This document shows positions 1 to 64,000 of a DNA stretch of 64,000 nucleotides, in pieces. The notes below the pieces were generated by a model. It had not been told where the DNA came from. It made no database searches and saw only the letters and a list, made by a program, of their open reading frames with translations. The DNA comes from Agromyces sp. ISL-38 (GTDB lineage Bacteria > Actinomycetota > Actinomycetes > Actinomycetales > Microbacteriaceae), in the NCBI RefSeq assembly GCF_018613935.1, contig NZ_JAGGPF010000001.1, positions 372,001 to 436,000 on the forward strand, written 5' to 3'. The translations under genes were made by a program, and so were the position numbers. Within the stretch, counting starts at the first letter, position 1; each line of letters starts with the position of its first letter.

Positions 1-972
1 CTCGACCTCTCCGCCTACGGCCTCGACGAGCTCGAAGACCAGTACACCGCCTCGACCTGGGGTTCCGTCAACATCGACGGCAAGCTCTACGGCCTCCCAC
101 AGGACTCGGGTCCCATGGCGCTGTTCTACAACGCCACGGTGTTCGACCAGTTCGGCATCGCCGTGCCGACGACGTGGGACGAGTACATCGCCGCCGGTGA
201 GCAGCTGCACGCTGCAGACCCGACGAAGTACATCACCTCCGACACGGGCGACTCCGGCTTCGCGACCAGCATGATCTGGCAGGCCGGCGGCCACCCGTTC
301 GACGTCGACGGCGCTGACATCACTGTCGACCTCGCCGACGAAGGCAGCGCCAAGTGGGCCGACACGTGGAACCAGCTGCTCGAGAAGGACCTGCTCTCCG
401 ACATCCCGGGCTGGAGCGACGAGTGGTTCAAGGGTCTCGGTGACGGCACGATCGCAAGCCTCGTGGTCGGTGCGTGGATGCCGGGCGTGCTCGAGTCGAG
501 CGTTCCCGACGCCGCCGGCGACTGGCGAGTCGCGCCGATCCCGACGTACGACGGCGAGCCCGTGTCCGCCGAGAACGGCGGCGGCGGCCAAGCCGTGCTG
601 AAGCAGAGCAAGAACCCGGCGCTCGCCGCGGCCTTCCTCGAGTGGCTCAACAGCGACCCCGAGTCGATCAAGATCTTCGGCGAGAGCGGCGGGTTCCCGT
701 CGACGGTCGCCGAGCTCGAATCGGAGGACTTCGTGAATCAGGAGTCGGAGTACTTCGGTGGCCAGAAGATCAACGAGGTGCTGACACAGGCGGCAAGCGA
801 CGTTCTGCCCGGTTGGTCGTACCTGCCCTACCAGGTGTACGCCAACAGCATCTTCGGCGACACCGTGGGCCAGGCCTACGCGAACAAGTCCGACCTCAAT
901 GCCGGACTCGCCACCTGGCAGAAGCAGCTCGTCGACTACGGCAACGAGCAGGGCTTCGACGTCAAGGGCTGA
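1..972 (+). CDS. Sugar ABC transporter substrate-binding protein, 5' truncated
   Basis: The frame is open from the first base and ends at TGA 970-972, so only the C-terminal 323 residues are present. The sequence (LYGLPQDSGPMALFYNATVF, then TTWDEYIAAGEQLHAAD, ending YGNEQGFDVKG) is typical of family 1 extracellular solute-binding proteins that deliver oligosaccharides to ABC importers. The signal peptide and lipobox would lie upstream of the window. A strong hairpin follows the stop, so the transcript probably ends here rather than running into the GH35 gene. The substrate cannot be read from the sequence; the GH35 and GH5 neighbours suggest a plant-derived beta-linked sugar (inference). Confidence 0.88.
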   Translation, partial: LDLSAYGLDELEDQYTASTWGSVNIDGKLYGLPQDSGPMALFYNATVFDQFGIAVPTTWDEYIAAGEQLHAADPTKYITSDTGDSGFATSMIWQAGGHPFDVDGADITVDLADEGSAKWADTWNQLLEKDLLSDIPGWSDEWFKGLGDGTIASLVVGAWMPGVLESSVPDAAGDWRVAPIPTYDGEPVSAENGGGGQAVLKQSKNPALAAAFLEWLNSDPESIKIFGESGGFPSTVAELESEDFVNQESEYFGGQKINEVLTQAASDVLPGWSYLPYQVYANSIFGDTVGQAYANKSDLNAGLATWQKQLVDYGNEQGFDVKG

Positions 973-1038
973 TCATCGCAGCCGATCGGAGCCGTTGACC
1001 GGCGCCGTTCATCGCCGCGGCTGATCGCCGCAGTCCGA

Positions 1039-1070
1039 CGTGTGCGGGCCGGGAAACCGGCCCGCACACG
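1039..1070 (+). terminator. Hairpin terminator after sugar-binding protein
   Basis: Perfect 14-bp stem (1039-1052 with 1057-1070) closed by a GAAA tetraloop. No long T tract follows, as is common in high-GC actinobacteria. It lies over any GTG start near 1040, which supports placing the next gene start at ATG 1103. Confidence 0.8.
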
Positions 1071-1102
1071 TTCGCCCACCACACGGAAGGCAACATAGCC
1101 TC

Positions 1103-2887
1103 ATGCCAGAGTTCTCAATCGGAGCGGACGACTTCCTGCTCGACGGGAAACCGCACCGGATCATCTCCGGAGCGATGCACTACTTCCGCGTGCACCCCGA
1201 CCAGTGGGCCGATCGCATCCGCAAGGCCCGGCTCATGGGACTCAACACGATCGAGACGTACGTCGCCTGGAACGCCCATGCACCGCGTCGGGGCGAGTTC
1301 ATCACCGACGGCGGGCTCGACCTGGGTCGCTACCTCTCGCTCATAGCGGCCGAGGGAATGCACGCGATCGTGCGACCCGGCCCCTACATCTGCGCCGAGT
1401 GGGACAACGGCGGCCTGCCGGCCTGGCTGCTGCGCGATGCCGCAGTTCGCCCGCGCAGCTCGGAGCCCACCTACCTCGACGCCGTCACGGAGTACCTCCG
1501 TCAGGTCTACGAGATCGTGGCGCCGCTGCAGGTGCAGCACGGCGGACCGGTCGTGCTCGTGCAGATCGAGAACGAATACGGCGCCTACGGCGACGACAAG
1601 GACTACCTCACCGCACTCGTGCGGGTGACCCGCGAGTCGGGCATCACCCTGCCGTTGACGACGATCGACCAGCCGGTGCCCGAGATGCTCGAAGCCGGAA
1701 GGCTTCCCGGCTTGCACATGACCGTTTCGTTCGGCTCGCGTTCCGTCGAGCGGATGGCGACGCTCCGCGAGTTCCAGCCGACAGGCCCGCTCATGTGCAT
1801 GGAGTTCTGGGACGGCTGGTTCGACAGCTGGGGCACCCACCACCACACCACGTCGGCCGAGCAGTCGGCATCCGACCTCGACGCGCTCCTCGTTGTCGGC
1901 GGCTCGGTCAATCTCTACATGTTCCACGGCGGCACGAACTTCGGCCTCACGAATGGCGCCAACCACAAGGGCCGCTACGTGCCGATCACGACGTCGTACG
2001 ACTACGACGCCCCGCTCGACGAGGCTGGTCGCCCGACCGAGAAGTACTTCGCCTTCCGCGACGTGATCGCGAAGTACGCGCCCGTACCCGAGGAGGAGCC
2101 TGCGGCATCCGCTCCCGCCCCGGCCTTCGACGTGCCGCTCGAGCTCACCGCCTCGCTGCTCGCGGTCGACGCGCAGCTCGGCGAGCGGCGGGAGCACGAC
2201 GAGCTGCCGACCTTCGACGAGCTCCACCACGACCGCGGGCTCGCGCTGTTCCGCACCCGCCTCGAGGGCGACGGCGGGGCCGGCATCCTGAGCTTCGGCG
2301 AGGTGCGCGATCGCGCATGGCTGTTCCTCGACGGCGTGCCGGTCGGCGTGCTCTCACGCGATGCGCACGAGCGAGTGCTCGCGCTCCCGGCCACCCGGGG
2401 TGAGCTGACCGTGCTCGTCGAAGACCAGGGCCGGGTCGACTACGGCACGCGGATCGGCGAGGAGAAGGGGCTCATCGGCGGCGCATCACTCGACGGTGTT
2501 CCGATCACCGGTTGGAGCGTGACCCCGCTCGATCTCGAACGCGTGCCGGGACTCGCGACCCCGTCGTCCGTCGGTGGCTTCCTTCCTGCCGCGGCGGTCG
2601 CACCTGCCGCGCCCGTCGCAGGTCCCGTCATCGCGCGCGCGAGCTTCACCCTCGACGAGGCGGCCGACCTCTTCCTCGACACGAGCGCATGGGGCAAGGG
2701 ATTCGCGTGGATCAACGGCTTCGCGCTCGGCCGCTACTGGCGCCGCGGGCCGCAGCAGACGCTGTACGTGCCGAGCCCCGCGACGCGCGACGGCGTGAAC
2801 GAGCTCGTCGTGCTCGAGCTCGACGTGTTCACCGGCGCGAGCGCGAGCTTCGTCGACCGACCGAGCCTCGGCCACACCGAGGTGTAG
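1103..2887 (+). CDS. GH35 beta-galactosidase
   Basis: 594 residues. The start is ATG 1103, preceded by a GGAAGG ribosome site at 1085-1090; longer in-frame starts fall inside the upstream terminator hairpin. GH35 hallmarks are visible: SGAMHYFRVHPDQW near the N-terminus, RPGPYICAEWDNGGLP at about residues 91-106, LVQIENEYG with the likely acid/base Glu158, and MCMEFWDGWFDSWG with the likely nucleophile Glu234. C-terminal beta domains follow (FARGGxx-type jelly-roll region ending near DVFTGASASF). No signal peptide, so the enzyme should be cytoplasmic and act on imported beta-galactosides. Probably functions with the adjacent sugar ABC importer. Confidence 0.93.
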   Translation: MPEFSIGADDFLLDGKPHRIISGAMHYFRVHPDQWADRIRKARLMGLNTIETYVAWNAHAPRRGEFITDGGLDLGRYLSLIAAEGMHAIVRPGPYICAEWDNGGLPAWLLRDAAVRPRSSEPTYLDAVTEYLRQVYEIVAPLQVQHGGPVVLVQIENEYGAYGDDKDYLTALVRVTRESGITLPLTTIDQPVPEMLEAGRLPGLHMTVSFGSRSVERMATLREFQPTGPLMCMEFWDGWFDSWGTHHHTTSAEQSASDLDALLVVGGSVNLYMFHGGTNFGLTNGANHKGRYVPITTSYDYDAPLDEAGRPTEKYFAFRDVIAKYAPVPEEEPAASAPAPAFDVPLELTASLLAVDAQLGERREHDELPTFDELHHDRGLALFRTRLEGDGGAGILSFGEVRDRAWLFLDGVPVGVLSRDAHERVLALPATRGELTVLVEDQGRVDYGTRIGEEKGLIGGASLDGVPITGWSVTPLDLERVPGLATPSSVGGFLPAAAVAPAAPVAGPVIARASFTLDEAADLFLDTSAWGKGFAWINGFALGRYWRRGPQQTLYVPSPATRDGVNELVVLELDVFTGASASFVDRPSLGHTEV

Positions 2888-2913
2888 CGCGGCAACAGCG
2901 CGGTGGCTCGCCG

Positions 2914-3771
2914 TCAGGCGAGCAGCGCGTCGAGGCTCGGATGCAGGTGCCGGGTCACGAGTACGGATGCAGCGTGCCGGGCTCCCGCCCGCAAGGCGTC
3001 GGGCAGCTCGGCGCCATCGAGCGTCGCATCGAGCACGCCGGCCATGAACGCGTCGCCGGCGCCGTTGGTATCGCGCACGTCGACGGGCTCCGCCGCGACC
3101 TGGTGGAGCGTCATCCGCTCGTCGACCGCGATCGCTCCGCTCTCGCCGAGGGTGCATACGACGAGTCGGGCCCCGCTGCGGATGCAGCGCTCCATGAACG
3201 GCTGCGGGTCGCCGATGCGGTCGGCGTTCATGAAGATCGCGTCGGCGGCTTCGATGAACGGGCGATGGAAGTCGGCTTCGCCGTCGTAGTCGTGGATGTC
3301 GGTCCAGATCGGGCGACCGGTCGCGCGCGCTGCGGGGATGAGCCGGCGAGAGCGTTCGCCGAGATCGAGCACGATGGCCGAGGCATCCGTCATCGCGGAC
3401 CCGACCGCCGGGCCGGGGCCCTCGGCCGGATCGCCGGGAGTCGACAGGTACAGCGACACGCGCTCGCCCGCCGGGGTCATCAGGTTGAGATGCCGTTCGG
3501 TTGCGGGGCTGTCTTCGGCGAGCAGCTCAACGCCGGCGGCCTCGAGCAAGCCGCGGAGCCGTGCACCGTCGGGGTCGCGGCCCAGCAGCAGGTGCAGCGT
3601 GACGCGGCGGCCGAGGCCGACGAGCCCGAGCGCCTTGCCAACCGAGGTGCCGCCGACGGTCTCGTAGTCGTCGAGGGCGAACTGCATGTGCGGCACCGGC
3701 TCGGGCAGTCGGTCGAGGTAGACGATGCGATTCCAGGCGGCGGGCCCGGCGATGAAGACGTGCTCGGTCAC
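2914..3771 (-). CDS. PfkB-family carbohydrate kinase
   Basis: 285 residues from a GTG start at 3771, chosen because AGGAG lies about 8 nt upstream (3780-3784 complement); a longer in-frame ATG at 3816 lacks such a site. Ribokinase/PfkB features: N-terminal glycine pair in ETVGGTSVGKALGLVGLG and the C-terminal signature DVRDTNGAGDAFMAGVL, with the catalytic Asp in GAGD. It would phosphorylate a sugar or nucleoside with ATP in the cytoplasm; the substrate is not evident. Convergent with the GH35 gene (27-nt gap) and divergent from the GH5 cellulase, with a promoter and a LacI-type palindrome between. Confidence 0.87.
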   Translation of the reverse strand: MTEHVFIAGPAAWNRIVYLDRLPEPVPHMQFALDDYETVGGTSVGKALGLVGLGRRVTLHLLLGRDPDGARLRGLLEAAGVELLAEDSPATERHLNLMTPAGERVSLYLSTPGDPAEGPGPAVGSAMTDASAIVLDLGERSRRLIPAARATGRPIWTDIHDYDGEADFHRPFIEAADAIFMNADRIGDPQPFMERCIRSGARLVVCTLGESGAIAVDERMTLHQVAAEPVDVRDTNGAGDAFMAGVLDATLDGAELPDALRAGARHAASVLVTRHLHPSLDALLA

Positions 3772-3852
3772 CGGTTGCGCTCCTAGGTGCGTGGCGTTCG
3801 GATGGTGCCGCTCCATCCTGCCGCAGCCCACCGTCACCAGGGTTTTGTTATC

Positions 3853-3862
3853 GAAGCGCTTC
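3853..3862. promoter_or_regulatory. Candidate LacI-family operator GAAGCGCTTC
   Basis: Perfect 10-bp palindrome with a central CG, the form recognised by LacI-family sugar regulators such as CebR/BglR types. It sits just downstream of the -10 box of the putative kinase promoter, so a bound repressor would block transcription of the PfkB gene. The cognate regulator is not adjacent; the orphan LacI gene at 32716 or one outside the window are candidates. Confidence 0.5.
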
Positions 3863-3865
3863 ACC

Positions 3866-3894
3866 GACTTAAGATCGTATGAATACCCGGTCAA
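3866..3894 (-). promoter_or_regulatory. Putative promoter of the PfkB kinase gene
   Basis: On the minus strand TTGACC (3889-3894) and TAAGTC (3866-3871) are separated by 17 bp. The -35 is a good match; the -10 is weak. It points towards the GTG start at 3771. Confidence 0.4.
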
Positions 3895-4060
3895 CGCCAG
3901 AATGAGCGCGCGATCATCCCGGAAATGCCCGATTCTCGTGCGTCAGAGGTCCAATCTTTGGTTGACATATGCGTGCGAATATTGCCACTCTCTCTAGGGA
4001 GCGCGCCACCTGCTGCACCGACGCAGCCAGTCCCTGGCGCGATGGAAGGAATGACGTCCG

Positions 4061-5773
4061 TTGATACGCAGAACTTCGAAACTGCTCGTCGCAGCCTCAC
4101 TCGCACTTGCCATGGTGGCCCTGCCGACCACAGCGCAGGCCCAGGAAGATGCCGACACCGCCCAGTTGTCCGCTCAGGAGCTCGTCGCGGCGATGCAGCC
4201 GGGCTGGAACCTCGGCAACACCCTCGACGCCATGTGCTGCGGCGAGGGCGATGACGAGACCGCGTGGGGCAACCCGCGCGTCGACAACACCTTTTTCCAG
4301 GACATCAAGGCCGAAGGCTTCAACTCGGTCCGCATCCCAGTCAGCTGGGGCAACCACACCGGCCCGGCGCCCGACTACATCGTCGAGCCCGAGACCATGG
4401 ATCGCGTGCAAGAGGTCGTCGATATGGCGCTCGACGCGAACCTCTACGTCATGATCAACACGCACCATGACTCATGGCAGTGGATCACGAACTTGGCCAA
4501 GCCAGAGAAGCACGACGAGGTCATGGCCCAGTACACCGCAACCTGGACCCAGATCGCGGACACCTTCAAGGACTACCCGCAGGAGCTGGTGTTCGAGCCG
4601 GTCAACGAGGTGGGCTTCGATGGCACCTGGTCCGGCGGGTCGGAAGCTGACCACCTGCTCATGGCCGAGCTGAACAGCTCATTCCACGAGATCGTGCGCC
4701 CCTCCGGCGGCAACAACGCCGACCGCCTGCTGGTTCTGCCGACACTCCATACCGGGGCCGACCAGGGCGACATGGACGCGCTCGCCGCCGAGATCGTGGC
4801 ACTCGACGACCCGATGCTGGCGGCCACCACCCACAACTACAGCTTCTGGCCCTTCAGCGTCAATGTCGCCGGGTACACGACGTACAACGAAGAGGTCCAG
4901 GACCTGCTGGTGGAGAACTTCCAGAGCCAGGTCGACACCTTCGTCTCCAAGGGCGTCCCGGTCATCATCGGGGAGTACGGCCTGCTCGACAACTCCGAGA
5001 ACAAGGTCGAGCGTGGCGAATCTCTGAAGTTCTTCGAGCACTTCGGCTACCTCGCCCGCACCACGGGCATCACGACAATGTGGTGGGACAACGGCACGCA
5101 CTTCGACCGCTACAAGCGCGTGTGGCGCGACCAAGAGCAGTTCGACTACATCTCCACTGCCTGGACCACGCGCTCAGCCACCGCCTCGTCCGACCTCGTG
5201 TTCGTCGACGCCTCGGACAAGGTCACGGACAAGTCGGTCACGCTGAACCTGAATGACCTCGAGTTCAAGGACCTCCGCTTCGGGAACAGCACGCTGAAGC
5301 CCGGGCCGGACTACACGCTCGAGGGCACCACGCTGACACTCAAGGCCAAGCTGCTGAAGCGCATCCTCGGCGACCGCGAGGTCGGCACCACCGCGCAGCT
5401 GAAGGTCCGCTTCTCCGACGGCATGCCGTGGAAGCTCAACGTGATCAGCTCAGAGGACCCGGTCATCGAAGGCGCCACCGGCGCCACCGATTCGCTGCTG
5501 ATCCCGGCGGCGTTCAACGGCGACCGGCTGGCCACGATGGAGTCCGTCTACGCTGACGGCACCGGGGCCGGGTACCACAACTGGACGATCTTCCCGGAGT
5601 TCTGGGACGATTTCAAGCCGGACTACGAGGGCGGGACCATCGAACTGACGAAGCGGTACCTGAACAGCATCACGGACGGCTCGCCGGTGTCCCTGACGTT
5701 CCACTTCTGGAGCGGCAAGACCCTCGAGTTCACGGTGACCCGCGACGGCACGGCCGTCACCGGCGTCGCCTGA
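4061..5773 (+). CDS. Secreted GH5 endoglucanase with X2-type module
   Basis: 570 residues. The start is TTG 4061, preceded by GGAAGGA at 4044-4050; the nearby ATG 4051 is out of frame. A Sec signal peptide (MIRRTSKLLVAASLALAMVA..., cleavage near AQA-QED, about residue 28) is followed by a GH5 barrel: QPGWNLGNTLDA, RIPVSWGNH, INTHHDSW, EPVNEVG with acid/base Glu183, and IIGEYGLL with nucleophile Glu305. From about residue 378 comes an X2-like Ig module (DLVFVDASDKVTDKSVTLNL...) and a further C-terminal beta region. It should hydrolyse beta-1,4-glucan outside the cell. A TTGACA at 3962-3967 may be a -35 box, but no convincing -10 was found. Strong hairpin after the stop. Confidence 0.92.
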   Translation: MIRRTSKLLVAASLALAMVALPTTAQAQEDADTAQLSAQELVAAMQPGWNLGNTLDAMCCGEGDDETAWGNPRVDNTFFQDIKAEGFNSVRIPVSWGNHTGPAPDYIVEPETMDRVQEVVDMALDANLYVMINTHHDSWQWITNLAKPEKHDEVMAQYTATWTQIADTFKDYPQELVFEPVNEVGFDGTWSGGSEADHLLMAELNSSFHEIVRPSGGNNADRLLVLPTLHTGADQGDMDALAAEIVALDDPMLAATTHNYSFWPFSVNVAGYTTYNEEVQDLLVENFQSQVDTFVSKGVPVIIGEYGLLDNSENKVERGESLKFFEHFGYLARTTGITTMWWDNGTHFDRYKRVWRDQEQFDYISTAWTTRSATASSDLVFVDASDKVTDKSVTLNLNDLEFKDLRFGNSTLKPGPDYTLEGTTLTLKAKLLKRILGDREVGTTAQLKVRFSDGMPWKLNVISSEDPVIEGATGATDSLLIPAAFNGDRLATMESVYADGTGAGYHNWTIFPEFWDDFKPDYEGGTIELTKRYLNSITDGSPVSLTFHFWSGKTLEFTVTRDGTAVTGVA

Positions 5774-5786
5774 CACACGAAAAACT

Positions 5787-5819
5787 CTTGGGGCGGTGCG
5801 AGCAACGCACCGCCCCAAG
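5787..5819. terminator. Bidirectional terminator between GH5 and SRPBCC genes
   Basis: Perfect 14-bp stem (5787-5800 with 5806-5819) and a 5-nt loop. On the minus strand the stem is followed by AGTTTTTCG, giving a classical intrinsic terminator for the SRPBCC/ArsR operon, while on the plus strand it closes the cellulase transcript. Confidence 0.85.
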
Positions 5820-5871
5820 GGCATTTCCGGACCGTGCCACGCATGCTGTTGCAGTCCTCCGATGATCCACT

Positions 5872-6354
5872 TCAGGCGCGCGTGAGGTACGCCTCGATGC
5901 GGTCGAATGCGCCGACCCACGCTTCGGTCTGGAAGAAGTCGCGGATCTCGGGCGTCGGGAACCCCGTCTGCTCGACGGTCACGAGGGTGCCGCCGTCGAG
6001 CGCCTCGAAGGTGACCTCGACCCTGGTCGACATGGTGGCGCCGCTCGGGTCGCTGCCGCTCGACTCGGTGACGAGTCGGTGCGGGCGGTCGATCTCGAGG
6101 AAGGTCTGGGTCTCGCGGAACAGGGTGTCGCGGTCGGGCCCCCATACGGCGGTCTGCTTGCCGCCGACGCGCAGGTCGACCTCGATCTCGACGATGCTCG
6201 GCTCCACATCGAGGATCGGATACCAGATCTTCTGCTTCTCAGCGTCGGTGTAGGCGTCGAAGACCTCCTCGGGTGTGGCGGGCAGTTGCCGCGTCATCCG
6301 CAGGCCGATGGTCTCGTCGGTCTGCGTCGACTGACCGGACTCGGTCTCGCTCAT
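5872..6354 (-). CDS. SRPBCC (AHSA1-type) domain protein
   Basis: 160 residues. Its ATG at 6354 overlaps the TGA of the upstream regulator (ATGA), indicating translational coupling. The sequence fits the START/AHSA1 fold: IGLRMTRQLPATPEEVFDAYTDAEKQKIWYP at the N-terminal strand-helix, central VGGKQTAVW, then EVTFEALDGGTLVTVEQTGFPTPEIRD and a final helix WVGAFDRIEAYL. Such proteins bind hydrophobic ligands, and pairs with an ArsR-type regulator are very common in actinobacteria. Ligand and enzymatic role are unknown. Confidence 0.85.
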   Translation of the reverse strand: MSETESGQSTQTDETIGLRMTRQLPATPEEVFDAYTDAEKQKIWYPILDVEPSIVEIEVDLRVGGKQTAVWGPDRDTLFRETQTFLEIDRPHRLVTESSGSDPSGATMSTRVEVTFEALDGGTLVTVEQTGFPTPEIRDFFQTEAWVGAFDRIEAYLTRA

Positions 6355-6686
6355 GATTCCATTCCTTTCCTGAGGGTGAAGTAGGCCTCGAGACCGTCGA
6401 GTCGACGCTCCCAGAGCCGCTGGTAGAAGGTGATCCATGCCATGGCGTCGTCCAAACGCTCGGTGCCGAGCTGGACCTGCCGAACCCGGCCGACCTTCTC
6501 GGTGGTGACGAGGCCCGCGGCCTCGAGCACGTCGACGTGCTTCCGGATGCCGGTGAGCGTCATGCCCGAGGGCTCGGCGAGCTCGGTGATCGTGGCAGGC
6601 CCGTCTCCGAGCCGGGTCAGGATGCCGCGGCGGGTCTCGTCGGCGAGGGCCGCGAACGCCCGATCCAATGTCTGTTGCTGAACCAT
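6351..6686 (-). CDS. ArsR-type winged-helix regulator
   Basis: 111 residues, starting at ATG 6686. The winged helix is plain: FAALADETRRGILTRLGDGPATITELAEPSGMTLTGIRKHVDVLEAAGLV. It contains no cysteine, so it is not a thiol metal sensor. It is the first gene of an operon with the SRPBCC gene. Its start codon lies inside a palindrome built from CTGAAC/GTTCAG half-sites, and the -10 box ends only 7 nt upstream, so the mRNA is probably leaderless and the gene autoregulated. This sub-family usually controls the coupled SRPBCC gene (established association); the signal is unknown. Confidence 0.87.
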   Translation of the reverse strand: MVQQQTLDRAFAALADETRRGILTRLGDGPATITELAEPSGMTLTGIRKHVDVLEAAGLVTTEKVGRVRQVQLGTERLDDAMAWITFYQRLWERRLDGLEAYFTLRKGMES

Positions 6687-6722
6687 GTGGTTCAGTATAT
6701 GACACTGAACCCGGAAGTTCAA
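6678..6722 (-). promoter_or_regulatory. Leaderless promoter with four-half-site operator
   Basis: On the minus strand TTGAAC (6717-6722) and TATACT (6694-6699) are 17 bp apart, and the expected transcription start coincides with ATG 6686. Half-sites CTGAAC/GTTCAG occur four times in alternating orientation: 6678-6683, 6690-6695, 6705-6710 and 6717-6722 (last one GTTCAA). The first pair forms the perfect palindrome CTGAACCATGTGGTTCAG over the start codon. This looks like the operator of the ArsR-type regulator. Confidence 0.7.
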
Positions 6723-6809
6723 TGATGCCCCGATGGTCGAGTTCCGACCCAACGTTTTCCGGCCGTCGCACGTCTCAGAGGGTAAGGGCACCTTCGGGAT
6801 GGAGACGAC

Positions 6810-7400
6810 ATGACGAGCATGACGAGCGATCACGGCCGACGTCGTGGCCTTGGCTTCGCGACCCTCGCGGTCCTCGCCGGGCTCCTGGCGAGCGGCTGCG
6901 CGCAGAATGCACCCGACGGCCCTGGAGCGAACGCGCCCGACCGCCCCGAGGCCCAGCTCCATGAGGCCATCGACTGCCAGTCGGAGCCGAGCTCCCTGCT
7001 GCCGAACGCGGAGGAGCCCACCGCCGACCCGTCGATTCCGGTGCCTGGCCGGGTACCCGAGGGGTTCGAGGCAACTGCTGCCGTTCGCTGTTCCGTCGAA
7101 TTCGGCGAGCCTGGTGAGGCCGGCGACGAGATGGAGGTCTTCTGGCTGGTCGAACGCTTCGAAGGCGACCTCGGGCCGCTGCTCGAAGCCCTCGCGGTGG
7201 CCGATGACGTGCCACCCGAGGGGCTCATGTGCACTGCCGACATGGAGATGGTGCCGCCGCTCTGGCTCGAGGCCCGATCCGGTGGGTTCGTGCCCGTGCA
7301 CTATCCGCGCGACGGCTGCGGCAAGACGAAGCCGGCGGTGCACGATGCGCTCGACGGCCTGCAGGTCACGATGGTCGAGCGGCTCCCGGTGGTTGAGTAG
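6810..7400 (+). CDS. Putative lipoprotein of unknown function
   Basis: 196 residues from ATG 6810 (GGAGACGAC just upstream; ATG 6819 is an alternative). An arginine-containing N-terminus and hydrophobic stretch lead to a lipobox LASGC with Cys30, predicting a lipid-anchored extracytoplasmic protein. The mature part is acidic and proline-rich, with cysteines near 58, 93, 145 and 172 that could form disulfides. I recognise no domain. The last codons (PVVE, stop) fall inside a dispersed GTGGTTGAGTAGC repeat that supplies the stop codon. Confidence 0.7.
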   Translation: MTSMTSDHGRRRGLGFATLAVLAGLLASGCAQNAPDGPGANAPDRPEAQLHEAIDCQSEPSSLLPNAEEPTADPSIPVPGRVPEGFEATAAVRCSVEFGEPGEAGDEMEVFWLVERFEGDLGPLLEALAVADDVPPEGLMCTADMEMVPPLWLEARSGGFVPVHYPRDGCGKTKPAVHDALDGLQVTMVERLPVVE

Positions 7401-7420
7401 CGCCGGGCGAAGCCCGACGC
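7387..7420 (+). repeat. Dispersed intergenic repeat, GGTGGTTGAGTAGCGCC type
   Basis: Related copies occur at 11283-11330 (degenerate) and 30020-30089. The right part (GCCGGGCGAAGCCCGAC) can fold into a small hairpin. This copy overlaps the end of the lipoprotein gene and provides its stop codon. From memory, similar elements are frequent in Microbacteriaceae intergenic regions. Confidence 0.55.
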
Positions 7421-7498
7421 GCATCGCACCGCAGCCCGCCACGAGCCGAGCACCCTCACCTCCGCCCCATCCGCCACGCGCGTGCATAGACTTCGCGA

Positions 7499-10400
7499 AT
7501 GGTGAGCACATGGAATGAGAACGCCGCCCGATATCTGCTCGCCACGACGATCTGTCCGCGCTGCGACGCCGAGCTCGGAGGCACTCCGGTGTGCGCTTCA
7601 TGCTCGGCCGATCTCGGCGGTCCCGAGGGTGCGTCGGTGTGGCGGGCCTCGAAGCGTGCGGCCGACGCGGTCCTGGAGCGGCAGCGGCTGGTTGCGGAGC
7701 TGCCCACCGCGCGGGCGGCGGTCGTCGCAGCGGTCGCGGCGGCCGGACCTCGGGTCACCGCGCCGGCGGCAGCATCGGGGTCGAGTCCATCGACGCGAGC
7801 GGATGCCGCGGCACCGACGGGAGGGGAGACACCCGCCGAACCGCCCGAGACATCACAGGTGAGCGTGCAATCCGTGCTCGCGGTTGCGGGCGCCGCCCTC
7901 TTCGCGGTCGCTGCGATCGTGTTCGCGTTCCTCAATCCCGACGTCGGCTTCGGGGTCCGCACGATGGTGATCGCCGTGGTCACCGTGCTGTTCCTCACGG
8001 GAGCATGGATGCTGCGCCGACGCGGCGTGCAGTTCTCGGCAGAGGCGATCGGTGCGCTCGGCGTGGTCTTCCTCGTCCTCGACGTGTGGGCGTTCTCCGA
8101 GATCGCGCCCGCGGCGATGAGCAGCTGGATCTTCGCGGGGATCGGCACGCTCCTCGCGTCGATCGCCATGCTCGTCGTCGCGTGGCGCGCGCGAATACGC
8201 ACTTGGCTGTGGGCGTCGCTCATCGGTCTCGCGGTCGTGCCCGCACTCTTCGGATACCCGGGCGGCGCGTGGAGTACCGCATGGGGACACGTCGGCGTCG
8301 TCGCGGTGGCGCTGGCGGCGCACGAGGTCGTGCGCCGCGCGGTCGGGCGCTTCGAAAGCGGGCTCCGTGCTGACCGCGACATGCTCACCGGTCTGCAACT
8401 CGGGGCGACCGTCGTGGTGCTCGCGCAACTCGCGTTCCTGCCGTCGGAGCCGACGCTGCCGTCTGGATCATGGTCGTCCGCGATGCTCGCGCGCGCGGCG
8501 ATCCTCCTTGTACTCGCGGTCCTCGCGTCGCTGTCGACACGCAACCACGTGCCCCGACTCTGGAGCTTCGCGGCGGGCGCTCTCGGCGTGGCTGCGCTCG
8601 CGGTCCTCCCGCTCGCCATGCCGGGCGTCGACTTTGCCTGGCTGACCATGCTTGTGCCGCTCGCTGCCGCCGTCGGCGTCGGCACGTCAGGACTCGTCCG
8701 TGCCCGCGGCATCCTTCACGCCCGGGCCGCGCAGGCCGGCGCGCTGACGGTCGGGCTCGGCGTCGCGGTGCCCGCCGTGATGCTGGCGCTCGTCAGCCTC
8801 AGCGCGGTCGTGCAGGAGTTCGCGACCGTCGGACTTGCGCCGTTCAGCTTGAGGACCGTGGCAACGAGCTCCGACGCGTTGCCGGTCGTCCCGAGCCTGG
8901 CCGGAGTGCTCGGGCTCTTCGCCGCATCGCTCGGCGTCGCGGCACTCGCGGTCGCGGCCCGGCGGGTCTCGCCGCCCGAAACGCGCTACGGATTCCCCGT
9001 GGGCACCCTCGGCCTCGCACTGTGGCTCGGTGCGACGGGCGCGCTCGCACTCATCGCGTGGACCGGCCTCGTGCCACTTGCCCGGGCCGGGATCGGCATC
9101 GCCGCCGCAGTGCTCGCGAGCGCCGCAGTGCTCGTGCCGTGGTCGCGGTTCACTCGGGCGCGCAGGAGCATCCGTTCGCCCTTCATCGTGTTCGGTCATC
9201 TCGCGCTCGTGGAAGCCGCCCTCATCACGTGGACGGAGCCTGCGATCACCGTGCCGGTCGGCGCTGTCATCGTCGCCGCGATCCTCGTGCTCGCACGCTC
9301 GGTGCCCGCCGGCGCCCGTGCCGCGCACGTCGCGATCGCGTACGCATACGCGCTCATCGTCTTCGCGACCGCGCTCGACCAGGCGGGCGCCGTTACGATC
9401 GCGGTGCTCTGCCTCACCACGACCCTCGCCGCGCTGAGCGCGCTCGCCGCGACGCTCGTGCAGCGGATGGATGCCCGGTCGTGGTACGCGATCCTGATCG
9501 TGACCGCGGTGCCGTTCCTCATCGGCGTCGCGTCGGTGCTGAGCGAGCGGAGCGGCTGGACGGCGCTCTCGACGGGCGTCACGTTCCTGCTCGCGCTCGC
9601 ACTCGTGCTCACGCGCCGACCGGGGCTCAACCGGCTGGTGCGCTCTGCTGCCGCGGCGATGCTCGTGCCCGCGCTTTCCGTGGTGGTGGTCTGCCTCGGC
9701 GCGGAGTTCCTCGAGGTGAGCGGTTCGCCCGTGACGCTCCCCGTCATCGCGGTGATCGTCGCGGTGGCGCTGCCGGCGACGAAGGTCATCGAGGCGGCCC
9801 TCGTGCGGCACGGACTCGGTGTCGCCGACGCGGCATCCGCGCGTCGCTGGATCGAGATCTCGTCGCTCGTGACCGCTGCGATCGCGGTGCTGCTCGCAGT
9901 CGTGCGGGAAGCTGCCGGTCTCGGCACGACCATCGCGGTGCTCGTGATCATCGGGCTCGGTGCCGCCGCCACGAGTGTCTTCGCCGGCCGCCGCTACGGC
10001 TGGCCGCTCGCCGGGGCGAGCTGGACCGGTGCGCTCTGGTGCATCTGGGCGATGCTCGGCGTCGACGTGGTGGAGCCGTACACGTTGCCGCCGGCGCTCG
10101 GCGCCGTGGTGGTCGCGGCGATCCTCGTCGCGAGGGGCGGCCGTGGGGTGCCGCTGTTCGCAAGCGGGCTCGCCCTCGCCCTCATTCCGTCGCTCATCAT
10201 GCTCGGCGCCTGGGGCTCGGCGACGTTCGCGTGGCGCACTGCGGCGCTGCTCGCGGCGTCCGTCGTGCTGCTCGCTCTGGGCTGGGCGCTCACCCGCCGC
10301 GGGGCGGGAAGGAGCAGGGGTGAGCGGATGCTGCGTGTTCCCGTGCTCGCGGGTGCGCTCGTCGCGGCATCCGCCGGACCTGTCCAAGCCGTGCGCTACG

Positions 10401-11275
10401 GTCTCGAGCGCGACCCTCTCGACGTCGTCGACCCTGTCTTCCTCATGTCGACGGTGCTCGGGCTCACGCTCGCAGGTGTCGCGATCGCCGTCGCCTCGGC
10501 GTCGCTGTTTCGGAGAGGAGCTCGCGTGGCGCTCGGCCGGTCGGTGCTCGAGCGGTGGCTGCTCGGCTCGAGGTGGCTGTACGCGCCCGCCCTCGTGTTC
10601 CTCGTCGTCGGCCCGATCGCGGCGATCCGGCGCGACTGGTTCGCGATCTTCACGCTCTGGGGCCTCATGGCGCTGCTGCTCGGCGTGGCGCTCGTCATGG
10701 TCGCGCGCGCTCGCACCACCGTGCCGGTGCTGCCGCCGTTCTGGTTCGTGTACGCCCTCGCCTGGGTGACCGGCGTCGCCGGGTGGGGCCAGCGCGACCT
10801 GCGCGTCGAGGTGTTCTCGCTCCCGCTCGGTCTCACGGTGCTGGCCGCTGGAATCGTCGCGATGCGTGCGACTTCCTTGCCGACGCGGGCGACGCTCGGC
10901 TCATGGCCGCTCGGGTTCACGGGTTCGTGGCGCCTGCTGGCACCCGGAATCGTGCTCACTCTGCTGCCCTCGGTGCTCGCGACCGGCACCGATCCGCAAC
11001 TGTACCGGCCGATCCTCGTGATCGCGCTGGCGCTCGTCGCGATCCTCGTGGGTTCGTCGCGAAAGCTCGCCGCCCCGTTCATCCTCGGCCTCGCGGTGCT
11101 GCCGATCGAGAACATCGTGGTGTTCTCGGCGCAGGTGGATCGCGCCGTCGGGGCGATGCCGTGGTGGATCACGCTCTCGACGGCCGGCGCCGTGCTGCTC
11201 GCGATCGCGGTCGGCTCCGAGCGGCGCACGAACCAGGGGAGGGGCGTCGCGGCGCGCTTGCGCGAGCTCGAGTAA
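7499..11275 (+). CDS. Very large polytopic membrane protein with N-terminal zinc ribbon
   Basis: 1258 residues from ATG 7499. TAGACT at 7487-7492 lies 6 nt before the start, so the transcript is probably leaderless. A short CxxC...CxxC ribbon (Cys19, 22, 32, 35) is followed by a Pro/Ala-rich linker and then, from about residue 120 to the C-terminus, almost continuous hydrophobic helices separated by short Arg-rich loops; several dozen membrane segments appear likely. It resembles the actinobacterial family annotated as SCO7613 C-terminal domain-containing membrane proteins (from memory, unverified). No transporter, enzyme or secretion motif was recognised. Function unknown. Confidence 0.83.
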   Translation: MVSTWNENAARYLLATTICPRCDAELGGTPVCASCSADLGGPEGASVWRASKRAADAVLERQRLVAELPTARAAVVAAVAAAGPRVTAPAAASGSSPSTRADAAAPTGGETPAEPPETSQVSVQSVLAVAGAALFAVAAIVFAFLNPDVGFGVRTMVIAVVTVLFLTGAWMLRRRGVQFSAEAIGALGVVFLVLDVWAFSEIAPAAMSSWIFAGIGTLLASIAMLVVAWRARIRTWLWASLIGLAVVPALFGYPGGAWSTAWGHVGVVAVALAAHEVVRRAVGRFESGLRADRDMLTGLQLGATVVVLAQLAFLPSEPTLPSGSWSSAMLARAAILLVLAVLASLSTRNHVPRLWSFAAGALGVAALAVLPLAMPGVDFAWLTMLVPLAAAVGVGTSGLVRARGILHARAAQAGALTVGLGVAVPAVMLALVSLSAVVQEFATVGLAPFSLRTVATSSDALPVVPSLAGVLGLFAASLGVAALAVAARRVSPPETRYGFPVGTLGLALWLGATGALALIAWTGLVPLARAGIGIAAAVLASAAVLVPWSRFTRARRSIRSPFIVFGHLALVEAALITWTEPAITVPVGAVIVAAILVLARSVPAGARAAHVAIAYAYALIVFATALDQAGAVTIAVLCLTTTLAALSALAATLVQRMDARSWYAILIVTAVPFLIGVASVLSERSGWTALSTGVTFLLALALVLTRRPGLNRLVRSAAAAMLVPALSVVVVCLGAEFLEVSGSPVTLPVIAVIVAVALPATKVIEAALVRHGLGVADAASARRWIEISSLVTAAIAVLLAVVREAAGLGTTIAVLVIIGLGAAATSVFAGRRYGWPLAGASWTGALWCIWAMLGVDVVEPYTLPPALGAVVVAAILVARGGRGVPLFASGLALALIPSLIMLGAWGSATFAWRTAALLAASVVLLALGWALTRRGAGRSRGERMLRVPVLAGALVAASAGPVQAVRYGLERDPLDVVDPVFLMSTVLGLTLAGVAIAVASASLFRRGARVALGRSVLERWLLGSRWLYAPALVFLVVGPIAAIRRDWFAIFTLWGLMALLLGVALVMVARARTTVPVLPPFWFVYALAWVTGVAGWGQRDLRVEVFSLPLGLTVLAAGIVAMRATSLPTRATLGSWPLGFTGSWRLLAPGIVLTLLPSVLATGTDPQLYRPILVIALALVAILVGSSRKLAAPFILGLAVLPIENIVVFSAQVDRAVGAMPWWITLSTAGAVLLAIAVGSERRTNQGRGVAARLRELE

Positions 11276-11328
11276 CCCGCCCGGTGGTCGAGTGGCGCCG
11301 TGTCGGCGGTTCGTGGTCGAGTGGGGCC

Positions 11329-12132
11329 ATGGGCTTCGACGCGCGGTTCCTCGAGTTGCACGCTCCGATGCCGCGAGTGGGTGAAGCGGATGCCGCGGCA
11401 TCCGTCGAACTCGACTACGTGCACTTCTCGGTGCTGCTCGACACCGCCAGGCGCCTCGCGCGGGTCACGGGCGTGAATGTCGACGGCGCCGCCCTCGTCG
11501 AGCTTGATCGCGGCGGCGACGACTGGCAGCTCGACGAGCGCATCCCCGCCGACTGGCAGGCCGGCCCGGCGGTCTATGCGCGCAACGACCTCGACCGCGG
11601 GCACCTCGTGCGTCGCCGCGACCCGGTGTGGGGCAGCCCCGAGGTCGCGGCGCGCGCGAACGCCGAGACGTTCCGCTATCCGAACGCCGCGCCGCAGGCC
11701 TCGGGCTTCAACCAGTCGAAGGAGCTCTGGCTCGGGCTCGAAGACCACGTGCTCGCGCACGCGAGCGTGAACGGGTTGCGGCTCAGCGTCTTCACGGCGC
11801 CGATCCTCGCCGCGGGCGACCCGGCGTATCGCGGCATCCGCGTGCCGCTCAGGTACTGGAAGGTGGCCGCGTGGAACTCGAGCGGCGAGCTCGCCGCAGC
11901 CGCATTCGTGGTCGACCAGGCGCCGCTCGTCGACACGAGCGAGGCTCGGGCACCACTGCCGGGCGAAGTGCCCGACTTGGGGCCGTTCCGCACGTTCCAG
12001 GTTCCGATCGCGGATGTCGCGGCGCTCACGGGGCTCGAGATGCCCGAGCTCGTCGGGGCCGATCGCTTGCCCAAGACGATTGCAGCGACCGGCTGGCGGC
12101 GGCTCGAGACATCCGCCGACCTCCTGCTCTGA
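11329..12132 (+). CDS. NUC1-family DNA/RNA non-specific endonuclease
   Basis: 267 residues from ATG 11329. The betabeta-alpha-metal nuclease motif is clear: YARNDLDRGHLVRRRDPVWG with catalytic His92, then NAAPQASGFNQSKELWLGLED, where Asn128 is the expected Mg2+ ligand. The following LRLSVFTAPIL and RYWKVAAW strands match the family core. These enzymes cleave DNA and RNA without sequence specificity. There is no signal peptide and no obvious inhibitor gene next to it, which is unusual for a potentially toxic nuclease. The upstream gap contains a degenerate copy of the GTGGTCGAGTGG repeat, and no clear ribosome site was seen. Confidence 0.85.
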   Translation: MGFDARFLELHAPMPRVGEADAAASVELDYVHFSVLLDTARRLARVTGVNVDGAALVELDRGGDDWQLDERIPADWQAGPAVYARNDLDRGHLVRRRDPVWGSPEVAARANAETFRYPNAAPQASGFNQSKELWLGLEDHVLAHASVNGLRLSVFTAPILAAGDPAYRGIRVPLRYWKVAAWNSSGELAAAAFVVDQAPLVDTSEARAPLPGEVPDLGPFRTFQVPIADVAALTGLEMPELVGADRLPKTIAATGWRRLETSADLLL

Positions 12133-12196
12133 TCGCACTGCGCCGCCACGCACGGGCGGGGTGGTCGCGGCCGCCGGGCGGTGAAAGAGTTGGGGC

Positions 12197-13762
12197 ATGG
12201 GCGACGTGACCGAGCTCAGCACCGACGTGCTCATCGTGGGAGCAGGCCCGAGCGGCCTCATGCTCGCCGTGTGCCTCGCGCGGCTCGGCGTCGATGCGGT
12301 GATCGTCGATGGCAAATCGGGGCCGACGCGCGAGTCGCGGGCGCTCGGCGTGCAAGCGCGGTCGATGGAACTCTACGACCAGCTCGGCCTCATCGACCGG
12401 GTGCTCGCCGAGAGCTATCCGGCCCGCAACGCCGTGCCCGGCTTCCGCGACCGGCCGTTCGGCAGCATCGCGCTGCGCGGGCTCGGCACACGGGTCACGC
12501 CGTACCCCGAGGTCACGGTGCTCGAGCAGAGCCGCAATGAGGCGATCCTCGTCGACGCGCTCGCCGAGCTCGGGCGGGTGGTGCTCTGGGAGCATCGGCT
12601 CACGTCGCTCGAGGAGGCATCGGTGCGAGCGGATGCCGCGGGGCGGCGCCATCCGGTGACCGCGACGCTCGACTCGCCCGGCGGACCCGTCACGGTGCGT
12701 GCGCGCTACTGCGTCGGCGCCGACGGGGCGCACTCGATCGTGCGGGGCCTCCGCGGCATCCCGTTCGAGGGTGTCACCAACGTGCACACCTTCTACGTGG
12801 TCGACGCCCACGGCGTGACGGGGCTCGTCGACGACGCGGTGAACATCAGGTTCAACGCCGACGACTTCCTGCTCGCGTTCCCGATGGGGCCGGGCGGGCA
12901 CACCCGGTTGCTCGGTATCGTGCGCGACCGGGATCTCGCCGCCGATGGCACCCTGCCCGAGTCGCTCGTGCACGAACGCGTCGAGCGCGGCTTCGGCGTG
13001 CGCTATCGCGACTCGAGCTGGTTCACGACCTACCGCTTGCACCACCGGCTCGCGGCGCGCTTCCGCGACGGCCCGTTCTTCCTCGCCGGCGACGCGGCGC
13101 ACATCCACTCGCCGGTCGGTGCCCAGGGCATGAACACGGGGCTGCAGGAAGCGCACAACCTCGCGTGCGCGTTCGCCGACGTGCTCGTCGGCGGCATGCC
13201 CGACGAGCGCCTCGACCGTTATGAGCAGGAGCGCCGACCGGTCGCGGCGCGACTCGTGGGCACCACCGATCGGGCATTCGCGACGATCACCTCGGACTCG
13301 CGGTGGGCCCGGTTCATGCGGGGACGCGTAGTGCCGGTCATCGGCCCGATCGTCGCGCGACTCGTGTCGCGCGTCGTCGGCGGCGAGCGCGTGTTCGGCT
13401 ACATCTCGCAGACGAGGATCCACTATCGGATGACGCGGCCGAGCGGCCGCGACCGCGGCCGTCGCCGTGACCATCGCCGCGATGCCGTCGTCGGCCGGCG
13501 CCTCCCGTGGACGGGTGGCAACTACGACGTGCTGCGCTCGATGACGTGGCAGGTGCACGGCTACGGTGTGCTGCCCGCCGAGGTCGAGCGCATCGCGAGC
13601 GAGCTCGGCGTCGAGGCGCACGCGTTCGGTCGTGATCCGAACAGACGGTTGCGACCCGATCGGGTCTACCTCGTGCGTCGCGACGGGTTCGTCGCGGCCG
13701 AGGCATCCGCTCACGCCGTGCCCGGCGGTCCGCGGGCGTTCCGCGAGCAACTCGCGGGGTGA
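12197..13762 (+). CDS. FAD-dependent aromatic hydroxylase-type monooxygenase
   Basis: 521 residues from ATG 12197, 65 nt after the nuclease gene. Class A flavoprotein hydroxylase motifs are visible: N-terminal Rossmann fold DVLIVGAGPSGLMLAVCLARLG, the DG motif CVGADGAHSIVR near residue 175, and the GD motif FLAGDAAHIHSPVGAQGMNTGLQEAHNLA near residue 295. Such enzymes use NAD(P)H and O2 to hydroxylate phenols or polyketide-like aromatics. There is no neighbouring ring-cleavage gene, so the substrate is unknown. Confidence 0.86.
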   Translation: MGDVTELSTDVLIVGAGPSGLMLAVCLARLGVDAVIVDGKSGPTRESRALGVQARSMELYDQLGLIDRVLAESYPARNAVPGFRDRPFGSIALRGLGTRVTPYPEVTVLEQSRNEAILVDALAELGRVVLWEHRLTSLEEASVRADAAGRRHPVTATLDSPGGPVTVRARYCVGADGAHSIVRGLRGIPFEGVTNVHTFYVVDAHGVTGLVDDAVNIRFNADDFLLAFPMGPGGHTRLLGIVRDRDLAADGTLPESLVHERVERGFGVRYRDSSWFTTYRLHHRLAARFRDGPFFLAGDAAHIHSPVGAQGMNTGLQEAHNLACAFADVLVGGMPDERLDRYEQERRPVAARLVGTTDRAFATITSDSRWARFMRGRVVPVIGPIVARLVSRVVGGERVFGYISQTRIHYRMTRPSGRDRGRRRDHRRDAVVGRRLPWTGGNYDVLRSMTWQVHGYGVLPAEVERIASELGVEAHAFGRDPNRRLRPDRVYLVRRDGFVAAEASAHAVPGGPRAFREQLAG

Positions 13763-13884
13763 ACGCGGCCCACGGCGTGGCATCCGTTGCCCGCCGCATG
13801 CCCCGACCATAGGCTGGAAGCGCATGGGCGCCCGAGCGGCGCCGGTGCCGACTGCACTTCGCGTCGACGACGTCGGGAGGGGCC

Positions 13885-14802
13885 ATGGCCACCATCGCGT
13901 GGATCGGTCTGGGGAACATGGGCGGCCCGATGTCGGGCAATCTCGCCGCCGCGGGTCACGAGGTGCGGGGTGTCGACGTCGTGCCGGCCGCGCGCGAAGC
14001 GGCGGCCGAGCGCGGCGTGCTCGTGGTCGACTCGATCGCCGACGCGGTCGCCGGCGCCGATGCCGTGTTCACGTCGCTGCCGCGCAGCGAGCACGTGCGG
14101 CAGGTGCTCGAGGGACCCGACGGCGTTTGGGCGAACGCGCCGCGCTCGGCGCTGCTGCTCGACACGTCGACGGTGGATGTCGCCACGTCGCAGTACTGCC
14201 ACGAGGCATCCGTCGATCACGGCTTCCGTTTCGTCGACGCCCCGGTGTCGGGCGGCATCGCGGGAGCGGCGGCGGGCACGCTCACGTTCATGCTCGGCGG
14301 CGAGGAGGCCGACGTGCGGGAGGCGACGGCGCTCGTCGAGCCGATGGCCGGCCACGTCTTCGCGGTCGGCGGCCCCACGATGGGCATCGCCGCGAAGCTC
14401 GCGAACAACCTCATGCTCTTCGTCTCGCTCGTCGGCCTCGCCGAGGGCTCGCAGCTCGCGGCTGAACTCGGGCTCGACGCCGAGACGTTCTGGAAGGTGG
14501 CGTCGGTCTCGTCGGGCGACTCGTGGCCGCTGCGCATGTGGTACCCCGTGCCCGGCGTCGTGCCGACGAGCCCCGCGAACCGCAACTTCGACGCGTCGTT
14601 CACGACGATGCTCGCCGAGAAGGATCTCTCGTTCGCGCTCGCCGCGGGCGAGGAGGCGGGCCTGCGCCTTCCTGGGGCGAGGCTCGCGCTCGACCAGTTC
14701 GAACAGCTGATCGCCGAGGGCTACGGGGGCAAGGACTGCAGCCTCATCGTGAAGTACGCGTCGGCCGACGGCACCGTGGAGGGGTTCGACCCGACCGTGT
14801 GA
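13885..14802 (+). CDS. NAD(P)-dependent 3-hydroxyisobutyrate-dehydrogenase-like oxidoreductase
   Basis: 305 residues from ATG 13885 with GGGAGGGGCC just upstream. It shows the beta-hydroxyacid dehydrogenase signature: Rossmann IAWIGLGNMGGPMSGNLAAAGH at residues 4-25, substrate-binding FVDAPVSGGIAGAAAGTL, and IAAKLANNLM carrying the catalytic Lys near residue 171. The family oxidises 3-hydroxy acids or reduces succinic semialdehyde and glyoxylate. Located between a flavin hydroxylase and a CYP152 gene; a shared pathway is possible but not shown. Confidence 0.88.
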   Translation: MATIAWIGLGNMGGPMSGNLAAAGHEVRGVDVVPAAREAAAERGVLVVDSIADAVAGADAVFTSLPRSEHVRQVLEGPDGVWANAPRSALLLDTSTVDVATSQYCHEASVDHGFRFVDAPVSGGIAGAAAGTLTFMLGGEEADVREATALVEPMAGHVFAVGGPTMGIAAKLANNLMLFVSLVGLAEGSQLAAELGLDAETFWKVASVSSGDSWPLRMWYPVPGVVPTSPANRNFDASFTTMLAEKDLSFALAAGEEAGLRLPGARLALDQFEQLIAEGYGGKDCSLIVKYASADGTVEGFDPTV

Positions 14803-14867
14803 GGCGGGTCACGCGGCAGACGTCAACCCCCTGTGCAGTCGAACGGGCCCGACGTAGCGTCAGGAGC

Positions 14868-15131
14868 ATGGACAGCCGAGACGAGATCGAGGCGAGCGGC
14901 GCGAAGACCGGAGTGCTCAGTGTCGCGGGCGTGATCGCGCTGGCCATCGGCATCGTCGGCGTCGCCATCTACACGTTCACTCCGCGGAACACGCCTGCCG
15001 AAGGCGATGCACCGGCGGATGCCGCGTGGCAGTCGGGTGTGATCATCGGCTCCGCGCTGTTCGTGGGCGTCGGGGCGCTGCTCCTGCTGCTCGCGTTGGT
15101 CTCCTTCCTGCGGGCACGGCGCGAGCGATGA
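14868..15131 (+). CDS. Small two-helix membrane protein
   Basis: 87 residues from ATG 14868. AGGAG lies directly upstream, and TAGCGT (14855-14860) is 7 nt before the start, so either a leaderless or a very short-leader mRNA is possible. Two hydrophobic segments (about residues 15-35, VAGVIALAIGIVGVAIYTF, and 55-78, GVIIGSALFVGVGALLLLLALVSF) end in an Arg-rich tail. The stop overlaps the start of the CYP152 gene (ATGA), implying co-translation. No known domain. Confidence 0.75.
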   Translation: MDSRDEIEASGAKTGVLSVAGVIALAIGIVGVAIYTFTPRNTPAEGDAPADAAWQSGVIIGSALFVGVGALLLLLALVSFLRARRER

Positions 15132-16378
15132 CCGTGGCGCGATCGCGCGATGGGGGCATCCCCGCCCTCGGCGTGCCCGACAGCACCGCGGGCTTCCTGG
15201 CCGACGGCTACGAATTCGGCCGTCGCCGATTCGAGCAGGTGGGCGGCGACGCCTTCCGCACTCGGCTCCTGGGCCGCCCGGTGACGGTGGTGTTCGGCGC
15301 CGAGGCCGCGCGCATGTTCACCGAGGGGCGCCGGTTCTCACGCGAGCGCGCCATGCCCTCGACCGTGCAGCACCTGCTGCAAGACAAGGGGAGCGTGCAG
15401 ACCCTCGAGGGCGCGGAGCATCGGCACCGCAAGTCGCTGTTCATCGACGTGCTGCAGCCGACTGAGCTCGAGCGGCTCCGCGAGCGGTTCGCCGTGGCGT
15501 GGGGTGCCCAGGTCGCCGCGGCCGGCGGTCATCCGCTCGCCATCGCCGACGCGACCCCGCTCGCGCTCACGCGGGCGGCTCTGGGCTGGAGCGGCATCCC
15601 CATCGAACTCGTCGACACCGAGCGACTCGCCGAGCAGCTCATCTCGATGGTCGACAACGCCGGACGAGTCGGACCCTCGAACTGGCGTGCCCGGGCGAGG
15701 CGTCGCGGCACCGAGCGATGGGCGAGCGAGGCGATCATCGCTGTGCGCCACGAGCAGATCGCCGTCGCCGAGCATTCGCCGATCGCCCGACTCGCCCGGC
15801 ACCGTGATGCCAAGGGGCATCCGCTCTCCGCCGAAGACGCCGGGGTGGAGCTGCTCAACCTGTTGCGGCCGATCGCAGCGGTCAGCCGATTCCTCGCGTT
15901 CACGGCGCTCGCCCTCATCGAGCATCCGGAATGGAAGGAGCCGATCCAGCGCGGTAACCATGTTGACTGGTTCGTCAACGAGGTGCGGCGCACGGCGCCG
16001 TTCTTCCCGATCGTCGGCGGCACCGCCCGCGCGGCGTTCGGCTGGCGTGGCAGCCGTGTGCGCATCGGTGACTGGGTGCTGCTCGACCTCTGGGCGACCA
16101 ACCACGACCCGCGCATCTGGCGCGACCCCGAGCGCTTCGACCCCGATCGCTTCGCGAGCTGGGACGGCGACGTGAACGCCCTCATCCCGCAGGGCCCCGG
16201 CAGCGTCGACGACGGCCACCGCTGCCCCGGAGAGGGTGCCACGATCGCCCTCATGGAGGAGTTCGCGCGCTTCCTCGCGAGTGAGGAGGTCCGGGTTCCG
16301 CCGCAGGACCTGAGCGCGAACCTGCGGCACTTCCCCGCGTTGCCCGCGGATCACATGCGGCTCGCGTTCGCGGCGTGA
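15128..16378 (+). CDS. CYP152-family cytochrome P450 (fatty-acid peroxygenase type)
   Basis: 416 residues, close to the length of P450 BSbeta. The start ATG 15128 overlaps the previous stop. Class-defining features: the I-helix LLNLLRPIAAVSRFLAF with the Arg247-Pro248 pair that replaces the usual acid-alcohol pair and binds the fatty-acid carboxylate; EVRRTAPFFPIVGG; LLDLWATNHDPRIWRDPERFDPDRF; and the haem loop GHRCPGEG with Cys366. CYP152 enzymes use H2O2 to hydroxylate or decarboxylate fatty acids without a reductase partner, and no ferredoxin gene is nearby. Gln91 (in VQTLEG) is where the hydroxylase P450 BSbeta has Gln85 and the decarboxylase OleT has His85, favouring hydroxylation (inference). 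Confidence 0.92.
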   Translation: MTVARSRDGGIPALGVPDSTAGFLADGYEFGRRRFEQVGGDAFRTRLLGRPVTVVFGAEAARMFTEGRRFSRERAMPSTVQHLLQDKGSVQTLEGAEHRHRKSLFIDVLQPTELERLRERFAVAWGAQVAAAGGHPLAIADATPLALTRAALGWSGIPIELVDTERLAEQLISMVDNAGRVGPSNWRARARRRGTERWASEAIIAVRHEQIAVAEHSPIARLARHRDAKGHPLSAEDAGVELLNLLRPIAAVSRFLAFTALALIEHPEWKEPIQRGNHVDWFVNEVRRTAPFFPIVGGTARAAFGWRGSRVRIGDWVLLDLWATNHDPRIWRDPERFDPDRFASWDGDVNALIPQGPGSVDDGHRCPGEGATIALMEEFARFLASEEVRVPPQDLSANLRHFPALPADHMRLAFAA

Positions 16379-16523
16379 GTGCGGCCGGTCCACTGCCCGC
16401 GGCCATCTCGGCGCGCGGTCCGCCACGGTGCCCCCGCCCCTGCCCATGGCCCCGGCCCGCTCGGGTCGGTGCGGCGATCGGTAGGCTCGGAAGCACGGAC
16501 GATCGGAGTGCGGAGGTGAGCGG

Positions 16524-17189
16524 ATGAAGCGCTTCTTCCGTCGTCTCTTCCGTCGTCGAACGCCGTTCAAGCCGTTCGACCGGGCCGCGTTGCCGAAGCG
16601 GCCGACACCATCGTTCGACGAGATGCTCGCCGAGGGCGTGCTCGTCGCGGAATCCGCAGGCCGGATGGCGCTGAAGAACCGGCTCATCGTGTTCGCGTTG
16701 CGGGGTGAAGAGCGGTTCGAGCCGGCCCGTGCCATGGCGATGGCGCGCGACGTGCTCTACGAACTCGTGCAGGAGGCCGACGAGGCTGCGGAACGAGCCG
16801 CCGCCGAGCGCGAGAGCGCATCGCAACGCGAGGGTCGTTCGGCGCACCAGCACGACTACCACCGAGCGGACACGGTGAACCTCCGCCATCGCGAGCGGGT
16901 GTACGCCGGGGTGGCGAAGCGGCTCTGGGAGTTGCGGGAGGATCCCGCCTACCTCGAGCGGCTCACCGAGCACGCGCGCGACGCCGCGTGGGAGGACATC
17001 GCGGCCGCGATCGACGCGCGCCTCGCCCGTGAGTGGCCTGACATCGCGGTCGACGCGGAGTACGAGCTCGCGCGCGACGAGCGCACGCGCGAGCTGCTCG
17101 TCGATCTCGAACGCGACCTCCGTGAGGCCGACGCCGAGCGGGCCCGCCGTGCGGACGCGGGCGATGCCTTCCGCGACTTCGTGGGGTGA
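16524..17189 (+). CDS. Highly charged conserved-looking hypothetical protein
   Basis: 221 residues from ATG 16524, preceded by GGAGGTGAGCGG. The N-terminus is extremely basic (MKRFFRRLFRRRTPFKPFD), followed by long Ala/Glu/Arg-rich stretches likely to be alpha-helical or coiled coil (EADEAAERAAAERESA, LERDLREADAERARRADAG). A TAGGCT element near 16483 may be its -10. There is no signal peptide or membrane segment. I recognise no family; nucleic-acid or membrane-surface binding by the basic head is only a guess. Confidence 0.72.
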   Translation: MKRFFRRLFRRRTPFKPFDRAALPKRPTPSFDEMLAEGVLVAESAGRMALKNRLIVFALRGEERFEPARAMAMARDVLYELVQEADEAAERAAAERESASQREGRSAHQHDYHRADTVNLRHRERVYAGVAKRLWELREDPAYLERLTEHARDAAWEDIAAAIDARLAREWPDIAVDAEYELARDERTRELLVDLERDLREADAERARRADAGDAFRDFVG

Positions 17190-17240
17190 CGCGCGGCGTG
17201 CGGGGCAGGTCGCGGCCCGTTCAGCTGCGACATCCGTATA

Positions 17241-17270
17241 TCGACAGTTATCGATGCACTGCGGTACGGT
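17241..17270 (+). promoter_or_regulatory. Leaderless promoter of MFS gene with overlapping TCGA repeats
   Basis: TCGACA (17241-17246) and TACGGT (17265-17270) are 18 bp apart, and the expected start site coincides with ATG 17278. The -35 lies in TATATCGACAGTTATCGATG, with a TCGA-N6-TCGA arrangement and TATATCGA word also found in the ArsR operator at 22927-22934. This suggests control by an ArsR-family protein of the arsenic island. Confidence 0.5.
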
Positions 17271-17277
17271 GGTGCTG

Positions 17278-18462
17278 ATGACCCGCACCGCCAGCCTCGA
17301 GACGAGTTCGCGTGCGCCTGCGCGTCTCGCGGCCCTCTCGGTCGGCCAGGTCGTCAGCTGGGGCATCCTGTACTACGCGATCATCGTCGCCGCACCCGAG
17401 ATCGCCAGCGAGACGGGCTGGCCGATCGTCGCCATCACGGCGGCGTTCTCGGGCGGCCTCATCGCGTCGGCGATCTGCGGCGTGCTGGTCGGGCGACTCC
17501 TCGACGAGCGCGGACCGCGGCACGTGATGACGATCGGCTCCGCCATCGGCGCCTCGGGCTTCGTGATCGTCGCGCTCGCGCCCGATCTCATCGTCTTCAC
17601 CGCCGGTTGGGTGGTGTGCGGCATCGGTCAATCGGCGGTGCTCTACCAGGCCGCGTTCACCGTCATCACGCGGCGCTACGGCGAGCGGCGTCGCACGCCG
17701 CTCACGATCCTGACCCTCGCGGGCGGACTCGCCTCGACCGTGTTCGCGCCGGTCGTCGCTGGCCTGCTCTCGGTGCTCGAATGGCGCGTGGCGTTCCTCG
17801 TGCTCGCCGGCGTGCTCGCGGTCGTGACGATCCCACTCCACTGGTTCTCGCTCGAGCGGTCCTGGGCGCACCTGCCCGCCGCGCATCACACTGAGACCAT
17901 GCACTCGGTGGCGGGCGTCATCCGCAGCCGCCGATTCTGGCTGCTCGAGATCACCATGATCGTGCTCACCGTCTCGTTGCTCAGCGCGACCCTCGCCGGC
18001 GTGCCGCTCTTCATGGAGAAGGGGCTCTCGTTCGAGCTCGCGGCGCTCGGCCTCGGACTCATCGGTGCAGGGCAAGTGGTGGGGCGGCTGCTCTTCCTGA
18101 TCCGCCCGCGCACCGGCCGGCCGTGGCTGCCGGTGATGCTCGTGGGCCTGCTCGCGGGCGCCTCGCTCGGCGCACTCGCCTTCGTGCCCGGCCCGGCGTG
18201 GCTCCTCATCGCGATCGGCATCGCGGCCGGTGCGGTGCGCGGTGCCTACACGCTCGTGCAGGCCTCCGCCGTGGCCGACCGCTGGGGCACCCGCAACTAC
18301 GGCGCGATCAACGGCGCGTTCGCTGCACCGATCACGATCGCGGCGGCGCTCACGCCCGCGATCGGCCCGGCCGTCGCCGTCGGCGTGGGATCGTACGCGG
18401 CGATGGCGGCGATCATGGCCGGGGTGGTGCTCGTCGCGGCGGCGACGGCGCGGCTCACGTAG
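17278..18462 (+). CDS. Major facilitator superfamily permease
   Basis: 394 residues from ATG 17278 (an in-frame ATG at 17254 is possible but lies inside the promoter). Twelve membrane segments can be traced, with the MFS motif A region GVLVGRLLDERGPRHVMTIG between helices 2 and 3. The N-terminus VGQVVSWGILYYAIIVAAPEI is typical of the small permeases often found with ArsR regulators in actinobacteria. Convergent with the thioredoxin reductase gene at the edge of the arsenic island, and its promoter carries a TATATCGA element like the ArsR operator, so it may export an arsenical or another toxicant (inference). It is not ArsJ, because no GAPDH partner is present. Confidence 0.85.
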   Translation: MTRTASLETSSRAPARLAALSVGQVVSWGILYYAIIVAAPEIASETGWPIVAITAAFSGGLIASAICGVLVGRLLDERGPRHVMTIGSAIGASGFVIVALAPDLIVFTAGWVVCGIGQSAVLYQAAFTVITRRYGERRRTPLTILTLAGGLASTVFAPVVAGLLSVLEWRVAFLVLAGVLAVVTIPLHWFSLERSWAHLPAAHHTETMHSVAGVIRSRRFWLLEITMIVLTVSLLSATLAGVPLFMEKGLSFELAALGLGLIGAGQVVGRLLFLIRPRTGRPWLPVMLVGLLAGASLGALAFVPGPAWLLIAIGIAAGAVRGAYTLVQASAVADRWGTRNYGAINGAFAAPITIAAALTPAIGPAVAVGVGSYAAMAAIMAGVVLVAAATARLT

Positions 18463-18547
18463 GGCGGTTGCGCGAGGCGTCGGGGGTCGAGGCATCCGCT
18501 CGGAGCTCGACCGCCCAGCTCTGGCCTTACGGCTCAGGCCTTCGGGC

Positions 18548-19621
18548 TCAGGACGCCTCGAAGATGACGGCGGCCTGCTCCTCCACCGGATCGGCGAGCC
18601 CGTGCTCGGCGAGGTAGTGCTCCGCGTCGAGCGCGGCCTCGCATCCGGTGCCCGCCGCGGTGATCGCCTGGCGGTAGCGCTTGTCGACGAGGTCGCCGCA
18701 CGCGAACACCCCCTCGAGGTTCGTACGGGTCGACGGATGCTCCACCAGCACGTATCCCTCTTCGTCGACGTCGACCTGGCCGGCGACGAGCTCGCTGCGT
18801 GGGTCGTGGCCGATCGCGATGAAGAGCCCGGTCGCGTCGAGCGACGCAAGCTCGCCCGTCGTGGTGTCGCGCAGCTGCAGTCGCTCGAGGCCGTCGTCGC
18901 CCTCGGCGGAGATCACCTCGGCGTTCCAGTACGGGATGATCTTCGGATTCGCGAGCGCACGCTCCTGCATGATGTGCGACGCGCGCAGGGAGTCGCGGCG
19001 ATGCAGGAGCGTGACGGAATCGGCGAACCGCGTGAGGAACATCGCCTCTTCGAGCGCCGAGTCGCCGCCCCCGACGACCGCGATGTCCTTGCCCTTGAAG
19101 AAGAAGCCGTCGCACGTCGCGCACCACGAGACGCCGCGACCGGTGAGTCGCTCTTCGCCCTCGACGCCGAGCTTGCGATAGGCCGAGCCCATCGCGAGCA
19201 CCACGGTGTGCGCTCGGTATTCGACGCCGTTGATCGTGCGAATGGCTTTGATGTCACCCGTGAGCTCGACCTCGACCGCGTCGTCGTAGACGATTTGCGC
19301 GCCGAAGCGTTCGGCCTGGCCCCGCATCTGCTCCATGAGATCGGGGCCCATGATGCCGTCGGCGAAGCCGGGAAAGTTCTCCACCTCGGTCGTGGTCATG
19401 AGCGCTCCGCCCGCCTCGACCGAGCTCGCGAGCACGACCGGGGAGAGGCCCGCGCGTGCGAGGTAGACGGCGGCGGTGTATCCGGCTGGGCCGGAACCGA
19501 TCACGACGACGTTCTCGACGGCGGGCTCGGTGGCGGGCTCGGTGTCGGCCTCCATGGTCGCCTCGGCATCGGCAGCGGATGCAGCGGCTGCAGATGCGGC
19601 GGGGTCGATGCGATCGTTCAT
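18548..19621 (-). CDS. trxB: Thioredoxin-disulfide reductase (TrxB-like)
   Basis: 357 residues from ATG 19621. FAD-binding [21 protein letters not shown] (about 38-58), the redox-active CATC (Cys167 and Cys170) followed by DG, the NADP-binding [12 protein letters not shown] (about 182-193), and the C-terminal FAD motif GVFACGDL are all present. An Ala/Glu-rich N-terminal extension of about 35 residues precedes the normal fold; ATG at residue 23 is an alternative start. Three nucleotides separate it from arsC, so the two are co-transcribed. It would keep a thioredoxin reduced for the ArsC enzymes. Confidence 0.9.
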
Positions 19622-19624
19622 GGC

Positions 19625-20035
19625 CTACGCCGCCGTCGGTACGAGCTCGGCGAGGAGGGTCTTGACCCGGCCGCGGATGTCGTCGCGCACTCGGCGCACG
19701 GTCTCGAGGTCTTTGCCCGCGGGGTCTTCGAGTTCCCAGTCCTCGTAGCGCTTGCCCGGGAAGATTGGGCACGCGTCGCCGCACCCCATGGTGATCACGA
19801 CGTCGGACTCCTTCACCGCATCGACGGTGAGGATCTTCGGCGTGTTGCCGGCGATGTCGATGCCCTCTTCGGCCATCGCCTCGATGGCGACGGGGTTGAT
19901 GGTGTCTTTCGGCTCGGAGCCCGCGGAGAGCACCTCGACGCGGCCCTGCCCGAGTTCGCGCAGATACCCGGCGGCCATCTGGGAGCGGCCCGCGTTGTGC
20001 ACGCAGACGAACAGCACGGTTGGGGTTTCAGACAT
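19625..20035 (-). CDS. arsC: Arsenate reductase, low-molecular-weight phosphatase fold
   Basis: 136 residues from ATG 20035, preceded by GAGGGA; a longer in-frame start at 20059 lacks a ribosome site. The N-terminal P-loop VLFVCVHNAGRSQMAAGYL carries catalytic Cys11, and VVITMGCGDACPIFPGKRYEDWELEDP matches thioredoxin-coupled ArsC proteins, with further cysteines near residues 87 and 91 for the disulfide relay. It reduces arsenate to arsenite in the cytoplasm. Directly upstream of trxB in one operon. An ATAGA-N6-TCTAT palindrome at 20063-20078, just upstream, resembles the operator of the ArsR-ArsC fusion gene. Confidence 0.9.
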   Translation of the reverse strand: MSETPTVLFVCVHNAGRSQMAAGYLRELGQGRVEVLSAGSEPKDTINPVAIEAMAEEGIDIAGNTPKILTVDAVKESDVVITMGCGDACPIFPGKRYEDWELEDPAGKDLETVRRVRDDIRGRVKTLLAELVPTAA

Positions 20036-20062
20036 GGTTCCCTCGCTTTCGACAGTCAAAGC

Positions 20063-20078
20063 ATAGATCAGCGTCTAT
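20063..20078. promoter_or_regulatory. Candidate ArsR operator upstream of arsC
   Basis: ATAGA (20063-20067) and TCTAT (20074-20078) form an inverted repeat with a 6-nt spacer, between the fusion gene end and arsC. It shares its half-site with the palindrome ATAGACCGAAGTCTAT at 21013-21028, suggesting one regulator acts at both. Confidence 0.5.
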
Positions 20079-20114
20079 CGTTTTTCCAGTCAGGCGACGG
20101 CGCGGCGGCCGTGT

Positions 20115-21014
20115 TCATACAGCATTCACCTCGAGCTCGTCGAGCAGCTGCCGCACCCTTGCCTCGATGTCATCACGGATGCCGCGCACCCGCGAGAGCG
20201 GCAGCCCAGCCGGGTCGTCGAGCTCCCAGTCGAGATACCGCCGCCCCGGATACACCGGGCAGGCGTCGCCGCAGCCCATCGTGATCACGACGTCGGCCGC
20301 GCGCACGACCTCGTCGGTCAGCGGCTTCGGATACTCCCCGCCGATCGCGACGCCGATCTCGTCGAGCGCGGTGATGATGGTCGAGCGCACCGCACTCGCC
20401 GGCTCCGACCCCGCAGTGCGCACTCGCACGCGATCGCCGGCGAGGTGCCGGAGGATCGCCGCGGCGATCTGCGAGCGGCCGGCGTTCTGCACACACACGA
20501 ACAGCACCTCGGGCGGCTCGTCGCCTCGCGGCGCCTGCTCCCGGGCGAGCGCCGTCAGGCGGTCGGCGGCGAACTTCGACGTGAGCGAGGGAAGGTATCG
20601 GGTGATGCGTGAGCGTTCCGCGAGCAGGTCGTGGCTCTCGTGCACGTAGCGTTCGACGGTCTCTCGCGAGAAGACGCCGGCGAAGCGCTGGGCGAGGTCG
20701 GATGCCACACGCTCGAGCACTTCGTCTGACACCTGGCTCGCGGCATCCGACTGCAGCAATTCACTCACCCGCTCTGCTGCCGCGGGCGCGATCGAGTACC
20801 AGACCTGGCGACCCTCGGGGGTGCGCTCGAGCACGCCCTCGTCGAGCAGCGCCTTCACGTGGTGGCTCACGGTGGGCTGGCGCAGCCCGAGCTCGTCGGC
20901 GAGCCGGCCGACGAGCGCGCGACCGTCGGGGCTCGACTCGATGAGCCCGAGGATGCGCAGCCGCGTCGGGTCGGTCAGCAGACGGATGCCGCGTGCCGTG
21001 TCGATCCCATCCAT
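20115..21014 (-). CDS. ArsR regulator fused to helical linker and ArsC arsenate reductase
   Basis: 299 residues from ATG 21014. Residues 1-85 form an ArsR winged helix (LTDPTRLRILGLIESSPDG, LGLRQPTVSHHVKALLDEGVL). Residues about 95-160 are a helical region (VERYVHESHDLLAERSRITRYLPSL) like the N-terminal extension of actinobacterial ArsC proteins. Residues 167-299 are a low-molecular-weight phosphatase-type reductase, LFVCVQNAGRSQIAAAIL with catalytic Cys174, then MGCGDACPVYPGRRYLDWELDDP. The ArsR half contains no cysteine, so it cannot be a classical thiol arsenite sensor. The start lies inside ATAGACCGAAGTCTAT and the -10 is 7 nt upstream, so the mRNA is probably leaderless. Confidence 0.9.
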   Translation of the reverse strand: MDGIDTARGIRLLTDPTRLRILGLIESSPDGRALVGRLADELGLRQPTVSHHVKALLDEGVLERTPEGRQVWYSIAPAAAERVSELLQSDAASQVSDEVLERVASDLAQRFAGVFSRETVERYVHESHDLLAERSRITRYLPSLTSKFAADRLTALAREQAPRGDEPPEVLFVCVQNAGRSQIAAAILRHLAGDRVRVRTAGSEPASAVRSTIITALDEIGVAIGGEYPKPLTDEVVRAADVVITMGCGDACPVYPGRRYLDWELDDPAGLPLSRVRGIRDDIEARVRQLLDELEVNAV

Positions 21015-21028
21015 AGACCGAAGTCTAT
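21013..21028 (-). promoter_or_regulatory. Operator and -10 box of the ArsR-ArsC fusion gene
   Basis: Perfect 6-bp inverted repeat with a 4-nt spacer, ATAGACCGAAGTCTAT. On the minus strand it contains the -10 TAGACT (complement of 21022-21027), 7 nt before ATG 21014. A bound repressor would cover the promoter and the leaderless start. Confidence 0.6.
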
Positions 21029-21092
21029 TCGACGGGGCCGGGCGATGACTCGCGCCGCCTTCCCGGCATTGACCGTGTCGGACCCGCGAGAA

Positions 21093-21155
21093 ACTGCAGG
21101 AGATCCGGGGTCATACGTGTCTATTCCGCCCTCTGCACGCGAATCTCCTGCATTT
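21093..21155. repeat. REP-like inverted repeat, TGCAGGAGAT arms
   Basis: TGCAGGAGAT (21095-21104) and ATCTCCTGCA (21143-21152) are perfect inverted arms with a 38-nt spacer; flanking bases (GAAA on one side, TTTC on the other) extend the symmetry. A similarly built element lies at 29033-29126. Confidence 0.55.
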
Positions 21156-21269
21156 CAGCTCAATCGGGCTGCCCGCAGCACGGGAGCCACCCTGGCACGT
21201 GCGGAACCCGTGAGCTCATGCCGTGGCCAGCGAGAAACCGACGTGCCGCTCGGCTCATGTCGATCGCGC

Positions 21270-21295
21270 CTCATGTGAGGCAGATCTCACATGAG
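21270..21295. repeat. Perfect 10-bp inverted repeat
   Basis: Arms 21270-21279 and 21286-21295 with a 6-nt loop. It lies about 210 nt downstream of the flavin monooxygenase stop codon, so it could end that minus-strand transcript or be an orphan protein-binding site. Confidence 0.45.
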
Positions 21296-21506
21296 ACACG
21301 TGGCTGGTCATTGCGCGGTTCGGCGAGTGGGGTGCGGCCGCCATCGGCAGTGCCGCGCGGCTGCCAGCGTCGAGTTCACAGGCCCGACTCGCGCGAGAAG
21401 CGACGCCGCGATCGGCGGTTGGGTGCCCGTGCGTGGCGCGCCATCACGCGCCTGCTCACGCGCGCATCAGGCCCCGCCACCGGTTCGGCCGACGAACTGG
21501 AGCGGG

Positions 21507-22877
21507 TCACCCGCAGCAGCTGGCGCCGCTGCCGGCAGCAGTTGGCGCGGCATCCGTCGAACACACGCCCGTGGTCGGGAGCACGAGCTCGACGTTGCGC
21601 GCCGCGGCCTCGTCGCCCGCGAGCCATGCCGAGATCGACCGCACCTGCTCGTAGCCCGTCGCCAACAGGAATGTCGGCGCACGGCCGTAGCTCTTCATGC
21701 CCACGATGAAGAAGTCGCGCTCGGGCTGGGTGAGCTCGGCGAAGCCGTGCGGCTCCACGGTTCCGCAGCTGTGCACGTTCGGGTCGATGAGCGGGGCGAG
21801 GCGTCGCGGCGCCTCGACGATCTCGTCGAGCTCGAGACGGATCTCGCGCAGCATGGCGAGGTTCGGCCGGAAGCCGGTGGCGTTCACGATGCGATCGGCG
21901 ACGATGGTCTCGAGACCGTCGCGGCGGCGGCCCGTGATGCGCGCGGCTCCGGCAGAAGCGACGGTGGCGTCGGCGTCGGCGCCCGAGTGGGCGACGCTGC
22001 GCTCGAGGCGCACGATCTCGAAGCGGTCGACGAGCTCGATGCGGCCGGCGTCGACGAGCGCATCGACGCGAGCGCCGATCCAGGCGCGGGCCTGCAGCTC
22101 GTCGCCGGGCGAGGTCGAGACGCGCGCGGCCGTGGCATTGCGGATGACCCACGTGATGCGCGTGCCGGGTTCCTGCTCGGCGAGGGCCGCGAGGTTCAGC
22201 AGCGTGTTCGCCGCCGAGTGCCCGGCCCCGACGACGACGGTGTGACGCCCGGCGAAGGCGGCGCGTTCGCGGCCGAGCACGTCGGGCAGCGCGTGGCTCA
22301 CGAGGTCGGCGACCTCGGGGAGTCCGAGCGGATCGAGGCCCGATGAGCCGAGGCTGTTCGGCGTCCGATAGGTGCCCGAGGCGTCGACCACCGCGCGCGC
22401 GGTGAGCTCCTCGATGCCGGCCGGCGTGTGCACGCGAAGCAGGAACGGAGCCTGCGCGCGGCCGGTGGTGCGGGTGCGGTCCATGCCCTCGCGGGTGACA
22501 TCCGACACGGTGGCATTGAACCGGGTGCGCGAGGCGATCGCCGGCAGCGCGGCGAGCGGCGTGAGGAATCGCTCGACGAGCTCGGCGCCGGTCGGCAGCG
22601 AGTCGGCGGGCGGCTCGGTCCACCCGGTGTCGGCGAGCAGTCGCCGCGAGACCGGGTCGACGAGATGCTTCCACGGCGAGAAGAGCTGCACGTGCCCCCA
22701 CTCCTGCACGCTCGCGCCGATGCGGTCGCCTGCTTCGAGCACCACGAAGTCGATGCCGCGGTCGGTGAGGTTCGCGGCGGTCGCGAGGCCGATCGGGCCG
22801 GCGCCGATGATGGCGACCGGGAGCCCGTGCAGTCGCGAGGCGATCGGCTTCGGCGTGGTGAGGTCGAGGAGGGTCAT
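21507..22877 (-). CDS. Flavin-dependent monooxygenase of the arsenic island with C-terminal cysteines
   Basis: 456 residues. Start ATG 22877 chosen because AAAGGA lies 6-7 nt upstream; ATG 22895 has no ribosome site. Two dinucleotide-binding motifs, VAIIGAGPIGLATAANL near the N-terminus and VVVGAGHSAANTLLNLAALA near residue 220, and a late NATGFRPN motif place it among flavin-containing monooxygenase/ArsO-like oxidoreductases that occur in ars operons. The tail ends VCSTDAAPTAAGSGASCCG, with Cys439, 454 and 455, which could coordinate trivalent arsenic (inference). Divergent from arsR-aqp with a shared operator. Substrate unproven. Confidence 0.83.
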   Translation of the reverse strand: MTLLDLTTPKPIASRLHGLPVAIIGAGPIGLATAANLTDRGIDFVVLEAGDRIGASVQEWGHVQLFSPWKHLVDPVSRRLLADTGWTEPPADSLPTGAELVERFLTPLAALPAIASRTRFNATVSDVTREGMDRTRTTGRAQAPFLLRVHTPAGIEELTARAVVDASGTYRTPNSLGSSGLDPLGLPEVADLVSHALPDVLGRERAAFAGRHTVVVGAGHSAANTLLNLAALAEQEPGTRITWVIRNATAARVSTSPGDELQARAWIGARVDALVDAGRIELVDRFEIVRLERSVAHSGADADATVASAGAARITGRRRDGLETIVADRIVNATGFRPNLAMLREIRLELDEIVEAPRRLAPLIDPNVHSCGTVEPHGFAELTQPERDFFIVGMKSYGRAPTFLLATGYEQVRSISAWLAGDEAAARNVELVLPTTGVCSTDAAPTAAGSGASCCG

Positions 22878-22893
22878 CCGCTGTCCTTTATTC

Positions 22894-22958
22894 ATTGACG
22901 TTCGTCGATATACAGATTGTGACGACTATATCGATGGATGTCAATATTCAGCTAGACT
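22894..22958. promoter_or_regulatory. Divergent ars promoter region with 19-bp inverted repeat
   Basis: Arms 22894-22912 and 22927-22945 match at 16 of 19 positions (right arm read on the minus strand: ATTGACATCCATCGATATA), including the perfect TCGATATA/TATATCGA core with a 14-nt spacer. Minus promoter: TTGACA (22939-22944), 17 bp, CACAAT (22916-22921). Plus promoter: -10 TAGACT (22953-22958), 6 nt before the GTG 22965 start, so arsR is probably leaderless. The arms cover both promoters, as expected for ArsR repression. Confidence 0.72.
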
Positions 22959-22964
22959 GGCATC

Positions 22965-23348
22965 GTGACCGCCATCGACCTGCCCCTCGTCACGCGCGAG
23001 ACCGCCGCCGTTGCACTCGGCTCGGCTCCGGATGCCGCGTGCTGCGGGCCGCTCACCCGCGAGACGATCAGCCCCGCCGACGCCGAGACCTTCGCGCGCC
23101 GGCTCAAGGCACTCGCCGACCCCGTGCGCTTGCGGCTTGTGTCGATCGTGGCCGCCTCCGAGGGTCACGAGGCGTGCGTCTGCGACCTCACCGAGCCCGT
23201 CGGGCTGAGCCAGCCCACCGTTTCGCATCACTTGAAGATCCTCACCGAGGCGGGCTTCCTCTCGCGCTCGAAGCGCGGCACGTGGGCGTACTACCGGCTC
23301 GTGCCGGGCGCGCTCGAGGCCGTCGCGGCACCCCTGGTCTCGGTGTGA
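22965..23348 (+). CDS. arsR: ArsR arsenite-type repressor
   Basis: 127 residues from GTG 22965, the predicted transcription start. Winged helix: RLKALADPVRLRLVSIVAAS, then CVCDLTEPVGLSQPTVSHHLKILTEAGFL and the wing SKRGTWAYYRL. Candidate As(III) ligands are the adjacent Cys26-Cys27 pair in ACCGPL plus Cys71 and Cys73 in CVCDL, an arrangement like the Corynebacterium type ArsR, which uses an N-terminal Cys pair together with a central Cys. The gene overlaps the aquaglyceroporin start (GTGA). It should repress this operon and the divergent monooxygenase through the 19-bp inverted repeat. Confidence 0.9.
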   Translation: MTAIDLPLVTRETAAVALGSAPDAACCGPLTRETISPADAETFARRLKALADPVRLRLVSIVAASEGHEACVCDLTEPVGLSQPTVSHHLKILTEAGFLSRSKRGTWAYYRLVPGALEAVAAPLVSV

Positions 23349-24082
23349 GCGCGCCCACCGCGGCCGTGACCCGCCGGGTCGCGGCCGAGTTCCTCGGCGC
23401 CATGCTGCTCGCGGCGATCGTCGTGGGTTCCGGCATCGCCGCCACCGGGCTCTCGAACGACGTGGGCGTGCAGTTGCTCGTCAACGCGGCCTCGACGGCC
23501 CTTGGCCTCTTCGTGCTGATCACGGTGCTCGGTCCGATCAGCGGCGCGCATTTCAACCCGGCGGTCTCGCTCGCCGACCTCGTGCTCGGGCACCGGGGTG
23601 CGCGCGAGGTGGGTGCGTACATCGCCGCGCAGATCGCCGGATGCATCGTCGGCGCGATGCTCGCGAACGTCATGTTCGACGCGGAGGTCGTCTCGATCAG
23701 CACGACCGATCGCGTGTCGCCCGGCCATCTCGTCGCTGAGGTCGTGGCCACCGCCGGACTGATCTTCGCGATCTTCGCCCTCGTGCGGTCGGGGCGTGCG
23801 CATCTCGCCGCGGTCGTCGTCGGCGCCTACATCGGCTCGGCCTACTTCTTCACGAGTTCCACGAGCTTCGCGAACCCCGCGATCACGATCGGCCGCATGT
23901 TCAGCGACAGCTTCGCCGGCATCGCGCCGGGCTCGGCGCCGTGGTTCATTGCTGCGCAGCTTGCAGGCGCAGTCCTCGGGTTGGCGCTCGTGCGGTGGTT
24001 GTTGCAGGTGCCGGGGCGTACCTCGGCTTCGACCAAGACCGAGACTGAGACCGAGGCGGCACCCGCGACGACCGCGTCATAG
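23345..24082 (+). CDS. Aquaglyceroporin of the arsenic operon (AqpS-like)
   Basis: 245 residues from GTG 23345, overlapping the arsR stop. Six membrane helices and both MIP boxes are visible: SGAHFNPAVSLADL and TSFANPAITIGRMF, giving two NPA motifs. In place of an ArsB or Acr3 pump this operon has a channel, as in the aqpS-arsC operon of Sinorhizobium meliloti, where arsenite made inside the cell leaves down its gradient. The C-terminal tail is Thr/Glu-rich. It may also pass glycerol or water; the location next to ArsR supports the arsenite role. Confidence 0.88.
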   Translation: MSAPTAAVTRRVAAEFLGAMLLAAIVVGSGIAATGLSNDVGVQLLVNAASTALGLFVLITVLGPISGAHFNPAVSLADLVLGHRGAREVGAYIAAQIAGCIVGAMLANVMFDAEVVSISTTDRVSPGHLVAEVVATAGLIFAIFALVRSGRAHLAAVVVGAYIGSAYFFTSSTSFANPAITIGRMFSDSFAGIAPGSAPWFIAAQLAGAVLGLALVRWLLQVPGRTSASTKTETETEAAPATTAS

Positions 24083-24110
24083 CGTCATCCGTCTTCGATA
24101 CGGTGTGAGC

Positions 24111-24728
24111 ATGACGCATGAACAGGGCACGCTCGACTGGACCACCGGCACGTGGACGCGAGAGCCCGCCGCAACCCGAACAGCCGACGGCGCACTCATC
24201 GCGACCGCGATCGAAGACAGTGATTTCTGGCGCACCACCCACTACGGCTTCGTTCACGACAACGGTCATGCCCTACTCGCCGAGTGGCCCACGGATGTCG
24301 CCGTCGAGGTGACCTTCGACGCCTCGAGCCTCACCGCCCTCTACGACCAAGCCGGCCTCATGCTGCACGTCGGACCCGAGCAGTGGATCAAGTCGGGCCT
24401 CGAATTGTCGGACGGCGTGCTGCACCTCGGTGCGGTCGTCACGAATGGCGTCTCGGACTGGTCGCTCGCCCCGGTGCCCGAGTGGGCGGGACAGCTCGTG
24501 ACCATTCGCGCGAGCCGCGCCGGGGTCGCCGGCGACGCGGTGGTGCTGCGCGCGCGCACCGAGACGAGCGGATGGCGCACCCTGCGCGTCGCGCCGTTCA
24601 CCGCCGGCGCGGCATCGGCGGGTCCGCTGCTCTGCGCGCCGATGCGGCCCGACCTCGAGGTGAAGTTCACGCGCTGGGCCCACCTCGCCCTCGACACCGA
24701 CCTGCACGAGGACCCGCCGATCGCCTGA
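24111..24728 (+). CDS. DUF1349 (regulation of enolase protein 1-like) domain protein
   Basis: 205 residues from ATG 24111, with TACGGT at 24099-24104 placed for a leaderless mRNA. The sequence reads as a concanavalin-like beta-sandwich of the DUF1349 type: FWRTTHYGFVHDNGHALL, AEWPTDVAVEVTFDASSLTALYDQAGLMLHVGPEQWIKSGLELSDG, ending with CAPMRPDLEVKFTRW. No signal peptide. The family is believed to bind or act on carbohydrate-like ligands; the actual role is unknown. Not part of the arsenic operon by spacing (29 nt after aqp), though readthrough is possible. Confidence 0.8.
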   Translation: MTHEQGTLDWTTGTWTREPAATRTADGALIATAIEDSDFWRTTHYGFVHDNGHALLAEWPTDVAVEVTFDASSLTALYDQAGLMLHVGPEQWIKSGLELSDGVLHLGAVVTNGVSDWSLAPVPEWAGQLVTIRASRAGVAGDAVVLRARTETSGWRTLRVAPFTAGAASAGPLLCAPMRPDLEVKFTRWAHLALDTDLHEDPPIA

Positions 24729-24789
24729 GCTCTTCGAGCGAGGCCGAGCAGCGGCGGCCGGGTCGCCCCGACCGCCGCCGCCCGCTCGC

Positions 24790-26109
24790 TCAGCCGGCCG
24801 GCGTGATGTTGTGGTTCTGCCGGAACACGTTGCCCGGGTCGAGCTCGGCCTTCACGCGCCGCAGCCGCTCGAGCGTCGCCGGCGGGTACATCGCCCGGAT
24901 GACCTCGTCGCCCCGCTCGACCGAGAAGTTGCCGTAGGTGCCGGTCGTGAAGGCGAGGGCGGCATCGCTGCCTGCCTTCGCCGCCGCGACCTGCTCGGGT
25001 GTGGCGTCGGCCGGGAGCACGCCGTTCACGATGAGCAGGGCCTCGGCATCGCGGTGGGCGATCGCCGTGGCTTCGGGAGCGACTCGTGAGAATGCCCTGC
25101 CGAGCCCCCGGAGCAAGATCATCGTCGGCACCTCGCGATCGAACGCGGCCGTGATCGCGTCGAGCGCCTCATCGGAGAGGTCGGGCACGAACCCGTTGCC
25201 GCCGACGAAGAGGAACGGCGGACGACCGGGAGGCGCGTCTTCGAGCAGGTCGCCGTAGGCGACGGGCGCGAGCGAGACACTGGTCACCGAAGGCAGTGAC
25301 AGCAGCGGCTCGAGCAGCTCGCGCAGCCGCTCTTCGCTGCCGCGAAGCGCGACGGCGAGCTGCGGACCGGCCGGCATCTCGGGGGCGAATGGTGGCATCA
25401 CCATGAGCGTCGAGTTGAGCTCATCGGGCCCGGCGCGCATGACGTCGCGCCACGCCCGCAGGACCGCCGGCACCTCGGACTGGTCGAACTGCACGTGCCC
25501 GCCGACGAGACCGTCGGCCGGGGAGGCCTGGAACACGAACCGGGTCACGACCCCGAAGTTGCCGCCGCCCCCGCGAAGAGCCCAGAACACGTCGGGGTGC
25601 TCGTCGGCATTCACGGTGAGCACCTTGCCCGCCGCGGTGACGAGCTCGACCTCGCGGAGCGCGTCGACCGTGAGGCCATGCTCGCGCACCAGCCAGCCGA
25701 TGCCGCCGCCGAGCGCGAGCCCGCCGACACCGACATCTCGCGTGTCGCCCGAGCTGATGCCGAGCCCATGTTCGGCGAGGGCCGCGGCGACGTCGCCCCA
25801 GTGTGCACCGCCGCCGACGGTGACGAGGCCGCCGGCGCCGACGTCGATCGAAGTGAACTCGGCGAGGTCGACGATGAGGCCGTCGTCGACTGGCATCATG
25901 CCGTGGCCGCCGCTGCGGACCGCGATGGGCAGGCCTGCGGCTGCGGCGAGGCTGACGGCGACAGCGACCTCGTCGGCCGTGTGCGGGCGGACGACTGCAT
26001 CGGGCTCGCCGACGCCCGCGAAGACGGTGCGGCCGGCGTCATAGTGGGTTGCGCCGGGGCCATGCGCCCGGCCTGGAACGCGCTCACTCAATTCGGAGAG
26101 AATGGACAT
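24790..26109 (-). CDS. FAD-linked oxidase of the berberine-bridge family
   Basis: 439 residues from ATG 26109. FAD-binding type 4 domain: VAVSLAAAAGLPIAVRSGGHGMMPVDDGLIVDLAEF, where the His of RSGGHG is the usual covalent flavin attachment, then GLALGGGIGWLVREHGLTVD and LRGGGGNFGVVTRF. The C-terminal BBE motif is present (LDPGNVFRQNHNI). The family includes 6-hydroxy-D-nicotine oxidase and oligosaccharide oxidases. No signal peptide. A CAGACT element 6 nt before the start suggests a leaderless mRNA. Substrate not inferable. Confidence 0.87.
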   Translation of the reverse strand: MSILSELSERVPGRAHGPGATHYDAGRTVFAGVGEPDAVVRPHTADEVAVAVSLAAAAGLPIAVRSGGHGMMPVDDGLIVDLAEFTSIDVGAGGLVTVGGGAHWGDVAAALAEHGLGISSGDTRDVGVGGLALGGGIGWLVREHGLTVDALREVELVTAAGKVLTVNADEHPDVFWALRGGGGNFGVVTRFVFQASPADGLVGGHVQFDQSEVPAVLRAWRDVMRAGPDELNSTLMVMPPFAPEMPAGPQLAVALRGSEERLRELLEPLLSLPSVTSVSLAPVAYGDLLEDAPPGRPPFLFVGGNGFVPDLSDEALDAITAAFDREVPTMILLRGLGRAFSRVAPEATAIAHRDAEALLIVNGVLPADATPEQVAAAKAGSDAALAFTTGTYGNFSVERGDEVIRAMYPPATLERLRRVKAELDPGNVFRQNHNITPAG

Positions 26110-26209
26110 TCCGTCAGTCTGGCAGCGGCCTCCGATACGCGAAAGGTTGCTCGCTCAGCGCGGAATTCATCCCTTCGAATGCATGCGAGACGGGCGTAGG
26201 GTGCCGTAC

Positions 26210-26818
26210 ATGACGTTCAACGACGGCCTCGTCACCGCCAATATGTCGATCTCGCTCGACGGCTTCGTCGCCGGGCCGAACCAGTCCCTTCAGGACCCGC
26301 TCGGCGAGGGCGGCGAACGCCTGCACGACTGGATGTTCCAGCAGCGCGAGGCGAACCAGGCGATCGTCGACCAGATCCTCGCGCCGCGCGCGTTCATCAT
26401 GGGGCGCAACATGTTCGGGCCGATCCGCGGCGACTGGCCGGACGACGAGTGGAAGGGCTGGTGGGGAGACGACCCGCCCTATCACGCACCCGTGTTCGTG
26501 CTCACCCACCACCCGCGCGAGCTCGTCGAGATGGCCGGTGGCACGACGTTCCACTTCGTCACGACGGGAATCGATGACGCCCTCGCACAGGCGAAGCGCG
26601 CCGCCGGCGACGGTCGCGTCTCCATCGCGGGCGGCGCGAGCACCGTGCGCCAGTACCTCGCCGCGGGCCACATCGACCGCATCATCGTGAGCATCTCGCC
26701 GATCATGCTCGGCGCGGGCGCGCGCCTCTTCGACGATCTCGACGGCCTCACGCTCAAGCCCGTCGATGTGCTGAGCAACGAACTCGCCACCCACATCACC
26801 TACGACGTGAAGCGCTGA
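26210..26818 (+). CDS. Dihydrofolate-reductase-like (RibD C-terminal) protein
   Basis: 202 residues from ATG 26210; TAGGGT at 26197-26202 lies 7 nt upstream, so leaderless translation is likely. It matches the RibD_C/DHFR-like family: VTANMSISLDGFVAGPNQS, FIMGRNMFGP, PVFVLTHHPRE, VSIAGGASTVRQYLAAGHIDRIIVSISPIMLGAGARLF. These small proteins bind NADPH, and most are of unknown reductive function; they should not be taken for the folate enzyme. Convergent with the oligopeptidase gene through a palindromic terminator. Confidence 0.86.
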   Translation: MTFNDGLVTANMSISLDGFVAGPNQSLQDPLGEGGERLHDWMFQQREANQAIVDQILAPRAFIMGRNMFGPIRGDWPDDEWKGWWGDDPPYHAPVFVLTHHPRELVEMAGGTTFHFVTTGIDDALAQAKRAAGDGRVSIAGGASTVRQYLAAGHIDRIIVSISPIMLGAGARLFDDLDGLTLKPVDVLSNELATHITYDVKR

Positions 26819-26824
26819 CCACAA

Positions 26825-26852
26825 GTGAGCGGATGCCGCGGCATCCGCTCAC
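26825..26852. terminator. Palindromic terminator between convergent genes
   Basis: 28-nt perfect palindrome containing GGATGCCGCGGCATCC, overlapping the stop codon of the oligopeptidase gene (26849-26851). With no unpaired loop it would form a hairpin with a slightly opened tip. It can serve both converging transcripts. Confidence 0.65.
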
Positions 26853-29011
26853 TCCCCGCTCGGGTGCGCGCCGGCTGCGTCGATGACCCACGCGTAGGCG
26901 AACGCCCGCTCGCGCCACGCGCTGTAGCGCCCCGAGACGCCGCCGTGCCCCGCCGCCATCTCGATCTTCAGCAGCGGGTCGGCCCCGCACTCCCGCAAGC
27001 GGGCCACCCACTTCGCGGGCTCGACGTAGAGCACTCGCGTGTCGTTCAGCGAGGTGACCGCGAGGATGCGCGGGTAGTGGTTCTCGTGCACGTTCTCGAT
27101 GGGGGAGTAGGACTTCATGTAGGCGTACACCTCGGCGTCGTGCAGCGGGTCGCCCCACTCGTCCCACTCGATCACCGTGAGGGGCAGTGAGGGGTCGAGG
27201 ATCGACGTGAGCGGGTCGACGAACGGCACTTCGGCGAGGATGCCGCTGAAGTAGCGCGGCGCCATGTTCGCGACCGCTCCCATCAGCAGCCCGCCGGCGC
27301 TGCCGCCCTGGGCCACGAGCCGATCGGGCGCCGTGATGTCGTTGTCGATGAGGTGGCGAGCCACGGCGACGAAGTCGGTGAAGGTGTTGCGCTTCTCGAG
27401 CTTCTTGCCGTTCTCGTACCAGAGCCGGCCCATCTCGCCGCCGCCGCGCACGTGCGCGACCGCGAAGATCATGCCGCGATCCAGAAGCGAGAGCCGTGGG
27501 ATGCCGAAGCCCGGATCGATCGAGTGCTCGTACGAGCCGTAGCCGTAGAGGAGCGTCGGCGCGGGCTCGCCGAGGTTCACGAGGTCGTGCCGGTACACGA
27601 GCGACACGGGGATGCGCGTGCCGTCGTCGGCGATCGCCCACTCCCGGCGCTGCGCGTACCGTGCCGGGTGGTAATCGCCGAGCACGGGCTGGCGCTTGCG
27701 GAGCCGTCGCTCACCCGTTGCCACGACGATGTCGTACACGGTCGACGGCGTCACGAAGCTCGTGTAGCCGATGCGCAGCGTCGGCTGCTCCCACGAGGGG
27801 TTGCCGCCCACGCCCACGGAGAAGAGCTCCTCGTCGAAGGTGAGCTCGTGCAGGGTGTCGTCGGCGCGAGCGTCGGCCGCAAGCCCAGCCGGCGGCACCT
27901 TCGCGATGGCGACACGGGGCAGGCCCTCGCGCCGGTACTCCACGGCGACGAAGTCGCGGAACGCGTCGACTCCCTCGAGTCGCACATCGGGATTGTGCGG
28001 CAGCAGCATCCGCCGGTCGCCTTGGGGGTCGGATGCCGCGACGCTCACGAGCTCGAAGTTCACGGCCCCGTCGTTGTGCACGATGAGCAGGCGATCTTTG
28101 CCGCCCGCCACGACGTGGTCGACGTCGTACTCGACGCCGTCTTTGCGGGGCCACACGACCCCGAACTCGCCGGTGGGTTCGGCGGTGTCGAGCAGCCACG
28201 ACTCGCTCGTGATGTTCGAGCCCGCCTCGATCACGAGGTACTTGCGGCTGCGGGTGAGGCCGACGCCGAGCCAGAAGCGCTCGTCGGGCTCGTGGAAGAC
28301 CGAGACGTCGTCGGATGCCGCGGTGCCGACCTCGTGCCGCCAGACCGTGTCGGGCCGCCACGACTCGTCGACCGTCGCATAGAAGAGGTAGCGCCCGCTC
28401 GGGTCGAAGACGGCGCCGGCCGCCGTGCCCTCGATGACGTCGTCGTAGACGCGGCCCGATCCGTCGATCGCGCGCAAGCGGATCGTGTAGCGCTCGTCGC
28501 CCTCGGTGTCGATCGCATAGAGGAGCGTCGACCCGTCGGTCGTCACGTCGAAGCTGCCGAGCGAGTAGAAGTCGTGGCCCGCGGCCTCGGCGTTGTCGTC
28601 GAGGAGCACCTGCTCGCCGGGCAGGGTGTCGCTCGCGGCATCCGTCAGCTCATCCTCGCCGGTCGCCGGCAGTACCGGCGGCTCCCAGTCATCGGGGCCG
28701 GCGATCGGGGCGCGGCAGTGGATGGCGTACTGCTCGCCCTCGACGGTGCGGGAGTAATACCACCAGTCACCCTCGCGGTTCGGCACGCTGAGGTCGGTCT
28801 CCTTGGTGCGCGCCTTGATCTCCTCGAAGATCTGCTCCTGGAGGATCGCGAGGTGCTCGGTCTTCGCCTTCGTGTAGGCGTTCTCCTGGTGGAGGTGCGC
28901 GACGACGGCCGGATCGTCCTTCTCTCGGAGCCACTCGTAGGCGTCGATCACGGTGTCGCCGTGGTGCACGCGCTGGATGGGTCGCTTCTCGGTTGCAGGA
29001 GGAGTCAGCAC
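26849..29011 (-). CDS. ptrB: Oligopeptidase B, S9 family
   Basis: 720 residues from GTG 29011; TAGCGT lies 6 nt upstream on the minus strand (complement of 29018-29023), so the mRNA is probably leaderless. The N-terminus HHGDTVIDAYEWLREKDDPAVVAHL and the propeller are typical of prolyl oligopeptidase/oligopeptidase B. The catalytic Ser571 is in VAQGGSAGGLLMG; the Asp is expected in the EWDEWGDP region and the His in AAGHGGVSGRYSAW. It cleaves short peptides after basic residues in the cytoplasm. Acidic residues in the catalytic domain would be needed to confirm the basic P1 preference. Confidence 0.93.
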   Translation of the reverse strand: MLTPPATEKRPIQRVHHGDTVIDAYEWLREKDDPAVVAHLHQENAYTKAKTEHLAILQEQIFEEIKARTKETDLSVPNREGDWWYYSRTVEGEQYAIHCRAPIAGPDDWEPPVLPATGEDELTDAASDTLPGEQVLLDDNAEAAGHDFYSLGSFDVTTDGSTLLYAIDTEGDERYTIRLRAIDGSGRVYDDVIEGTAAGAVFDPSGRYLFYATVDESWRPDTVWRHEVGTAASDDVSVFHEPDERFWLGVGLTRSRKYLVIEAGSNITSESWLLDTAEPTGEFGVVWPRKDGVEYDVDHVVAGGKDRLLIVHNDGAVNFELVSVAASDPQGDRRMLLPHNPDVRLEGVDAFRDFVAVEYRREGLPRVAIAKVPPAGLAADARADDTLHELTFDEELFSVGVGGNPSWEQPTLRIGYTSFVTPSTVYDIVVATGERRLRKRQPVLGDYHPARYAQRREWAIADDGTRIPVSLVYRHDLVNLGEPAPTLLYGYGSYEHSIDPGFGIPRLSLLDRGMIFAVAHVRGGGEMGRLWYENGKKLEKRNTFTDFVAVARHLIDNDITAPDRLVAQGGSAGGLLMGAVANMAPRYFSGILAEVPFVDPLTSILDPSLPLTVIEWDEWGDPLHDAEVYAYMKSYSPIENVHENHYPRILAVTSLNDTRVLYVEPAKWVARLRECGADPLLKIEMAAGHGGVSGRYSAWRERAFAYAWVIDAAGAHPSGE

Positions 29012-29032
29012 GTCTCCACGCTACGCCCTCAC

Positions 29033-29126
29033 GCAGGATTCAGGAGGTGGTGGGCAGAGCCGCTCGGTCAGCGAGCAGATCCACCTCGCCCGGGGCGGGA
29101 AGGCGACGCGAGCTCCTGAATTCTGC
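29033..29126. repeat. REP-like inverted repeat, ATTCAGGAG arms
   Basis: GCAGGATTCAGGAG (29033-29046) and CTCCTGAATTCTGC (29113-29126) are inverted arms, 13 of 14 matched, with a 66-nt spacer. Built like the element at 21093-21155. It fills much of the gap between ptrB and efeU. Confidence 0.55.
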
Positions 29127-29170
29127 CCCGTGCGAGCGGGACATGACATGGATTCGCCGCGGCGAACCAG

Positions 29171-29189
29171 TTAGGTTAGCCTGTGCTAA
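29171..29189. promoter_or_regulatory. DtxR/IdeR iron box upstream of efeUOB
   Basis: TTAGGTTAGCCTGTGCTAA matches the 19-bp actinobacterial iron-box consensus TTAGGTTAGSCTAACCTAA at 16 of 19 positions, 28 nt before the efeU start. It predicts iron-dependent repression by a DtxR/IdeR regulator encoded elsewhere. Confidence 0.85.
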
Positions 29190-29217
29190 TCCATCCGTTC
29201 AGTTCCGGGAGACGCGC

Positions 29218-30147
29218 GTGCTCGCCAACTACCTGATCGGCCTCCGCGAAGGCCTTGAAGCAGGGCTCATCGTCGGCATCCTCATCGCCTACATCGGCAA
29301 GATCGAGCGCCGCGATCTCTACGGCCGGCTCTGGTTCGGCATCGGCATCGCCGTGGCGATCTCGCTCGGCGTCGGAGCGATCCTCACGTGGGGTCCCTAC
29401 GCGCTGAGCTTCCAGGCGCAGGAGATCCTCGGCGGCACGCTCTCGATCGTCGCGGTGGCGCTCGTCACCTGGATGATCTTCTGGATGGGCACGCACGGCG
29501 CGAGCCTGTCGAAGGAGCTCCGCGGCCAAGTGGATGCCGCGGTCGACCGCTCATGGTTCGCGATCGTGTTGCTCGGCGCGCTCGCCGTCGGTCGCGAGGG
29601 CATCGAGACCGCGCTCTTCGTGTGGGCGAACGTGGCCGGCGGCAGCGATCCCGTGCTCGGCACGACCGGCGCAGTGCTCGGCATCCTCACCGCCGTGGTC
29701 ATCTCCTGGGGCATCTCACGTGGCCTCGTGCGCTTCAACCTCTCCGTCTTCTTCACCTGGACCGGTCTCTTCCTCGTGCTCGTCGCGGGCGGCGTGCTCG
29801 CGTACGGCATCGGCGACCTGCAGGAGGCGTCCGTCATCCCCGGGTGGGGACACCCCGCGTACAGCCTCGCGGCCGCGGTGCCGCCCGGCAGTTGGTACGG
29901 CACGCTGCTCGGCGGCATCTTCAACTTCACGCCCGAACCCACGTGGGCGCAGGTCATCGGATGGCTCGTCTACGTCGCCATCACGACGGCGCTCTACCTC
30001 GGCATGCTGCAGCGGCGGGCCGGTGGTCGAGTGCCGAGCACCGACGTGGCCGGTGGCCGAGTAGCGAGCGCAGCGAGCGTATCGAGGGCGCCCGCCCCCA
30101 CCGCGCCCACCCCCAACACCTCCACCCCGATCAGGAGCAATACATGA
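29218..30147 (+). CDS. efeU: Iron permease EfeU (FTR1 family)
   Basis: 309 residues from GTG 29218, preceded by GGGAG. Both REXXE iron-binding motifs are present: LREGLEAGLIVG in the first helix and GREGIETALFVW in the fourth. About seven membrane helices follow the FTR1 pattern, including FTWTGLFLVLVAGGVLAYGIGDLQE. EfeU imports iron delivered by EfeO/EfeB. The stop overlaps the efeO start (ATGA). Oddly, the last 35 or so residues (GGRVPSTDVAGGRVASAASVS...) are encoded by two copies of a dispersed intergenic repeat. Confidence 0.93.
   Translation: MLANYLIGLREGLEAGLIVGILIAYIGKIERRDLYGRLWFGIGIAVAISLGVGAILTWGPYALSFQAQEILGGTLSIVAVALVTWMIFWMGTHGASLSKELRGQVDAAVDRSWFAIVLLGALAVGREGIETALFVWANVAGGSDPVLGTTGAVLGILTAVVISWGISRGLVRFNLSVFFTWTGLFLVLVAGGVLAYGIGDLQEASVIPGWGHPAYSLAAAVPPGSWYGTLLGGIFNFTPEPTWAQVIGWLVYVAITTALYLGMLQRRAGGRVPSTDVAGGRVASAASVSRAPAPTAPTPNTSTPIRSNT
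30020..30089 (+). repeat. Dispersed GTGGTCGAG repeat inside the 3' end of efeU
   Basis: Two adjacent copies, starting CCGGTGGTCGAGTGCCGAGC at 30020 and CCGGTGGCCGAGTAGCGAGC at 30049, the second ending near GTATCGAGG 30089. They match the intergenic repeat at 7387-7420. Both are read in frame as the EfeU C-terminal tail. Confidence 0.65.
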
Positions 30148-31349
30148 CCCGACGTGCCCTCGCGGCATCCGCTGCCGTGACCGCACTGGCGCTGGCCCTC
30201 ACCGGCTGCGTCGCCAAGGCCGACCTCGCGGCGGCGATCGCCGTCGACATCACCGACGACGGATGCGCCGTGGCGACGCCGACCGCAGCAGCCGGAGCCG
30301 TGACGTTCTCACTCACGAACAACGGCAGCGCCGTGAACGAGTTCGAGATCCTCGCCGAAGACCAGCTGCGGATCGTCGGCGAGAAGGAGAACGTGACGCC
30401 CGGCCAGGAGGTCGAGTTCGTCGCGCAGCTCGCGCCCGGCACGTACTACACGGCGTGCAAGTTCCAGCAGGTCGGCGCTCCCGTCGGGCTCGCCGAGTTC
30501 ACGGTCACCGGTGAGGCGAGCGCCGTCTCGGCCGACGAGCAGGCGCTCGCCGATCAGGCCGTCACCGAGTACATCGCCTACGTGCGCTCGCAGGCCGCAG
30601 AGCTCATCCCCGCCGTCGAGGCGTTCGCCGCCGCCTACGCCGCGGGCGACGATGAGGCGGCTCGGTCGCTCTTCGCCGCGACCCGCGTGCCCTACGAGCG
30701 CATCGAGCCGACTGCCGAGGCGTTCGGCGACCTCGACCCGAAGATCGACTTCCGCGAGGTCGACGCGGTCGCCGACGGCCTCGAGTGGACCGGCTTCCAC
30801 CGCATCGAGAAGGACCTCTGGCCGCCGGCCGCGGGCGACCTGAATTCCGACGGACAGGACGCGCTCGCGAACTGGGCGCCCTCGACGCCCGAGGAGCGCC
30901 AGGCCTTCGCCGACGGGCTGGTGGCGGATGTCACCGAGCTCCACGACCTCGTCACCGCCGACGACTTCACCGTCTCGCTCGACGCCATCTCGAACGGCGC
31001 GATCTCGCTGCTCGACGAGGTCGCGGCCGGCAAGATCACCGGCGAGGAGGACTGGTGGTCGGGCACCGACCTCTCCGACTTCGCCGCGAACGTGCAGGGC
31101 GCCGGCGTGGCGTTCGGTGCGGTGCGCGCGCTCGCCGAGTCGAAGGGCACCGAGGGCGAGGCGCTCGCCGCCGAGATCGACGAGCAGTTCGGCGTGCTCG
31201 AGCACCGGCTCTCGGAGTACGGCTCGATCGAGGCCGGCTTCGTGGACTACGCCGAGCTCTCCGACGCCGACAAGAAGGTGCTGAGCGACCAGGTCAACGC
31301 CCTCGCCGAGCCGCTCTCGAAGCTCACCCACACGGTGCTGGGCATCTGA
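30144..31349 (+). CDS. efeO: Iron uptake lipoprotein EfeO
   Basis: 401 residues from ATG 30144, overlapping efeU. Lipobox LTGC with Cys22, then a cupredoxin-like N-terminal domain (about 30-125: VTFSLTNNGSAVNEFEILAED, GTYYTACKF) and an imelysin/M75-type C-terminal domain (about 140-395) with the HXXE motif in FHRIEKDLW. EfeO binds iron outside the membrane and passes it to EfeU. Translationally coupled to efeB through TGATG. Confidence 0.93.
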   Translation: MTRRALAASAAVTALALALTGCVAKADLAAAIAVDITDDGCAVATPTAAAGAVTFSLTNNGSAVNEFEILAEDQLRIVGEKENVTPGQEVEFVAQLAPGTYYTACKFQQVGAPVGLAEFTVTGEASAVSADEQALADQAVTEYIAYVRSQAAELIPAVEAFAAAYAAGDDEAARSLFAATRVPYERIEPTAEAFGDLDPKIDFREVDAVADGLEWTGFHRIEKDLWPPAAGDLNSDGQDALANWAPSTPEERQAFADGLVADVTELHDLVTADDFTVSLDAISNGAISLLDEVAAGKITGEEDWWSGTDLSDFAANVQGAGVAFGAVRALAESKGTEGEALAAEIDEQFGVLEHRLSEYGSIEAGFVDYAELSDADKKVLSDQVNALAEPLSKLTHTVLGI

Positions 31350-32644
31350 TGAGCGACGAGACTTCGACCCCGGCCCCTGAAGGTCGCGTCAGCCGCCGCC
31401 AGCTCCTCGGCATCTTCGGGGCCGGTGCGGCGGGCGCTGCCGTCGGCGCGGCCGGTGGCGCCGGGGTGGCGATGGCCGCCACGGAATCGGGCGCGGCATC
31501 CAGCAGCGCGGCATCCGTCTACCCCTTCTTCGGAGTGCACCAGGCCGGCATCGTGACGCCGGCGCAAGATCGACTGCACTTCGCGGCATTCGACGTGAAC
31601 GCGACCCTCGACCGTGACGGGCTCATCCAGCTGCTCACCGAGTGGACGGATGCCGCCGAGCGCCTCACCCAGGGCCTCGAGGTCGCCGAGGGCGGCGCCG
31701 TCGACGGCTCCGACTACGCGCCACCGGTCGACACCGGTGAAGCACTCGGACTTGCCGCGAGCGGACTCACCATCACGTTCGGCTTCGGGCCCGGCCTCTT
31801 CACGGATGCCGACGGCGTCGACCGGTTCGGGCTCGCCGCCCGCCGGCCGGCCGCCCTCGAACCGCTGCCGCGTTTCCAGGGCGACGCGTTGCAGCCCGAG
31901 CGCAGCGGCGGCGACCTCTGCGTCCAGGCCTGCGCCGACGACCCGCAGGTCGCGGTGCACGCCATCCGGAACCTCAGCCGCATCGCGTTCGGACGCGCGA
32001 GCCTGCGCTGGTCGCAACTCGGCTTCGGGCGAACGTCGTCGACGTCGACCTCGCAGACCACGCCGCGGAACATGTTCGGCTTCAAGGACGGCACCGCCAA
32101 CGTGAAGGCCGAGGAGACGAAGACCCTCGACGCGCAGGTGTGGGTCGCGGCATCCGATGAGCCCGCGTGGCTCGCGGGCGGTTCGTACCTCGTCGCCCGG
32201 CGCATCCGCATGATCATCGAGAACTGGGACCGCGTGCAGCTCGGCGAGCAGGAGATGCTCGTCGGGCGGTCGAAGCGCGAGGGGGCGCCGCTGTCGGGCG
32301 GCACCGAGTTCACCGAGCCCGACTTCGACGCGACCGGCCCGGCCGACAAGCCCCTCATCGACACGAAGGCGCACGTGCGGCTCGCGCACCACTCGAACAA
32401 CGGCGGCGCTCGTATGCTGCGCCGGGGATACAACTTCGTCGACGGCAACGACGAGCTCGGACGTCTCGATGCGGGCCTCTTCTTCCTGTCGTTCCAGCGG
32501 TCGCCGCAGCAGTTCATCGACGTGCAGACGAGCCTCGCCGCCGACGGCCTCAACGAGTACCTGAAGCACGTCGGCTCGGCGATCTTCGCCGTTCCCGGCG
32601 GCGTCGCCGAGGGCGAGTTCGTGGGTCAGGCGCTCTTCGCCTGA
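31349..32644 (+). CDS. efeB: Tat-exported DyP-type peroxidase EfeB
   Basis: 431 residues from ATG 31349. A twin-arginine signal (GRVSRRQLLGIFGAGAAGAA) predicts folded export with haem. DyP hallmarks: MFGFKDGTANVKA (GXXDG motif with the catalytic Asp) and a late DTKAHVRLAHHSNNGGARMLRRGYNF carrying the proximal His. It is thought to oxidise ferrous iron or release iron from haem for EfeUO. Last gene of the efeUOB operon. Confidence 0.93.
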   Translation: MSDETSTPAPEGRVSRRQLLGIFGAGAAGAAVGAAGGAGVAMAATESGAASSSAASVYPFFGVHQAGIVTPAQDRLHFAAFDVNATLDRDGLIQLLTEWTDAAERLTQGLEVAEGGAVDGSDYAPPVDTGEALGLAASGLTITFGFGPGLFTDADGVDRFGLAARRPAALEPLPRFQGDALQPERSGGDLCVQACADDPQVAVHAIRNLSRIAFGRASLRWSQLGFGRTSSTSTSQTTPRNMFGFKDGTANVKAEETKTLDAQVWVAASDEPAWLAGGSYLVARRIRMIIENWDRVQLGEQEMLVGRSKREGAPLSGGTEFTEPDFDATGPADKPLIDTKAHVRLAHHSNNGGARMLRRGYNFVDGNDELGRLDAGLFFLSFQRSPQQFIDVQTSLAADGLNEYLKHVGSAIFAVPGGVAEGEFVGQALFA

Positions 32645-32715
32645 GCGCTCACCCCGTTCGCGCGGCCCACGACTTGCCCGCCAGGTCGTGCAGGATGGTA
32701 TCGGGGGCGAGAAAC

Positions 32716-33735
32716 ATGAGCGGAAAGAGAGTCGGGATCACCGACGTCGCGTCCGCTGCCGGAGTGTCGATCACCACGGTGTCGCATGCGCTGAGCGGCC
32801 AGGGCAAGGTCAGCGATCGGACGCGACAGCGGGTCGTCGATGTCGCGGCTGAGCTCGGCTACGCTCCGAACCGGCTTGCCAGCGGCTTGCGCTCGAAACG
32901 CACCGGAGTCATCGGCCTGGTGAGCGACGAAGTGGCGACGACGCCGTTCGCGGGTCGAATCGTGCTCGGCGCCCAAGAGGCGGCATCCGATCGCGGCTGG
33001 TTGATCGTCGTTGTGAACTCCGGCAACGACCGGCTCATCGAGCAGCGGCAGATCGACACGTTGCTGGCGCAGCAGGTCGACGCGATCGTGTACGCGACCA
33101 TGTACCATCGCCCGTCGACAGTGCCGGCGGCCCTGCGCTCGATCCCCACCGTTCTCGTGAACACGCGAGACGAGGGCTTCGATACGTGTTGGGTCGTCCC
33201 CGACTCGTTCAACATCGGCAAGGATGCCACGAGCCACCTCATCGACCACGGGCACGAACGCATCGCCCACCTCACGATCGAGCAGCCAGGGCTCGGGAGG
33301 GACGGCCGGGTCGCCGGGTACCGTGCGGCGATGGAGGAGCACGGGCTCGCGCCGATCATCGTGAGCACCACCGAGGGCGCGACGGCCGTCGGCGGACGCG
33401 AAGCGGCCGAGCAGCTGTTCGACCGGCATCCCGACGTGACCGCCGTATTCTGCTTCAACGATCAGATGGCCATGGGCCTCTATCAGACCGCTGCGAAGCA
33501 CGGCGTGCAGGTGCCCGACGATCTCTCGGTCGTCGGCGTCGACAACCTCGAGCTCGTGGCGGGCGCGCTGCTCCCGGGCCTGACCACCATCGCGCTGCCC
33601 CATTACGAGATGGGGCGATGGGCGATCGACCAGGTCGAGCGCGTGCTCGAGCACGAGGATCCGCCACCCGTGGTTCACGAGCGGTACCGCTGCGAGCTCG
33701 TCGAGCGCGACTCAGTGGCCCGTCTGCGCCGCTGA
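32716..33735 (+). CDS. LacI-family transcriptional regulator (orphan)
   Basis: 339 residues from ATG 32716. The N-terminal helix-turn-helix and hinge helix are standard (GITDVASAAGVSITTVSHALSGQGKVSDRTRQRVVDVAAELGYAPNRLASGLRSKRTGVIGLV), followed by a periplasmic-binding-like sensor domain with VFCFNDQMAMGLYQTAAKHGVQVPDDLSVVGVDN. No sugar genes lie next to it; it follows efeB by 71 nt and precedes a toxin-antitoxin pair. Its target is unknown. The palindrome GAAGCGCTTC at 3853 is a possible binding site. Confidence 0.9.
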   Translation: MSGKRVGITDVASAAGVSITTVSHALSGQGKVSDRTRQRVVDVAAELGYAPNRLASGLRSKRTGVIGLVSDEVATTPFAGRIVLGAQEAASDRGWLIVVVNSGNDRLIEQRQIDTLLAQQVDAIVYATMYHRPSTVPAALRSIPTVLVNTRDEGFDTCWVVPDSFNIGKDATSHLIDHGHERIAHLTIEQPGLGRDGRVAGYRAAMEEHGLAPIIVSTTEGATAVGGREAAEQLFDRHPDVTAVFCFNDQMAMGLYQTAAKHGVQVPDDLSVVGVDNLELVAGALLPGLTTIALPHYEMGRWAIDQVERVLEHEDPPPVVHERYRCELVERDSVARLRR

Positions 33736-33757
33736 ACCAGGCATCTTCTTCGGTTGG

Positions 33758-33800
33758 CACTATATGTCCATAGTGTCACTGTGTACACATCTGCTATTCT
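33758..33800 (+). promoter_or_regulatory. Promoter and operators of the toxin-antitoxin operon
   Basis: TATTCT (33795-33800) lies 6 nt before ATG 33807, implying a leaderless mRNA. Upstream are two palindromes: CACTAT-N6-ATAGTG (33758-33775) and TGTGTACACA (33780-33789). The TGTACA core is the motif bound by YefM-type antitoxins, which supports autoregulation. Confidence 0.6.
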
Positions 33801-33806
33801 TTGGGC

Positions 33807-34070
33807 ATGGTTGCAGTGAATAGATCGGTCACTACACGGGAATTGCGTCAGGATCTCGCGTCCGTGCTGGGGCGAGCCGCGTTCGGACATGAGCGGGTCG
33901 GGATCACCCGTCACGGGAAGCTCGCTGCGGTCGTGATCGGCGTCGACGACCTCGAGGCGCTCGAGGCGTTCGAGATGATTCGCGACGTCGAGGAGTTCAA
34001 GGCCGCGAAGGCTGTCGACGACGGCGAGCGTGTCTCGCTTGCCGACGTGCGCGCCGAGCTCGCCGAGTGA
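33807..34070 (+). CDS. Phd/YefM-family antitoxin
   Basis: 87 residues from ATG 33807. The N-terminal Phd/YefM DNA-binding fold is recognisable (SVTTRELRQDLASVLGRAAFGHERVGITRHGKLAAVVIGVDDLEALEAFE), followed by an acidic, presumably disordered toxin-binding tail (EFKAAKAVDDGERVSLADVRAELAE). The stop overlaps the toxin start (GTGA). It would neutralise the RelE-like toxin and repress its own operon at the TGTACA palindrome. Confidence 0.88.
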   Translation: MVAVNRSVTTRELRQDLASVLGRAAFGHERVGITRHGKLAAVVIGVDDLEALEAFEMIRDVEEFKAAKAVDDGERVSLADVRAELAE

Positions 34071-34333
34071 CGCGGTATGCGGTCGAGCTCACTGGTTCGG
34101 CGGCCAAGCAGCTGCGCAAGTTGGATCAGGTCGCACGACGTCGCGTGCTCGTCGTACTGACCGAGCTGGAGGTGGATCCGCGACCCCCAGACGTCAAGAA
34201 GCTCGTGGGTCTCGACAACGCGTGGCGTATCCGTATCGGCGACTATCGGGTCCTCTATGAGATTGTCGATGAGCTCGTGCTCGTCACCGTCTTCAGGATC
34301 GCGAATCGACGCGACGTCCACCGCGACCTCTGA
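34067..34333 (+). CDS. RelE/ParE-superfamily toxin
   Basis: 88 residues from GTG 34067, coupled to the antitoxin. The compact fold is typical: YAVELTGSAAKQLRKLDQVARRRVLVVLTEL, then VKKLVGLDNAWRIRIGDYRVLYEIVDELVLVTVFRIANRRDVHRDL, with the RIRIGDYRVLYEI strand and late basic residues of ribosome-dependent RelE mRNA interferases. The stop codon lies near the left arm of a shared terminator. RelE activity is inferred from family only. Confidence 0.88.
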   Translation: MTRYAVELTGSAAKQLRKLDQVARRRVLVVLTELEVDPRPPDVKKLVGLDNAWRIRIGDYRVLYEIVDELVLVTVFRIANRRDVHRDL

Positions 34334-34372
34334 CGCCGGCCAGGTGGCCCACCCGGCGGAAGCCGGCGTCAG
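34330..34372. terminator. Bidirectional terminator between toxin and LysM genes
   Basis: Perfect 11-bp stem, CTGACGCCGGC (34330-34340) with GCCGGCGTCAG (34362-34372), 21-nt loop. The arms overlap the stop codons of both converging genes. Confidence 0.72.
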
Positions 34373-34893
34373 CCGGTCTTCGTCCAGTCGAGGTTGATGA
34401 CGTCGCCGATGTAGACGGTCTCGCCGAAGTCGTGGATCTGCGGGTTCATGCGCAGCAGCTGCTGTTGCGGCAGCTCGAAGCGCTGGGCGATGTCGAAGAA
34501 GTAATCGCCCTCGACGACGGTGTAGCTTACGGGCATCCCGCTGCCGTCGGTCACAGGTGTGCCCATCGCACCCCGCGTTGCGCCCAGGTCGTAGGCCGGG
34601 CCCCATTCGACGACCGGCGCCGGTGCGTTGGGCACCGGCGCGGCGGGCGGCGCCGGCTCGGCGGGTGGCGCGGGAGCGGCCGTCGGCTCGGGCGTGGGCG
34701 TCGGCGTCGCCGTGACCGTCGCCGTGATCGTCACCGGTGGCGGTGTGGGTATCGGGGCTGCGGTGCATCCGCTCAGTACGAGTGCCGTAAGGCTCGCGGA
34801 TGCCGCTGCCTTACCGATCTTGTGCCCCACACGGCCCCCCGCCGATGCCGAGGGCGCTCCCCGTCGCGGCGCCCGTCGCACCACTCTATCCAT
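34369..34893 (-). CDS. LysM-domain lipoprotein
   Basis: 174 residues from ATG 34893 (GTG 34830 is an alternative start closer to the signal peptide). After a basic head, ASASLTALVLSGC gives a lipobox with Cys43. A long Pro/Ala/Thr-rich linker (about 45-105) spans the wall region, and a C-terminal LysM follows (SYTVVEGDYFFDIAQRFELPQQQLLRMNPQI...DVINL), which binds peptidoglycan glycan chains. There is no catalytic domain, so it is probably a structural wall-binding protein. Confidence 0.82.
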   Translation of the reverse strand: MDRVVRRAPRRGAPSASAGGRVGHKIGKAAASASLTALVLSGCTAAPIPTPPPVTITATVTATPTPTPEPTAAPAPPAEPAPPAAPVPNAPAPVVEWGPAYDLGATRGAMGTPVTDGSGMPVSYTVVEGDYFFDIAQRFELPQQQLLRMNPQIHDFGETVYIGDVINLDWTKTG

Positions 34894-35129
34894 CGGCCGA
34901 CATCTCAGCGCGGCGGCGTCCGCTGACCATGTCGTCGAGCAGCGCGGCGACCGCGAATGACCAAGGAGGTCGCGGGCCCGCTCGCGCAGGTGGGCGTCCT
35001 CGACGACGTCGCGGCCGGATGAGGCATGTTCGCGCGACACGCCGTCGAGCGGAGGCCCGCGATCGGCGCGTCGCCGGATGTTGCCTCATCCGCAGTCGCG
35101 CGGTGGTGATGTCGATACGCGTCGCGCCG

Positions 35130-35690
35130 CTACCCGCGGAGGGCGGATTGGCGCAGACGCCAGCGCTCGTACTCGAGCCACGGGTCGTCGACGCCGGCGC
35201 CGACCTCGGCGAGATGCGCCAGGAGCGCGTCGTGCACGGCGAACCACTCGGTGCCGGGGTAGCGGTGCGCCGCGAACTGCTCGTCTCGTCGCCGCTCGAG
35301 GGCGCGGCCGCCGCGCTCGAACGCGAGCACCACGTCGTGCGGAATGCTCGCGAGCCGAAGCCGAGGATTCGCCGAGGTGCCGATCTTGATCTGATCGCGG
35401 TACCGGATGTAGTAGACGACCTCGACCCTCGGACGCTCGAACTCGTCGTCGGGAATGTCGCCCACCCGCCACTCGCATTCTGCGCACAGCCACCCCGACG
35501 GATACCGCACGCCGATGCGCGAGCCGCAGGCCAGACACGGGCTCGGCAGCAGGTCGACGACCCCTGCATCGTGAGCCACCCAGTCGTTGGCGACGAGCAG
35601 GTGCTCGTTGCACAGGTTCAGCGGCGCATCGGCGTCGACCGGCCCCGAGCACGGGTGCCCATCGGCGAGCACGATGCCACATCGGCTCAT
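35130..35690 (-). CDS. GIY-YIG-like (T5orf172/MUG113 type) protein with zinc fingers
   Basis: 186 residues from ATG 35690; TAGCCT lies 6 nt upstream on the minus strand, so the mRNA is probably leaderless. The N-terminal third has two Cys clusters: CGIVLADGHPC...LCNEH and CLACG...WLCAEC, likely zinc-binding. The C-terminal part, VVYYIRYRDQIKIGTSANPRLRLASIPHDVVLAFERGGRALERRRDEQFAAHRYPGTEWFAV, follows the GIY-YIG pattern (YYI...IKIGTS...R...L...E...F...EWF). Such proteins are nucleases or nuclease-like; activity and target are not known here. Confidence 0.78.
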   Translation of the reverse strand: MSRCGIVLADGHPCSGPVDADAPLNLCNEHLLVANDWVAHDAGVVDLLPSPCLACGSRIGVRYPSGWLCAECEWRVGDIPDDEFERPRVEVVYYIRYRDQIKIGTSANPRLRLASIPHDVVLAFERGGRALERRRDEQFAAHRYPGTEWFAVHDALLAHLAEVGAGVDDPWLEYERWRLRQSALRG

Positions 35691-35790
35691 GCCAGCAGGC
35701 TAGCCCCGCCCCCCGACACCTGCCTGTGGAAGGGCTGCGCGAGCAGGTGGCCGGCCTTCCGACCGACCACCTGGCTCGATCACGCGATCG

Positions 35791-36273
35791 TCACACCGCG
35801 GTGCGTCCGCGTGGGGTGCGCGCCCGGGTCGCCAGGTCCCGCCCGACGAAGATGCCGAGGAGGACCATGCCCACGCCGAGCACGAGGTGCAGCCAGCCGT
35901 CTGCGGCGTTCATCGGCACGAAGTTCGCGGGGTTCTCACCGGTCACGATGAGGCCGTAGACCCAGAGCACGAGATACACCACGCCGCCCCAGATCAGGAA
36001 GTTCCGCGATCCGGCCGCACTTCGCGCGAAGGCCAGGCCGGCGACACCGAAGAGCACGTGCACGATGTTGTGGAGAATCGACACCTGGAACACGCCGAGG
36101 AGCAGCGCTCCCGATTCGTGGCCCGCGAAGGTCATCGAGTCGACGTCGGTCGTCAGCCCGGGAATGAATCCGGCGATGCCGACGACGAGGAACACGATCC
36201 CGACGACCAATGCGACCTTCTGCACCGCTGTCTCTGCGTAGCCGCGGTCGGCGACGCTCCTGGTTTCGCTCAT
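35791..36273 (-). CDS. DUF4383 four-helix membrane protein
   Basis: 160 residues from ATG 36273, with a strong GAAGGAGG site upstream. Four hydrophobic helices: VALVVGIVFLVVGIAGFIPG, SGALLLGVFQVSILHNIVHVLFGVAGLAFA (characteristic SILHNIVH), FLIWGGVVYLVLWVYGLI and GWLHLVLGVGMVLLGIFVG. This matches the widespread actinobacterial DUF4383 family of unknown function. Confidence 0.83.
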   Translation of the reverse strand: MSETRSVADRGYAETAVQKVALVVGIVFLVVGIAGFIPGLTTDVDSMTFAGHESGALLLGVFQVSILHNIVHVLFGVAGLAFARSAAGSRNFLIWGGVVYLVLWVYGLIVTGENPANFVPMNAADGWLHLVLGVGMVLLGIFVGRDLATRARTPRGRTAV

Positions 36274-36430
36274 GGTCTGCCTCCTTCGGTTGGTCGCGAT
36301 CTCCGTCGCGCCTGCAGACCAACTGCACCACGACCAGCCCCGTTTGCGTAGTCCCTTGACATTCGCTGGGAGTTCGGTCCACGTTTTCGGCAGCTGACCG
36401 GGCATTGATGCTCTTGCAATACCCGGCTGC

Positions 36431-37930
36431 TCAGGCGAGCGCCAGCAGCGTCTCGCGAATGCGGTCGAGCCCCTCGGCGAGCAGCGTGTCGCCGGGGCCG
36501 GCGTACCCGAGCACGATGCCGGGCTGCTCGTCTCCGGGCACCGCCGAGTAGTCGGCGAGGGGCGCGACGGCCACCCCTTCGGCGGCCAACCGGGCGACGA
36601 CGGCGACGGATGCCGCGTGGCTCGCGAGCCCGATCACCGCGTGCAGCCCGCCGTCGAGTCCCGAGAGCGGTGCCCGGTCTATGCCGTCGAGGGCATGCAG
36701 CACGAGCCGCCGCCGGTGCGCGTAGTCACGCCGGGTCACCGCGATGTGCCGGCGCACGGCCCCGCTCGCGAGCAGCGCCGCGACCGCCTCTTGCGCGACA
36801 CCGGGCACCGGGCACGGCTCGTCGGCGCGGATGCCGCCGATGGCCTCGCGAAGCCCCGCGCTCCGCGGCAGCACGAGGTAGCCGAGCCGGAGCCACGGCG
36901 TCAGCACTTTCGAGAAGCTGCCCACGAGCACGACGTGCTCGCCGCGATCGAGCGAGGCGAGGGCGGGCAGTGGTGCACCGAGGTGGCGGAACTCGCTGTC
37001 GTAGTCGTCTTCGATGACGAGCGCGTCGGCGGCGCGCGCCCACTCGAGCAGCTCGAGCCGCGCGGCCACCGGAAGGCGCCCGCCGAGCGGGTACTGGTGA
37101 CTCGGCGTGACCATGACGGCATGCGGCGGCTGCGGCATCCGTGCGACCGACGCGACGACGAGTCCGTCGGCGTCGACGGCCACCGGCACCGTGCGGGCGC
37201 CGCGGTGCTCGAGCGTGCGGCGAGCCGAGGGGTAGCCGGGATGCTCGACGGCGATCACCGGCGTGCCGTCGACGAGAACACGGAGAGCGGATGCCACGAG
37301 TGTCAGGGCCTCGCTCGTTCCCGCCGTGACGACCACGTCGTCGGCCGAGCACGCGACCCCGCGGGCCTGCCGCAAGTGGTCGGCGATCTCGGCGCGGAGG
37401 CTCGGCACCCCGAACGGCGGCGGCGGCACCGCGGGGATCTCGAGCGACGCGGCGTGCCGCCAGGCCGCGCGCCAGGCGCGGGTGTCGAGGCGCGCCGTCG
37501 AGGGCCGCCCGGGGAGCAGGTCGATGCGCGCACGGATGGCGCCGGCCGAACTGGGCGGCGCCGCGGCATCCGTCGATCCGGTCGCTTGGCTCGCGGGGCC
37601 CGCCGGTGCCGTGCGCGCACCCGAGCTCGTCGCGACCGCCACTCGTTCGTGCTCGATCGCCGCGACCGCCACTCGCTCGCGCTCGATCGCGGCGACGCGC
37701 GTGGCCGCCCCCTGCCGCATCTCGAGGTACCCCTCGCCGGCGAGCTGCTCGAACGCCGCGACGACCGCACTGCGCGAGACGCCGAGCTCAGACGCGAGCG
37801 CCCGCGTCGACGGAACCGGATCGCCGGGGCGCAGCGCACCCGTGAGGATGCCACGCCGGAGTCCGGCGACGAGCTGCACCCCGATCGGCTGCGCTGCGTC
37901 GCGGTCGATGACGAGCAGGGGGCCGTCCAT
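36431..37930 (-). CDS. MocR/PdxR-type GntR regulator with aminotransferase domain
   Basis: 499 residues from ATG 37930, preceded by GAGGAGGG. A GntR winged helix (about 15-75: QPIGVQLVAGLRRGILTGALRPGDPVPSTRALASELGVSRSAVVAAFEQLAGEGYL) is joined to a fold-type I aminotransferase-like domain that binds PLP (GVPSLRAEIADHLRQARGVACSADDVVVTAGTSEAL; lysine expected in VLVGSFSKVLTPWLRLGYLV). The linker carries a 10-residue tandem duplication (ERVAVAAIEH/ERVAVAAI type) encoded by a 30-nt repeat near 37631-37690. Divergent from a PNPOx-like gene, the usual MocR arrangement, with direct-repeat operators between. Confidence 0.9.
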   Translation of the reverse strand: MDGPLLVIDRDAAQPIGVQLVAGLRRGILTGALRPGDPVPSTRALASELGVSRSAVVAAFEQLAGEGYLEMRQGAATRVAAIERERVAVAAIEHERVAVATSSGARTAPAGPASQATGSTDAAAPPSSAGAIRARIDLLPGRPSTARLDTRAWRAAWRHAASLEIPAVPPPPFGVPSLRAEIADHLRQARGVACSADDVVVTAGTSEALTLVASALRVLVDGTPVIAVEHPGYPSARRTLEHRGARTVPVAVDADGLVVASVARMPQPPHAVMVTPSHQYPLGGRLPVAARLELLEWARAADALVIEDDYDSEFRHLGAPLPALASLDRGEHVVLVGSFSKVLTPWLRLGYLVLPRSAGLREAIGGIRADEPCPVPGVAQEAVAALLASGAVRRHIAVTRRDYAHRRRLVLHALDGIDRAPLSGLDGGLHAVIGLASHAASVAVVARLAAEGVAVAPLADYSAVPGDEQPGIVLGYAGPGDTLLAEGLDRIRETLLALA

Positions 37931-37941
37931 GCACCCTCCTC

Positions 37942-37975
37942 AACTGGACTGGTGGATACCGCGTGAACTGGACTG
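37942..37975. promoter_or_regulatory. Direct-repeat operator for the MocR regulator
   Basis: AACTGGACTG occurs twice in the same orientation (37942-37951 and 37966-37975), 24 bp apart and so on nearly the same helix face, in the divergent intergenic region. MocR proteins typically bind direct repeats of this kind. Confidence 0.65.
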
Positions 37976-38015
37976 TCAAGGCGACCAGTATGCCCGCGAC
38001 ACTAGCAGCGTGACC

Positions 38016-38678
38016 ATGACGAACACCAGTGCCCAGCGCCGCATCCGCCGCCTCGCCGAACGCCAGACCCACGACCGCGACGCGCTCTTCGAGCTGCTCG
38101 ACAGCGAGCTCGTCGGCCATCTCGCGTCCGCGGTCGACGGTATGCCCGTGGTCGTGCCGATGGGATTCGCACGCGATGGCGACCACGTGCTCGTGCACGG
38201 ATCGACCGGCGGTGGGTTCGCCTTGCGCGCCGCGGCCGAGCGGGCGACGGTGGCCTTCGCCGTCACCGCGCTCGACGGCCTCGTGTTCGCCCGCTCGCTC
38301 TTCGACAGCTCGATGAACTACCGCAGCGCGGTCGTCTACGGGGTGCTCGAACCGGTCGAGGGAGAGCGAGCGGATGCCGCCCTCCTCGCACTCTCGGAAC
38401 GGCTCATGCCGGGCCGATCGGCCGAAGTGCGCGCGATGACCCGCAAGGAGGTCGCGGCCACTCGCGTGCTGCGCCTCCCGCTCGACGACGTGGTCATGAA
38501 GGCGCGGGCGGCCGGGCCGTCCGAGGCGGCCGACGACGGCGAGGACCACACGATCTGGGCCGGCGTGGTGCCGCTCGGGCGCGCATGGGGTGCGCCCGTC
38601 CCCTCAGGGCTGACACCTGCCGGCACCCTGACACCGAAATCGGTGGCGGCACTGGCGACGCCGATTCCCGCGAACTGA
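38016..38678 (+). CDS. Pyridoxamine 5'-phosphate oxidase-like flavin/F420-type protein
   Basis: 220 residues from ATG 38016 (GTG 38010 is an in-frame alternative; no ribosome site before either, so the mRNA may be leaderless). The split-barrel FMN-binding fold is visible: LFELLDSELVGHLASAVDGMPVVVPMGFARDGDHVLVHGSTGGGFALRAAAERATVAFAVTALDGLVFARSLFDSSMNYRSAVVYGVLEPV. It is not canonical PdxH. Proteins of this type are common targets of divergently transcribed MocR regulators. Exact reaction unknown. Confidence 0.83.
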   Translation: MTNTSAQRRIRRLAERQTHDRDALFELLDSELVGHLASAVDGMPVVVPMGFARDGDHVLVHGSTGGGFALRAAAERATVAFAVTALDGLVFARSLFDSSMNYRSAVVYGVLEPVEGERADAALLALSERLMPGRSAEVRAMTRKEVAATRVLRLPLDDVVMKARAAGPSEAADDGEDHTIWAGVVPLGRAWGAPVPSGLTPAGTLTPKSVAALATPIPAN

Positions 38679-38707
38679 AGACTCGACTGTTGGAAAGGGG
38701 GTGCGTG

Positions 38708-38818
38708 ATGTTCGCAACCATGCTCGTACTTGCTCTGATCGCCGCGCTGGCGATCACCGCTGCGTTCGTGCAGTTCCGGCGCGACGGCTACCACCGTACG
38801 CCGACGCTGCAGCACTGA
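38708..38818 (+). CDS. 36-residue single-helix membrane peptide
   Basis: ATG 38708 (in-frame GTG 38705) preceded by GGAAAGGGGG at 38691-38700, a strong ribosome site. Residues 1-22 (MFATMLVLALIAALAITAAFVQ) form one membrane helix, followed by a basic, His-containing tail FRRDGYHRTPTLQH. It lies 29 nt after the PNPOx-like gene and is closed by a terminator. Function unknown. Confidence 0.65.
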   Translation: MFATMLVLALIAALAITAAFVQFRRDGYHRTPTLQH

Positions 38819-38853
38819 GCTGAAGAACGACCAGTCGCGCTCGACCCCACCCT

Positions 38854-38883
38854 CCTCAGACCGTGGAACTCCACGGTCTGAGG
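38854..38883 (+). terminator. Hairpin terminator
   Basis: Perfect 13-bp stem (38854-38866 with 38871-38883) with an AACT loop, 35 nt after the small peptide gene. Confidence 0.78.
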
Positions 38884-38999
38884 CGCGCCCGCCGCCCCGT
38901 GCGGAGAAATAGGGCGATCGCCCGATGAGCGGGTGGGGCCTTAGCGAGCACGCTGGAGGCATCCGGTCGGAGAGGCCGGATCGAAAACCAGGAGGAATC

Positions 39000-39182
39000 A
39001 TGCAGTTCTCGGCTGATCTCGTCGCCCTGCAGACGCACCACGCCGACGTGCACCGCTCCGAGCGGGAGCTCGCCGTGCGGCGCAGCATCGAGGAGCGGCG
39101 CTCGGGCGACGTGACGTCGCCCGAGGCGGCGCCGAGCCGCAACCGCGGCCACCACTTCGTAGTGCGCCTCGCCCTGCGGTGA
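39000..39182 (+). CDS. 60-residue hypothetical protein coupled to LuxR-type regulator
   Basis: ATG 39000 with a strong AGGAGGA site at 38990-38996. The product is soluble, His- and Arg-rich (MQFSADLVALQTHHADVHRS, ending NRGHHFVVRLALR). Its TGA overlaps the GTG start of the large regulator (GTGA), so the two may be co-translated. No recognisable family. Confidence 0.6.
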   Translation: MQFSADLVALQTHHADVHRSERELAVRRSIEERRSGDVTSPEAAPSRNRGHHFVVRLALR

Positions 39183-42100
39183 GTGCTCGGGTCGCCGCAC
39201 TCGATGCGGCCGCCCTCGGTGTCGGCGGTACGTGGGACGATGAACTGGTGACCACGTCAGCGCCGGCCATGATCGGCCGAGACGCCGACCTTGCGAGGCT
39301 CGAAGCACGCCTCGACGAGGTGCGTGCCGGCGCGCCCTTCACCGTCATCATCGGCGGTGAGGCGGGCATCGGCAAGACCAGGCTCCTCCGTGAGTTCACG
39401 GCGGGGCTCGCGCCAGACATCCGGCTGCTCGCCGGGCAATGCGTCGACCTCGGCAGCGTCGCTGCGCCCTACGCGCCAGTCAAGACCGCGTTGCGCACCC
39501 TCGTCTCCGAAGTGGGCGCCGAGCGCGTGCTCGAGGCGGTCGGCCCCGGGCGCGCCGCGTTCGTGGCGCTCCTGCCCGAGCTCGTGACATCCGATGCCGA
39601 CACCGCCACCGCACCGCCACCGGCCGGCGCGGCCGCAAGTCAGCTGCACGAGGCCATCGCGGTGCTCCTCGAGACGTTCTCGCGCGAGCGCCCCATCGTG
39701 TTCGTCATCGAAGACCTGCACTGGATCGACGCGGCGAGCCTCGCGCTGCTCCGCTTCCTCATGCGCGCGCTCGGGTCGAGCCGCGTGCTCACGGTACTGA
39801 GCTACCGCACCGAAGACGTCACGCGGGGCCACCCGGTGCGCGCGTTCCTCTCCGAAGCCGAGCGCGACCGATGGGTCGAGCGCCGCGAGCTCAGCCGGCT
39901 CACGCGCGCGCAGGTGCGTAAGCTCGCGAAGTCCCTCATCGTCGACACCACGCCGAGCCAGACCGCGCTCGACACGCTGTTCCGCCGCAGCGACGGCGTG
40001 CCGTTCTTCGTCGAAGAGCTCGTCGGCATCGACGGATGCCGCGACGAGGGCTTCGTGCCCGACACCCTTCGTGAACTCCTGCTCGCCCGCTACGAGCGGC
40101 TGCCCGAATCGGCCCAAGAGCTGTTGCGCCTCATCTCCACTGGTGGCGTGCGCGTTTCGCACTCGCTGCTGTCCGCGGTCTATGCCGGCACCGTGGATGA
40201 GCTCGACGCCGCCGCGCGCCAGAGCGTGCTCGCCGGAGTGCTGACAATCGAGGGCGACGACTACGCCTTCCGTCACGCGCTCGTGCGCGAGGCGATCCTC
40301 TCCGACCTGCTTCCGGGCGAGCGCGCGCGATTCCATGCGCGATACGCCGAGGCCTACGAAGCGATGGCCGCGGCGGGCACGAGGCGGCTCGCGGCCGAGA
40401 TCTCGTTCCACTGGCTCGGGGCGCACGACGCCGTGCGAGCGTTCCCCGCGACGATGCAGGCGATGCGTGAAGCTCGTGACGCCGCCGCCTACGAGACCGC
40501 GGCGCAGCTCGGCGAACGTGCTCTCGGCTTGTGGGACGTCGTGCCCGATCCAGAGCAGGCCGCCGGCATGGGCAAGCTCGAGCTCATGGGCCGCACCGCC
40601 TCGCACCTGCGCAACGCAGGGGAGGGCGAACGCAGCCTCGCCCTCGTGAAGGCGGCGCTCGCCGAGTGCCCGCGCGACGACCCCAACTACCCGAGACTCT
40701 TGCGCGACAAGGCACTCAATCTCGCGAACGTCGGACGCGGTGGGTCGATTCCCCTGCTCGAAGAGGCCCTCGAAGTGCTCGGCGACGCACCGAGCGAGCT
40801 GCGCACCACCACCTATACGGGGCTCGCCGGGCGGCTCATGATCGAAGGCCGTCTCGACGAGGCGGTCGAGACGGCCGAGCGGGCCCTCGACATGGCGCTC
40901 GAGATCGGGTCGCCGCGATTCGCCTCGATCGCCACGAACATCGCCGCGGTGAGTCGAGCCCATCGAGGCGAGGTCGAGCAGGGCATCGAGGTGCTCGAGC
41001 GCGCCCGCGCGCTCGCCGAGGGCGATGGTGGCGCCCTGTTGCGGTACTGGGTGAACGCCTCCGACCTGCACTTCCTCGTCGGCAATCATCGCGAAGCGGT
41101 GCGGCTCGCCGAAGAGGGCCTCGCGGCCGCTCGCACGCAAGGCGTCGAGCGCAGCTCGGGCGTCATCCTCGCCTCCAACGCCGTCGATCCCCTCTTCGCT
41201 CTCGGCGAGTGGGACCGAGCGCAAGAGCTCATCGATCGCGCAATCGCCCTCGACCCGCCGGCCCCGTTCACCGCCTACCTGCAGCGCGCGCGCATCTGGT
41301 CGCTGCTCTGGCGAGGCGACGCTGCCGCAGCCGCCGACGCGCTGCGCGCGGCGCGCAGCTTCATGGCCCCCATCATGGAGGTCGAGATGCAGACGCGACT
41401 CGGCGTCGCGCGGGTCGCCGCCGACATCGCCCTCGCGAACGGCGATCTCGTTGCAGCCTGGCGCGAGGTTCGAGGCCCCCTGCACGAACGCTTCCTCCCG
41501 TTGCCGGGCTACGCACTGCCGATCATCTGGGCAGGCGGTCGCCTCATCGCCGACGCGCACCGCCACCCCGACGCCGTGCCGGCCGACACCGCGGCCGAGA
41601 TCGCCGCCGCCGAGCCGGCCCTGCGTTCGCTTCTCGCCCGCTTCGCGTTCTGGCCGAGCCAGCCGCTCTGGGGTGCGTTCTTCGAGGCCGAGCTCGCGGG
41701 CGCGGCATCCGATGGTCCCGGCACCGACATCGCGGCGTGGCGCGACGCGGTCACCGTAGCTGCCGGCCCGACGGCCCCGGTCTACCTCGCCGCCTACGCC
41801 CTGCTCCGACAGGGTGAGGCGGAGCTCGCGGCGGGCGACCGGCTCGCGGCGCGCGCGACCCTTCAAGCGGCATTCGATGTCTCCGAATCGAGTGGCGTGG
41901 GCGCCGTGCGCGATCGCGTGGTGCGGGTCTGCGGCGCGGCGGGCCTCGGGCTCGACGATGGAACGAGCGCCGACGGGCGCGCTGCGGCGGCCACCGCCGA
42001 CGCGACGACCGCGGCAACCGCGGAGCTCACCGCGCGCGAGCGCCAGGTGCTCGAGCTCATCGCCGAGGGCCTCAGCAACCGGCAGATCGGCGAGCGTCTC

Positions 42101-42205
42101 TTCATCAGCGGCAAGACCGCGAGTGTGCACGTCTCGGCGATCCTCCGCAAGCTCGGTGCGGCGACCCGCACCGAAGCGGCCTACCGCGCGGGCGCGCTGA
42201 GCTGA
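39179..42205 (+). CDS. Large ATP-binding LuxR-family regulator (LAL type)
   Basis: 1008 residues from GTG 39179, overlapping the previous stop; GTG 39248 is an alternative start nearer the conserved MIGRDADLARLEARL. An AAA ATPase domain contains the Walker A GGEAGIGKT (Lys66) and Walker B VFVIEDLHWID. The middle (about 400-900) is TPR-like helical repeats. The C-terminal LuxR helix-turn-helix is LTARERQVLELIAEGLSNRQIGERLFISGKTASVHVSAILRKLG. Such MalT-like proteins are ATP- and ligand-dependent activators. Adjacent to the fructan genes, but a role there is only suggested by position. Confidence 0.88.
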   Translation: MSARVAALDAAALGVGGTWDDELVTTSAPAMIGRDADLARLEARLDEVRAGAPFTVIIGGEAGIGKTRLLREFTAGLAPDIRLLAGQCVDLGSVAAPYAPVKTALRTLVSEVGAERVLEAVGPGRAAFVALLPELVTSDADTATAPPPAGAAASQLHEAIAVLLETFSRERPIVFVIEDLHWIDAASLALLRFLMRALGSSRVLTVLSYRTEDVTRGHPVRAFLSEAERDRWVERRELSRLTRAQVRKLAKSLIVDTTPSQTALDTLFRRSDGVPFFVEELVGIDGCRDEGFVPDTLRELLLARYERLPESAQELLRLISTGGVRVSHSLLSAVYAGTVDELDAAARQSVLAGVLTIEGDDYAFRHALVREAILSDLLPGERARFHARYAEAYEAMAAAGTRRLAAEISFHWLGAHDAVRAFPATMQAMREARDAAAYETAAQLGERALGLWDVVPDPEQAAGMGKLELMGRTASHLRNAGEGERSLALVKAALAECPRDDPNYPRLLRDKALNLANVGRGGSIPLLEEALEVLGDAPSELRTTTYTGLAGRLMIEGRLDEAVETAERALDMALEIGSPRFASIATNIAAVSRAHRGEVEQGIEVLERARALAEGDGGALLRYWVNASDLHFLVGNHREAVRLAEEGLAAARTQGVERSSGVILASNAVDPLFALGEWDRAQELIDRAIALDPPAPFTAYLQRARIWSLLWRGDAAAAADALRAARSFMAPIMEVEMQTRLGVARVAADIALANGDLVAAWREVRGPLHERFLPLPGYALPIIWAGGRLIADAHRHPDAVPADTAAEIAAAEPALRSLLARFAFWPSQPLWGAFFEAELAGAASDGPGTDIAAWRDAVTVAAGPTAPVYLAAYALLRQGEAELAAGDRLAARATLQAAFDVSESSGVGAVRDRVVRVCGAAGLGLDDGTSADGRAAAATADATTAATAELTARERQVLELIAEGLSNRQIGERLFISGKTASVHVSAILRKLGAATRTEAAYRAGALS

Positions 42206-42326
42206 CGTCCGGCGGTGCGCTGAGCTGATCTCGGCCCGCATGCGCCCGACCCTCGTCGCTCCAGGCGTGCCGGAGTGACCGCCAGGACCCAGCACGCACC
42301 CCGCAGGCGACGGACGCGCCGCGGGT

Positions 42327-44087
42327 TCAGCCCGCGACGTCGGTTGCGCGCTCGATCTTCGCGACCGCCAGGGGAGTGAGCCGAAGGGAGTGGAGCTCGG
42401 TGACCCCGTCGACCGACTCGATCGAGAGTCCATTCGCGCCCGGCGCACCGAACACAAGGCTCGAGAGTGCGGACTCCCCGCCGTTCACGAACACCTCCAC
42501 CGAGGAGGCGTCCACGATCACGTCGAGGGTGACGACGCCGTCACGAACCGGCGCGGGAGCCGAGCGCGTTTCGCGGTAGACGGGCGGCATATCGGCGGCC
42601 GCGGCATCCGCGTCCCGTGTGACGAACGCGACGCCAGCCTCGAAGTCGACGCCGACCGTGGCGAACGAGCCGTCGCCCTCCTTGATGCGGACCCGCACCT
42701 CCGATGCCGGGTCGCGCGGATCGGGTGCGACCTCGAGGCGGAGCCGGTAGGCGTCGGAGCTCGGCTGGGGGAGTCGTGCGCCTGCGGCATCCGGTGCGGC
42801 ATCCGTCACGCGAAGATCGGTGCGGGTCTCAGCTTCGCCCTCGAGCGACTCGAGCGCGCCGGCAGGCGTCGAGACGAGTGTCGCCTTACCGTCGACGGTG
42901 CGGAGCCCGATCTCGCGCACGATCGAATCGGCGCCGCCCTGCCAGTCGTCGGTCGGGAGGTCGCCGGCGTACGCCCAGTTGTTCAGCCAGCCGATCGCGT
43001 AGCGGGAGGCGAGCCGCTCGGCCTCGGGCAGGCGAGGGTCGTCCCAGGTGACAGTCGCGTAGAAGTCGGCGCCGCGATCGAGCCATGCGGGCTCCTCATC
43101 GTCGGCGACGAACGATGTTCCGTCCCACTCGCCCGTCCAGTAGGCGGTGCCCGTCGTCATGCCATGCTCGCCGCCGTTGACGCCGGCCGCGAGCACCCAC
43201 TTCGTGTTCGAGGGATCGCCGTCGACCGACATCTCGAACAGGTCGGGGCACTCGAGAATGCCGAGGTCGCCTCGCGCGAACGCCGAGCGGAAGGTCCAGT
43301 CCTTCAGGTCGGGTGACGCGTAGAACCCGACCTTGTCGCCCTCGGCGAGCACCATGAGCCACTCGCCGCTCGCGTCATCCCAGATGATCTTGGGATCGCG
43401 CCAGTGGGCTTCGCCTGGGTTGTCCATCACCGGGTTGCCGTCGTACGGCTCGAAGCTGAAGCCGCCGTCGGTCGAGACGAAGAGCGACTGCCGCTGCACG
43501 CCCTCGAGCTGCTGGGTCATGATGGCGATGACGGCGCCGGCACCGAAGCCGGCGGTGTTCTCGGTGTCGATCACGGCGCTGCCGGTCTCGATGTCGCCGA
43601 GACCGTTCTGGTACTTCTCGATCGCGACGCCCTCCTCGCGCCAGTGCACGAGGTCGGTGGAGGTCGCGTGGTACCACTCGGTGCCGTTCCCGTCGGGGTA
43701 GTCGGCGTTGTAGAGGTAGTAGTAGTGCCAGCGCCCATCGAGCCAGAACGGCCGCTGCGGATCGTTCATCCAGCGCTCACCGGGGGTGAGGTGCACCGCC
43801 GGGCGGTACGGCGACCAGTCGGCGGGGCGGGTGTACTCGGGCTCGGGGGCGGCGGATGCCTCGGGCGTCGGCGCGGGGGCGCCCGAACGGCCGCCCGAGG
43901 CCAGCACGAGTGCGAGCACCACGCCGGTGGCCGCCGCGACCGCGACGATCACCCAGGTGAGCGATCGCGGCCACCGTCGAGCGCGCAAGCGCGCACGCAC
44001 AGCCGAGATCCACAGGGTGGATCTCGGACGCTTCCGCGCACGCTCAGCCGCGCCGGGCGGCGCGTCGCGTGGCTGTGCTGGGTTCAT
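42327..44087 (-). CDS. Membrane-anchored GH32 beta-fructosidase
   Basis: 586 residues from ATG 44087 (GGAAG 5 nt upstream). A basic cytoplasmic head and one helix (about 43-64, LTWVIVAVAAATGVVLALVLAS) predict type II anchoring with the enzyme outside. GH32 catalytic triad: Asp109 in RWMNDPQRP, Asp231 in HWRDPKI, and acid/base Glu279 in LECPDLF. A C-terminal beta-sandwich carries VDASSVEVFVNGGESALSSLVF. Probably a levanase, inulinase or sucrose-cleaving enzyme; WMNDPQRP rather than WMNDPNG is slightly unusual. Promoter at 44219-44247. Confidence 0.9.
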   Translation of the reverse strand: MNPAQPRDAPPGAAERARKRPRSTLWISAVRARLRARRWPRSLTWVIVAVAAATGVVLALVLASGGRSGAPAPTPEASAAPEPEYTRPADWSPYRPAVHLTPGERWMNDPQRPFWLDGRWHYYYLYNADYPDGNGTEWYHATSTDLVHWREEGVAIEKYQNGLGDIETGSAVIDTENTAGFGAGAVIAIMTQQLEGVQRQSLFVSTDGGFSFEPYDGNPVMDNPGEAHWRDPKIIWDDASGEWLMVLAEGDKVGFYASPDLKDWTFRSAFARGDLGILECPDLFEMSVDGDPSNTKWVLAAGVNGGEHGMTTGTAYWTGEWDGTSFVADDEEPAWLDRGADFYATVTWDDPRLPEAERLASRYAIGWLNNWAYAGDLPTDDWQGGADSIVREIGLRTVDGKATLVSTPAGALESLEGEAETRTDLRVTDAAPDAAGARLPQPSSDAYRLRLEVAPDPRDPASEVRVRIKEGDGSFATVGVDFEAGVAFVTRDADAAAADMPPVYRETRSAPAPVRDGVVTLDVIVDASSVEVFVNGGESALSSLVFGAPGANGLSIESVDGVTELHSLRLTPLAVAKIERATDVAG

Positions 44088-44218
44088 GATCTTCCGTCGT
44101 GGTTCGCGCACCGCCGACGCTCAAGCCCGCTTGCGAGGCGGGTCCGTCGAAATCGGCGGCGCGCCTTCGCAGCTGTCTGTTGGGAGAAGCGCAAGCGCCA
44201 CTCGAGGAATCGAGGGCC

Positions 44219-44247
44219 ACGCTAACCCCGACCAAATCGTTTTGCAA
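44219..44247 (-). promoter_or_regulatory. Promoter of the membrane-anchored GH32 gene with pseudo-palindrome
   Basis: On the minus strand TTGCAA (44242-44247), 17 bp, TAGCGT (44219-44224). The same hexamers form the promoter of the large GH32 gene at 50501-50530. The spacer carries CAAATCGTTTTG (44233-44244), a 10-of-12 palindrome with a central CG, a candidate LacI-family operator. The predicted 5' leader is about 125 nt. Confidence 0.55.
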
Positions 44248-44465
44248 ACTTTCTCTCAAGATTCGGCCGGTTGGGAGCGCGATCATCGGCGGCAGCGCGC
44301 CGATCGGTCCAATGTCCATGCAGACGCATCGTTCTCGCGAAGCCTGTTCTCGACTTGACAGCGTTCTAAGCCTGCGCATAGGTTCCTGTCTCGGGGGAAG
44401 CGCAACGCCACGTTCTCGAAGATTCGTCCACCGCTCAGGTCGGTCCACGAAGGGGAGCGAAGAAC

Positions 44466-44546
44466 GTGAACACATCACACCGTGCATCGAGCACGCCGCA
44501 TCCAGGTCGCGCCGTGCGCATGCCGGCGACCCCATTCGCGGGCTGA
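44466..44546 (+). CDS. Possible 26-residue leader peptide
   Basis: GTG 44466 preceded by AGGGGAG at 44451-44457, an 8-nt spacing; ends at TGA 44546. The product (VNTSHRASSTPHPGRAVRMP...) has no hydrophobic stretch and three Arg and three Pro codons. Its place in the long leader of levansucrase suggests translational control, but it may equally be chance. Confidence 0.3.
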   Translation: MNTSHRASSTPHPGRAVRMPATPFAG

Positions 44547-44777
44547 CGACGCACCACGACTCCCGGTCGATCGGCTGACGCCGAACGGCTCGGGCACTGC
44601 GGAGCCGGACGCCGTGATCGCGACCACGTACGGTCGCGGCATCCGTCACCGCAATCGCCGCGCACGCCGCGGCGATCCACGGATGGTCCCCGCGTTGGGG
44701 AGCCCGTCCACCAATTCGACGGACGCACAGTCCGCCGGATGCCGACTGCGCGCGGCCTCGGCCACGGCCATCTCCGT

Positions 44778-44792
44778 GGGACATCGGATGTC
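44778..44792. promoter_or_regulatory. Palindrome GGACATCGGATGTCC upstream of levansucrase
   Basis: Perfect 7-bp arms around a central G, 47 nt before the levansucrase start. Its GACAT/ATGTC half-sites resemble the TGACAwCGwTGTCA operator of the fructan LacI protein but with one extra base between them, so it may be a variant site or another factor's operator. Confidence 0.4.
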
Positions 44793-44838
44793 CGCGAGAT
44801 GGGCCGCAGTCGGTTCGTTCACCACGAAAGGCGAGTAC

Positions 44839-46425
44839 ATGTCAACACCCACTCGGCGCTTCAAGCGCCTGATCGTCGGAGGAGTGGTCACGACCGGAGC
44901 ACTGGTCGCGACCCTCTTCACCGGCACGGCGGGAGCCGTCGCGGCCCCGGATGTGCAGCCCGGCCCGGAGCCCACCGTGCACACCCAGGAGGCGTACGCA
45001 CCCGAGGACGACTTCACCTCGAAGTGGACCCGCGCAGATGCACGTCAGCTCGCGCGGTTGTCGGACCCGAATGCGGCCCCGCGCGAGAACTCGATGCCGG
45101 CCTCCCTCACCATGCCGGAGGTGCCGAAGGACTTCCCCGACATGTCGAACGGCGAGGTCTGGGTCTGGGACACCTGGCCGCTGACCGATGAGGACGGCAA
45201 CCAGTACAGCGTCAACGGCCAGGAGATCATCTTCTCCCTCGTGGCCGACCGCAGCCTCGGCTTCGATGACCGCCACGTCTTCGCGAAGATCGGCTACTTC
45301 TTCCGTCCGGCCGGCATTCCGGCCGAGGAGCGGCCCGAGAACGGCGGCTGGACCTACGGCGGGCTCGTCTTCGACGAGGGCGTGACCGGCCAGATCTTCG
45401 AGGACCAGTCGTACAGCCACCAGACCCAGTGGTCGGGATCAGCGCGCATCATGAAGGGCGGCGAGATCAAGCTGTTCTTCACGGATGTCGCCTTCTACCG
45501 TGACGCCGCCGGAAACGACGTCAAGCCGTACGACCCGCGCATCGCGCTCAGCACCGGCAAGGTGCACGCCAACCAGAACGGCGTGAAGCTCACGGGCTTC
45601 GACAAGGTCACCGACCTCCTCCAGGCCGACGGCACGTACTACCAGACCGGCGCGCAGAACCCGTTCTTCAACTTCCGCGACCCGTTCACCTTCGAGGACC
45701 CGGCGCACCCGGGCGAGACCTACATGGTCTTCGAGGGCAACTCGGCCATGCCGCGCGAATCCGCTCAGTGCAGTGAGGAGGACCTCGGGTACCGCGAGGG
45801 CGACCCGTACGCCGAGACCGTCGAGGAGGTCAATGCCTCGGATGCGACCCTGAACATCGGGAACATCGGCCTCGCGAAGGCGAAGAACGACGACCTCACC
45901 GAGTGGGAGTTCCTGCCGCCGATCCTCTCGGCGAACTGCGTCACCGACCAGACCGAGCGGCCGCAGTTCGTGTTCAAGGACGGAAAATCCTACCTGTTCA
46001 CGATCAGCCACCGCAGCACGTTCGCGGAGGGCCTCGACGGACCCGAGGGCGTGTACGCCTTCGTCGGCGACGGCATCCGAAGCGACTTCCAGCCGCTGAA
46101 CAGCGGTTCGGGCCTGGCGCTCGGCAATCCGACGAACCTGAACTTCGGCGGTGGCCAGCCGTTCGCGCCCGACTTCAACCAGCACCCCGGTCATTTCCAG
46201 GCGTACTCGCACTACGTCATGCCGGGTGGGCTGGTGCAGTCGTTCATCGACACCATCGGCACGAGCGACGACTTCGTGCGCGGCGGCACGCTCGCCCCGA
46301 CCGTGAAGATCGACCTCGATGGTGACAGCAGCGCCGTGGACTACTCCTACGGCAACGGCGGGCTCGGCGGCTGGGCCGACATCCCGGCCAACATCGCCGT
46401 CAATCCGGGCGGCAAGGTGCAGTAG
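44839..46425 (+). CDS. Secreted GH68 levansucrase
   Basis: 528 residues from ATG 44839 with GAAAGGCGAG upstream. A Sec signal peptide (LIVGGVVTTGALVATLFTGTAGAVAA, cleavage about residue 36) leads to a GH68 five-blade propeller. Catalytic residues: nucleophile Asp111 in VWVWDTWPL, transition-state stabiliser Asp281 in FRDPFTF, and acid/base Glu373 in TDQTERPQ. It would transfer fructose from sucrose to levan or other fructosides. The flanking GH32 genes hydrolyse fructan, so synthesis and breakdown are encoded side by side. Followed by two overlapping hairpins. Confidence 0.94.
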   Translation: MSTPTRRFKRLIVGGVVTTGALVATLFTGTAGAVAAPDVQPGPEPTVHTQEAYAPEDDFTSKWTRADARQLARLSDPNAAPRENSMPASLTMPEVPKDFPDMSNGEVWVWDTWPLTDEDGNQYSVNGQEIIFSLVADRSLGFDDRHVFAKIGYFFRPAGIPAEERPENGGWTYGGLVFDEGVTGQIFEDQSYSHQTQWSGSARIMKGGEIKLFFTDVAFYRDAAGNDVKPYDPRIALSTGKVHANQNGVKLTGFDKVTDLLQADGTYYQTGAQNPFFNFRDPFTFEDPAHPGETYMVFEGNSAMPRESAQCSEEDLGYREGDPYAETVEEVNASDATLNIGNIGLAKAKNDDLTEWEFLPPILSANCVTDQTERPQFVFKDGKSYLFTISHRSTFAEGLDGPEGVYAFVGDGIRSDFQPLNSGSGLALGNPTNLNFGGGQPFAPDFNQHPGHFQAYSHYVMPGGLVQSFIDTIGTSDDFVRGGTLAPTVKIDLDGDSSAVDYSYGNGGLGGWADIPANIAVNPGGKVQ

Positions 46426-46438
46426 CAACCGCGGGCAC

Positions 46439-46518
46439 GGATGCCCCGGGGCCGTCGGGCTTCGGGGCATCCGAGCGCGGGTGGGATGCGGCGGTCAGCA
46501 TGCCGCAAACCCACCCGC
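46439..46518 (+). terminator. Two consecutive hairpins after levansucrase
   Basis: First stem GGATGCCCCG (46439-46448) with CGGGGCATCC (46463-46472). Second stem GCGGGTGGG plus TGCGGC (46477 onward) with GCCGCA plus CCCACCCGC ending at 46518. The second resembles the terminator at 47439-47480 in sequence (GCGGGTGG...GCGGCGGTCAGCA). Confidence 0.7.
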
Positions 46519-46602
46519 ACGCCTGCTGTGGTGGTACTTCGGGTTGTGCGTCGCGGGTCGGGGGGCTCGTAGGGGGCTCGTCGGGCGCGGTATCGGCGCG
46601 GT

Positions 46603-46722
46603 CTACACGACCAGCGCGGCCATGGCGCCCATGATGCCCACGGCGAGCACACCGAGCGCGGCGAGTGCAGCGACCGCAGCCGCGGCGGCTCCGGCCGTAC
46701 GCCAGGGTGATTTCGTGATCAT
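46603..46722 (-). CDS. 39-residue membrane/signal-peptide-like ORF, paralogous to GH32 N-terminus
   Basis: Start ATG 46722, stop TAG 46603-46605. The product (MITKSPWRTAGAAAAAVAAL...GVLAVGIMGAMAALVV) is one hydrophobic helix after a short basic head. It strongly resembles the signal peptide of the large GH32 (MTSKTRWRNAAAAVAVAALS...), and both are preceded by GAAGG about 13 nt upstream, a TGACATCGTTGTCA operator and a promoter at nearly the same spacing. It is therefore either a remnant of a duplicated GH32 gene or a co-regulated membrane micropeptide. Confidence 0.5.
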   Translation of the reverse strand: MITKSPWRTAGAAAAAVAALAALGVLAVGIMGAMAALVV

Positions 46723-46761
46723 TGGGTTCGTCGCCTTCGTTGGGGGTTGGCGATGTCAAGG

Positions 46762-46817
46762 TGACATCGTTGTCAGCGAATGCGGCGATGTTACACGCTC
46801 TCACGGGATGCCGTCAA
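46762..46817 (-). promoter_or_regulatory. Promoter and LacI-type operator of the 39-codon ORF
   Basis: On the minus strand TTGACG (46812-46817), 18 bp, TAACAT (46788-46793). The operator TGACATCGTTGTCA (46762-46775) lies 12 nt downstream of the -10, where a bound repressor would block elongation. The operator is identical to those at 50473-50486 and 52662-52675. Confidence 0.75.
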
Positions 46818-46910
46818 CCTTTCATCGGACGTTTGCTCACTCGGCGGGCGAGCGCGCCGTGATCAGGATCGCTAAAGTGAGGTAGGTTCACCACCTCGGG
46901 AGGTGCCAAG

Positions 46911-47390
46911 ATGACTCCGCCGTCTCAGGAATCCACCGTGGTCGGACGGCGCTTGTTGGATGCCGGTTATGTGCTTCCTGGCGTTCCCCAGCCGCGGGCC
47001 GACTACCTCCCGGCGAAGACCGTCGGTGGCTTCGTCTACCTCTCGGGGCAGGTTCCCTTCGTGGAGAACGAGCTCCTGGTACAAGGCCGGCTTGGAGAAG
47101 ACGTCTCGGAAGAAGTCGGGACGAGCCAGGCCGCCCTTGCCGCCCTCAACGCCCTGGGCGCTGCACACGCTCATCTCGGGGGATTGGACGACGTGGACCT
47201 GGCAAGCATGACCGTGTACGTCGCCAGCGCTCCGACCTTCCACGATCATCATCTCGTCGCGAACGGAGCGAGCAAGGTCGTCGGCGTGGCGTTCGGCCCA
47301 CATCCGCGCACGACCGTCGGCGTGACGTCGCTGCCGTTGAACGCAGTTGTCGAAGTGCAGCTCGTGTTCGCCTTCCGCTCCGCCCGATAG
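46911..47390 (+). CDS. RidA-family (YjgF/YER057c/UK114) protein
   Basis: 159 residues from ATG 46911 with an optimal GGGAGGTG site. The chorismate-mutase-like RidA fold is recognisable (YLPAKTVGGFVYLSGQVPFVENELLVQGRLGEDVSEEVGTSQAALAALNALGAAH, then VGVAFGPHPRTTVGVTSLPLNAVVEVQLVFAF). Here the conserved Arg of catalytic RidA may be the Arg in HPRTTVGV. The family removes reactive enamines or imines, though this longer subtype (VxGxL-type, TdcF/UK114 relatives) is often uncharacterised. Its plus-strand position among fructan genes looks incidental. Confidence 0.87.
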   Translation: MTPPSQESTVVGRRLLDAGYVLPGVPQPRADYLPAKTVGGFVYLSGQVPFVENELLVQGRLGEDVSEEVGTSQAALAALNALGAAHAHLGGLDDVDLASMTVYVASAPTFHDHHLVANGASKVVGVAFGPHPRTTVGVTSLPLNAVVEVQLVFAFRSAR

Positions 47391-47438
47391 TCTTCCGCTC
47401 CGCCGACTCTCACCGTCAGTCCTCGCGTCGGTCCGGCA

Positions 47439-47480
47439 GCGGGTGGAACGCGGCGGTCAGCAGCGCCGCGTCCCACCCGC
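47439..47480. terminator. Long-stem terminator between RidA and the large GH32 gene
   Basis: Arms 47439-47455 and 47464-47480, 17 bp with one mismatch, 8-nt loop. It can end both converging transcripts. Confidence 0.78.
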
Positions 47481-47485
47481 ACGGC

Positions 47486-50431
47486 TCAACCGGCGACCCG
47501 CACGACGAGGTCGCCCCCGTCGGTGGTGCCGGCCGAGTTCTCGAGCTCGACCGTGTAGTGATGCTCGCCTGGAGCGGCATCCGTGATCGCGAACTTCACC
47601 ACGCGATCCGAGTCGGAGCTGCGGTACACGCGGTCGATCACGCGGCCGTCCTCGAGCAGCCGAACCACGGTCGTGGGCTCGCCGCGACCGACCTTCACCT
47701 TGACGACGAAGTCGCCGTCGGCGTCGGGGCCGCGCTTCGGCCCGGTGAGCGCCGACACCTCCGCGGTGGGCGGCGGGGCCGTCGCGCCGTCGACGCCCGC
47801 TTCCTTGTACATCGCACCGTGCATCGGCGTGACGGTGAGCGACTCGAGCGTCGCGCCCTCGCCCTCGGCCCAGAGGCCGATCGCATCGGCGCCCGCGTTC
47901 GGGAACACCTGGTCGGTGATCGTCGTGCGTCCGTCGCCCGAGAACACCTCGACCGACGAGCGGTCGACGTACACGGTGAGGGCGAGGCGCCCGTCGTCGA
48001 GCACAACCGGCGCGTCGTCGAGTGAGGCGAACGCGGGGTGGAAGCCCGTGTTCCCCGAGTCACGGCGATCGACGAAGAGGCGAGCGGATGCCGCGTCGTA
48101 CCCGATCCGCGTCGCCGACTCGTCGTCGCCGAGCACGCTGAGCCCGACCGCCTCGGCATCGCCCGGCGCGATCACCGCGTCGATGCGCAGGACCTCGCCC
48201 TCGACGGGGAGCGTCTCGGAACCCGACGCGATGGGCCGCGAGGCATCCGTGTACGCGAGTTCGGTCTGCTCGAGCTCGCCGAACTCGGGCACGACCTCCT
48301 GCACGAGACGCGGACCGCGCGCGGTCGAGACGAGCGACACCTCGCGGGGCAGTGCCATCGCGCTCCGCCACGAACCGGTGGGGATGTCGTTGGCGTAGTC
48401 CCAGTTGTTCATCCAGCCGAGCATCACGCGGCGGTCGTCGGGCGCGTTGCTGAACGAGACCGTCGCGTAGTAGTCACGGCCCCAGTCGAGCCAGTCGTAG
48501 CCCTCGATGCGCGGTGCGGCCGGGGCATCCGAGAACATCACCTCGTCGGCGAGCACGTGACCCCAGCCGAAGCGGTTGTTGTCGACGATGCGAACGGATG
48601 CATCGTGGCCGACGAACTCCGACACGTCCCACGATGTCCAGTCGAGGCTCTCGCTGTTCCGGCCGGTCGCGGAGCGCACGATCTCGCCGTCGACGACGAG
48701 GTTCACCGACGTCTCCTCGGAGCGAGCCTGCGCGGGCTCCGCTCCGAGCACGAGGTGGTCGAGGGTGAGGTGCCCCCAGCCGCCCGTCGCGTCGTCGTGC
48801 ACGCGGAAGCGCGCGTCGCGACCCGCGAACTCGGCGACATCCCACGACTGCCAGTTGAGCTGGCCGGCCTCGGGACCCGTCGCGGTGCGCACGACCTCGC
48901 CGTCGACGAGGAGCTGCACCTCGAGGGTGCCGTTGAAGCGCTTGCCGCCTCCGAGAAGGAACGAGAGGTGTTCCCCGCCGTCGGCGATCGTGAACGGCGG
49001 CGAGGTCAGGTCGCCGCGGTTGTCGTCACCGAACGGCCCGCCCTCCCAGGTGTTGATGCGCTTCTGGCCGATGACGTAGTCGCCGCCCTGCGTGGAGGGG
49101 TTGCGCGACGGGTCGATCGCGAGGTCGCCGGTCGCCTCCCATCCCGTGTCGGCGAGGGTCGTGCCGTCGGCGAACTCGAAGCCGTCGAACAGCAAGCGCC
49201 CCGCGGGCGGCTCGTTGCCGAGCTGCGTGCCGTCGACGTGCGGGTGGTTGCCGCCGCCGACGAGCAGGTTCACGTAGTCGTCCTCGATCGTGAAGGCGGG
49301 CGATTCCATCGTGCCCACAGGCCAGTCGTGGTCGGCGAAGCCGTTCACGAGGCCGGCGCCGATGAAGCCCGAAACGGGATTCTGGCCGGGGAGCGTGCCC
49401 GTGGCCGGGGCATCCGTCCACGGTCCGTTCGCCCAGTTGCCCGGCTCGTTGGCGACGGTCCAACCCTCGTAGGTGCCGTCGTTGAACCCGGCGAAGAGCT
49501 CGCCGGCCGGCACCGCGTCATCCGACACCGTGCTCTCCGAGGTGAAGGTCGTGCCGTCGAACTCGCCGACGAAGTACTGGCCGCCCGAGCCGCCCGCGAC
49601 CGAGCCGGGGTTGAGGTTCACGACCATGACCCACTTCGTGTTCGCCGGATCGCCGTCGACCGCGAGCGGGAACAGGTCGGGGCACTCCCAGATGCCGCCC
49701 TTCGCGTTGGCCGGACCGAAGTCGCTGAGGTGGGTCCAGGTCTTCAGGTCGTCGCTGCGATACAGCACGACCTTGTACTGCAGTGCCTCGACCGCCACCA
49801 TAACCCAGTACGCCTCGCCGGTCTCGGGGTCGGTGTACCGGATCACCTTCGGGTCCCGGAAGTTCGCCGAATCGCGGTCGATCACGGGGTTGCCCTCGAA
49901 CTTCGTCCATGTCTGGCCGTCGTCGGTGCTGTAGGCGAGCGACTGCGCCTGCTCGCCCGCGTGCGTCGGATGCGCCGGGGTGTACGCGCTCGTGTAGATC
50001 GCGACCATCGGGGGATTCTCGGCGGTGCCGAAGCCGCTCGTGTTGCCCTCGTCGACCACGACCGAGCCCGAGAAGATGTCCTCGATCGCGACGCCCTGCT
50101 CGTCGAAGGTCTGCGGGATCGCGACTGGCTGCTCCTCCCAGTGCGCGAGGTCGGTGCTCGTCGCGTGGCCCCAGCTCATGTTGCCCCAGCGGGTGCCGTA
50201 CGGGTTGTGCTGGAAGAAGAGGTGCCAGGTGCCGTCGTCGTAGACGAGGCCGTTCGGGTCGTTCATCCAGTTGCGTTCCGGTGTGAAGTGCAGGCGCGGG
50301 CGGTACTGCTCCGCGGCCGGGTCGGGCCCGGCCTCCTCGGCCATCGCGGGCACGGCCGCCAATGTGCCCAGCGAGAGTGCCGCAACGGCGACCGCCGCGG
50401 CGGCGTTCCGCCAGCGTGTTTTGCTCGTCAT
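47486..50431 (-). CDS. Large secreted GH32 fructan hydrolase with nested beta-sandwich insertion
   Basis: 981 residues from ATG 50431; a longer in-frame ATG at 50470 lies over the operator. Signal peptide residues 1-31 (cleavage near AMA-EEA). GH32 propeller: nucleophile Asp58 in NWMNDPNG, Asp193 in FRDPKVI, acid/base Glu249 in IWECPDLF. Between propeller segments, residues about 311-635 form an insert: a GW/GGGNHP...VNLVVDG...SWDVSEF...GWGH module that is split by a second copy (about 406-572). The propeller resumes at YDWLDWGRDYYATVSF, followed by the GH32 C-terminal sandwich (YVDRSSVEVFSGDGR) and a C-terminal Ig-like domain (about 895-981). Probably an extracellular levanase or inulinase. 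Confidence 0.93.
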   Translation of the reverse strand: MTSKTRWRNAAAAVAVAALSLGTLAAVPAMAEEAGPDPAAEQYRPRLHFTPERNWMNDPNGLVYDDGTWHLFFQHNPYGTRWGNMSWGHATSTDLAHWEEQPVAIPQTFDEQGVAIEDIFSGSVVVDEGNTSGFGTAENPPMVAIYTSAYTPAHPTHAGEQAQSLAYSTDDGQTWTKFEGNPVIDRDSANFRDPKVIRYTDPETGEAYWVMVAVEALQYKVVLYRSDDLKTWTHLSDFGPANAKGGIWECPDLFPLAVDGDPANTKWVMVVNLNPGSVAGGSGGQYFVGEFDGTTFTSESTVSDDAVPAGELFAGFNDGTYEGWTVANEPGNWANGPWTDAPATGTLPGQNPVSGFIGAGLVNGFADHDWPVGTMESPAFTIEDDYVNLLVGGGNHPHVDGTQLGNEPPAGRLLFDGFEFADGTTLADTGWEATGDLAIDPSRNPSTQGGDYVIGQKRINTWEGGPFGDDNRGDLTSPPFTIADGGEHLSFLLGGGKRFNGTLEVQLLVDGEVVRTATGPEAGQLNWQSWDVAEFAGRDARFRVHDDATGGWGHLTLDHLVLGAEPAQARSEETSVNLVVDGEIVRSATGRNSESLDWTSWDVSEFVGHDASVRIVDNNRFGWGHVLADEVMFSDAPAAPRIEGYDWLDWGRDYYATVSFSNAPDDRRVMLGWMNNWDYANDIPTGSWRSAMALPREVSLVSTARGPRLVQEVVPEFGELEQTELAYTDASRPIASGSETLPVEGEVLRIDAVIAPGDAEAVGLSVLGDDESATRIGYDAASARLFVDRRDSGNTGFHPAFASLDDAPVVLDDGRLALTVYVDRSSVEVFSGDGRTTITDQVFPNAGADAIGLWAEGEGATLESLTVTPMHGAMYKEAGVDGATAPPPTAEVSALTGPKRGPDADGDFVVKVKVGRGEPTTVVRLLEDGRVIDRVYRSSDSDRVVKFAITDAAPGEHHYTVELENSAGTTDGGDLVVRVAG

Positions 50432-50472
50432 TGTTTGGTTTCGCCCTTCATTGCGCGATGCCGATGCCATGA

Positions 50473-50530
50473 TGACATCGTTGTCAGTCTGTTCGCCGTG
50501 ACGCTACGCACTGTCCGGCGGACATTGCAA
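50473..50530 (-). promoter_or_regulatory. Promoter and LacI-type operator of the large GH32 gene
   Basis: On the minus strand TTGCAA (50525-50530), 18 bp, TAGCGT (50501-50506). The operator TGACATCGTTGTCA (50473-50486) is 14 nt downstream of the -10. A further palindrome GTCCGGCGGAC lies in the spacer. Confidence 0.75.
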
Positions 50531-50590
50531 GAGGGTCGTCGAAGGTCGGATGTCTCGGGCGGTCGTCGGGGCCGGGTCGGGGGCCCGGCG

Positions 50591-51535
50591 TCAGCTCGGG
50601 TAGACCGGATCGTGCGCAGGCTTGCGAAGCAGTGCGCCCTCGTGGCGAACGGTCGCCGCGGCGATCGTCATCGCCTCGTGGAGCGCCGTCTCCCAGTCGA
50701 TCGTGGTCTGCGGGAGGCCGCGCTCCGCGACGTGCTGCACGATCGCCGAGAGGGTCGCATCGCCGGCTCCCATCGTGTCGACCACCGGCCCGGAGAGCTC
50801 GACGATGCCGGCGTGCACCACGAGCCGGCCGTCATGCACGGTCGCGCCCTCGCGACCGGCGGTCGCGAGGATCGCGGGCCCGAAGCCCGGCGCGGTGTCG
50901 GCCTCGGCATCCCGGCTGAGCCGGGCGACGAACGCGTCGAGCGAGTCGCCGAGCAACAGCTCGGCGTCTTCATCGCCGACTTTCGCGAGCAGGGCACGCG
51001 AGGCGAAATCCTCGAAGTTCTCGAGGAACGCGGCGCGATCGGCGAGCATGCCGGCCCGTGGATTGCCGTCGACGACGACCCGCTCCTCGGGCCGCGCGAT
51101 CGCGCCGACGAGCTCGGCATACTGCGCGGCATTGTCGAAGGGGAAGCAGCTCACGACGACGAGGTCGGCCTCGTCGAGCGCGGCTCGGGTCGCGTTGTCG
51201 AAGCGGATGCTCCGGTGCTGTGCCGCTTCGTTGAACTCGTATCGCGGCTCGCCGTCGGTGCGATCGGAGATCGCCCGAGAGGTGCCGAGCGCCGATGGGC
51301 TCTCGACGAGCCTCACACCGTAGTCGTCGAGGTACGAGCGGATGCGCCCGGCCGACTCGTCGTCGCCGAGCATCGCGACGAGGGTCACGTCTTGGCCGAG
51401 GAGCGCGAGTCCGACGGCGACGTTGAGCGCGGCGCCGCCCACGAACTCGCGCGACCCGTGGGGATCGCGAAGCTCGTCGATGAGTGCGTCGCCGACGACG
51501 GTGATCCGCTGCGTCGATTGAGCTGGGTGGGTCAT
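50591..51535 (-). CDS. PfkB-family fructokinase
   Basis: 314 residues from ATG 51535, 3 nt after the LacI gene, so both share a transcript. PfkB features: FVGGAALNVAVGLALLGQDVTLVAMLGDDESG-type N-terminal motif, and VVDTMGAGDATLSAIV with the catalytic Asp. Its setting (LacI regulator, frcBCA importer, GH32) makes fructose the likely substrate, giving fructose 6-phosphate. Assignment to fructose is inference from context. Confidence 0.87.
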   Translation of the reverse strand: MTHPAQSTQRITVVGDALIDELRDPHGSREFVGGAALNVAVGLALLGQDVTLVAMLGDDESAGRIRSYLDDYGVRLVESPSALGTSRAISDRTDGEPRYEFNEAAQHRSIRFDNATRAALDEADLVVVSCFPFDNAAQYAELVGAIARPEERVVVDGNPRAGMLADRAAFLENFEDFASRALLAKVGDEDAELLLGDSLDAFVARLSRDAEADTAPGFGPAILATAGREGATVHDGRLVVHAGIVELSGPVVDTMGAGDATLSAIVQHVAERGLPQTTIDWETALHEAMTIAAATVRHEGALLRKPAHDPVYPS

Positions 51536-51538
51536 CCG

Positions 51539-52597
51539 TCAGCCTTCCTGGCGTGGTGGGATCTCGCCCGAACCGCGCTCGATCAGTCGCGTCGGGACGA
51601 TGGTGCGGGCGGCGGGGGAGCTGTCGCCGTCGAGCCGGGCGAACACGCGCTCGGCGGCGATGCGGCCGATCTCCTGCGGGTTCTGCGCGACGACGGTGAT
51701 GCCGGGTTCGAGCAGGTCGGCGAGCGGAACGTCGTCGAAGCCGACGAGGGCCGTGTCGCGATGCCGGCCGAGTTCGCGGAGCGCGTGGATGACGCCGATC
51801 GTCACGATGTTCTGGCTGCTGAAGATCGCGGTCGGCGGAGTGGGGGAGTCGAAGAGCGTGAGCGTCGCGAGACGGGCGGACTCCGCATCGTGGAGGCCCT
51901 CGACGACGGGCACATCGCGTGTCGCGACGCCGAAACGGCCGAGTTCGTCGAGGAAGCCCTGGCGGCGTTCGCGAGCGGTGCGGATGAAGGCCTTGTCGCC
52001 GAGGTAGGCGACGCGCCGGTGCTCGCGCTCGAGCAGGTGCCGGGTGGCGAGCGCGGCGCCGTCGTAGTTGTCGCTCACGACGGAGTCGGAGGTGATGCCG
52101 GCGGGCTCGCGGTCGACGAAGACCACGGGCGTGCCGCGCCGGAGCTCGGGTGCGAGGTAGGCCTGGCTCTCGGAGATGGTCGTGAGGATGAGGCCGTCGA
52201 CGCGGCGCCGGAGGAACGCCGACACCGCGGCCTGTTCGCGGTCGGGGTCGTCGTCGAGGCTCGAGGCGAAGACCGAGACGCCGCGCTCGAGGGCGACATC
52301 TTCGACGGCGCGATGCACGGCGCCGGCGAACGGGTTGTCGACACTGCCGACCAGGAGACCGAGCGTGCGCGTGCGTCCGTCGGCACGCCGCAGGTTCCCG
52401 GCGTGCAGGTCGGGCTCGTAGTCGAGCGTGCGGGCCGCGGCGATGACCTTGGCGATGGTCGCTGCCGAGACGTTCGGCTCGTTGTTGATGACGCGCGAAA
52501 CGGTCTTCACGCCGACGCCGGCGAGTGCCGCGACCTGCCGCATCGTCGGCCGGCGGGACCCGTGAGCCGCGGAATTCTGCTCTGACAACGGTGTCAC
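51539..52597 (-). CDS. LacI-family regulator of the fructan locus
   Basis: 352 residues. GTG 52597 is chosen because GGGGAG lies 6 nt upstream; a TTG at 52618 lacks a site. Helix-turn-helix and hinge: RRPTMRQVAALAGVGVKTVSRVINNEPNVSAATIAKVIAAARTLDYEPDLHAGNLR, then a sugar-binding sensor domain with IFSSQNIVTIGVIHALRELGRHRDTALVGFDDVPLADLL. An operator-like sequence, TGACAACGGTGTCA (52583-52596), covers its start codon, so it is probably autoregulated. Predicted targets are frcBCA, the large GH32 gene and the 39-codon ORF; the inducer is likely fructose or a phosphate of it. Confidence 0.92.
   Translation of the reverse strand: MTPLSEQNSAAHGSRRPTMRQVAALAGVGVKTVSRVINNEPNVSAATIAKVIAAARTLDYEPDLHAGNLRRADGRTRTLGLLVGSVDNPFAGAVHRAVEDVALERGVSVFASSLDDDPDREQAAVSAFLRRRVDGLILTTISESQAYLAPELRRGTPVVFVDREPAGITSDSVVSDNYDGAALATRHLLEREHRRVAYLGDKAFIRTARERRQGFLDELGRFGVATRDVPVVEGLHDAESARLATLTLFDSPTPPTAIFSSQNIVTIGVIHALRELGRHRDTALVGFDDVPLADLLEPGITVVAQNPQEIGRIAAERVFARLDGDSSPAARTIVPTRLIERGSGEIPPRQEG
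52583..52596. promoter_or_regulatory. LacI operator over its own start codon
   Basis: TGACAACGGTGTCA is a 12-of-14 palindrome and fits the TGACAwCGwTGTCA consensus of the other three sites with a single difference (13 of 14 against the reverse complement). It overlaps GTG 52597. Confidence 0.65.
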
Positions 52598-52625
52598 AAT
52601 TTGCTCCCCAATGTGCAATCTGGAC

Positions 52626-52675
52626 TTGACTGTACATGAGGAAAGAGGCTAGACCTAGATATGACATCGTTGTCA
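52626..52675 (+). promoter_or_regulatory. frcB promoter and LacI operator
   Basis: TTGACT (52626-52631), 18 bp, TAGACC (52650-52655), with the operator TGACATCGTTGTCA at 52662-52675 over the expected transcription start. A weaker related sequence (GACAACGGTCAC) follows at about 52678-52689. Confidence 0.78.
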
Positions 52676-52713
52676 GGGCGACAACGGTCACCCACACAAG
52701 AGGAGATTCATCG

Positions 52714-53814
52714 ATGAATCACGCAGCACCCGGCGCACTCCGTCGCCGACTCATCACGGCAGGCTCGCTCACCGCGGTCGCCGCTCTCGCCTTCACCGGA
52801 TGCGCGTCCTCGGGCGGCGGCGGCGACACCGCAGGCGGCGATGACGAGAACATCAGCGTCTCGCTCATCACGAAGACGAGCACCAACCCGTTCTTCGTCG
52901 CCATGCAGAAGGGCGCCGAAGACGCCGCCGACGAACTCGGCGTGGAGCTCACGTTCGCCGCAGGCAAGGAGGACGGCGACGAGGACACCCAGATCCAGGC
53001 CATCGAGAACGCCATCTCCAAGGGCGACGCCGGCATCCTGATCACGCCGAACGGCCCCGCCGTCGAAGACGCGCTCGTGAAGGCACGCGACGCCGGCCTC
53101 TACGTCATCGCACTCGACACCCCGCCCACCGACCCGGAGTCGGTGGACATCACGTTCGCGACCGACAACTTCCTCGCCGGCCAGGAGATCGGCAAGTGGA
53201 CCGCCTCGAAGCTCGGCGGCGAGAAGGCCACTATCGCGCTCATCGACCTCTTCGACGACAAGGTCGTCTCGGTCGACTACAACCGCGACCAGGGCTTCCT
53301 CGATGGCATGGGCATCGACCCCGCCGATCCTGAGGTCAACGGCGACGAGGCCGCTACCGGCAAATACAGCGGCGGCGACTACGAGATCGTCGGCAACGAA
53401 GTGTCTGGTGGTGCCGAGGACGGCGGCCGCACCGCGGCCGAGACCCTCCTGAGCAAGAACCCCGACATCAACGTCGTGTACACGATCAATGAGCCGACGG
53501 CCTACGGCGCGTACGAGGCCTTCAAGGCCGCAGGCACCACCGACGGCCTCATCGTCGTGTCGGTCGATGGCGGCTGCGCGGGCGTCGACGCCGTGTCCGA
53601 AGGCATCATCGGCGCGACGAGCCAGCAGTACCCGGTCAAGATGGCCCAGCTCGGCGTGCAGGCGATCCACGACCTCGTGAAGACCGGCGAGGTGCCCGAG
53701 ACCACCGAGGGCCTCGACTTCTACAACACGGGTGTCGCGCTCGTGACCGACGACCCCCAGGAGGGCGTCGAGTCGATCGACACCACCGAGGGCAGCGAGA
53801 TCTGCTGGGGCTAG
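52714..53814 (+). CDS. frcB: Fructose-type ABC transporter substrate-binding lipoprotein
   Basis: 366 residues from ATG 52714 with AGAGGAGA upstream. Lipobox FTGC with Cys30 and a Gly/Ser-rich spacer, then a type I periplasmic binding fold of the RbsB/FrcB group: VSLITKTSTNPFFVAMQKGAEDAADELGVELTFAAGKEDGDEDTQIQAIENAISKGDAGILITP and VVSVDGGCAGVDAVSEGIIGATSQQYPVKMAQLG. It should capture fructose or another monosaccharide at the membrane. Its operator and the linked fructokinase support fructose. A large hairpin separates it from the permease gene. Confidence 0.9.
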   Translation: MNHAAPGALRRRLITAGSLTAVAALAFTGCASSGGGGDTAGGDDENISVSLITKTSTNPFFVAMQKGAEDAADELGVELTFAAGKEDGDEDTQIQAIENAISKGDAGILITPNGPAVEDALVKARDAGLYVIALDTPPTDPESVDITFATDNFLAGQEIGKWTASKLGGEKATIALIDLFDDKVVSVDYNRDQGFLDGMGIDPADPEVNGDEAATGKYSGGDYEIVGNEVSGGAEDGGRTAAETLLSKNPDINVVYTINEPTAYGAYEAFKAAGTTDGLIVVSVDGGCAGVDAVSEGIIGATSQQYPVKMAQLGVQAIHDLVKTGEVPETTEGLDFYNTGVALVTDDPQEGVESIDTTEGSEICWG

Positions 53815-53830
53815 TCCCCAGCACCGCAAC

Positions 53831-53917
53831 GTGAGGCGGTGCGGTTCGGGCGACGGATGTCGCGTGAGCCCTCCCGGGCCGGGGTATCCGTCATACGCCC
53901 GATCCGCACCGCCTCAC
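53831..53917 (+). terminator. Large intercistronic hairpin between frcB and frcC
   Basis: Perfect 14-bp arms GTGAGGCGGTGCGG (53831-53844) and CCGCACCGCCTCAC (53904-53917), with partly complementary inner sequence. The neighbouring genes are in the same orientation and function, so it probably acts as a partial terminator or 3' stabiliser, giving more binding protein than permease. Confidence 0.65.
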
Positions 53918-53939
53918 CCTGAGAAATCGGAGAATCAAC

Positions 53940-54980
53940 GTGAGTCAGCAAACCACAGAGCCGCCGACCTCGGCGCTCGACCTGGCCGAGGAGTTCCTCG
54001 ACCGCAGCACGCCGCTCAGCCGCATCCGGAACACCCTGCATCGCTACCCGGCTCTCAGCCCGGCCATCGTGCTCGTGCTCGCCGTGATCGTGTTCGGGTT
54101 GCTCAACGACCGCTTCCTGAACCCGGCCAACCTCTCGCTCATCACCCAGCAGGTCGCCGTGGTCGGCACCCTCGCTCTCGCCCAGACCCTCATCATCCTC
54201 ACCGCAGGTATCGACCTCTCGGTCGGAGCCGTCATGGTGCTCAGCTCGATGGTGGTCGCACAGACGACCGTGCAGATGGGCGTGCCGGCCGTGCTCGGCC
54301 TCTTCCTCGGCCTCGTCGTCGGGCTCGGCGCGGGCGCCTTCAACGGCTTCCTCGTCACCCGCCTCAAGCTGCCGCCGTTCATCGTGACCCTCGGCACGCT
54401 CAACATCTTCGTCGCGCTCACGCTGCTCTACTCCGGCGGCGCGACCGTTCGTGGCGGCGAGATGCCCGACCTCCTCACCGCGATGGGGGCGACGTTCAAT
54501 CTCGGCGGCGTGAACATCACGATCGGCGTGCTCATGATGCTGATCCTCTACGTCGTGCTCGCGTTCATCCTGCAGAAGACCGCATGGGGCCGGCACGTCT
54601 ACGCGGTCGGCGACGACCCCGAGGCGGCGCGACTCGCGGGCATCAGCGTGAACCGGGTGCTCATGAGCGTCTACCTCGCAGCGGGCGCGATCCTCGTGAT
54701 CGGTGCGTGGATCCAGATCGGGCGCACGAACGCCGCGTCGCCGAACGCGGGCGCCGACCTCAACCTCGACTCGATCACCGCCGTCGTGATCGGCGGCACG
54801 AGCCTCTTCGGCGGTCGTGGCACCGTGTGGGGCACCCTCCTCGGCGCGCTCATCGTCGGCATCTTCCGCAACGGGCTCTCGCTCGCGGGACTCGACGTGC
54901 TCTGGCAGACGTTCGCCGTCGGTGTGCTCATCGTCGTGGCCGTCTCCGTCGACCAGTGGATTCGAAAGGTACGCAAATGA
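53940..54980 (+). CDS. frcC: Sugar ABC transporter permease (RbsC/FrcC type)
   Basis: 346 residues from GTG 53940 with GGAGA upstream. About nine to ten membrane helices with the branched-chain/ribose permease pattern: LAQTLIILTAGIDLSVGAVMVLSSMVVA, FIVTLGTLNIFVALTLLYSGG, GRHVYAVGDDPEAARLAGISVNRVLMSVYLAAG (EAA-like loop contacting the ATPase) and AVVIGGTSLFGGRGTVWGTLLGALIVGIFRNGLSLAG. Coupled to the ATPase gene by ATGA. Confidence 0.92.
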   Translation: MSQQTTEPPTSALDLAEEFLDRSTPLSRIRNTLHRYPALSPAIVLVLAVIVFGLLNDRFLNPANLSLITQQVAVVGTLALAQTLIILTAGIDLSVGAVMVLSSMVVAQTTVQMGVPAVLGLFLGLVVGLGAGAFNGFLVTRLKLPPFIVTLGTLNIFVALTLLYSGGATVRGGEMPDLLTAMGATFNLGGVNITIGVLMMLILYVVLAFILQKTAWGRHVYAVGDDPEAARLAGISVNRVLMSVYLAAGAILVIGAWIQIGRTNAASPNAGADLNLDSITAVVIGGTSLFGGRGTVWGTLLGALIVGIFRNGLSLAGLDVLWQTFAVGVLIVVAVSVDQWIRKVRK

Positions 54981-55792
54981 CCGACACCACCGACACCACC
55001 GCTGCTGGAGCGGCGGCAGCCGCGGCATCCGATGGCCGCACGCCGATCCTCCGCGCCAAGCGGCTCGTCAAGACGTTCGGCCGCGTCGTCGGCCTCGACG
55101 GAGTGAGCCTCGAGCTCTATCCCGGAGAGGTGCTCGCCATCATCGGCGACAACGGCGCCGGCAAGTCGACGCTCATCAAGTGCCTCACGGGCGCTGAGAT
55201 CCCCGACGAGGGCGAGATCTTCCTCGACGGCAACCCGGTGCACTTCAAGCGTCCGCAAGACGCGCATGCCGCCGGCATCGAGACGGTGTACCAGAACCTC
55301 GCCGTCTCGCCTGCGCTCGACGTGGCCGCCAACCTCTTCCTCGGTCGCGAGGTGCGCAAGAAGGGCATCCTCGGGTCGGTCTTCCGCATGGTCGACCAGA
55401 AGGGCATGCGGCAGCGCGCGAAGGACGAGCTCAAGGAGCTCGGCATCTCGACGCTCCAGGATGTCACGGTGGCGGTCGAGAATCTCTCGGGCGGGCAGCG
55501 CCAGGCCGTCGCCGTCGCACGTGCCGCCGCGTTCGGGTCGAAGGTCGTCGTGCTCGACGAGCCGACGGCGGCGCTCGGCGTGCGCGAGTCGCAGCAGGTG
55601 CTCGAGCTCATCAAGAACCTGCGCGACCGCGGCATCCCGGTGATCCTCATCTCGCACAACATGCCGCAGGTGTTCGAGGTGGCCGACCGCATCCACATCC
55701 AGCGGCTCGGCAAGCGCGCCGCCACGATCACGCCCGAGTCGCACTCGATGACCGACGCGGTCGCGATCATGACCGGCGCGGCCCGCGTGTGA
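54977..55792 (+). CDS. frcA: Sugar ABC transporter ATP-binding protein (single domain)
   Basis: 271 residues from ATG 54977. Walker A GDNGAGKSTLIKCL, signature ENLSGGQRQAVAVARA, Walker B VVVLDEPTAALG, and the switch His in LISHNM. Unlike RbsA it has one ATPase domain, as in FrcA, so it should dimerise. An Ala-rich head of about 20 residues precedes the domain. Overlaps frcC at its start and the ABM-domain gene at its end (GTGA). Confidence 0.93.
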   Translation: MTDTTDTTAAGAAAAAASDGRTPILRAKRLVKTFGRVVGLDGVSLELYPGEVLAIIGDNGAGKSTLIKCLTGAEIPDEGEIFLDGNPVHFKRPQDAHAAGIETVYQNLAVSPALDVAANLFLGREVRKKGILGSVFRMVDQKGMRQRAKDELKELGISTLQDVTVAVENLSGGQRQAVAVARAAAFGSKVVVLDEPTAALGVRESQQVLELIKNLRDRGIPVILISHNMPQVFEVADRIHIQRLGKRAATITPESHSMTDAVAIMTGAARV

Positions 55793-56142
55793 GCTGGTCG
55801 AAACCCGAGGGCGTCGTCGAACTCGTCGCCGAGTTCACGGCGCTCCCCGGCCGCGAGGAGGAGGTCGAGCGCCTCCTCCTCGCGCTCACGGCCGAGGTGC
55901 GCAATGAGCCCGGATGCCTCGAGTTCACGCCGCACCGCGTCGCCCACGCTCCTGCCGGGGCGGCGGTCGCGACCAGCTCCGCGCCCGTGGGCTCGCGCTT
56001 CCACGTGACGGAGGCGTATCGCGACGAGGAGGCGTTCGCCGCCCACCTCGCGGGGCAGTACGGGGCGGAGTTCAACGCGGCGCTGCATCCGCTCATCGTC
56101 GAGGACCGCTCGTCGCTCACCTTCCTTGCGCGACTCGGCTGA
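55789..56142 (+). CDS. ABM-domain (YgiN/LsrG-like) protein at the end of the frc operon
   Basis: 117 residues from GTG 55789, overlapping frcA. The dimeric alpha/beta-barrel pattern is visible: VVELVAEFTALPGREEEVERLLLALTAEVRNEPGCLEFTPHR, SRFHVTEAYRDEEAFAAHLAGQYGAEFNAALHPLI. Family members include quinol monooxygenases and LsrG, an isomerase encoded at the end of a ribose-type ABC operon in enteric bacteria. Coupling to a sugar importer here argues for a sugar-linked role such as an isomerase or mutarotase rather than antibiotic biosynthesis (inference). Confidence 0.82.
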   Translation: MSWSKPEGVVELVAEFTALPGREEEVERLLLALTAEVRNEPGCLEFTPHRVAHAPAGAAVATSSAPVGSRFHVTEAYRDEEAFAAHLAGQYGAEFNAALHPLIVEDRSSLTFLARLG

Positions 56143-56205
56143 CGCCGGCGGAACGGGCTCCTCCGCGACGTGCGTTAGCGTGGGTGGCTGACCCCGAGGA
56201 GCACC

Positions 56206-56883
56206 ATGAGACCCGGACCGAGGCGCAGCGTCAGCCAGGTCGACATCGTCGACGCGGCGTTCGAGATCCTCGAGCAGAAGGGCTTCGCCGCCGTCTCCGT
56301 GCGGGGCGTGGCGGCGGCGCTCGGGCTCACGCCCACCGCGATCTACACGTACTTCCCGTCGAAGAACGCGCTCATGCGGGCCATGGTCGAAGAGCTCCTC
56401 GCGGGCGTCGACGTGGCTGCGGCGTCCGACGCGTCGAGCGGATGGCGCGACCGCGTGCACGCCCTCGCGCTCGCCGTGCGGGCGAGGCTCGCCGAGCATG
56501 CCGGCGCCATGGTGCTCGTCACGAGCGGGCCGCTCGACGGGCCGCACGCCCTCGCGCTCGGCGAGGCGCTCATCCGCTTGTTCGTCGAGGCGGGCCTCCC
56601 AGTCGACGACGCCGCGCGGGTCGCAGTGGCCGTGCGGGCGCACGTGCTCGGCGTGAGCGCCCTCGAGGCAGCCGAGCGCGCCGGCCGGGTAGCTGAAGCG
56701 GGCTCCGACGAGGGTACCGGCCGTGCGACATCCAGACCCCTCTGGACGGATGCCTCGCGCTTCCCGCTCACCCAGGCGACCGCGCACCTCGCGCTCGCCG
56801 CGGGAGCCGACGACGAGTTCACGTGGGGAATCAACCGCTTGCTCGACGGGCTAATCGGCACCGTGCCGGCGCGCAGCGCTTGA
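56206..56883 (+). CDS. TetR-family regulator
   Basis: 225 residues from ATG 56206 with AGGAGCACC upstream. The TetR DNA-binding domain is clear: QVDIVDAAFEILEQKGFAAVSVRGVAAALGLTPTAIYTYFPSKNALMRAMVEELL. The C-terminal ligand domain is poorly conserved and rich in Ala/Val. No divergent partner; target unknown. Immediately followed by a terminator. Confidence 0.88.
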   Translation: MRPGPRRSVSQVDIVDAAFEILEQKGFAAVSVRGVAAALGLTPTAIYTYFPSKNALMRAMVEELLAGVDVAAASDASSGWRDRVHALALAVRARLAEHAGAMVLVTSGPLDGPHALALGEALIRLFVEAGLPVDDAARVAVAVRAHVLGVSALEAAERAGRVAEAGSDEGTGRATSRPLWTDASRFPLTQATAHLALAAGADDEFTWGINRLLDGLIGTVPARSA

Positions 56884-56922
56884 GGCGAGGCGCCGGCCCC
56901 GAGAAGGAGCCGACGCCTCGCC
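56884..56922 (+). terminator. Hairpin terminator after TetR gene
   Basis: Arms 56884-56897 and 56909-56922, 13 of 14 paired, starting directly after the stop codon. Confidence 0.75.
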
Positions 56923-57148
56923 GGTGGTGCGATGTCGGTGGTGCCGGTGGTGCGTTACTCCGCGCTCGGCGCGGATGCCGCGGCACCGCCGTGCGCGCAC
57001 GCACGACTGCCGGGCTGAACGTGATCGTTGCGACCTGCGCGCGCCGGGGCTATGTTGAGCTCGGACTCGTAGCGTCGCGATCGGATCGGTGCATTCGCGA
57101 CGGCGCCCTCACCGCCGAGCCCGGCTTGCCGGTGGTGGAAGGAGCGAC

Positions 57149-58231
57149 ATGAGAGTCCTGCGGATGGCATTCTTTTTGGCATTTGCGACGGCGCTGCTGG
57201 TGGTCGACGTCCCTGCGCCGGCGCGCGCCGCTGCGCCGGTCGAGTTGCAGTTCGCCTGCGCCCTGAAGAGCAACGGATTGGTGCGCGCAGCTGACAGCGC
57301 CGGCCAGTGCAAGAAGAACGAAGACGCAATCACCATCAAGCCAGGGCCGCTCTTTGTCTGCATCAAGCCGGACGGATCGGTCCGTCGCGCGAGCGGGCAG
57401 GTCACCTGCAAGCCCGCCGGCGCCGTCCTCCTCGAACTGCCGCCGGCAAGCGGGACGATCTCCTTCTGCGCCGCGATGCCGAGTGGCGTGCTGCGTTACG
57501 TGACCGACGCGGCGCAGTGCTCGGCGAACGAGAATGCCGTGTACGTGTCCGCGAACCCCGCGTCGCTCACGGTTGTGAAGGTGACCGATCCGGCATCGGA
57601 TCCGCAGGACTTCGACTTCGATCTGACCGGGGCCGGGGTGCCGGCAGATCTTGATATGGACGCGGACGCGGGCGACGCGACGTTGTCGTCGTCGCAGAAG
57701 TTCGAGCTGGACGTTGCTGACTTCGGCGCGCACACGGTGAGCGAGTCCGCGGTTGCGGGCTGGACGTTGACGGGTCTGGAGTGCACGGGCGCGGGTGGCG
57801 ATTCGTCGACGGATCTGGCCGCTCGCACGGCGACGCTCGACATCGATGCGGGCGAGGACGTGGTCTGCACATTCACGAACACCAAGCAGCGAGCGTCGCT
57901 CACGGTTGTGAAGGTGACCGATCCGGCATCGGATCCGCAGGACTTCGATTTCGATCTCACCGGGGCGGGGATACCGGCGGATGTCGACCTCGATACGGAT
58001 GCGAGTAGTGCGACGTTGCCGTCGTCGCAGAAGTTCGAGCTGGACGTTGCTGACTTCGGCGCGCACACGGTGAGCGAGTCCGCGGTTGCGGGCTGGACGT
58101 TGACGGGTCTGGAGTGCACGGGTGCGGGTGGCGATTCGTCGACGGATCTGGCCGCTCGCACGGCGACGCTCGACATCGATGCGGGCGAGGACGTGGTCTG
58201 CACATTCACGAACACCAAGCAGGCCGCTTAG
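57149..58231 (+). CDS. Secreted repeat protein: three Cys-pair repeats plus two 111-residue tandem domains
   Basis: 360 residues from ATG 57149 with GGAAGGAG upstream. Signal peptide (about 1-28, MRVLRMAFFLAFATALLVVDVPAPARA). Residues 33-134 hold three repeats of about 31-37 residues, each with two cysteines 16-17 apart (37/54, 71/87, 107/124) in the pattern C...G..R......QC...E. Two nearly identical 111-residue units follow (SLTVVKVTDPASDPQDFDFDLTG...EDVVCTFTNTKQ), resembling the prealbumin-like/SpaA-type beta domains of surface adhesins. No sortase motif or anchor; it stops two residues after the second unit. More GTT and TTG codons than neighbours suggest foreign origin. Confidence 0.82.
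   Translation: MRVLRMAFFLAFATALLVVDVPAPARAAAPVELQFACALKSNGLVRAADSAGQCKKNEDAITIKPGPLFVCIKPDGSVRRASGQVTCKPAGAVLLELPPASGTISFCAAMPSGVLRYVTDAAQCSANENAVYVSANPASLTVVKVTDPASDPQDFDFDLTGAGVPADLDMDADAGDATLSSSQKFELDVADFGAHTVSESAVAGWTLTGLECTGAGGDSSTDLAARTATLDIDAGEDVVCTFTNTKQRASLTVVKVTDPASDPQDFDFDLTGAGIPADVDLDTDASSATLPSSQKFELDVADFGAHTVSESAVAGWTLTGLECTGAGGDSSTDLAARTATLDIDAGEDVVCTFTNTKQAA
57561..58226 (+). repeat. Two tandem 333-bp DNA repeats
   Basis: Copies 57561-57893 and 57894-58226. The first 45 bp or so and the last 200 bp are almost identical, while the stretch at about 57623-57683 (57956-58016 in copy 2) has diverged. This mosaic points to recent duplication or gene conversion. Confidence 0.8.
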
Positions 58232-58478
58232 CGCGTCTGTGTCCTCCTCACCCCCTGCTCACGTGTTGTGCGCCAGAGCAGCTCGAGAGGATCACGTCGG
58301 GTGCGACGCCGCGCTCGGCACCCGCTTCACCGATGGTGAGGATGCCTTGGGGTTCAGTCGGGGAGGCGCGTTGCGCTCCACCCTCTCCTGGGCGGCCGGG
58401 TGGTTGCGATACGCCTGCTTCGCGAGCTACTCAGCCACGGGCCTGCGGGCGTACCATCGGTCGCGGGGGTGGTGCGAG

Positions 58479-58904
58479 ATGCCGGGAATCGGGGGATCGA
58501 CCATACGGCGTCGCGTGGCGGCATCCGTGAGTCTCGCGGGCGCGCTGGCAGCCGGCTCGCTCGGACTCAGCGGGTGCTCGTCGGGAGGCCCGGCGGGTGG
58601 CTCGTCGGCGCTGCCACCCGTGATCGTCGAGCTCGACGAAGTCGACGGCACGACGGTGGAGGTGCCCGAGGGCGGCGCCGTGGACCTGACGGGCGATGAC
58701 GAGACGTACGCCGAATGGACGGCGGAGATCGCCGACCCCGACATCGTCGAGTTCGAGCCCGGACGCGACGACGGGAGCGCGCAGTTCAACCCCGGCCTCA
58801 CCGCGAAATCGGTCGGGGAGACCGAGGTCACGCTCGAGAACGGCGAGACCGGAGACGCCGTGACGTTCACGGTCGAGGTCGTGCCGAAGTCGGCCGGTTA
58901 CTAG
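58479..58904 (+). CDS. Small acidic lipoprotein, possibly Ig-like/chagasin-like
   Basis: 141 residues from ATG 58479. Arg-rich head, hydrophobic segment and lipobox LSGC with Cys33, then a Gly/Ser spacer. The mature domain of about 95 residues is beta-rich and very acidic (VIVELDEVDGTTVEVPEGGAVDLTGDDETYAEWTAEIADPDIVEFEPGRDDGSAQFNPGLTAKSVGETEVTLENGETGD). The GxTEVTL and AQFNPGLTAKSVG pieces recall BIg2 or I42 chagasin-type folds, but the match is weak. Function unknown. Confidence 0.65.
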   Translation: MPGIGGSTIRRRVAASVSLAGALAAGSLGLSGCSSGGPAGGSSALPPVIVELDEVDGTTVEVPEGGAVDLTGDDETYAEWTAEIADPDIVEFEPGRDDGSAQFNPGLTAKSVGETEVTLENGETGDAVTFTVEVVPKSAGY

Positions 58905-58940
58905 CGCGCGAGCGGATGCCACGGGGCCGGTGTCGCGGCG

Positions 58941-59696
58941 TCAGTGCATGATCATGCCGCCGGTGACGTTGAACGCCTGGCCGGTGAGATAGTCGGCATC
59001 GTCGGTCGCGAGGAAGTGCGCGACGCCCGCCACGTCGTCGGCGACGCCGAGGCGCCCGAGCGGTGAGTACGACGACCACTGCGCGACATCCGCCTCGGTG
59101 CGTGTCGCCGCCCCCATCTCGGTGAGCACATATCCGGGGCAGAGCGAGTTGGCGGTGATGCCGTGCCGGCCGAGCTCGAGCGCGGTGACGCGAGTGAGCG
59201 CGATCACCGCTGCCTTCGATGCCGCGTAGTGCGCATGGCCCTGGCCGCCTGCCTTGCCGGCCATGCTCGCGAGATTGATGATCCTGCCGCCATGCCCGGC
59301 CGCGATCATCGCCCGCGCCGCCGTCTGCGTGGTGACGAGCATCGAGCGGGTGTTGATGGAGAACGTCTGGTCCCAGTCGGACACGTCGATCTCGAGCAGC
59401 GGCGCGAACCGCAGGATGCCGGCGTTGTTCACGAGCACGTCGACGCCGCCGAGCCCGTCGATCGCGGCACCGACGGCGCGTCTCGTGTCGTCGGCATCAC
59501 CGAGGTCGACACGGTGGAAGACACCGCCGATCCGCTCGGCGTGTTCGCGCCCCGGCTCCTCGAGCAGGTCGAGGATCGCGACCCGTGCGCCCGAGGCCGC
59601 GAGCCGGGAGGCGATGGCGGCGCCGATGCCTCGCGCGGCCCCTGTGACGATCGCGCGTCGGCCGGCGAGCGGCGCCGGTGCTGTGGGAGTGATCAT
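58941..59696 (-). CDS. SDR-family oxidoreductase
   Basis: 251 residues from ATG 59696, 2 nt after the PNPOx-like gene. Classical short-chain dehydrogenase motifs: cofactor TGAARGIG, NNAG in VDVLVNNAGILRF, catalytic Ser in INLASMAGKAGG, and YAASK with the catalytic Tyr and Lys. Asp in VAILDLLEE after the second strand favours NAD+ over NADP+. Last gene of a minus-strand operon; substrate unknown. Confidence 0.9.
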   Translation of the reverse strand: MITPTAPAPLAGRRAIVTGAARGIGAAIASRLAASGARVAILDLLEEPGREHAERIGGVFHRVDLGDADDTRRAVGAAIDGLGGVDVLVNNAGILRFAPLLEIDVSDWDQTFSINTRSMLVTTQTAARAMIAAGHGGRIINLASMAGKAGGQGHAHYAASKAAVIALTRVTALELGRHGITANSLCPGYVLTEMGAATRTEADVAQWSSYSPLGRLGVADDVAGVAHFLATDDADYLTGQAFNVTGGMIMH

Positions 59697-59698
59697 GG

Positions 59699-60346
59699 TC
59701 AGCCGGGGAGGCGCTCGGCGCTCCAGCCGTCGCCCGCCCGGGTGTACTCCACGCGGTTGCTCGGGCCGTCGAGGTCGCCTCGCCAGAACGTGATCCGGCG
59801 CGGCGTCACTCGGAACCCCACCCAGGTCGGTGGCGCGTCGAGCGTGCCGTCGGGGTGTTCCACGGCGAAGGCCGCCCACGCCTCCCGGCGCGCCGCGAGG
59901 CCGAGCTCGGCGAGCTCCGCGGTGTTCGACCAGGCGAGGAGCTGCAGGTAGCGCGAGCGCGACGCGAAGACCGCGGCGGCCTCCTCGGCGGAGGCGGGCG
60001 CCGCGTCGCCCACCACGGTGACCTGCCGACCGAGTTCGACCCAGACGAAGGTGAGCGTGACGCGCGGGTTCGCCGCGAGCTCGCTCGCCTTCCGGCTCCG
60101 GGCGTCGGTGTGGAAGTAGAGCGCCTCGCCGTCGAATTCGCTGAGCAGCACGTTGCGCGAGTCGGGGTAGCCGTCGGCGCCGATCGTCGAGAGCGTCATC
60201 AGCGGCCGGAGTTCGTCGGAGTTCTCGGGCAGCCACCGGCCGAGCAGAGCCAGCGGGTCGGGCAGCGTCTCGTCGGGGTTCGGCTGGTCCTCGCCGAACG
60301 TCTGCGTGCTCGTGATGGTCACGGGGTAGGGTCCAGGTTCACTCAT
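59699..60346 (-). CDS. PdxH-like pyridoxamine 5'-phosphate oxidase family protein
   Basis: 215 residues from ATG 60346, with AGGAG upstream on the minus strand. PNPOx pattern: PLMTLSTIGADGYPDSRNVLLSEFDGEALYFHTDARSRKASELAANPRVTLTFVWVELGRQVTVVGDAAPAS, and the C-terminal RRITFWRGDLDGPSNRVEYTR in place of PdxH's WQG...RLHDR. The shape is that of true PNP oxidase relatives, but the divergent C-terminus suggests another flavin-dependent substrate. Lies between the creatininase-family and SDR genes. Confidence 0.85.
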   Translation of the reverse strand: MSEPGPYPVTITSTQTFGEDQPNPDETLPDPLALLGRWLPENSDELRPLMTLSTIGADGYPDSRNVLLSEFDGEALYFHTDARSRKASELAANPRVTLTFVWVELGRQVTVVGDAAPASAEEAAAVFASRSRYLQLLAWSNTAELAELGLAARREAWAAFAVEHPDGTLDAPPTWVGFRVTPRRITFWRGDLDGPSNRVEYTRAGDGWSAERLPG

Positions 60347-60375
60347 GCGGGCGTTCCTCTCCTGTTCCGGATGCC

Positions 60376-61209
60376 TCAAGCTTGGCGCGTTCCGCCGGGG
60401 ATGTCGCCGGTCGGTTCGCCAGAGGCTCTGCTCATCGGCGGCGCCGGGTCGAACCGCGCGATCTCCTCGAACGAGCGTGCGCTCTCCTCGACGGCGGCCG
60501 CGAAGATCGCTGCCCCGTACGCGGCATTCGCACCGGTCGGATCGCCGATCACGCCGTCGGGGTGGAAGTCGCTGCTCAGCCAGCCCATGATCACGGGCTT
60601 CGAGTGGAACCCGATGCGCGGGTAGGCGGTCAAGTGGTCGGGCACCCGCCGTTCGGCGCGGCCGAGATCGACGAGATCGGGGCGCAGGTGCATCATGAGC
60701 GAGGTCTCGCCGTGCCCGCCGTGGATGCCGTACCCCAGCTCATCGGGGCCCGCGTCGCCGTCGCCCGCCGGCACGGGGAAGCCCATGAGAAACGTCTGCA
60801 GGCCGAAGCGCCGACGCAGCTCGCGGAGCGCGACCTGCAGTAGGGCGACGTTGCCGCCGTGGCCGTTCAGGAAGACGAGCTTCCGAGCGGGCGTCATCGC
60901 GACCGACCGGCCGAGATCGACGAGGGTCGCCATGAGCGTCTCGCCCGAGAGCCACATCGTGCCCGGCGCCCAGCTGTGCTCGTCGGACTTCGTGTACGCG
61001 AGCGGATGCAGGAGCCACGCGTCGACGCCACGCGCAACCGCGCGCTCGACGGCGGCCGTCGCGACGGACTCAGCCATGATGCGGTCGGTCGCGAGCGGGA
61101 GGTGGTCGCCGTGATGCTCGATCGCCCCGGTCGGCAGCACGAGCACGGAGTCAGCCGTGAGGGTGCGGGCCACGGCCGGCCCCGAGAGCTCCTCGAGCAG
61201 TCGGCTCAT
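60376..61209 (-). CDS. Creatininase-family amidohydrolase
   Basis: 277 residues from ATG 61209, which overlaps the stop of the FAD-linked oxidase gene. Metal-binding motifs are conserved: LPTGAIEHHGDHLPLATD (Glu and His ligands, Asp), FLNGHGGNVALLQ, and GIHGGHGETSLMMHLRPDLVD. The family includes creatininase, MftE and FAPy deformylase (ArfB), all opening cyclic amides or removing formyl groups with two metal ions. With the oxidase and ABC transporter it may open a ring in a catabolic route (inference). Confidence 0.9.
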   Translation of the reverse strand: MSRLLEELSGPAVARTLTADSVLVLPTGAIEHHGDHLPLATDRIMAESVATAAVERAVARGVDAWLLHPLAYTKSDEHSWAPGTMWLSGETLMATLVDLGRSVAMTPARKLVFLNGHGGNVALLQVALRELRRRFGLQTFLMGFPVPAGDGDAGPDELGYGIHGGHGETSLMMHLRPDLVDLGRAERRVPDHLTAYPRIGFHSKPVIMGWLSSDFHPDGVIGDPTGANAAYGAAIFAAAVEESARSFEEIARFDPAPPMSRASGEPTGDIPGGTRQA

Positions 61210-62558
61210 GCGGTGGTTCCGCTGACCATGAGGGGATTGCTCACGGCCGACGTGGGCGCCGGGGCCGGGAGCTTGCCTGGGTTCAAAAGCGCCTGCGGGT
61301 CGGTCTCGGCCTTCAGTTCGCGCGTGCGCTCGATCTCGACATCGACGTACCACTGGTGCGGATTGTGCGTGTTCACGCCGAGCTCGGCGAGCGTCGCGAA
61401 CCCGGCGACGACGGCCTCCTCGCTCTCGTATTCGCCCGCGAGCATACCGATCGGCCGGCCCTTCTGGGCCTCGATGTGCAGCATTCCACCGGCATAGACG
61501 GCGTGCACCTCGTCGATGCGCTCGACGAGGGCGTCACCCCCGACCTCGACGTGGAAGTAGGTACCGGGGTAGGCCTTCTGCAACCACTCGATCGGATGGT
61601 TGTACGAGATCATGCTCAGCCTCATGACCTCTTGGGCGCCGTCGCGCACGTCTTCGACGACGCCGCCGACCGATTCGACGAGCGCGGCGGCCGCGGCCAC
61701 CGCCCGAGCGTCGAGGATCGCCCGCAGGCTCGCCCGCCCCTTCGGGATGCCGGCGTTCGACGGCAAGGCGTCGGCGAGCGTGGGCAGGTCGGCCGACACC
61801 AGCCGTGGCGTCGGCTCGAGGTCGCCCACCTGGCGGATGATCGAGAGCGCTTGCGAGAAGTCGTCGAAGCTCGCGTAGAACGCACGCCACTCCTGCAGCG
61901 GCTCGAGCCGCACCGTCGCTCGTGCGATGATCCCGGCGGTGCCGTAGTTGTGCAGGTACGGTTGCGCGGCTTCGCCCTCGAAATGCACGAGCTCGGCGTC
62001 GCTGGTCGCGTGCACGACATCGAGGGCGACCACGAACGGCCCGCCGGCGATGACGCCGTGGGCGATCGAGCCCGTGCCGCCGGAGCCGCCCGAGAGGAAG
62101 CCGCCGAGCGTGCTCTGCGCCGTGGACGGATAGAGCAGCAGCTGCTGGCCTGCCGACCACGCCTGGTTCTCGATCATCGCCAGCACGGCGCCCGCGTCGG
62201 CCGTGACGAACCCGTCGCCGACCTCGACGATCGTGCGCGCACGGCTCATGTCGAGCACGAGGCCTCCCGACATCGGGATACCCTGCCCGTAGTTCCCGGT
62301 CCCCTTGCCTCGGGGGGTGATCGGCACGCCGTGGCGCACCGCGGCGGCGACCACCTGCGCGATCTGCTGGGCCGACGTGGGGTAGGCGACGATGTCGGCG
62401 AGTCCGAGGGGGAGCTTCGCCGAGATCACCGGCGAGAGCTTGCAGCCGTCGACGGAGGCGCGTTCACGCGTCGCGAGGTCGACGCTGACGCCGCGCTCGC
62501 CGAGCAGTTCGGTGAGCGTGGCGGCGAGCCCGGCGAGGTCGGGAGTGGTCGGGGTCAT
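61206..62558 (-). CDS. FAD-linked oxidase of the VAO/GlcD type
   Basis: 450 residues from ATG 62558. FAD-binding type 4 domain: IVAYPTSAQQIAQVVAAAVRHGVPITPRGKGTGNYGQ (PP-loop), GGLVLDMSRARTIVEVGDGFVTADAGA, LGGFLSGGSGGTGSIAHG, and a C-terminal ALLNPGKL. No covalent-His RSGGH motif. The region around residue 35 (ERASVDGCKLSPVI) is unusual for glycolate oxidases. Substrate unknown. First gene of the FAD oxidase-creatininase-PNPOx-SDR operon, separated from the ABC genes by a hairpin. Confidence 0.88.
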   Translation of the reverse strand: MTPTTPDLAGLAATLTELLGERGVSVDLATRERASVDGCKLSPVISAKLPLGLADIVAYPTSAQQIAQVVAAAVRHGVPITPRGKGTGNYGQGIPMSGGLVLDMSRARTIVEVGDGFVTADAGAVLAMIENQAWSAGQQLLLYPSTAQSTLGGFLSGGSGGTGSIAHGVIAGGPFVVALDVVHATSDAELVHFEGEAAQPYLHNYGTAGIIARATVRLEPLQEWRAFYASFDDFSQALSIIRQVGDLEPTPRLVSADLPTLADALPSNAGIPKGRASLRAILDARAVAAAAALVESVGGVVEDVRDGAQEVMRLSMISYNHPIEWLQKAYPGTYFHVEVGGDALVERIDEVHAVYAGGMLHIEAQKGRPIGMLAGEYESEEAVVAGFATLAELGVNTHNPHQWYVDVEIERTRELKAETDPQALLNPGKLPAPAPTSAVSNPLMVSGTTA

Positions 62559-62590
62559 TCGGGATCCTCCGGGTTGTGGGAACGGGGAGC

Positions 62591-62640
62591 GCGGATGCCG
62601 CGCGCTGCAGCTCGGTCACAGCTCGGCGCGCGGCATCCGC
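62591..62640 (-). terminator. Hairpin between ABC binding protein and FAD oxidase genes
   Basis: Perfect 14-bp arms (62591-62604 with 62627-62640) including GGATGCCGC, 22-nt loop, 7 nt after the binding-protein stop on the minus strand. It may end the ABC transcript or reduce readthrough into the enzyme genes. Confidence 0.68.
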
Positions 62641-62647
62641 TCGCCGG

Positions 62648-63811
62648 CTAGAAGCCGATCGACTCGTCGATGAACTCGTTGGTGTAGAGGTCCTCGGCGG
62701 TCAGGTCTTCTGGGACCTCGAAGCCCTGCTCGGCGTAGATCGGCGTGACGATGTCGAAGAGCTCCTGCACCCGCGCCGGGTCGAGGTTGCCCAGGATGTC
62801 GTCGGGGCCGTTGCCGACGAGCTCGCTCTTCATGGTCTCGACCGAGAAGTCGGCGACCTCCTGCGAGTACAGCCATCCGGTGTCGTACGCGTCGATGAGC
62901 TCCAGGATGAGCTCGTTCGTCGCGTCGGGGCTCGCGAAGAAGTCGATCTCGGCCTGCTGCAGCACCGGCACGAGCTCGGTGAGGCAGTCGGCGTACTCGG
63001 TCACGGCCTCGGGCTTGAGCGAGAGCACGGCGGCGTACTTCGGGTAGCCGGCGTCGTTGATGAGCTCGTACTCGACGGGCTTGCCCCACTCCGTGATCTC
63101 GTTCTTGTAGATGTACGGCTCGGCCGAGGCGAAGCCCTGCTGGGCGACGGCGCCGCCCTCGGAGACGAACACGGCGGGGCTGCCGTCGTAGGTCGCGTCC
63201 ACCTGGTCGGCCTGCAGGATGCCGGCGCCCACGAAGTAGTCGATGTACGTGCCGCCGGGGAAGACGCGGATCGTCGTGCCCTCGGAGCCGAGGTCGGCGA
63301 TGCTCGTCACGTCGGGGAGCGTCTCGGGGTCCCACATGATCATCTGCGGGTCCTTCTCGAGGGGTGCGAACACGCCGACGGTCGGCAGGTCGCTCGCGTG
63401 CGCGATGGACTCGTCGGTGCCGACGTACGCCAGGAAGATGGAGTCGTCGGTGTACATCTGCGCGTTCGGCTGCGTGAAGCCCGTCGCGGGTCCGCCCGCG
63501 AGGATCGTGACGTCGACGCCCGTGTACTCGCCGCCGGCCATGAGCGGCCCGGTGACCGACTTGATCGAGTCGTCGATCGTGTAGCCGTCGCCGACGAGCT
63601 CGTACAGGTGACCGTGCTCGGCCTCGGGATTCCAGTCGGTCTGGATCTTGATGTCGGCGGGGCAGCCGGCGGCCGCGAGGTCGACGGAGCCGATCTCCAG
63701 TTCGGGTGCGTCCGCTGTGTCGCCGCTCGCGGAGCTGCTGCAGGCCGCGAGGGCGAGGCTGCCGGCCATGAAGCCGGCGACCGCGGCCGCGCGCTTGGTG
63801 GTGGTGCGCAT
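62648..63811 (-). CDS. NMT1/TauA-type ABC transporter substrate-binding lipoprotein
   Basis: 387 residues from ATG 63811 with GGAGATCCC upstream. Lipobox LAAC with Cys24. The fold matches SsuA/TauA/ThiY-like binding proteins for small aromatic or sulfonate ligands: IKIQTDWNPEAEHGHLYELVGDGYTID, VDVTILAGGPATGFTQPNAQMYTDDSIFLAYVGTDE, DLGSEGTTIRVFPGGTYIDYFVGAGILQADQVD. Ligand unknown; the adjoining oxidase and creatininase genes suggest an N-heterocycle or aromatic compound (inference). Confidence 0.87.
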   Translation of the reverse strand: MRTTTKRAAAVAGFMAGSLALAACSSSASGDTADAPELEIGSVDLAAAGCPADIKIQTDWNPEAEHGHLYELVGDGYTIDDSIKSVTGPLMAGGEYTGVDVTILAGGPATGFTQPNAQMYTDDSIFLAYVGTDESIAHASDLPTVGVFAPLEKDPQMIMWDPETLPDVTSIADLGSEGTTIRVFPGGTYIDYFVGAGILQADQVDATYDGSPAVFVSEGGAVAQQGFASAEPYIYKNEITEWGKPVEYELINDAGYPKYAAVLSLKPEAVTEYADCLTELVPVLQQAEIDFFASPDATNELILELIDAYDTGWLYSQEVADFSVETMKSELVGNGPDDILGNLDPARVQELFDIVTPIYAEQGFEVPEDLTAEDLYTNEFIDESIGF

Positions 63812-63894
63812 GGGATCTCCTCTGTGGTGGGGGTGCTGTGGCGGGGTGCCGGTGGTGCGGGGTGATGTCGTGGCAGTACTGCTGGGGGAGGGGG

Positions 63895-64000
63895 TCAGGC
63901 GAAGTCGTACCATTTGCCGACGACTCGCTTGCCGAGCCAGCCGAAGAACCAGAAGACGACGACGCCGAAGAGCGAGGCGAGGATGATGGAGGCGAACAGG
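63895..64000 (-). CDS. ABC transporter permease, C-terminal end only
   Basis: The stop is TCA at 63895-63897 on the minus strand. The 34 visible codons read LFASIILASLFGVVVFWFFG then WLGKRVVGKWYDFA, the usual last membrane helix and basic tail of SsuC/TauC-type permeases. The rest lies beyond the window. It is upstream of, and probably co-transcribed with, the binding-protein gene. Confidence 0.8.
   Translation of the reverse strand, partial: LFASIILASLFGVVVFWFFGWLGKRVVGKWYDFA

Follow-up and report, generated by a model that had tools for sequence, protein, structure and literature searches.

A GH32 fructan hydrolase of Agromyces with a beta-sandwich module predicted to lie inside a second copy of itself

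The locus and the interrupted GH32 protein

The stretch of DNA analysed here, 64,000 nucleotides of Agromyces sp. ISL-38 and hereafter called the window, carries a GH32 gene whose product contains a long insert with two related modules. The genes of the locus and the parts of this protein, numbered along the 994-codon open reading frame (ORF), are as follows.

42327..44111, reverse strand: second GH32 gene, without the insert (context)
44482..46425, forward strand: GH68 levansucrase-type gene (context)
47486..50470, reverse strand: GH32 gene with the putative nested pair, 994-codon ORF matching Pfam GH32N and GH32C
47828..48247, reverse strand: GH32 C-terminal beta-sandwich, residues 742-881, Pfam GH32C
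48266..48514, reverse strand: GH32 catalytic domain, part 2, residues 653-735
48527..48712, reverse strand: C1, second half of the putative outer module, residues 587-648
48713..49216, reverse strand: stretch inside the putative outer-module loop, linkers and the entire inner copy, residues 419-586
48743..48925, reverse strand: C2, second half of the putative inner module, residues 516-576
48938..49195, reverse strand: N2, first half of the putative inner module, residues 426-511
49241..49501, reverse strand: N1, first half of the putative outer module, residues 324-410
49520..50290, reverse strand: GH32 catalytic domain, part 1, residues 61-317, with the motifs WMNDPNG, FRDPK and WECPD
50591..51535, reverse strand: PfkB-family sugar kinase (context)
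51539..52618, reverse strand: LacI-family regulator (context)
52636..53814, forward strand: periplasmic-binding-protein-type sugar-binding protein (context)

An ORF matching an ABC-transporter ATPase also adjoins the gene. Judged by its predicted products, the neighbourhood fits a levan or sucrose-fructan locus, and a levansucrase-levanase cluster is known from a termite-associated Cellulosimicrobium (PMC8325422). Translation likely starts at the second ATG (50431), which gives a form of 981 amino acids with a signal peptide judged by eye. The preliminary description of the insert counted from this second Met, and its residue numbers therefore differ from ours by 13; its coordinates, 48527-49501 on the reverse strand, were correct and correspond to residues 324-648 in our numbering and to 311-635 in the 981-residue form.

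The protein scored 310.1 bits against Pfam GH32N and 111.6 bits against GH32C (cut-offs 22.1 and 21.9), which places it in GH32. The catalytic triad D71, D206 and E262, located in the WMNDPNG, RDP and ECP motifs, is intact and invariant across the 55 sequences of our alignment A3; the roles of these motifs follow PMC7545266. A3 holds the window protein and 54 of 80 named loci, left after three were dropped as too short (L096, L107 and L116), 14 for exceeding 93% identity to another locus, and a further 9, out of the 63 then left, by hand. By its sequence the product is a secreted GH32 fructan hydrolase (fructanase) of predicted activity.

The preliminary description held that the GH32 propeller is interrupted, and this was borne out in two ways. 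GH32N matched in two separate stretches. The GH32 exo-inulinase InuAMN8 (PDB 8i12), which shares the catalytic family and fold and was the best solved relative both by sequence and by Foldseek, aligned its chain positions 16-288 and 295-520 with residues 37-317 and 653-880. InuAMN8 lacks the insert: between residues 317 and 653 the window protein has 335 residues where InuAMN8 has six.

Evidence for a module within its own copy

The insert reads N1-N2-C2-C1; as aligned, 15 residues lie between N1 and N2, 4 between N2 and C2, and 10 between C2 and C1. Alignment of C1 with C2 scored 165, and none of 1000 shuffles (24.7±5.0) reached this value; N1 and N2 scored 56, with one of 1000 shuffles (30.3±6.0) as high, a weak result in this single protein. 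The joined outer halves scored 210 against the joined inner halves, which again none of 1000 shuffles (mean 34.1) matched, and all four comparisons of an N half with a C half stayed at noise level. The earlier observation of two copies with the same motif order is confirmed. The shared core motifs are kept in both copies, and both are therefore probably folded.

In the architecture that we favour, the propeller loop leading from FVGEFDG in blade 4 to WLDWGRDYYA in blade 5 is replaced by a beta-sandwich module, and this outer module is interrupted in turn: LLVGGGNHP and VNLVVDG mark the constant position at which a complete further module of the same kind has entered it. The linear order alone would also be compatible with a pair of successive domains (N1N2 followed by C2C1) or with a single larger domain that has no repeat; moreover, the likeness of N1 to N2 is modest in the window protein, and the packing of the halves is judged from sequence and not from coordinates. 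We scanned 135 loci with half-module and GH32 profiles, and 139 ORFs carried one or more half-modules.

GH32 proteins with the pair in the blade loop, in the order G1-N-N-C-C-G2-G3, made up 107 of the 139 ORFs, a count that holds duplicates (for example L009 and L046) because the two genome collections overlap. In a divergent GH32 group (four ORFs: L164, L175, L176 and L177) the nested pair is instead C-terminal and follows the catalytic domain. Single copies occurred in the GH32 blade loop in three ORFs (L163, L165 and L166), at the GH32 C-terminus in three and at the N-terminus in one. Among ORFs with no GH32 match, 11 had a single copy, 4 a tandem pair and 2 a triple tandem, and the last 4 ORFs had other or incomplete architectures. 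Further blade-loop GH32s with one copy were L268 and two proteins, L281a and L281b, encoded on a gammaproteobacterial plasmid. One further nested blade-site GH32 came from a plasmid of Actinomyces oris (WP_271289540.1, L282; 943 amino acids); its insert is 37.3% identical to that of the window protein, a C-terminal sortase-type signal was recognised by eye, and it presumably resembles the known Actinomyces levanase LevJ.

InuAMN8 and the second GH32 of the locus lack the insert. GH32 homologues carrying no copy, a single copy or both copies were thus all found, as the preliminary description had proposed to look for. The N and C halves are separated by 7-8 residues in L163, L165 and L166, by 2-5 residues (from the positions of their halves) in L268, L281a and L281b, and by a median of 6 residues inside inner copies, compared with 176 residues from N1 to C1 in the window protein. 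Residues 419-586 are the stretch missing from these six single-copy proteins. In the nested proteins an entire inner copy stands between the outer halves, flanked by linkers with median lengths of 16 and 9 residues. The six single-copy GH32s at the same site, with halves only 2-8 residues apart, are the strongest argument for nesting, and the claim of a module inside its own copy inside a catalytic domain stands as the best reading. Complete N+C modules, seen here, C-terminally and in enzymes of other families, also speak against consecutive domains, as does the finding that neither N-N alone nor C-C alone was among the architectures of the 139-ORF scan, with the frame-split L096 taken as one gene. 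We consider consecutive or non-repeated domains very improbable. Triple nesting was not seen among the architectures listed in the half-module scans.

Four hosts outside GH32 were assigned by Pfam, three to GH116 (two with a tandem pair, one with a single copy) and one to GH81. In all four the module comes after a match to the start of the N-terminal domain, the match in the GH81 host being below the cut-off, and the three GH116 hosts also have a second stretch of the GH116 N-domain. The remaining long hosts appeared GH81-like by eye. Every host identified here is a glycoside hydrolase.

The order N-N-C-C could also have arisen if the N half and the C half had each been duplicated in tandem on their own, with no insertion of a whole module. 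This would require two coordinated events, and whole modules are seen inserted or appended elsewhere. Moreover, in most proteins both halves share the same outer or inner assignment. Using outer and inner profiles built from 25 nested proteins, with L096 (in two pieces) and L190 excluded from the module set, both halves of held-out outer copies were called outer in 81 of 81 cases and both halves of held-out inner copies inner in 77 of 81. The blade-site singles were outer in both halves (3/3) and the C-terminal singles inner in both halves (3/3), with small margins of about 2-12 bits for their C halves, some of them 2-8 bits; L268 and L281 were unscored. Inner copies of the C-terminal nested proteins were ambiguous, the C half being slightly more outer-like in three of the four. 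On balance we regard separate half duplications as improbable, and insertion of a whole module as the preferred account.

The preliminary description had also proposed structure prediction to compare the two copies. AlphaFold2 on residues 50-892 with the 55 sequences gave a confident model (mean pLDDT 87.9, pTM 0.79); the insert modelled alone with no alignment was poor (pLDDT 47.2). The second halves carry like series of strands. After the GGG strand of N1 the outer series reads E350-357 and then, across the break, E538-544, E547-552, E557-566, E574-581 and E590-598 (model numbering); the inner series, E452-458 and then E467-473, E476-481, E490-495, E503-510 and E520-527, mirrors it. The N-half strands of the two copies match less closely. 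Foldseek with the full model returned 8i12 first, at a TM of 0.92 normalised to the target and with the insert looped out; the predicted model has a five-bladed propeller and a C-terminal sandwich, and the propeller would therefore close around the insert. A Foldseek search against viral proteins gave three GH32-like proteins followed by low-TM, sandwich-rich ones and was uninformative on the module.

Covariation offered only a hint in favour of the pairing N1-C1 and N2-C2. The 20 best pairs learned on N1xC1 had a mean z of 1.04 in N2xC2, compared with 0.30 and 0.33 in the crossed combinations, and those learned on N2xC2 gave 0.56 in N1xC1, compared with 0.03 and 0.34. The contrast fades when 60 pairs learned on N1xC1 are used (0.51 vs 0.42 and 0.48), and the whole maps showed no excess, with a correlation of 0.05 between N1xC1 and N2xC2 and of -0.02 to 0.09 when crossed. 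The input was small, with 84 of 134 sequences after redundancy and an Neff of about 31. Taking sequence comparison, the weak covariation and the trees described below together, we infer that N1 packs with C1 and N2 with C2, so that each copy would fold as one jelly roll. The chain ends and the loop ends of such a fold may lie close together, which could account for its presence both in loops of other enzymes and within its own kind. The nested architecture N1-N2-C2-C1 in GH32 is, on this evidence, highly probable.

Distribution and history of the nested pair

The insert was matched in 31 of 299 genomes of the family. The module profile matched in 30 of 396 genomes of the order, and 26 of these 30 carried the nested signature, defined as an N piece that stops at module position 81-85, then one full module, then a C piece starting at 76-82; the breakpoint is constant across these 26 genomes. 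Matches were found in 29 of 394 genomes of the class and in 4 of 396 in the phylum sample, the family, order, class and phylum samples overlapping. In named genomes, at least 496 relatives were encoded among 592 candidate stretches. Among the best 80 of these, which lean toward the type found in the window because they were chosen as best matches, a complete nested GH32 is present in 78, and two of these loci have another one alongside; in the other two loci the gene is broken across two frames in one case and is missing the last domain in the other. They include Agromyces, Microbacterium, Arthrobacter, Rathayibacter, Nocardioides, Kocuria and others. The nested layout is common and conserved among actinobacteria and is not peculiar to the window protein. 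Because genomes independent of one another show the same layout, a frame or assembly artefact was set aside. Viral contigs gave 25 pattern matches and no relative. We found no description of the nested module in the open-licence literature, which is weak evidence of absence.

The module tree was built with 28 nested proteins chosen for redundancy. All outer copies and the blade-site singles fell on one side of a branch (88/77), and all inner copies grouped with the C-terminal singles (77/84), neither being strongly supported. The C-terminal outer copies group with the inserted outers (the same 88/77), and the C-terminal inner copies with four inserted inners (99/87, starred). Host trees of the GH32 domains were made without L188, L195 and L205 after the first one, and a later tree also without L002, L009, L012, L050, L057 and L059. 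In these trees the single-copy proteins stand in two or three places among the nested ones; placing four single-copy rows as one clade was barely not rejected (p-AU 0.052). The Catenovulum singles are on a long branch (1.09) at a poorly supported fork of the host tree. These topologies suggest that the inner copy was likely lost or gained repeatedly. The simpler reading, with the root assumed to be the C-terminal group, would make the nested state ancestral, with at least two losses of the inner copy.

The same trees bear on whether the nested pair formed once and then moved whole between the blade site and the C-terminus of two GH32 groups. Both groupings of C-terminal copies with inserted ones point this way, as does the wide separation of the two GH32 groups on the host trees. 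On the other side, a tree with all C-terminal modules as one clade, as expected from separate local nesting, was not rejected (p-AU 0.127), nor was the other constraint on the module tree (0.071). We consider a single origin followed by a move an even chance. It concerns the origin of the pair and is compatible with the nested architecture that we favour.

Affinities and putative role of the module

Pfam searches gave no convincing match for any of 17 module sequences at E-values up to 10. The CBM_35 family matched one of the 17 at 0.024, and the unrelated TsaE family did better at 0.0075; no CBM_35 match above the family cut-off was obtained, and in the whole protein there was none at E up to 1. 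The module profile aligned with 14 CBM35 rows over module columns 36-141 with an hhalign probability of 45% and a score of 30.1 (30.3 before two rows were dropped, L224 as misread and L242 with a stop). Sixty column shuffles gave a mean of 12.9 and a maximum of 18.7, and GH32 controls 17.0 (for the GH32 sandwich) and 15.9, one control pair being high: CBM35 against the GH32C sandwich reached 21.8 in an earlier comparison. A distant module subfamily showed no likeness to CBM35 (score 20.7, hhalign 4.9%). The profile comparison weakly leans toward a relation of the module to CBM35, as a lead and not as membership.

Against solved structures, the module profile gave eight weak matches at E up to 10, namely two bean alpha-amylase inhibitor records (0.0029 and 0.0036), three GH66 CITase sequences (0.067-0.094), one from a phage (0.07) and two more. 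The GH66 CITase (PDB 3wnk-3wnp), whose chain is thus weakly like our profile (E 0.07-0.09), likewise has a jelly-roll module inserted in its catalytic domain, and this CBM35 builds subsites together with the catalytic cleft and influences how large the products are (PMC5408701). The CITase differs in having one copy, un-nested, in a TIM barrel and not a propeller, and in acting on alpha-glucan and not fructan. Other accessory modules of fructanases are known, namely the fructan-binding modules CBM38 and CBM66 of GH32 enzymes; CBM38, known from cycloinulo-oligosaccharide fructanotransferase, binds inulin. In a Lactobacillus GH32, CBM66 sits N-terminally (PMC11382395).

In the window protein the insert loop links the part bearing ECP to the part bearing the WQY-type tryptophan. 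Inter-blade loops of propellers sit on the active-site face. In a yeast exo-inulinase the corresponding tryptophan lines the pocket (PMC7545266). By analogy, the pair may form two stacked, carbohydrate-binding-like arms beside the active-site funnel that would keep fructan chains in place for the catalytic pocket, much as the CBM35 of GH66 CITase supplies outer subsites. That the nested pair holds levan or inulin chains beside the active site is a tentative proposal, to which we give slightly less than even odds.

The module might instead be a structural spacer, a stabiliser or a contact to cell wall or protein with no carbohydrate binding. Its hosts act on different substrates (GH32, GH81, GH116), its likeness to CBM35 is weak, and binding residues were not identified, all of which would suit such a role; however, every identified host is a glycoside hydrolase, the profile leans to a CBM family, and the inserted CBM of GH66 provides a precedent for supplying subsites (PMC5408701). 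We hold this alternative to be somewhat doubtful, although it has a real share of the probability. Nesting together with a substrate-holding role is the best explanation as a whole, with a probability of roughly 0.7.

A broader and more speculative possibility, with the odds somewhat against it, is that the module acts as a serial inserter. Its jelly-roll geometry would let it enter loops of unrelated catalytic domains (the GH32 propeller and the N-terminal domains of GH81 and GH116) and a fixed hairpin of its own kind; the self-nested unit would move as a whole, and repeated switching of the inner copy would adjust polymer binding beside the active site. Most described domain insertions join different folds. 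In the present family, by contrast, the copy number ranges from zero and one to tandem and self-nested arrangements, within and outside the catalytic domain, and its natural homologues are close enough for comparison, so that two questions become testable: how a domain comes to lie within its own kind, and how an extra arm affects the handling of long fructans. The analysis also brings to light a module that is common in actinobacteria and has no convincing match in Pfam.

Module copies in GH116 and GH81-type enzymes

Four module-bearing loci (L169, L170, L171 and L172) encode enzymes in which the module occurs twice, the copies standing in tandem and not nested. Pfam, run on L169 and L170 of these four, assigned both to GH116, and a GH116 relative, L173, has a single copy. 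The enzyme of L181, the one member of its group run through Pfam, is GH81-type and carries one module copy after the start of its N-terminal domain. Its look-alikes (L178-L180 and L182-L185), GH81-type as judged by eye, likewise have a single module after the N-terminal domain start; mixed scores with the outer and inner profiles were obtained for three of them.

Distant module copies

A more distant module subfamily, marked by NPSFETGDLTGW...GGWGHLN, was observed in L188, L189, L190 and L191 as single or tandem copies; a profile scan detected a GH32 match within the module-bearing ORF of L188 and L190, and none within that of L189 or L191. Two distant copies, in tandem, were seen in one 1682-aa ORF of L271, where they sit between two GH32-like regions.

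Plasmid-borne relatives and the C-terminal tail

Plasmids of Catenovulum adriaticum (Gammaproteobacteria; L281) and Actinomyces oris (L282) carry the following genes.

L281:1445-3496, C. adriaticum GH32 gene with a single module
L281:5089-7176, C. adriaticum GH32 gene with a single module
L282:3095-5926, A. oris nested GH32, 943 aa

Both C. adriaticum modules occupy the loop between blades 4 and 5, the site shared with the window's nested GH32, and SusC/SusD-like genes lie next to this pair of GH32 genes. The A. oris protein ends, as judged by eye, in a sortase-type signal.

Window 47489-47794, C-terminal tail of the window's nested GH32 (about residues 893-994), sub-threshold Pfam match

The tail may be Ig-like; this match stays below the Pfam threshold at E 0.058.
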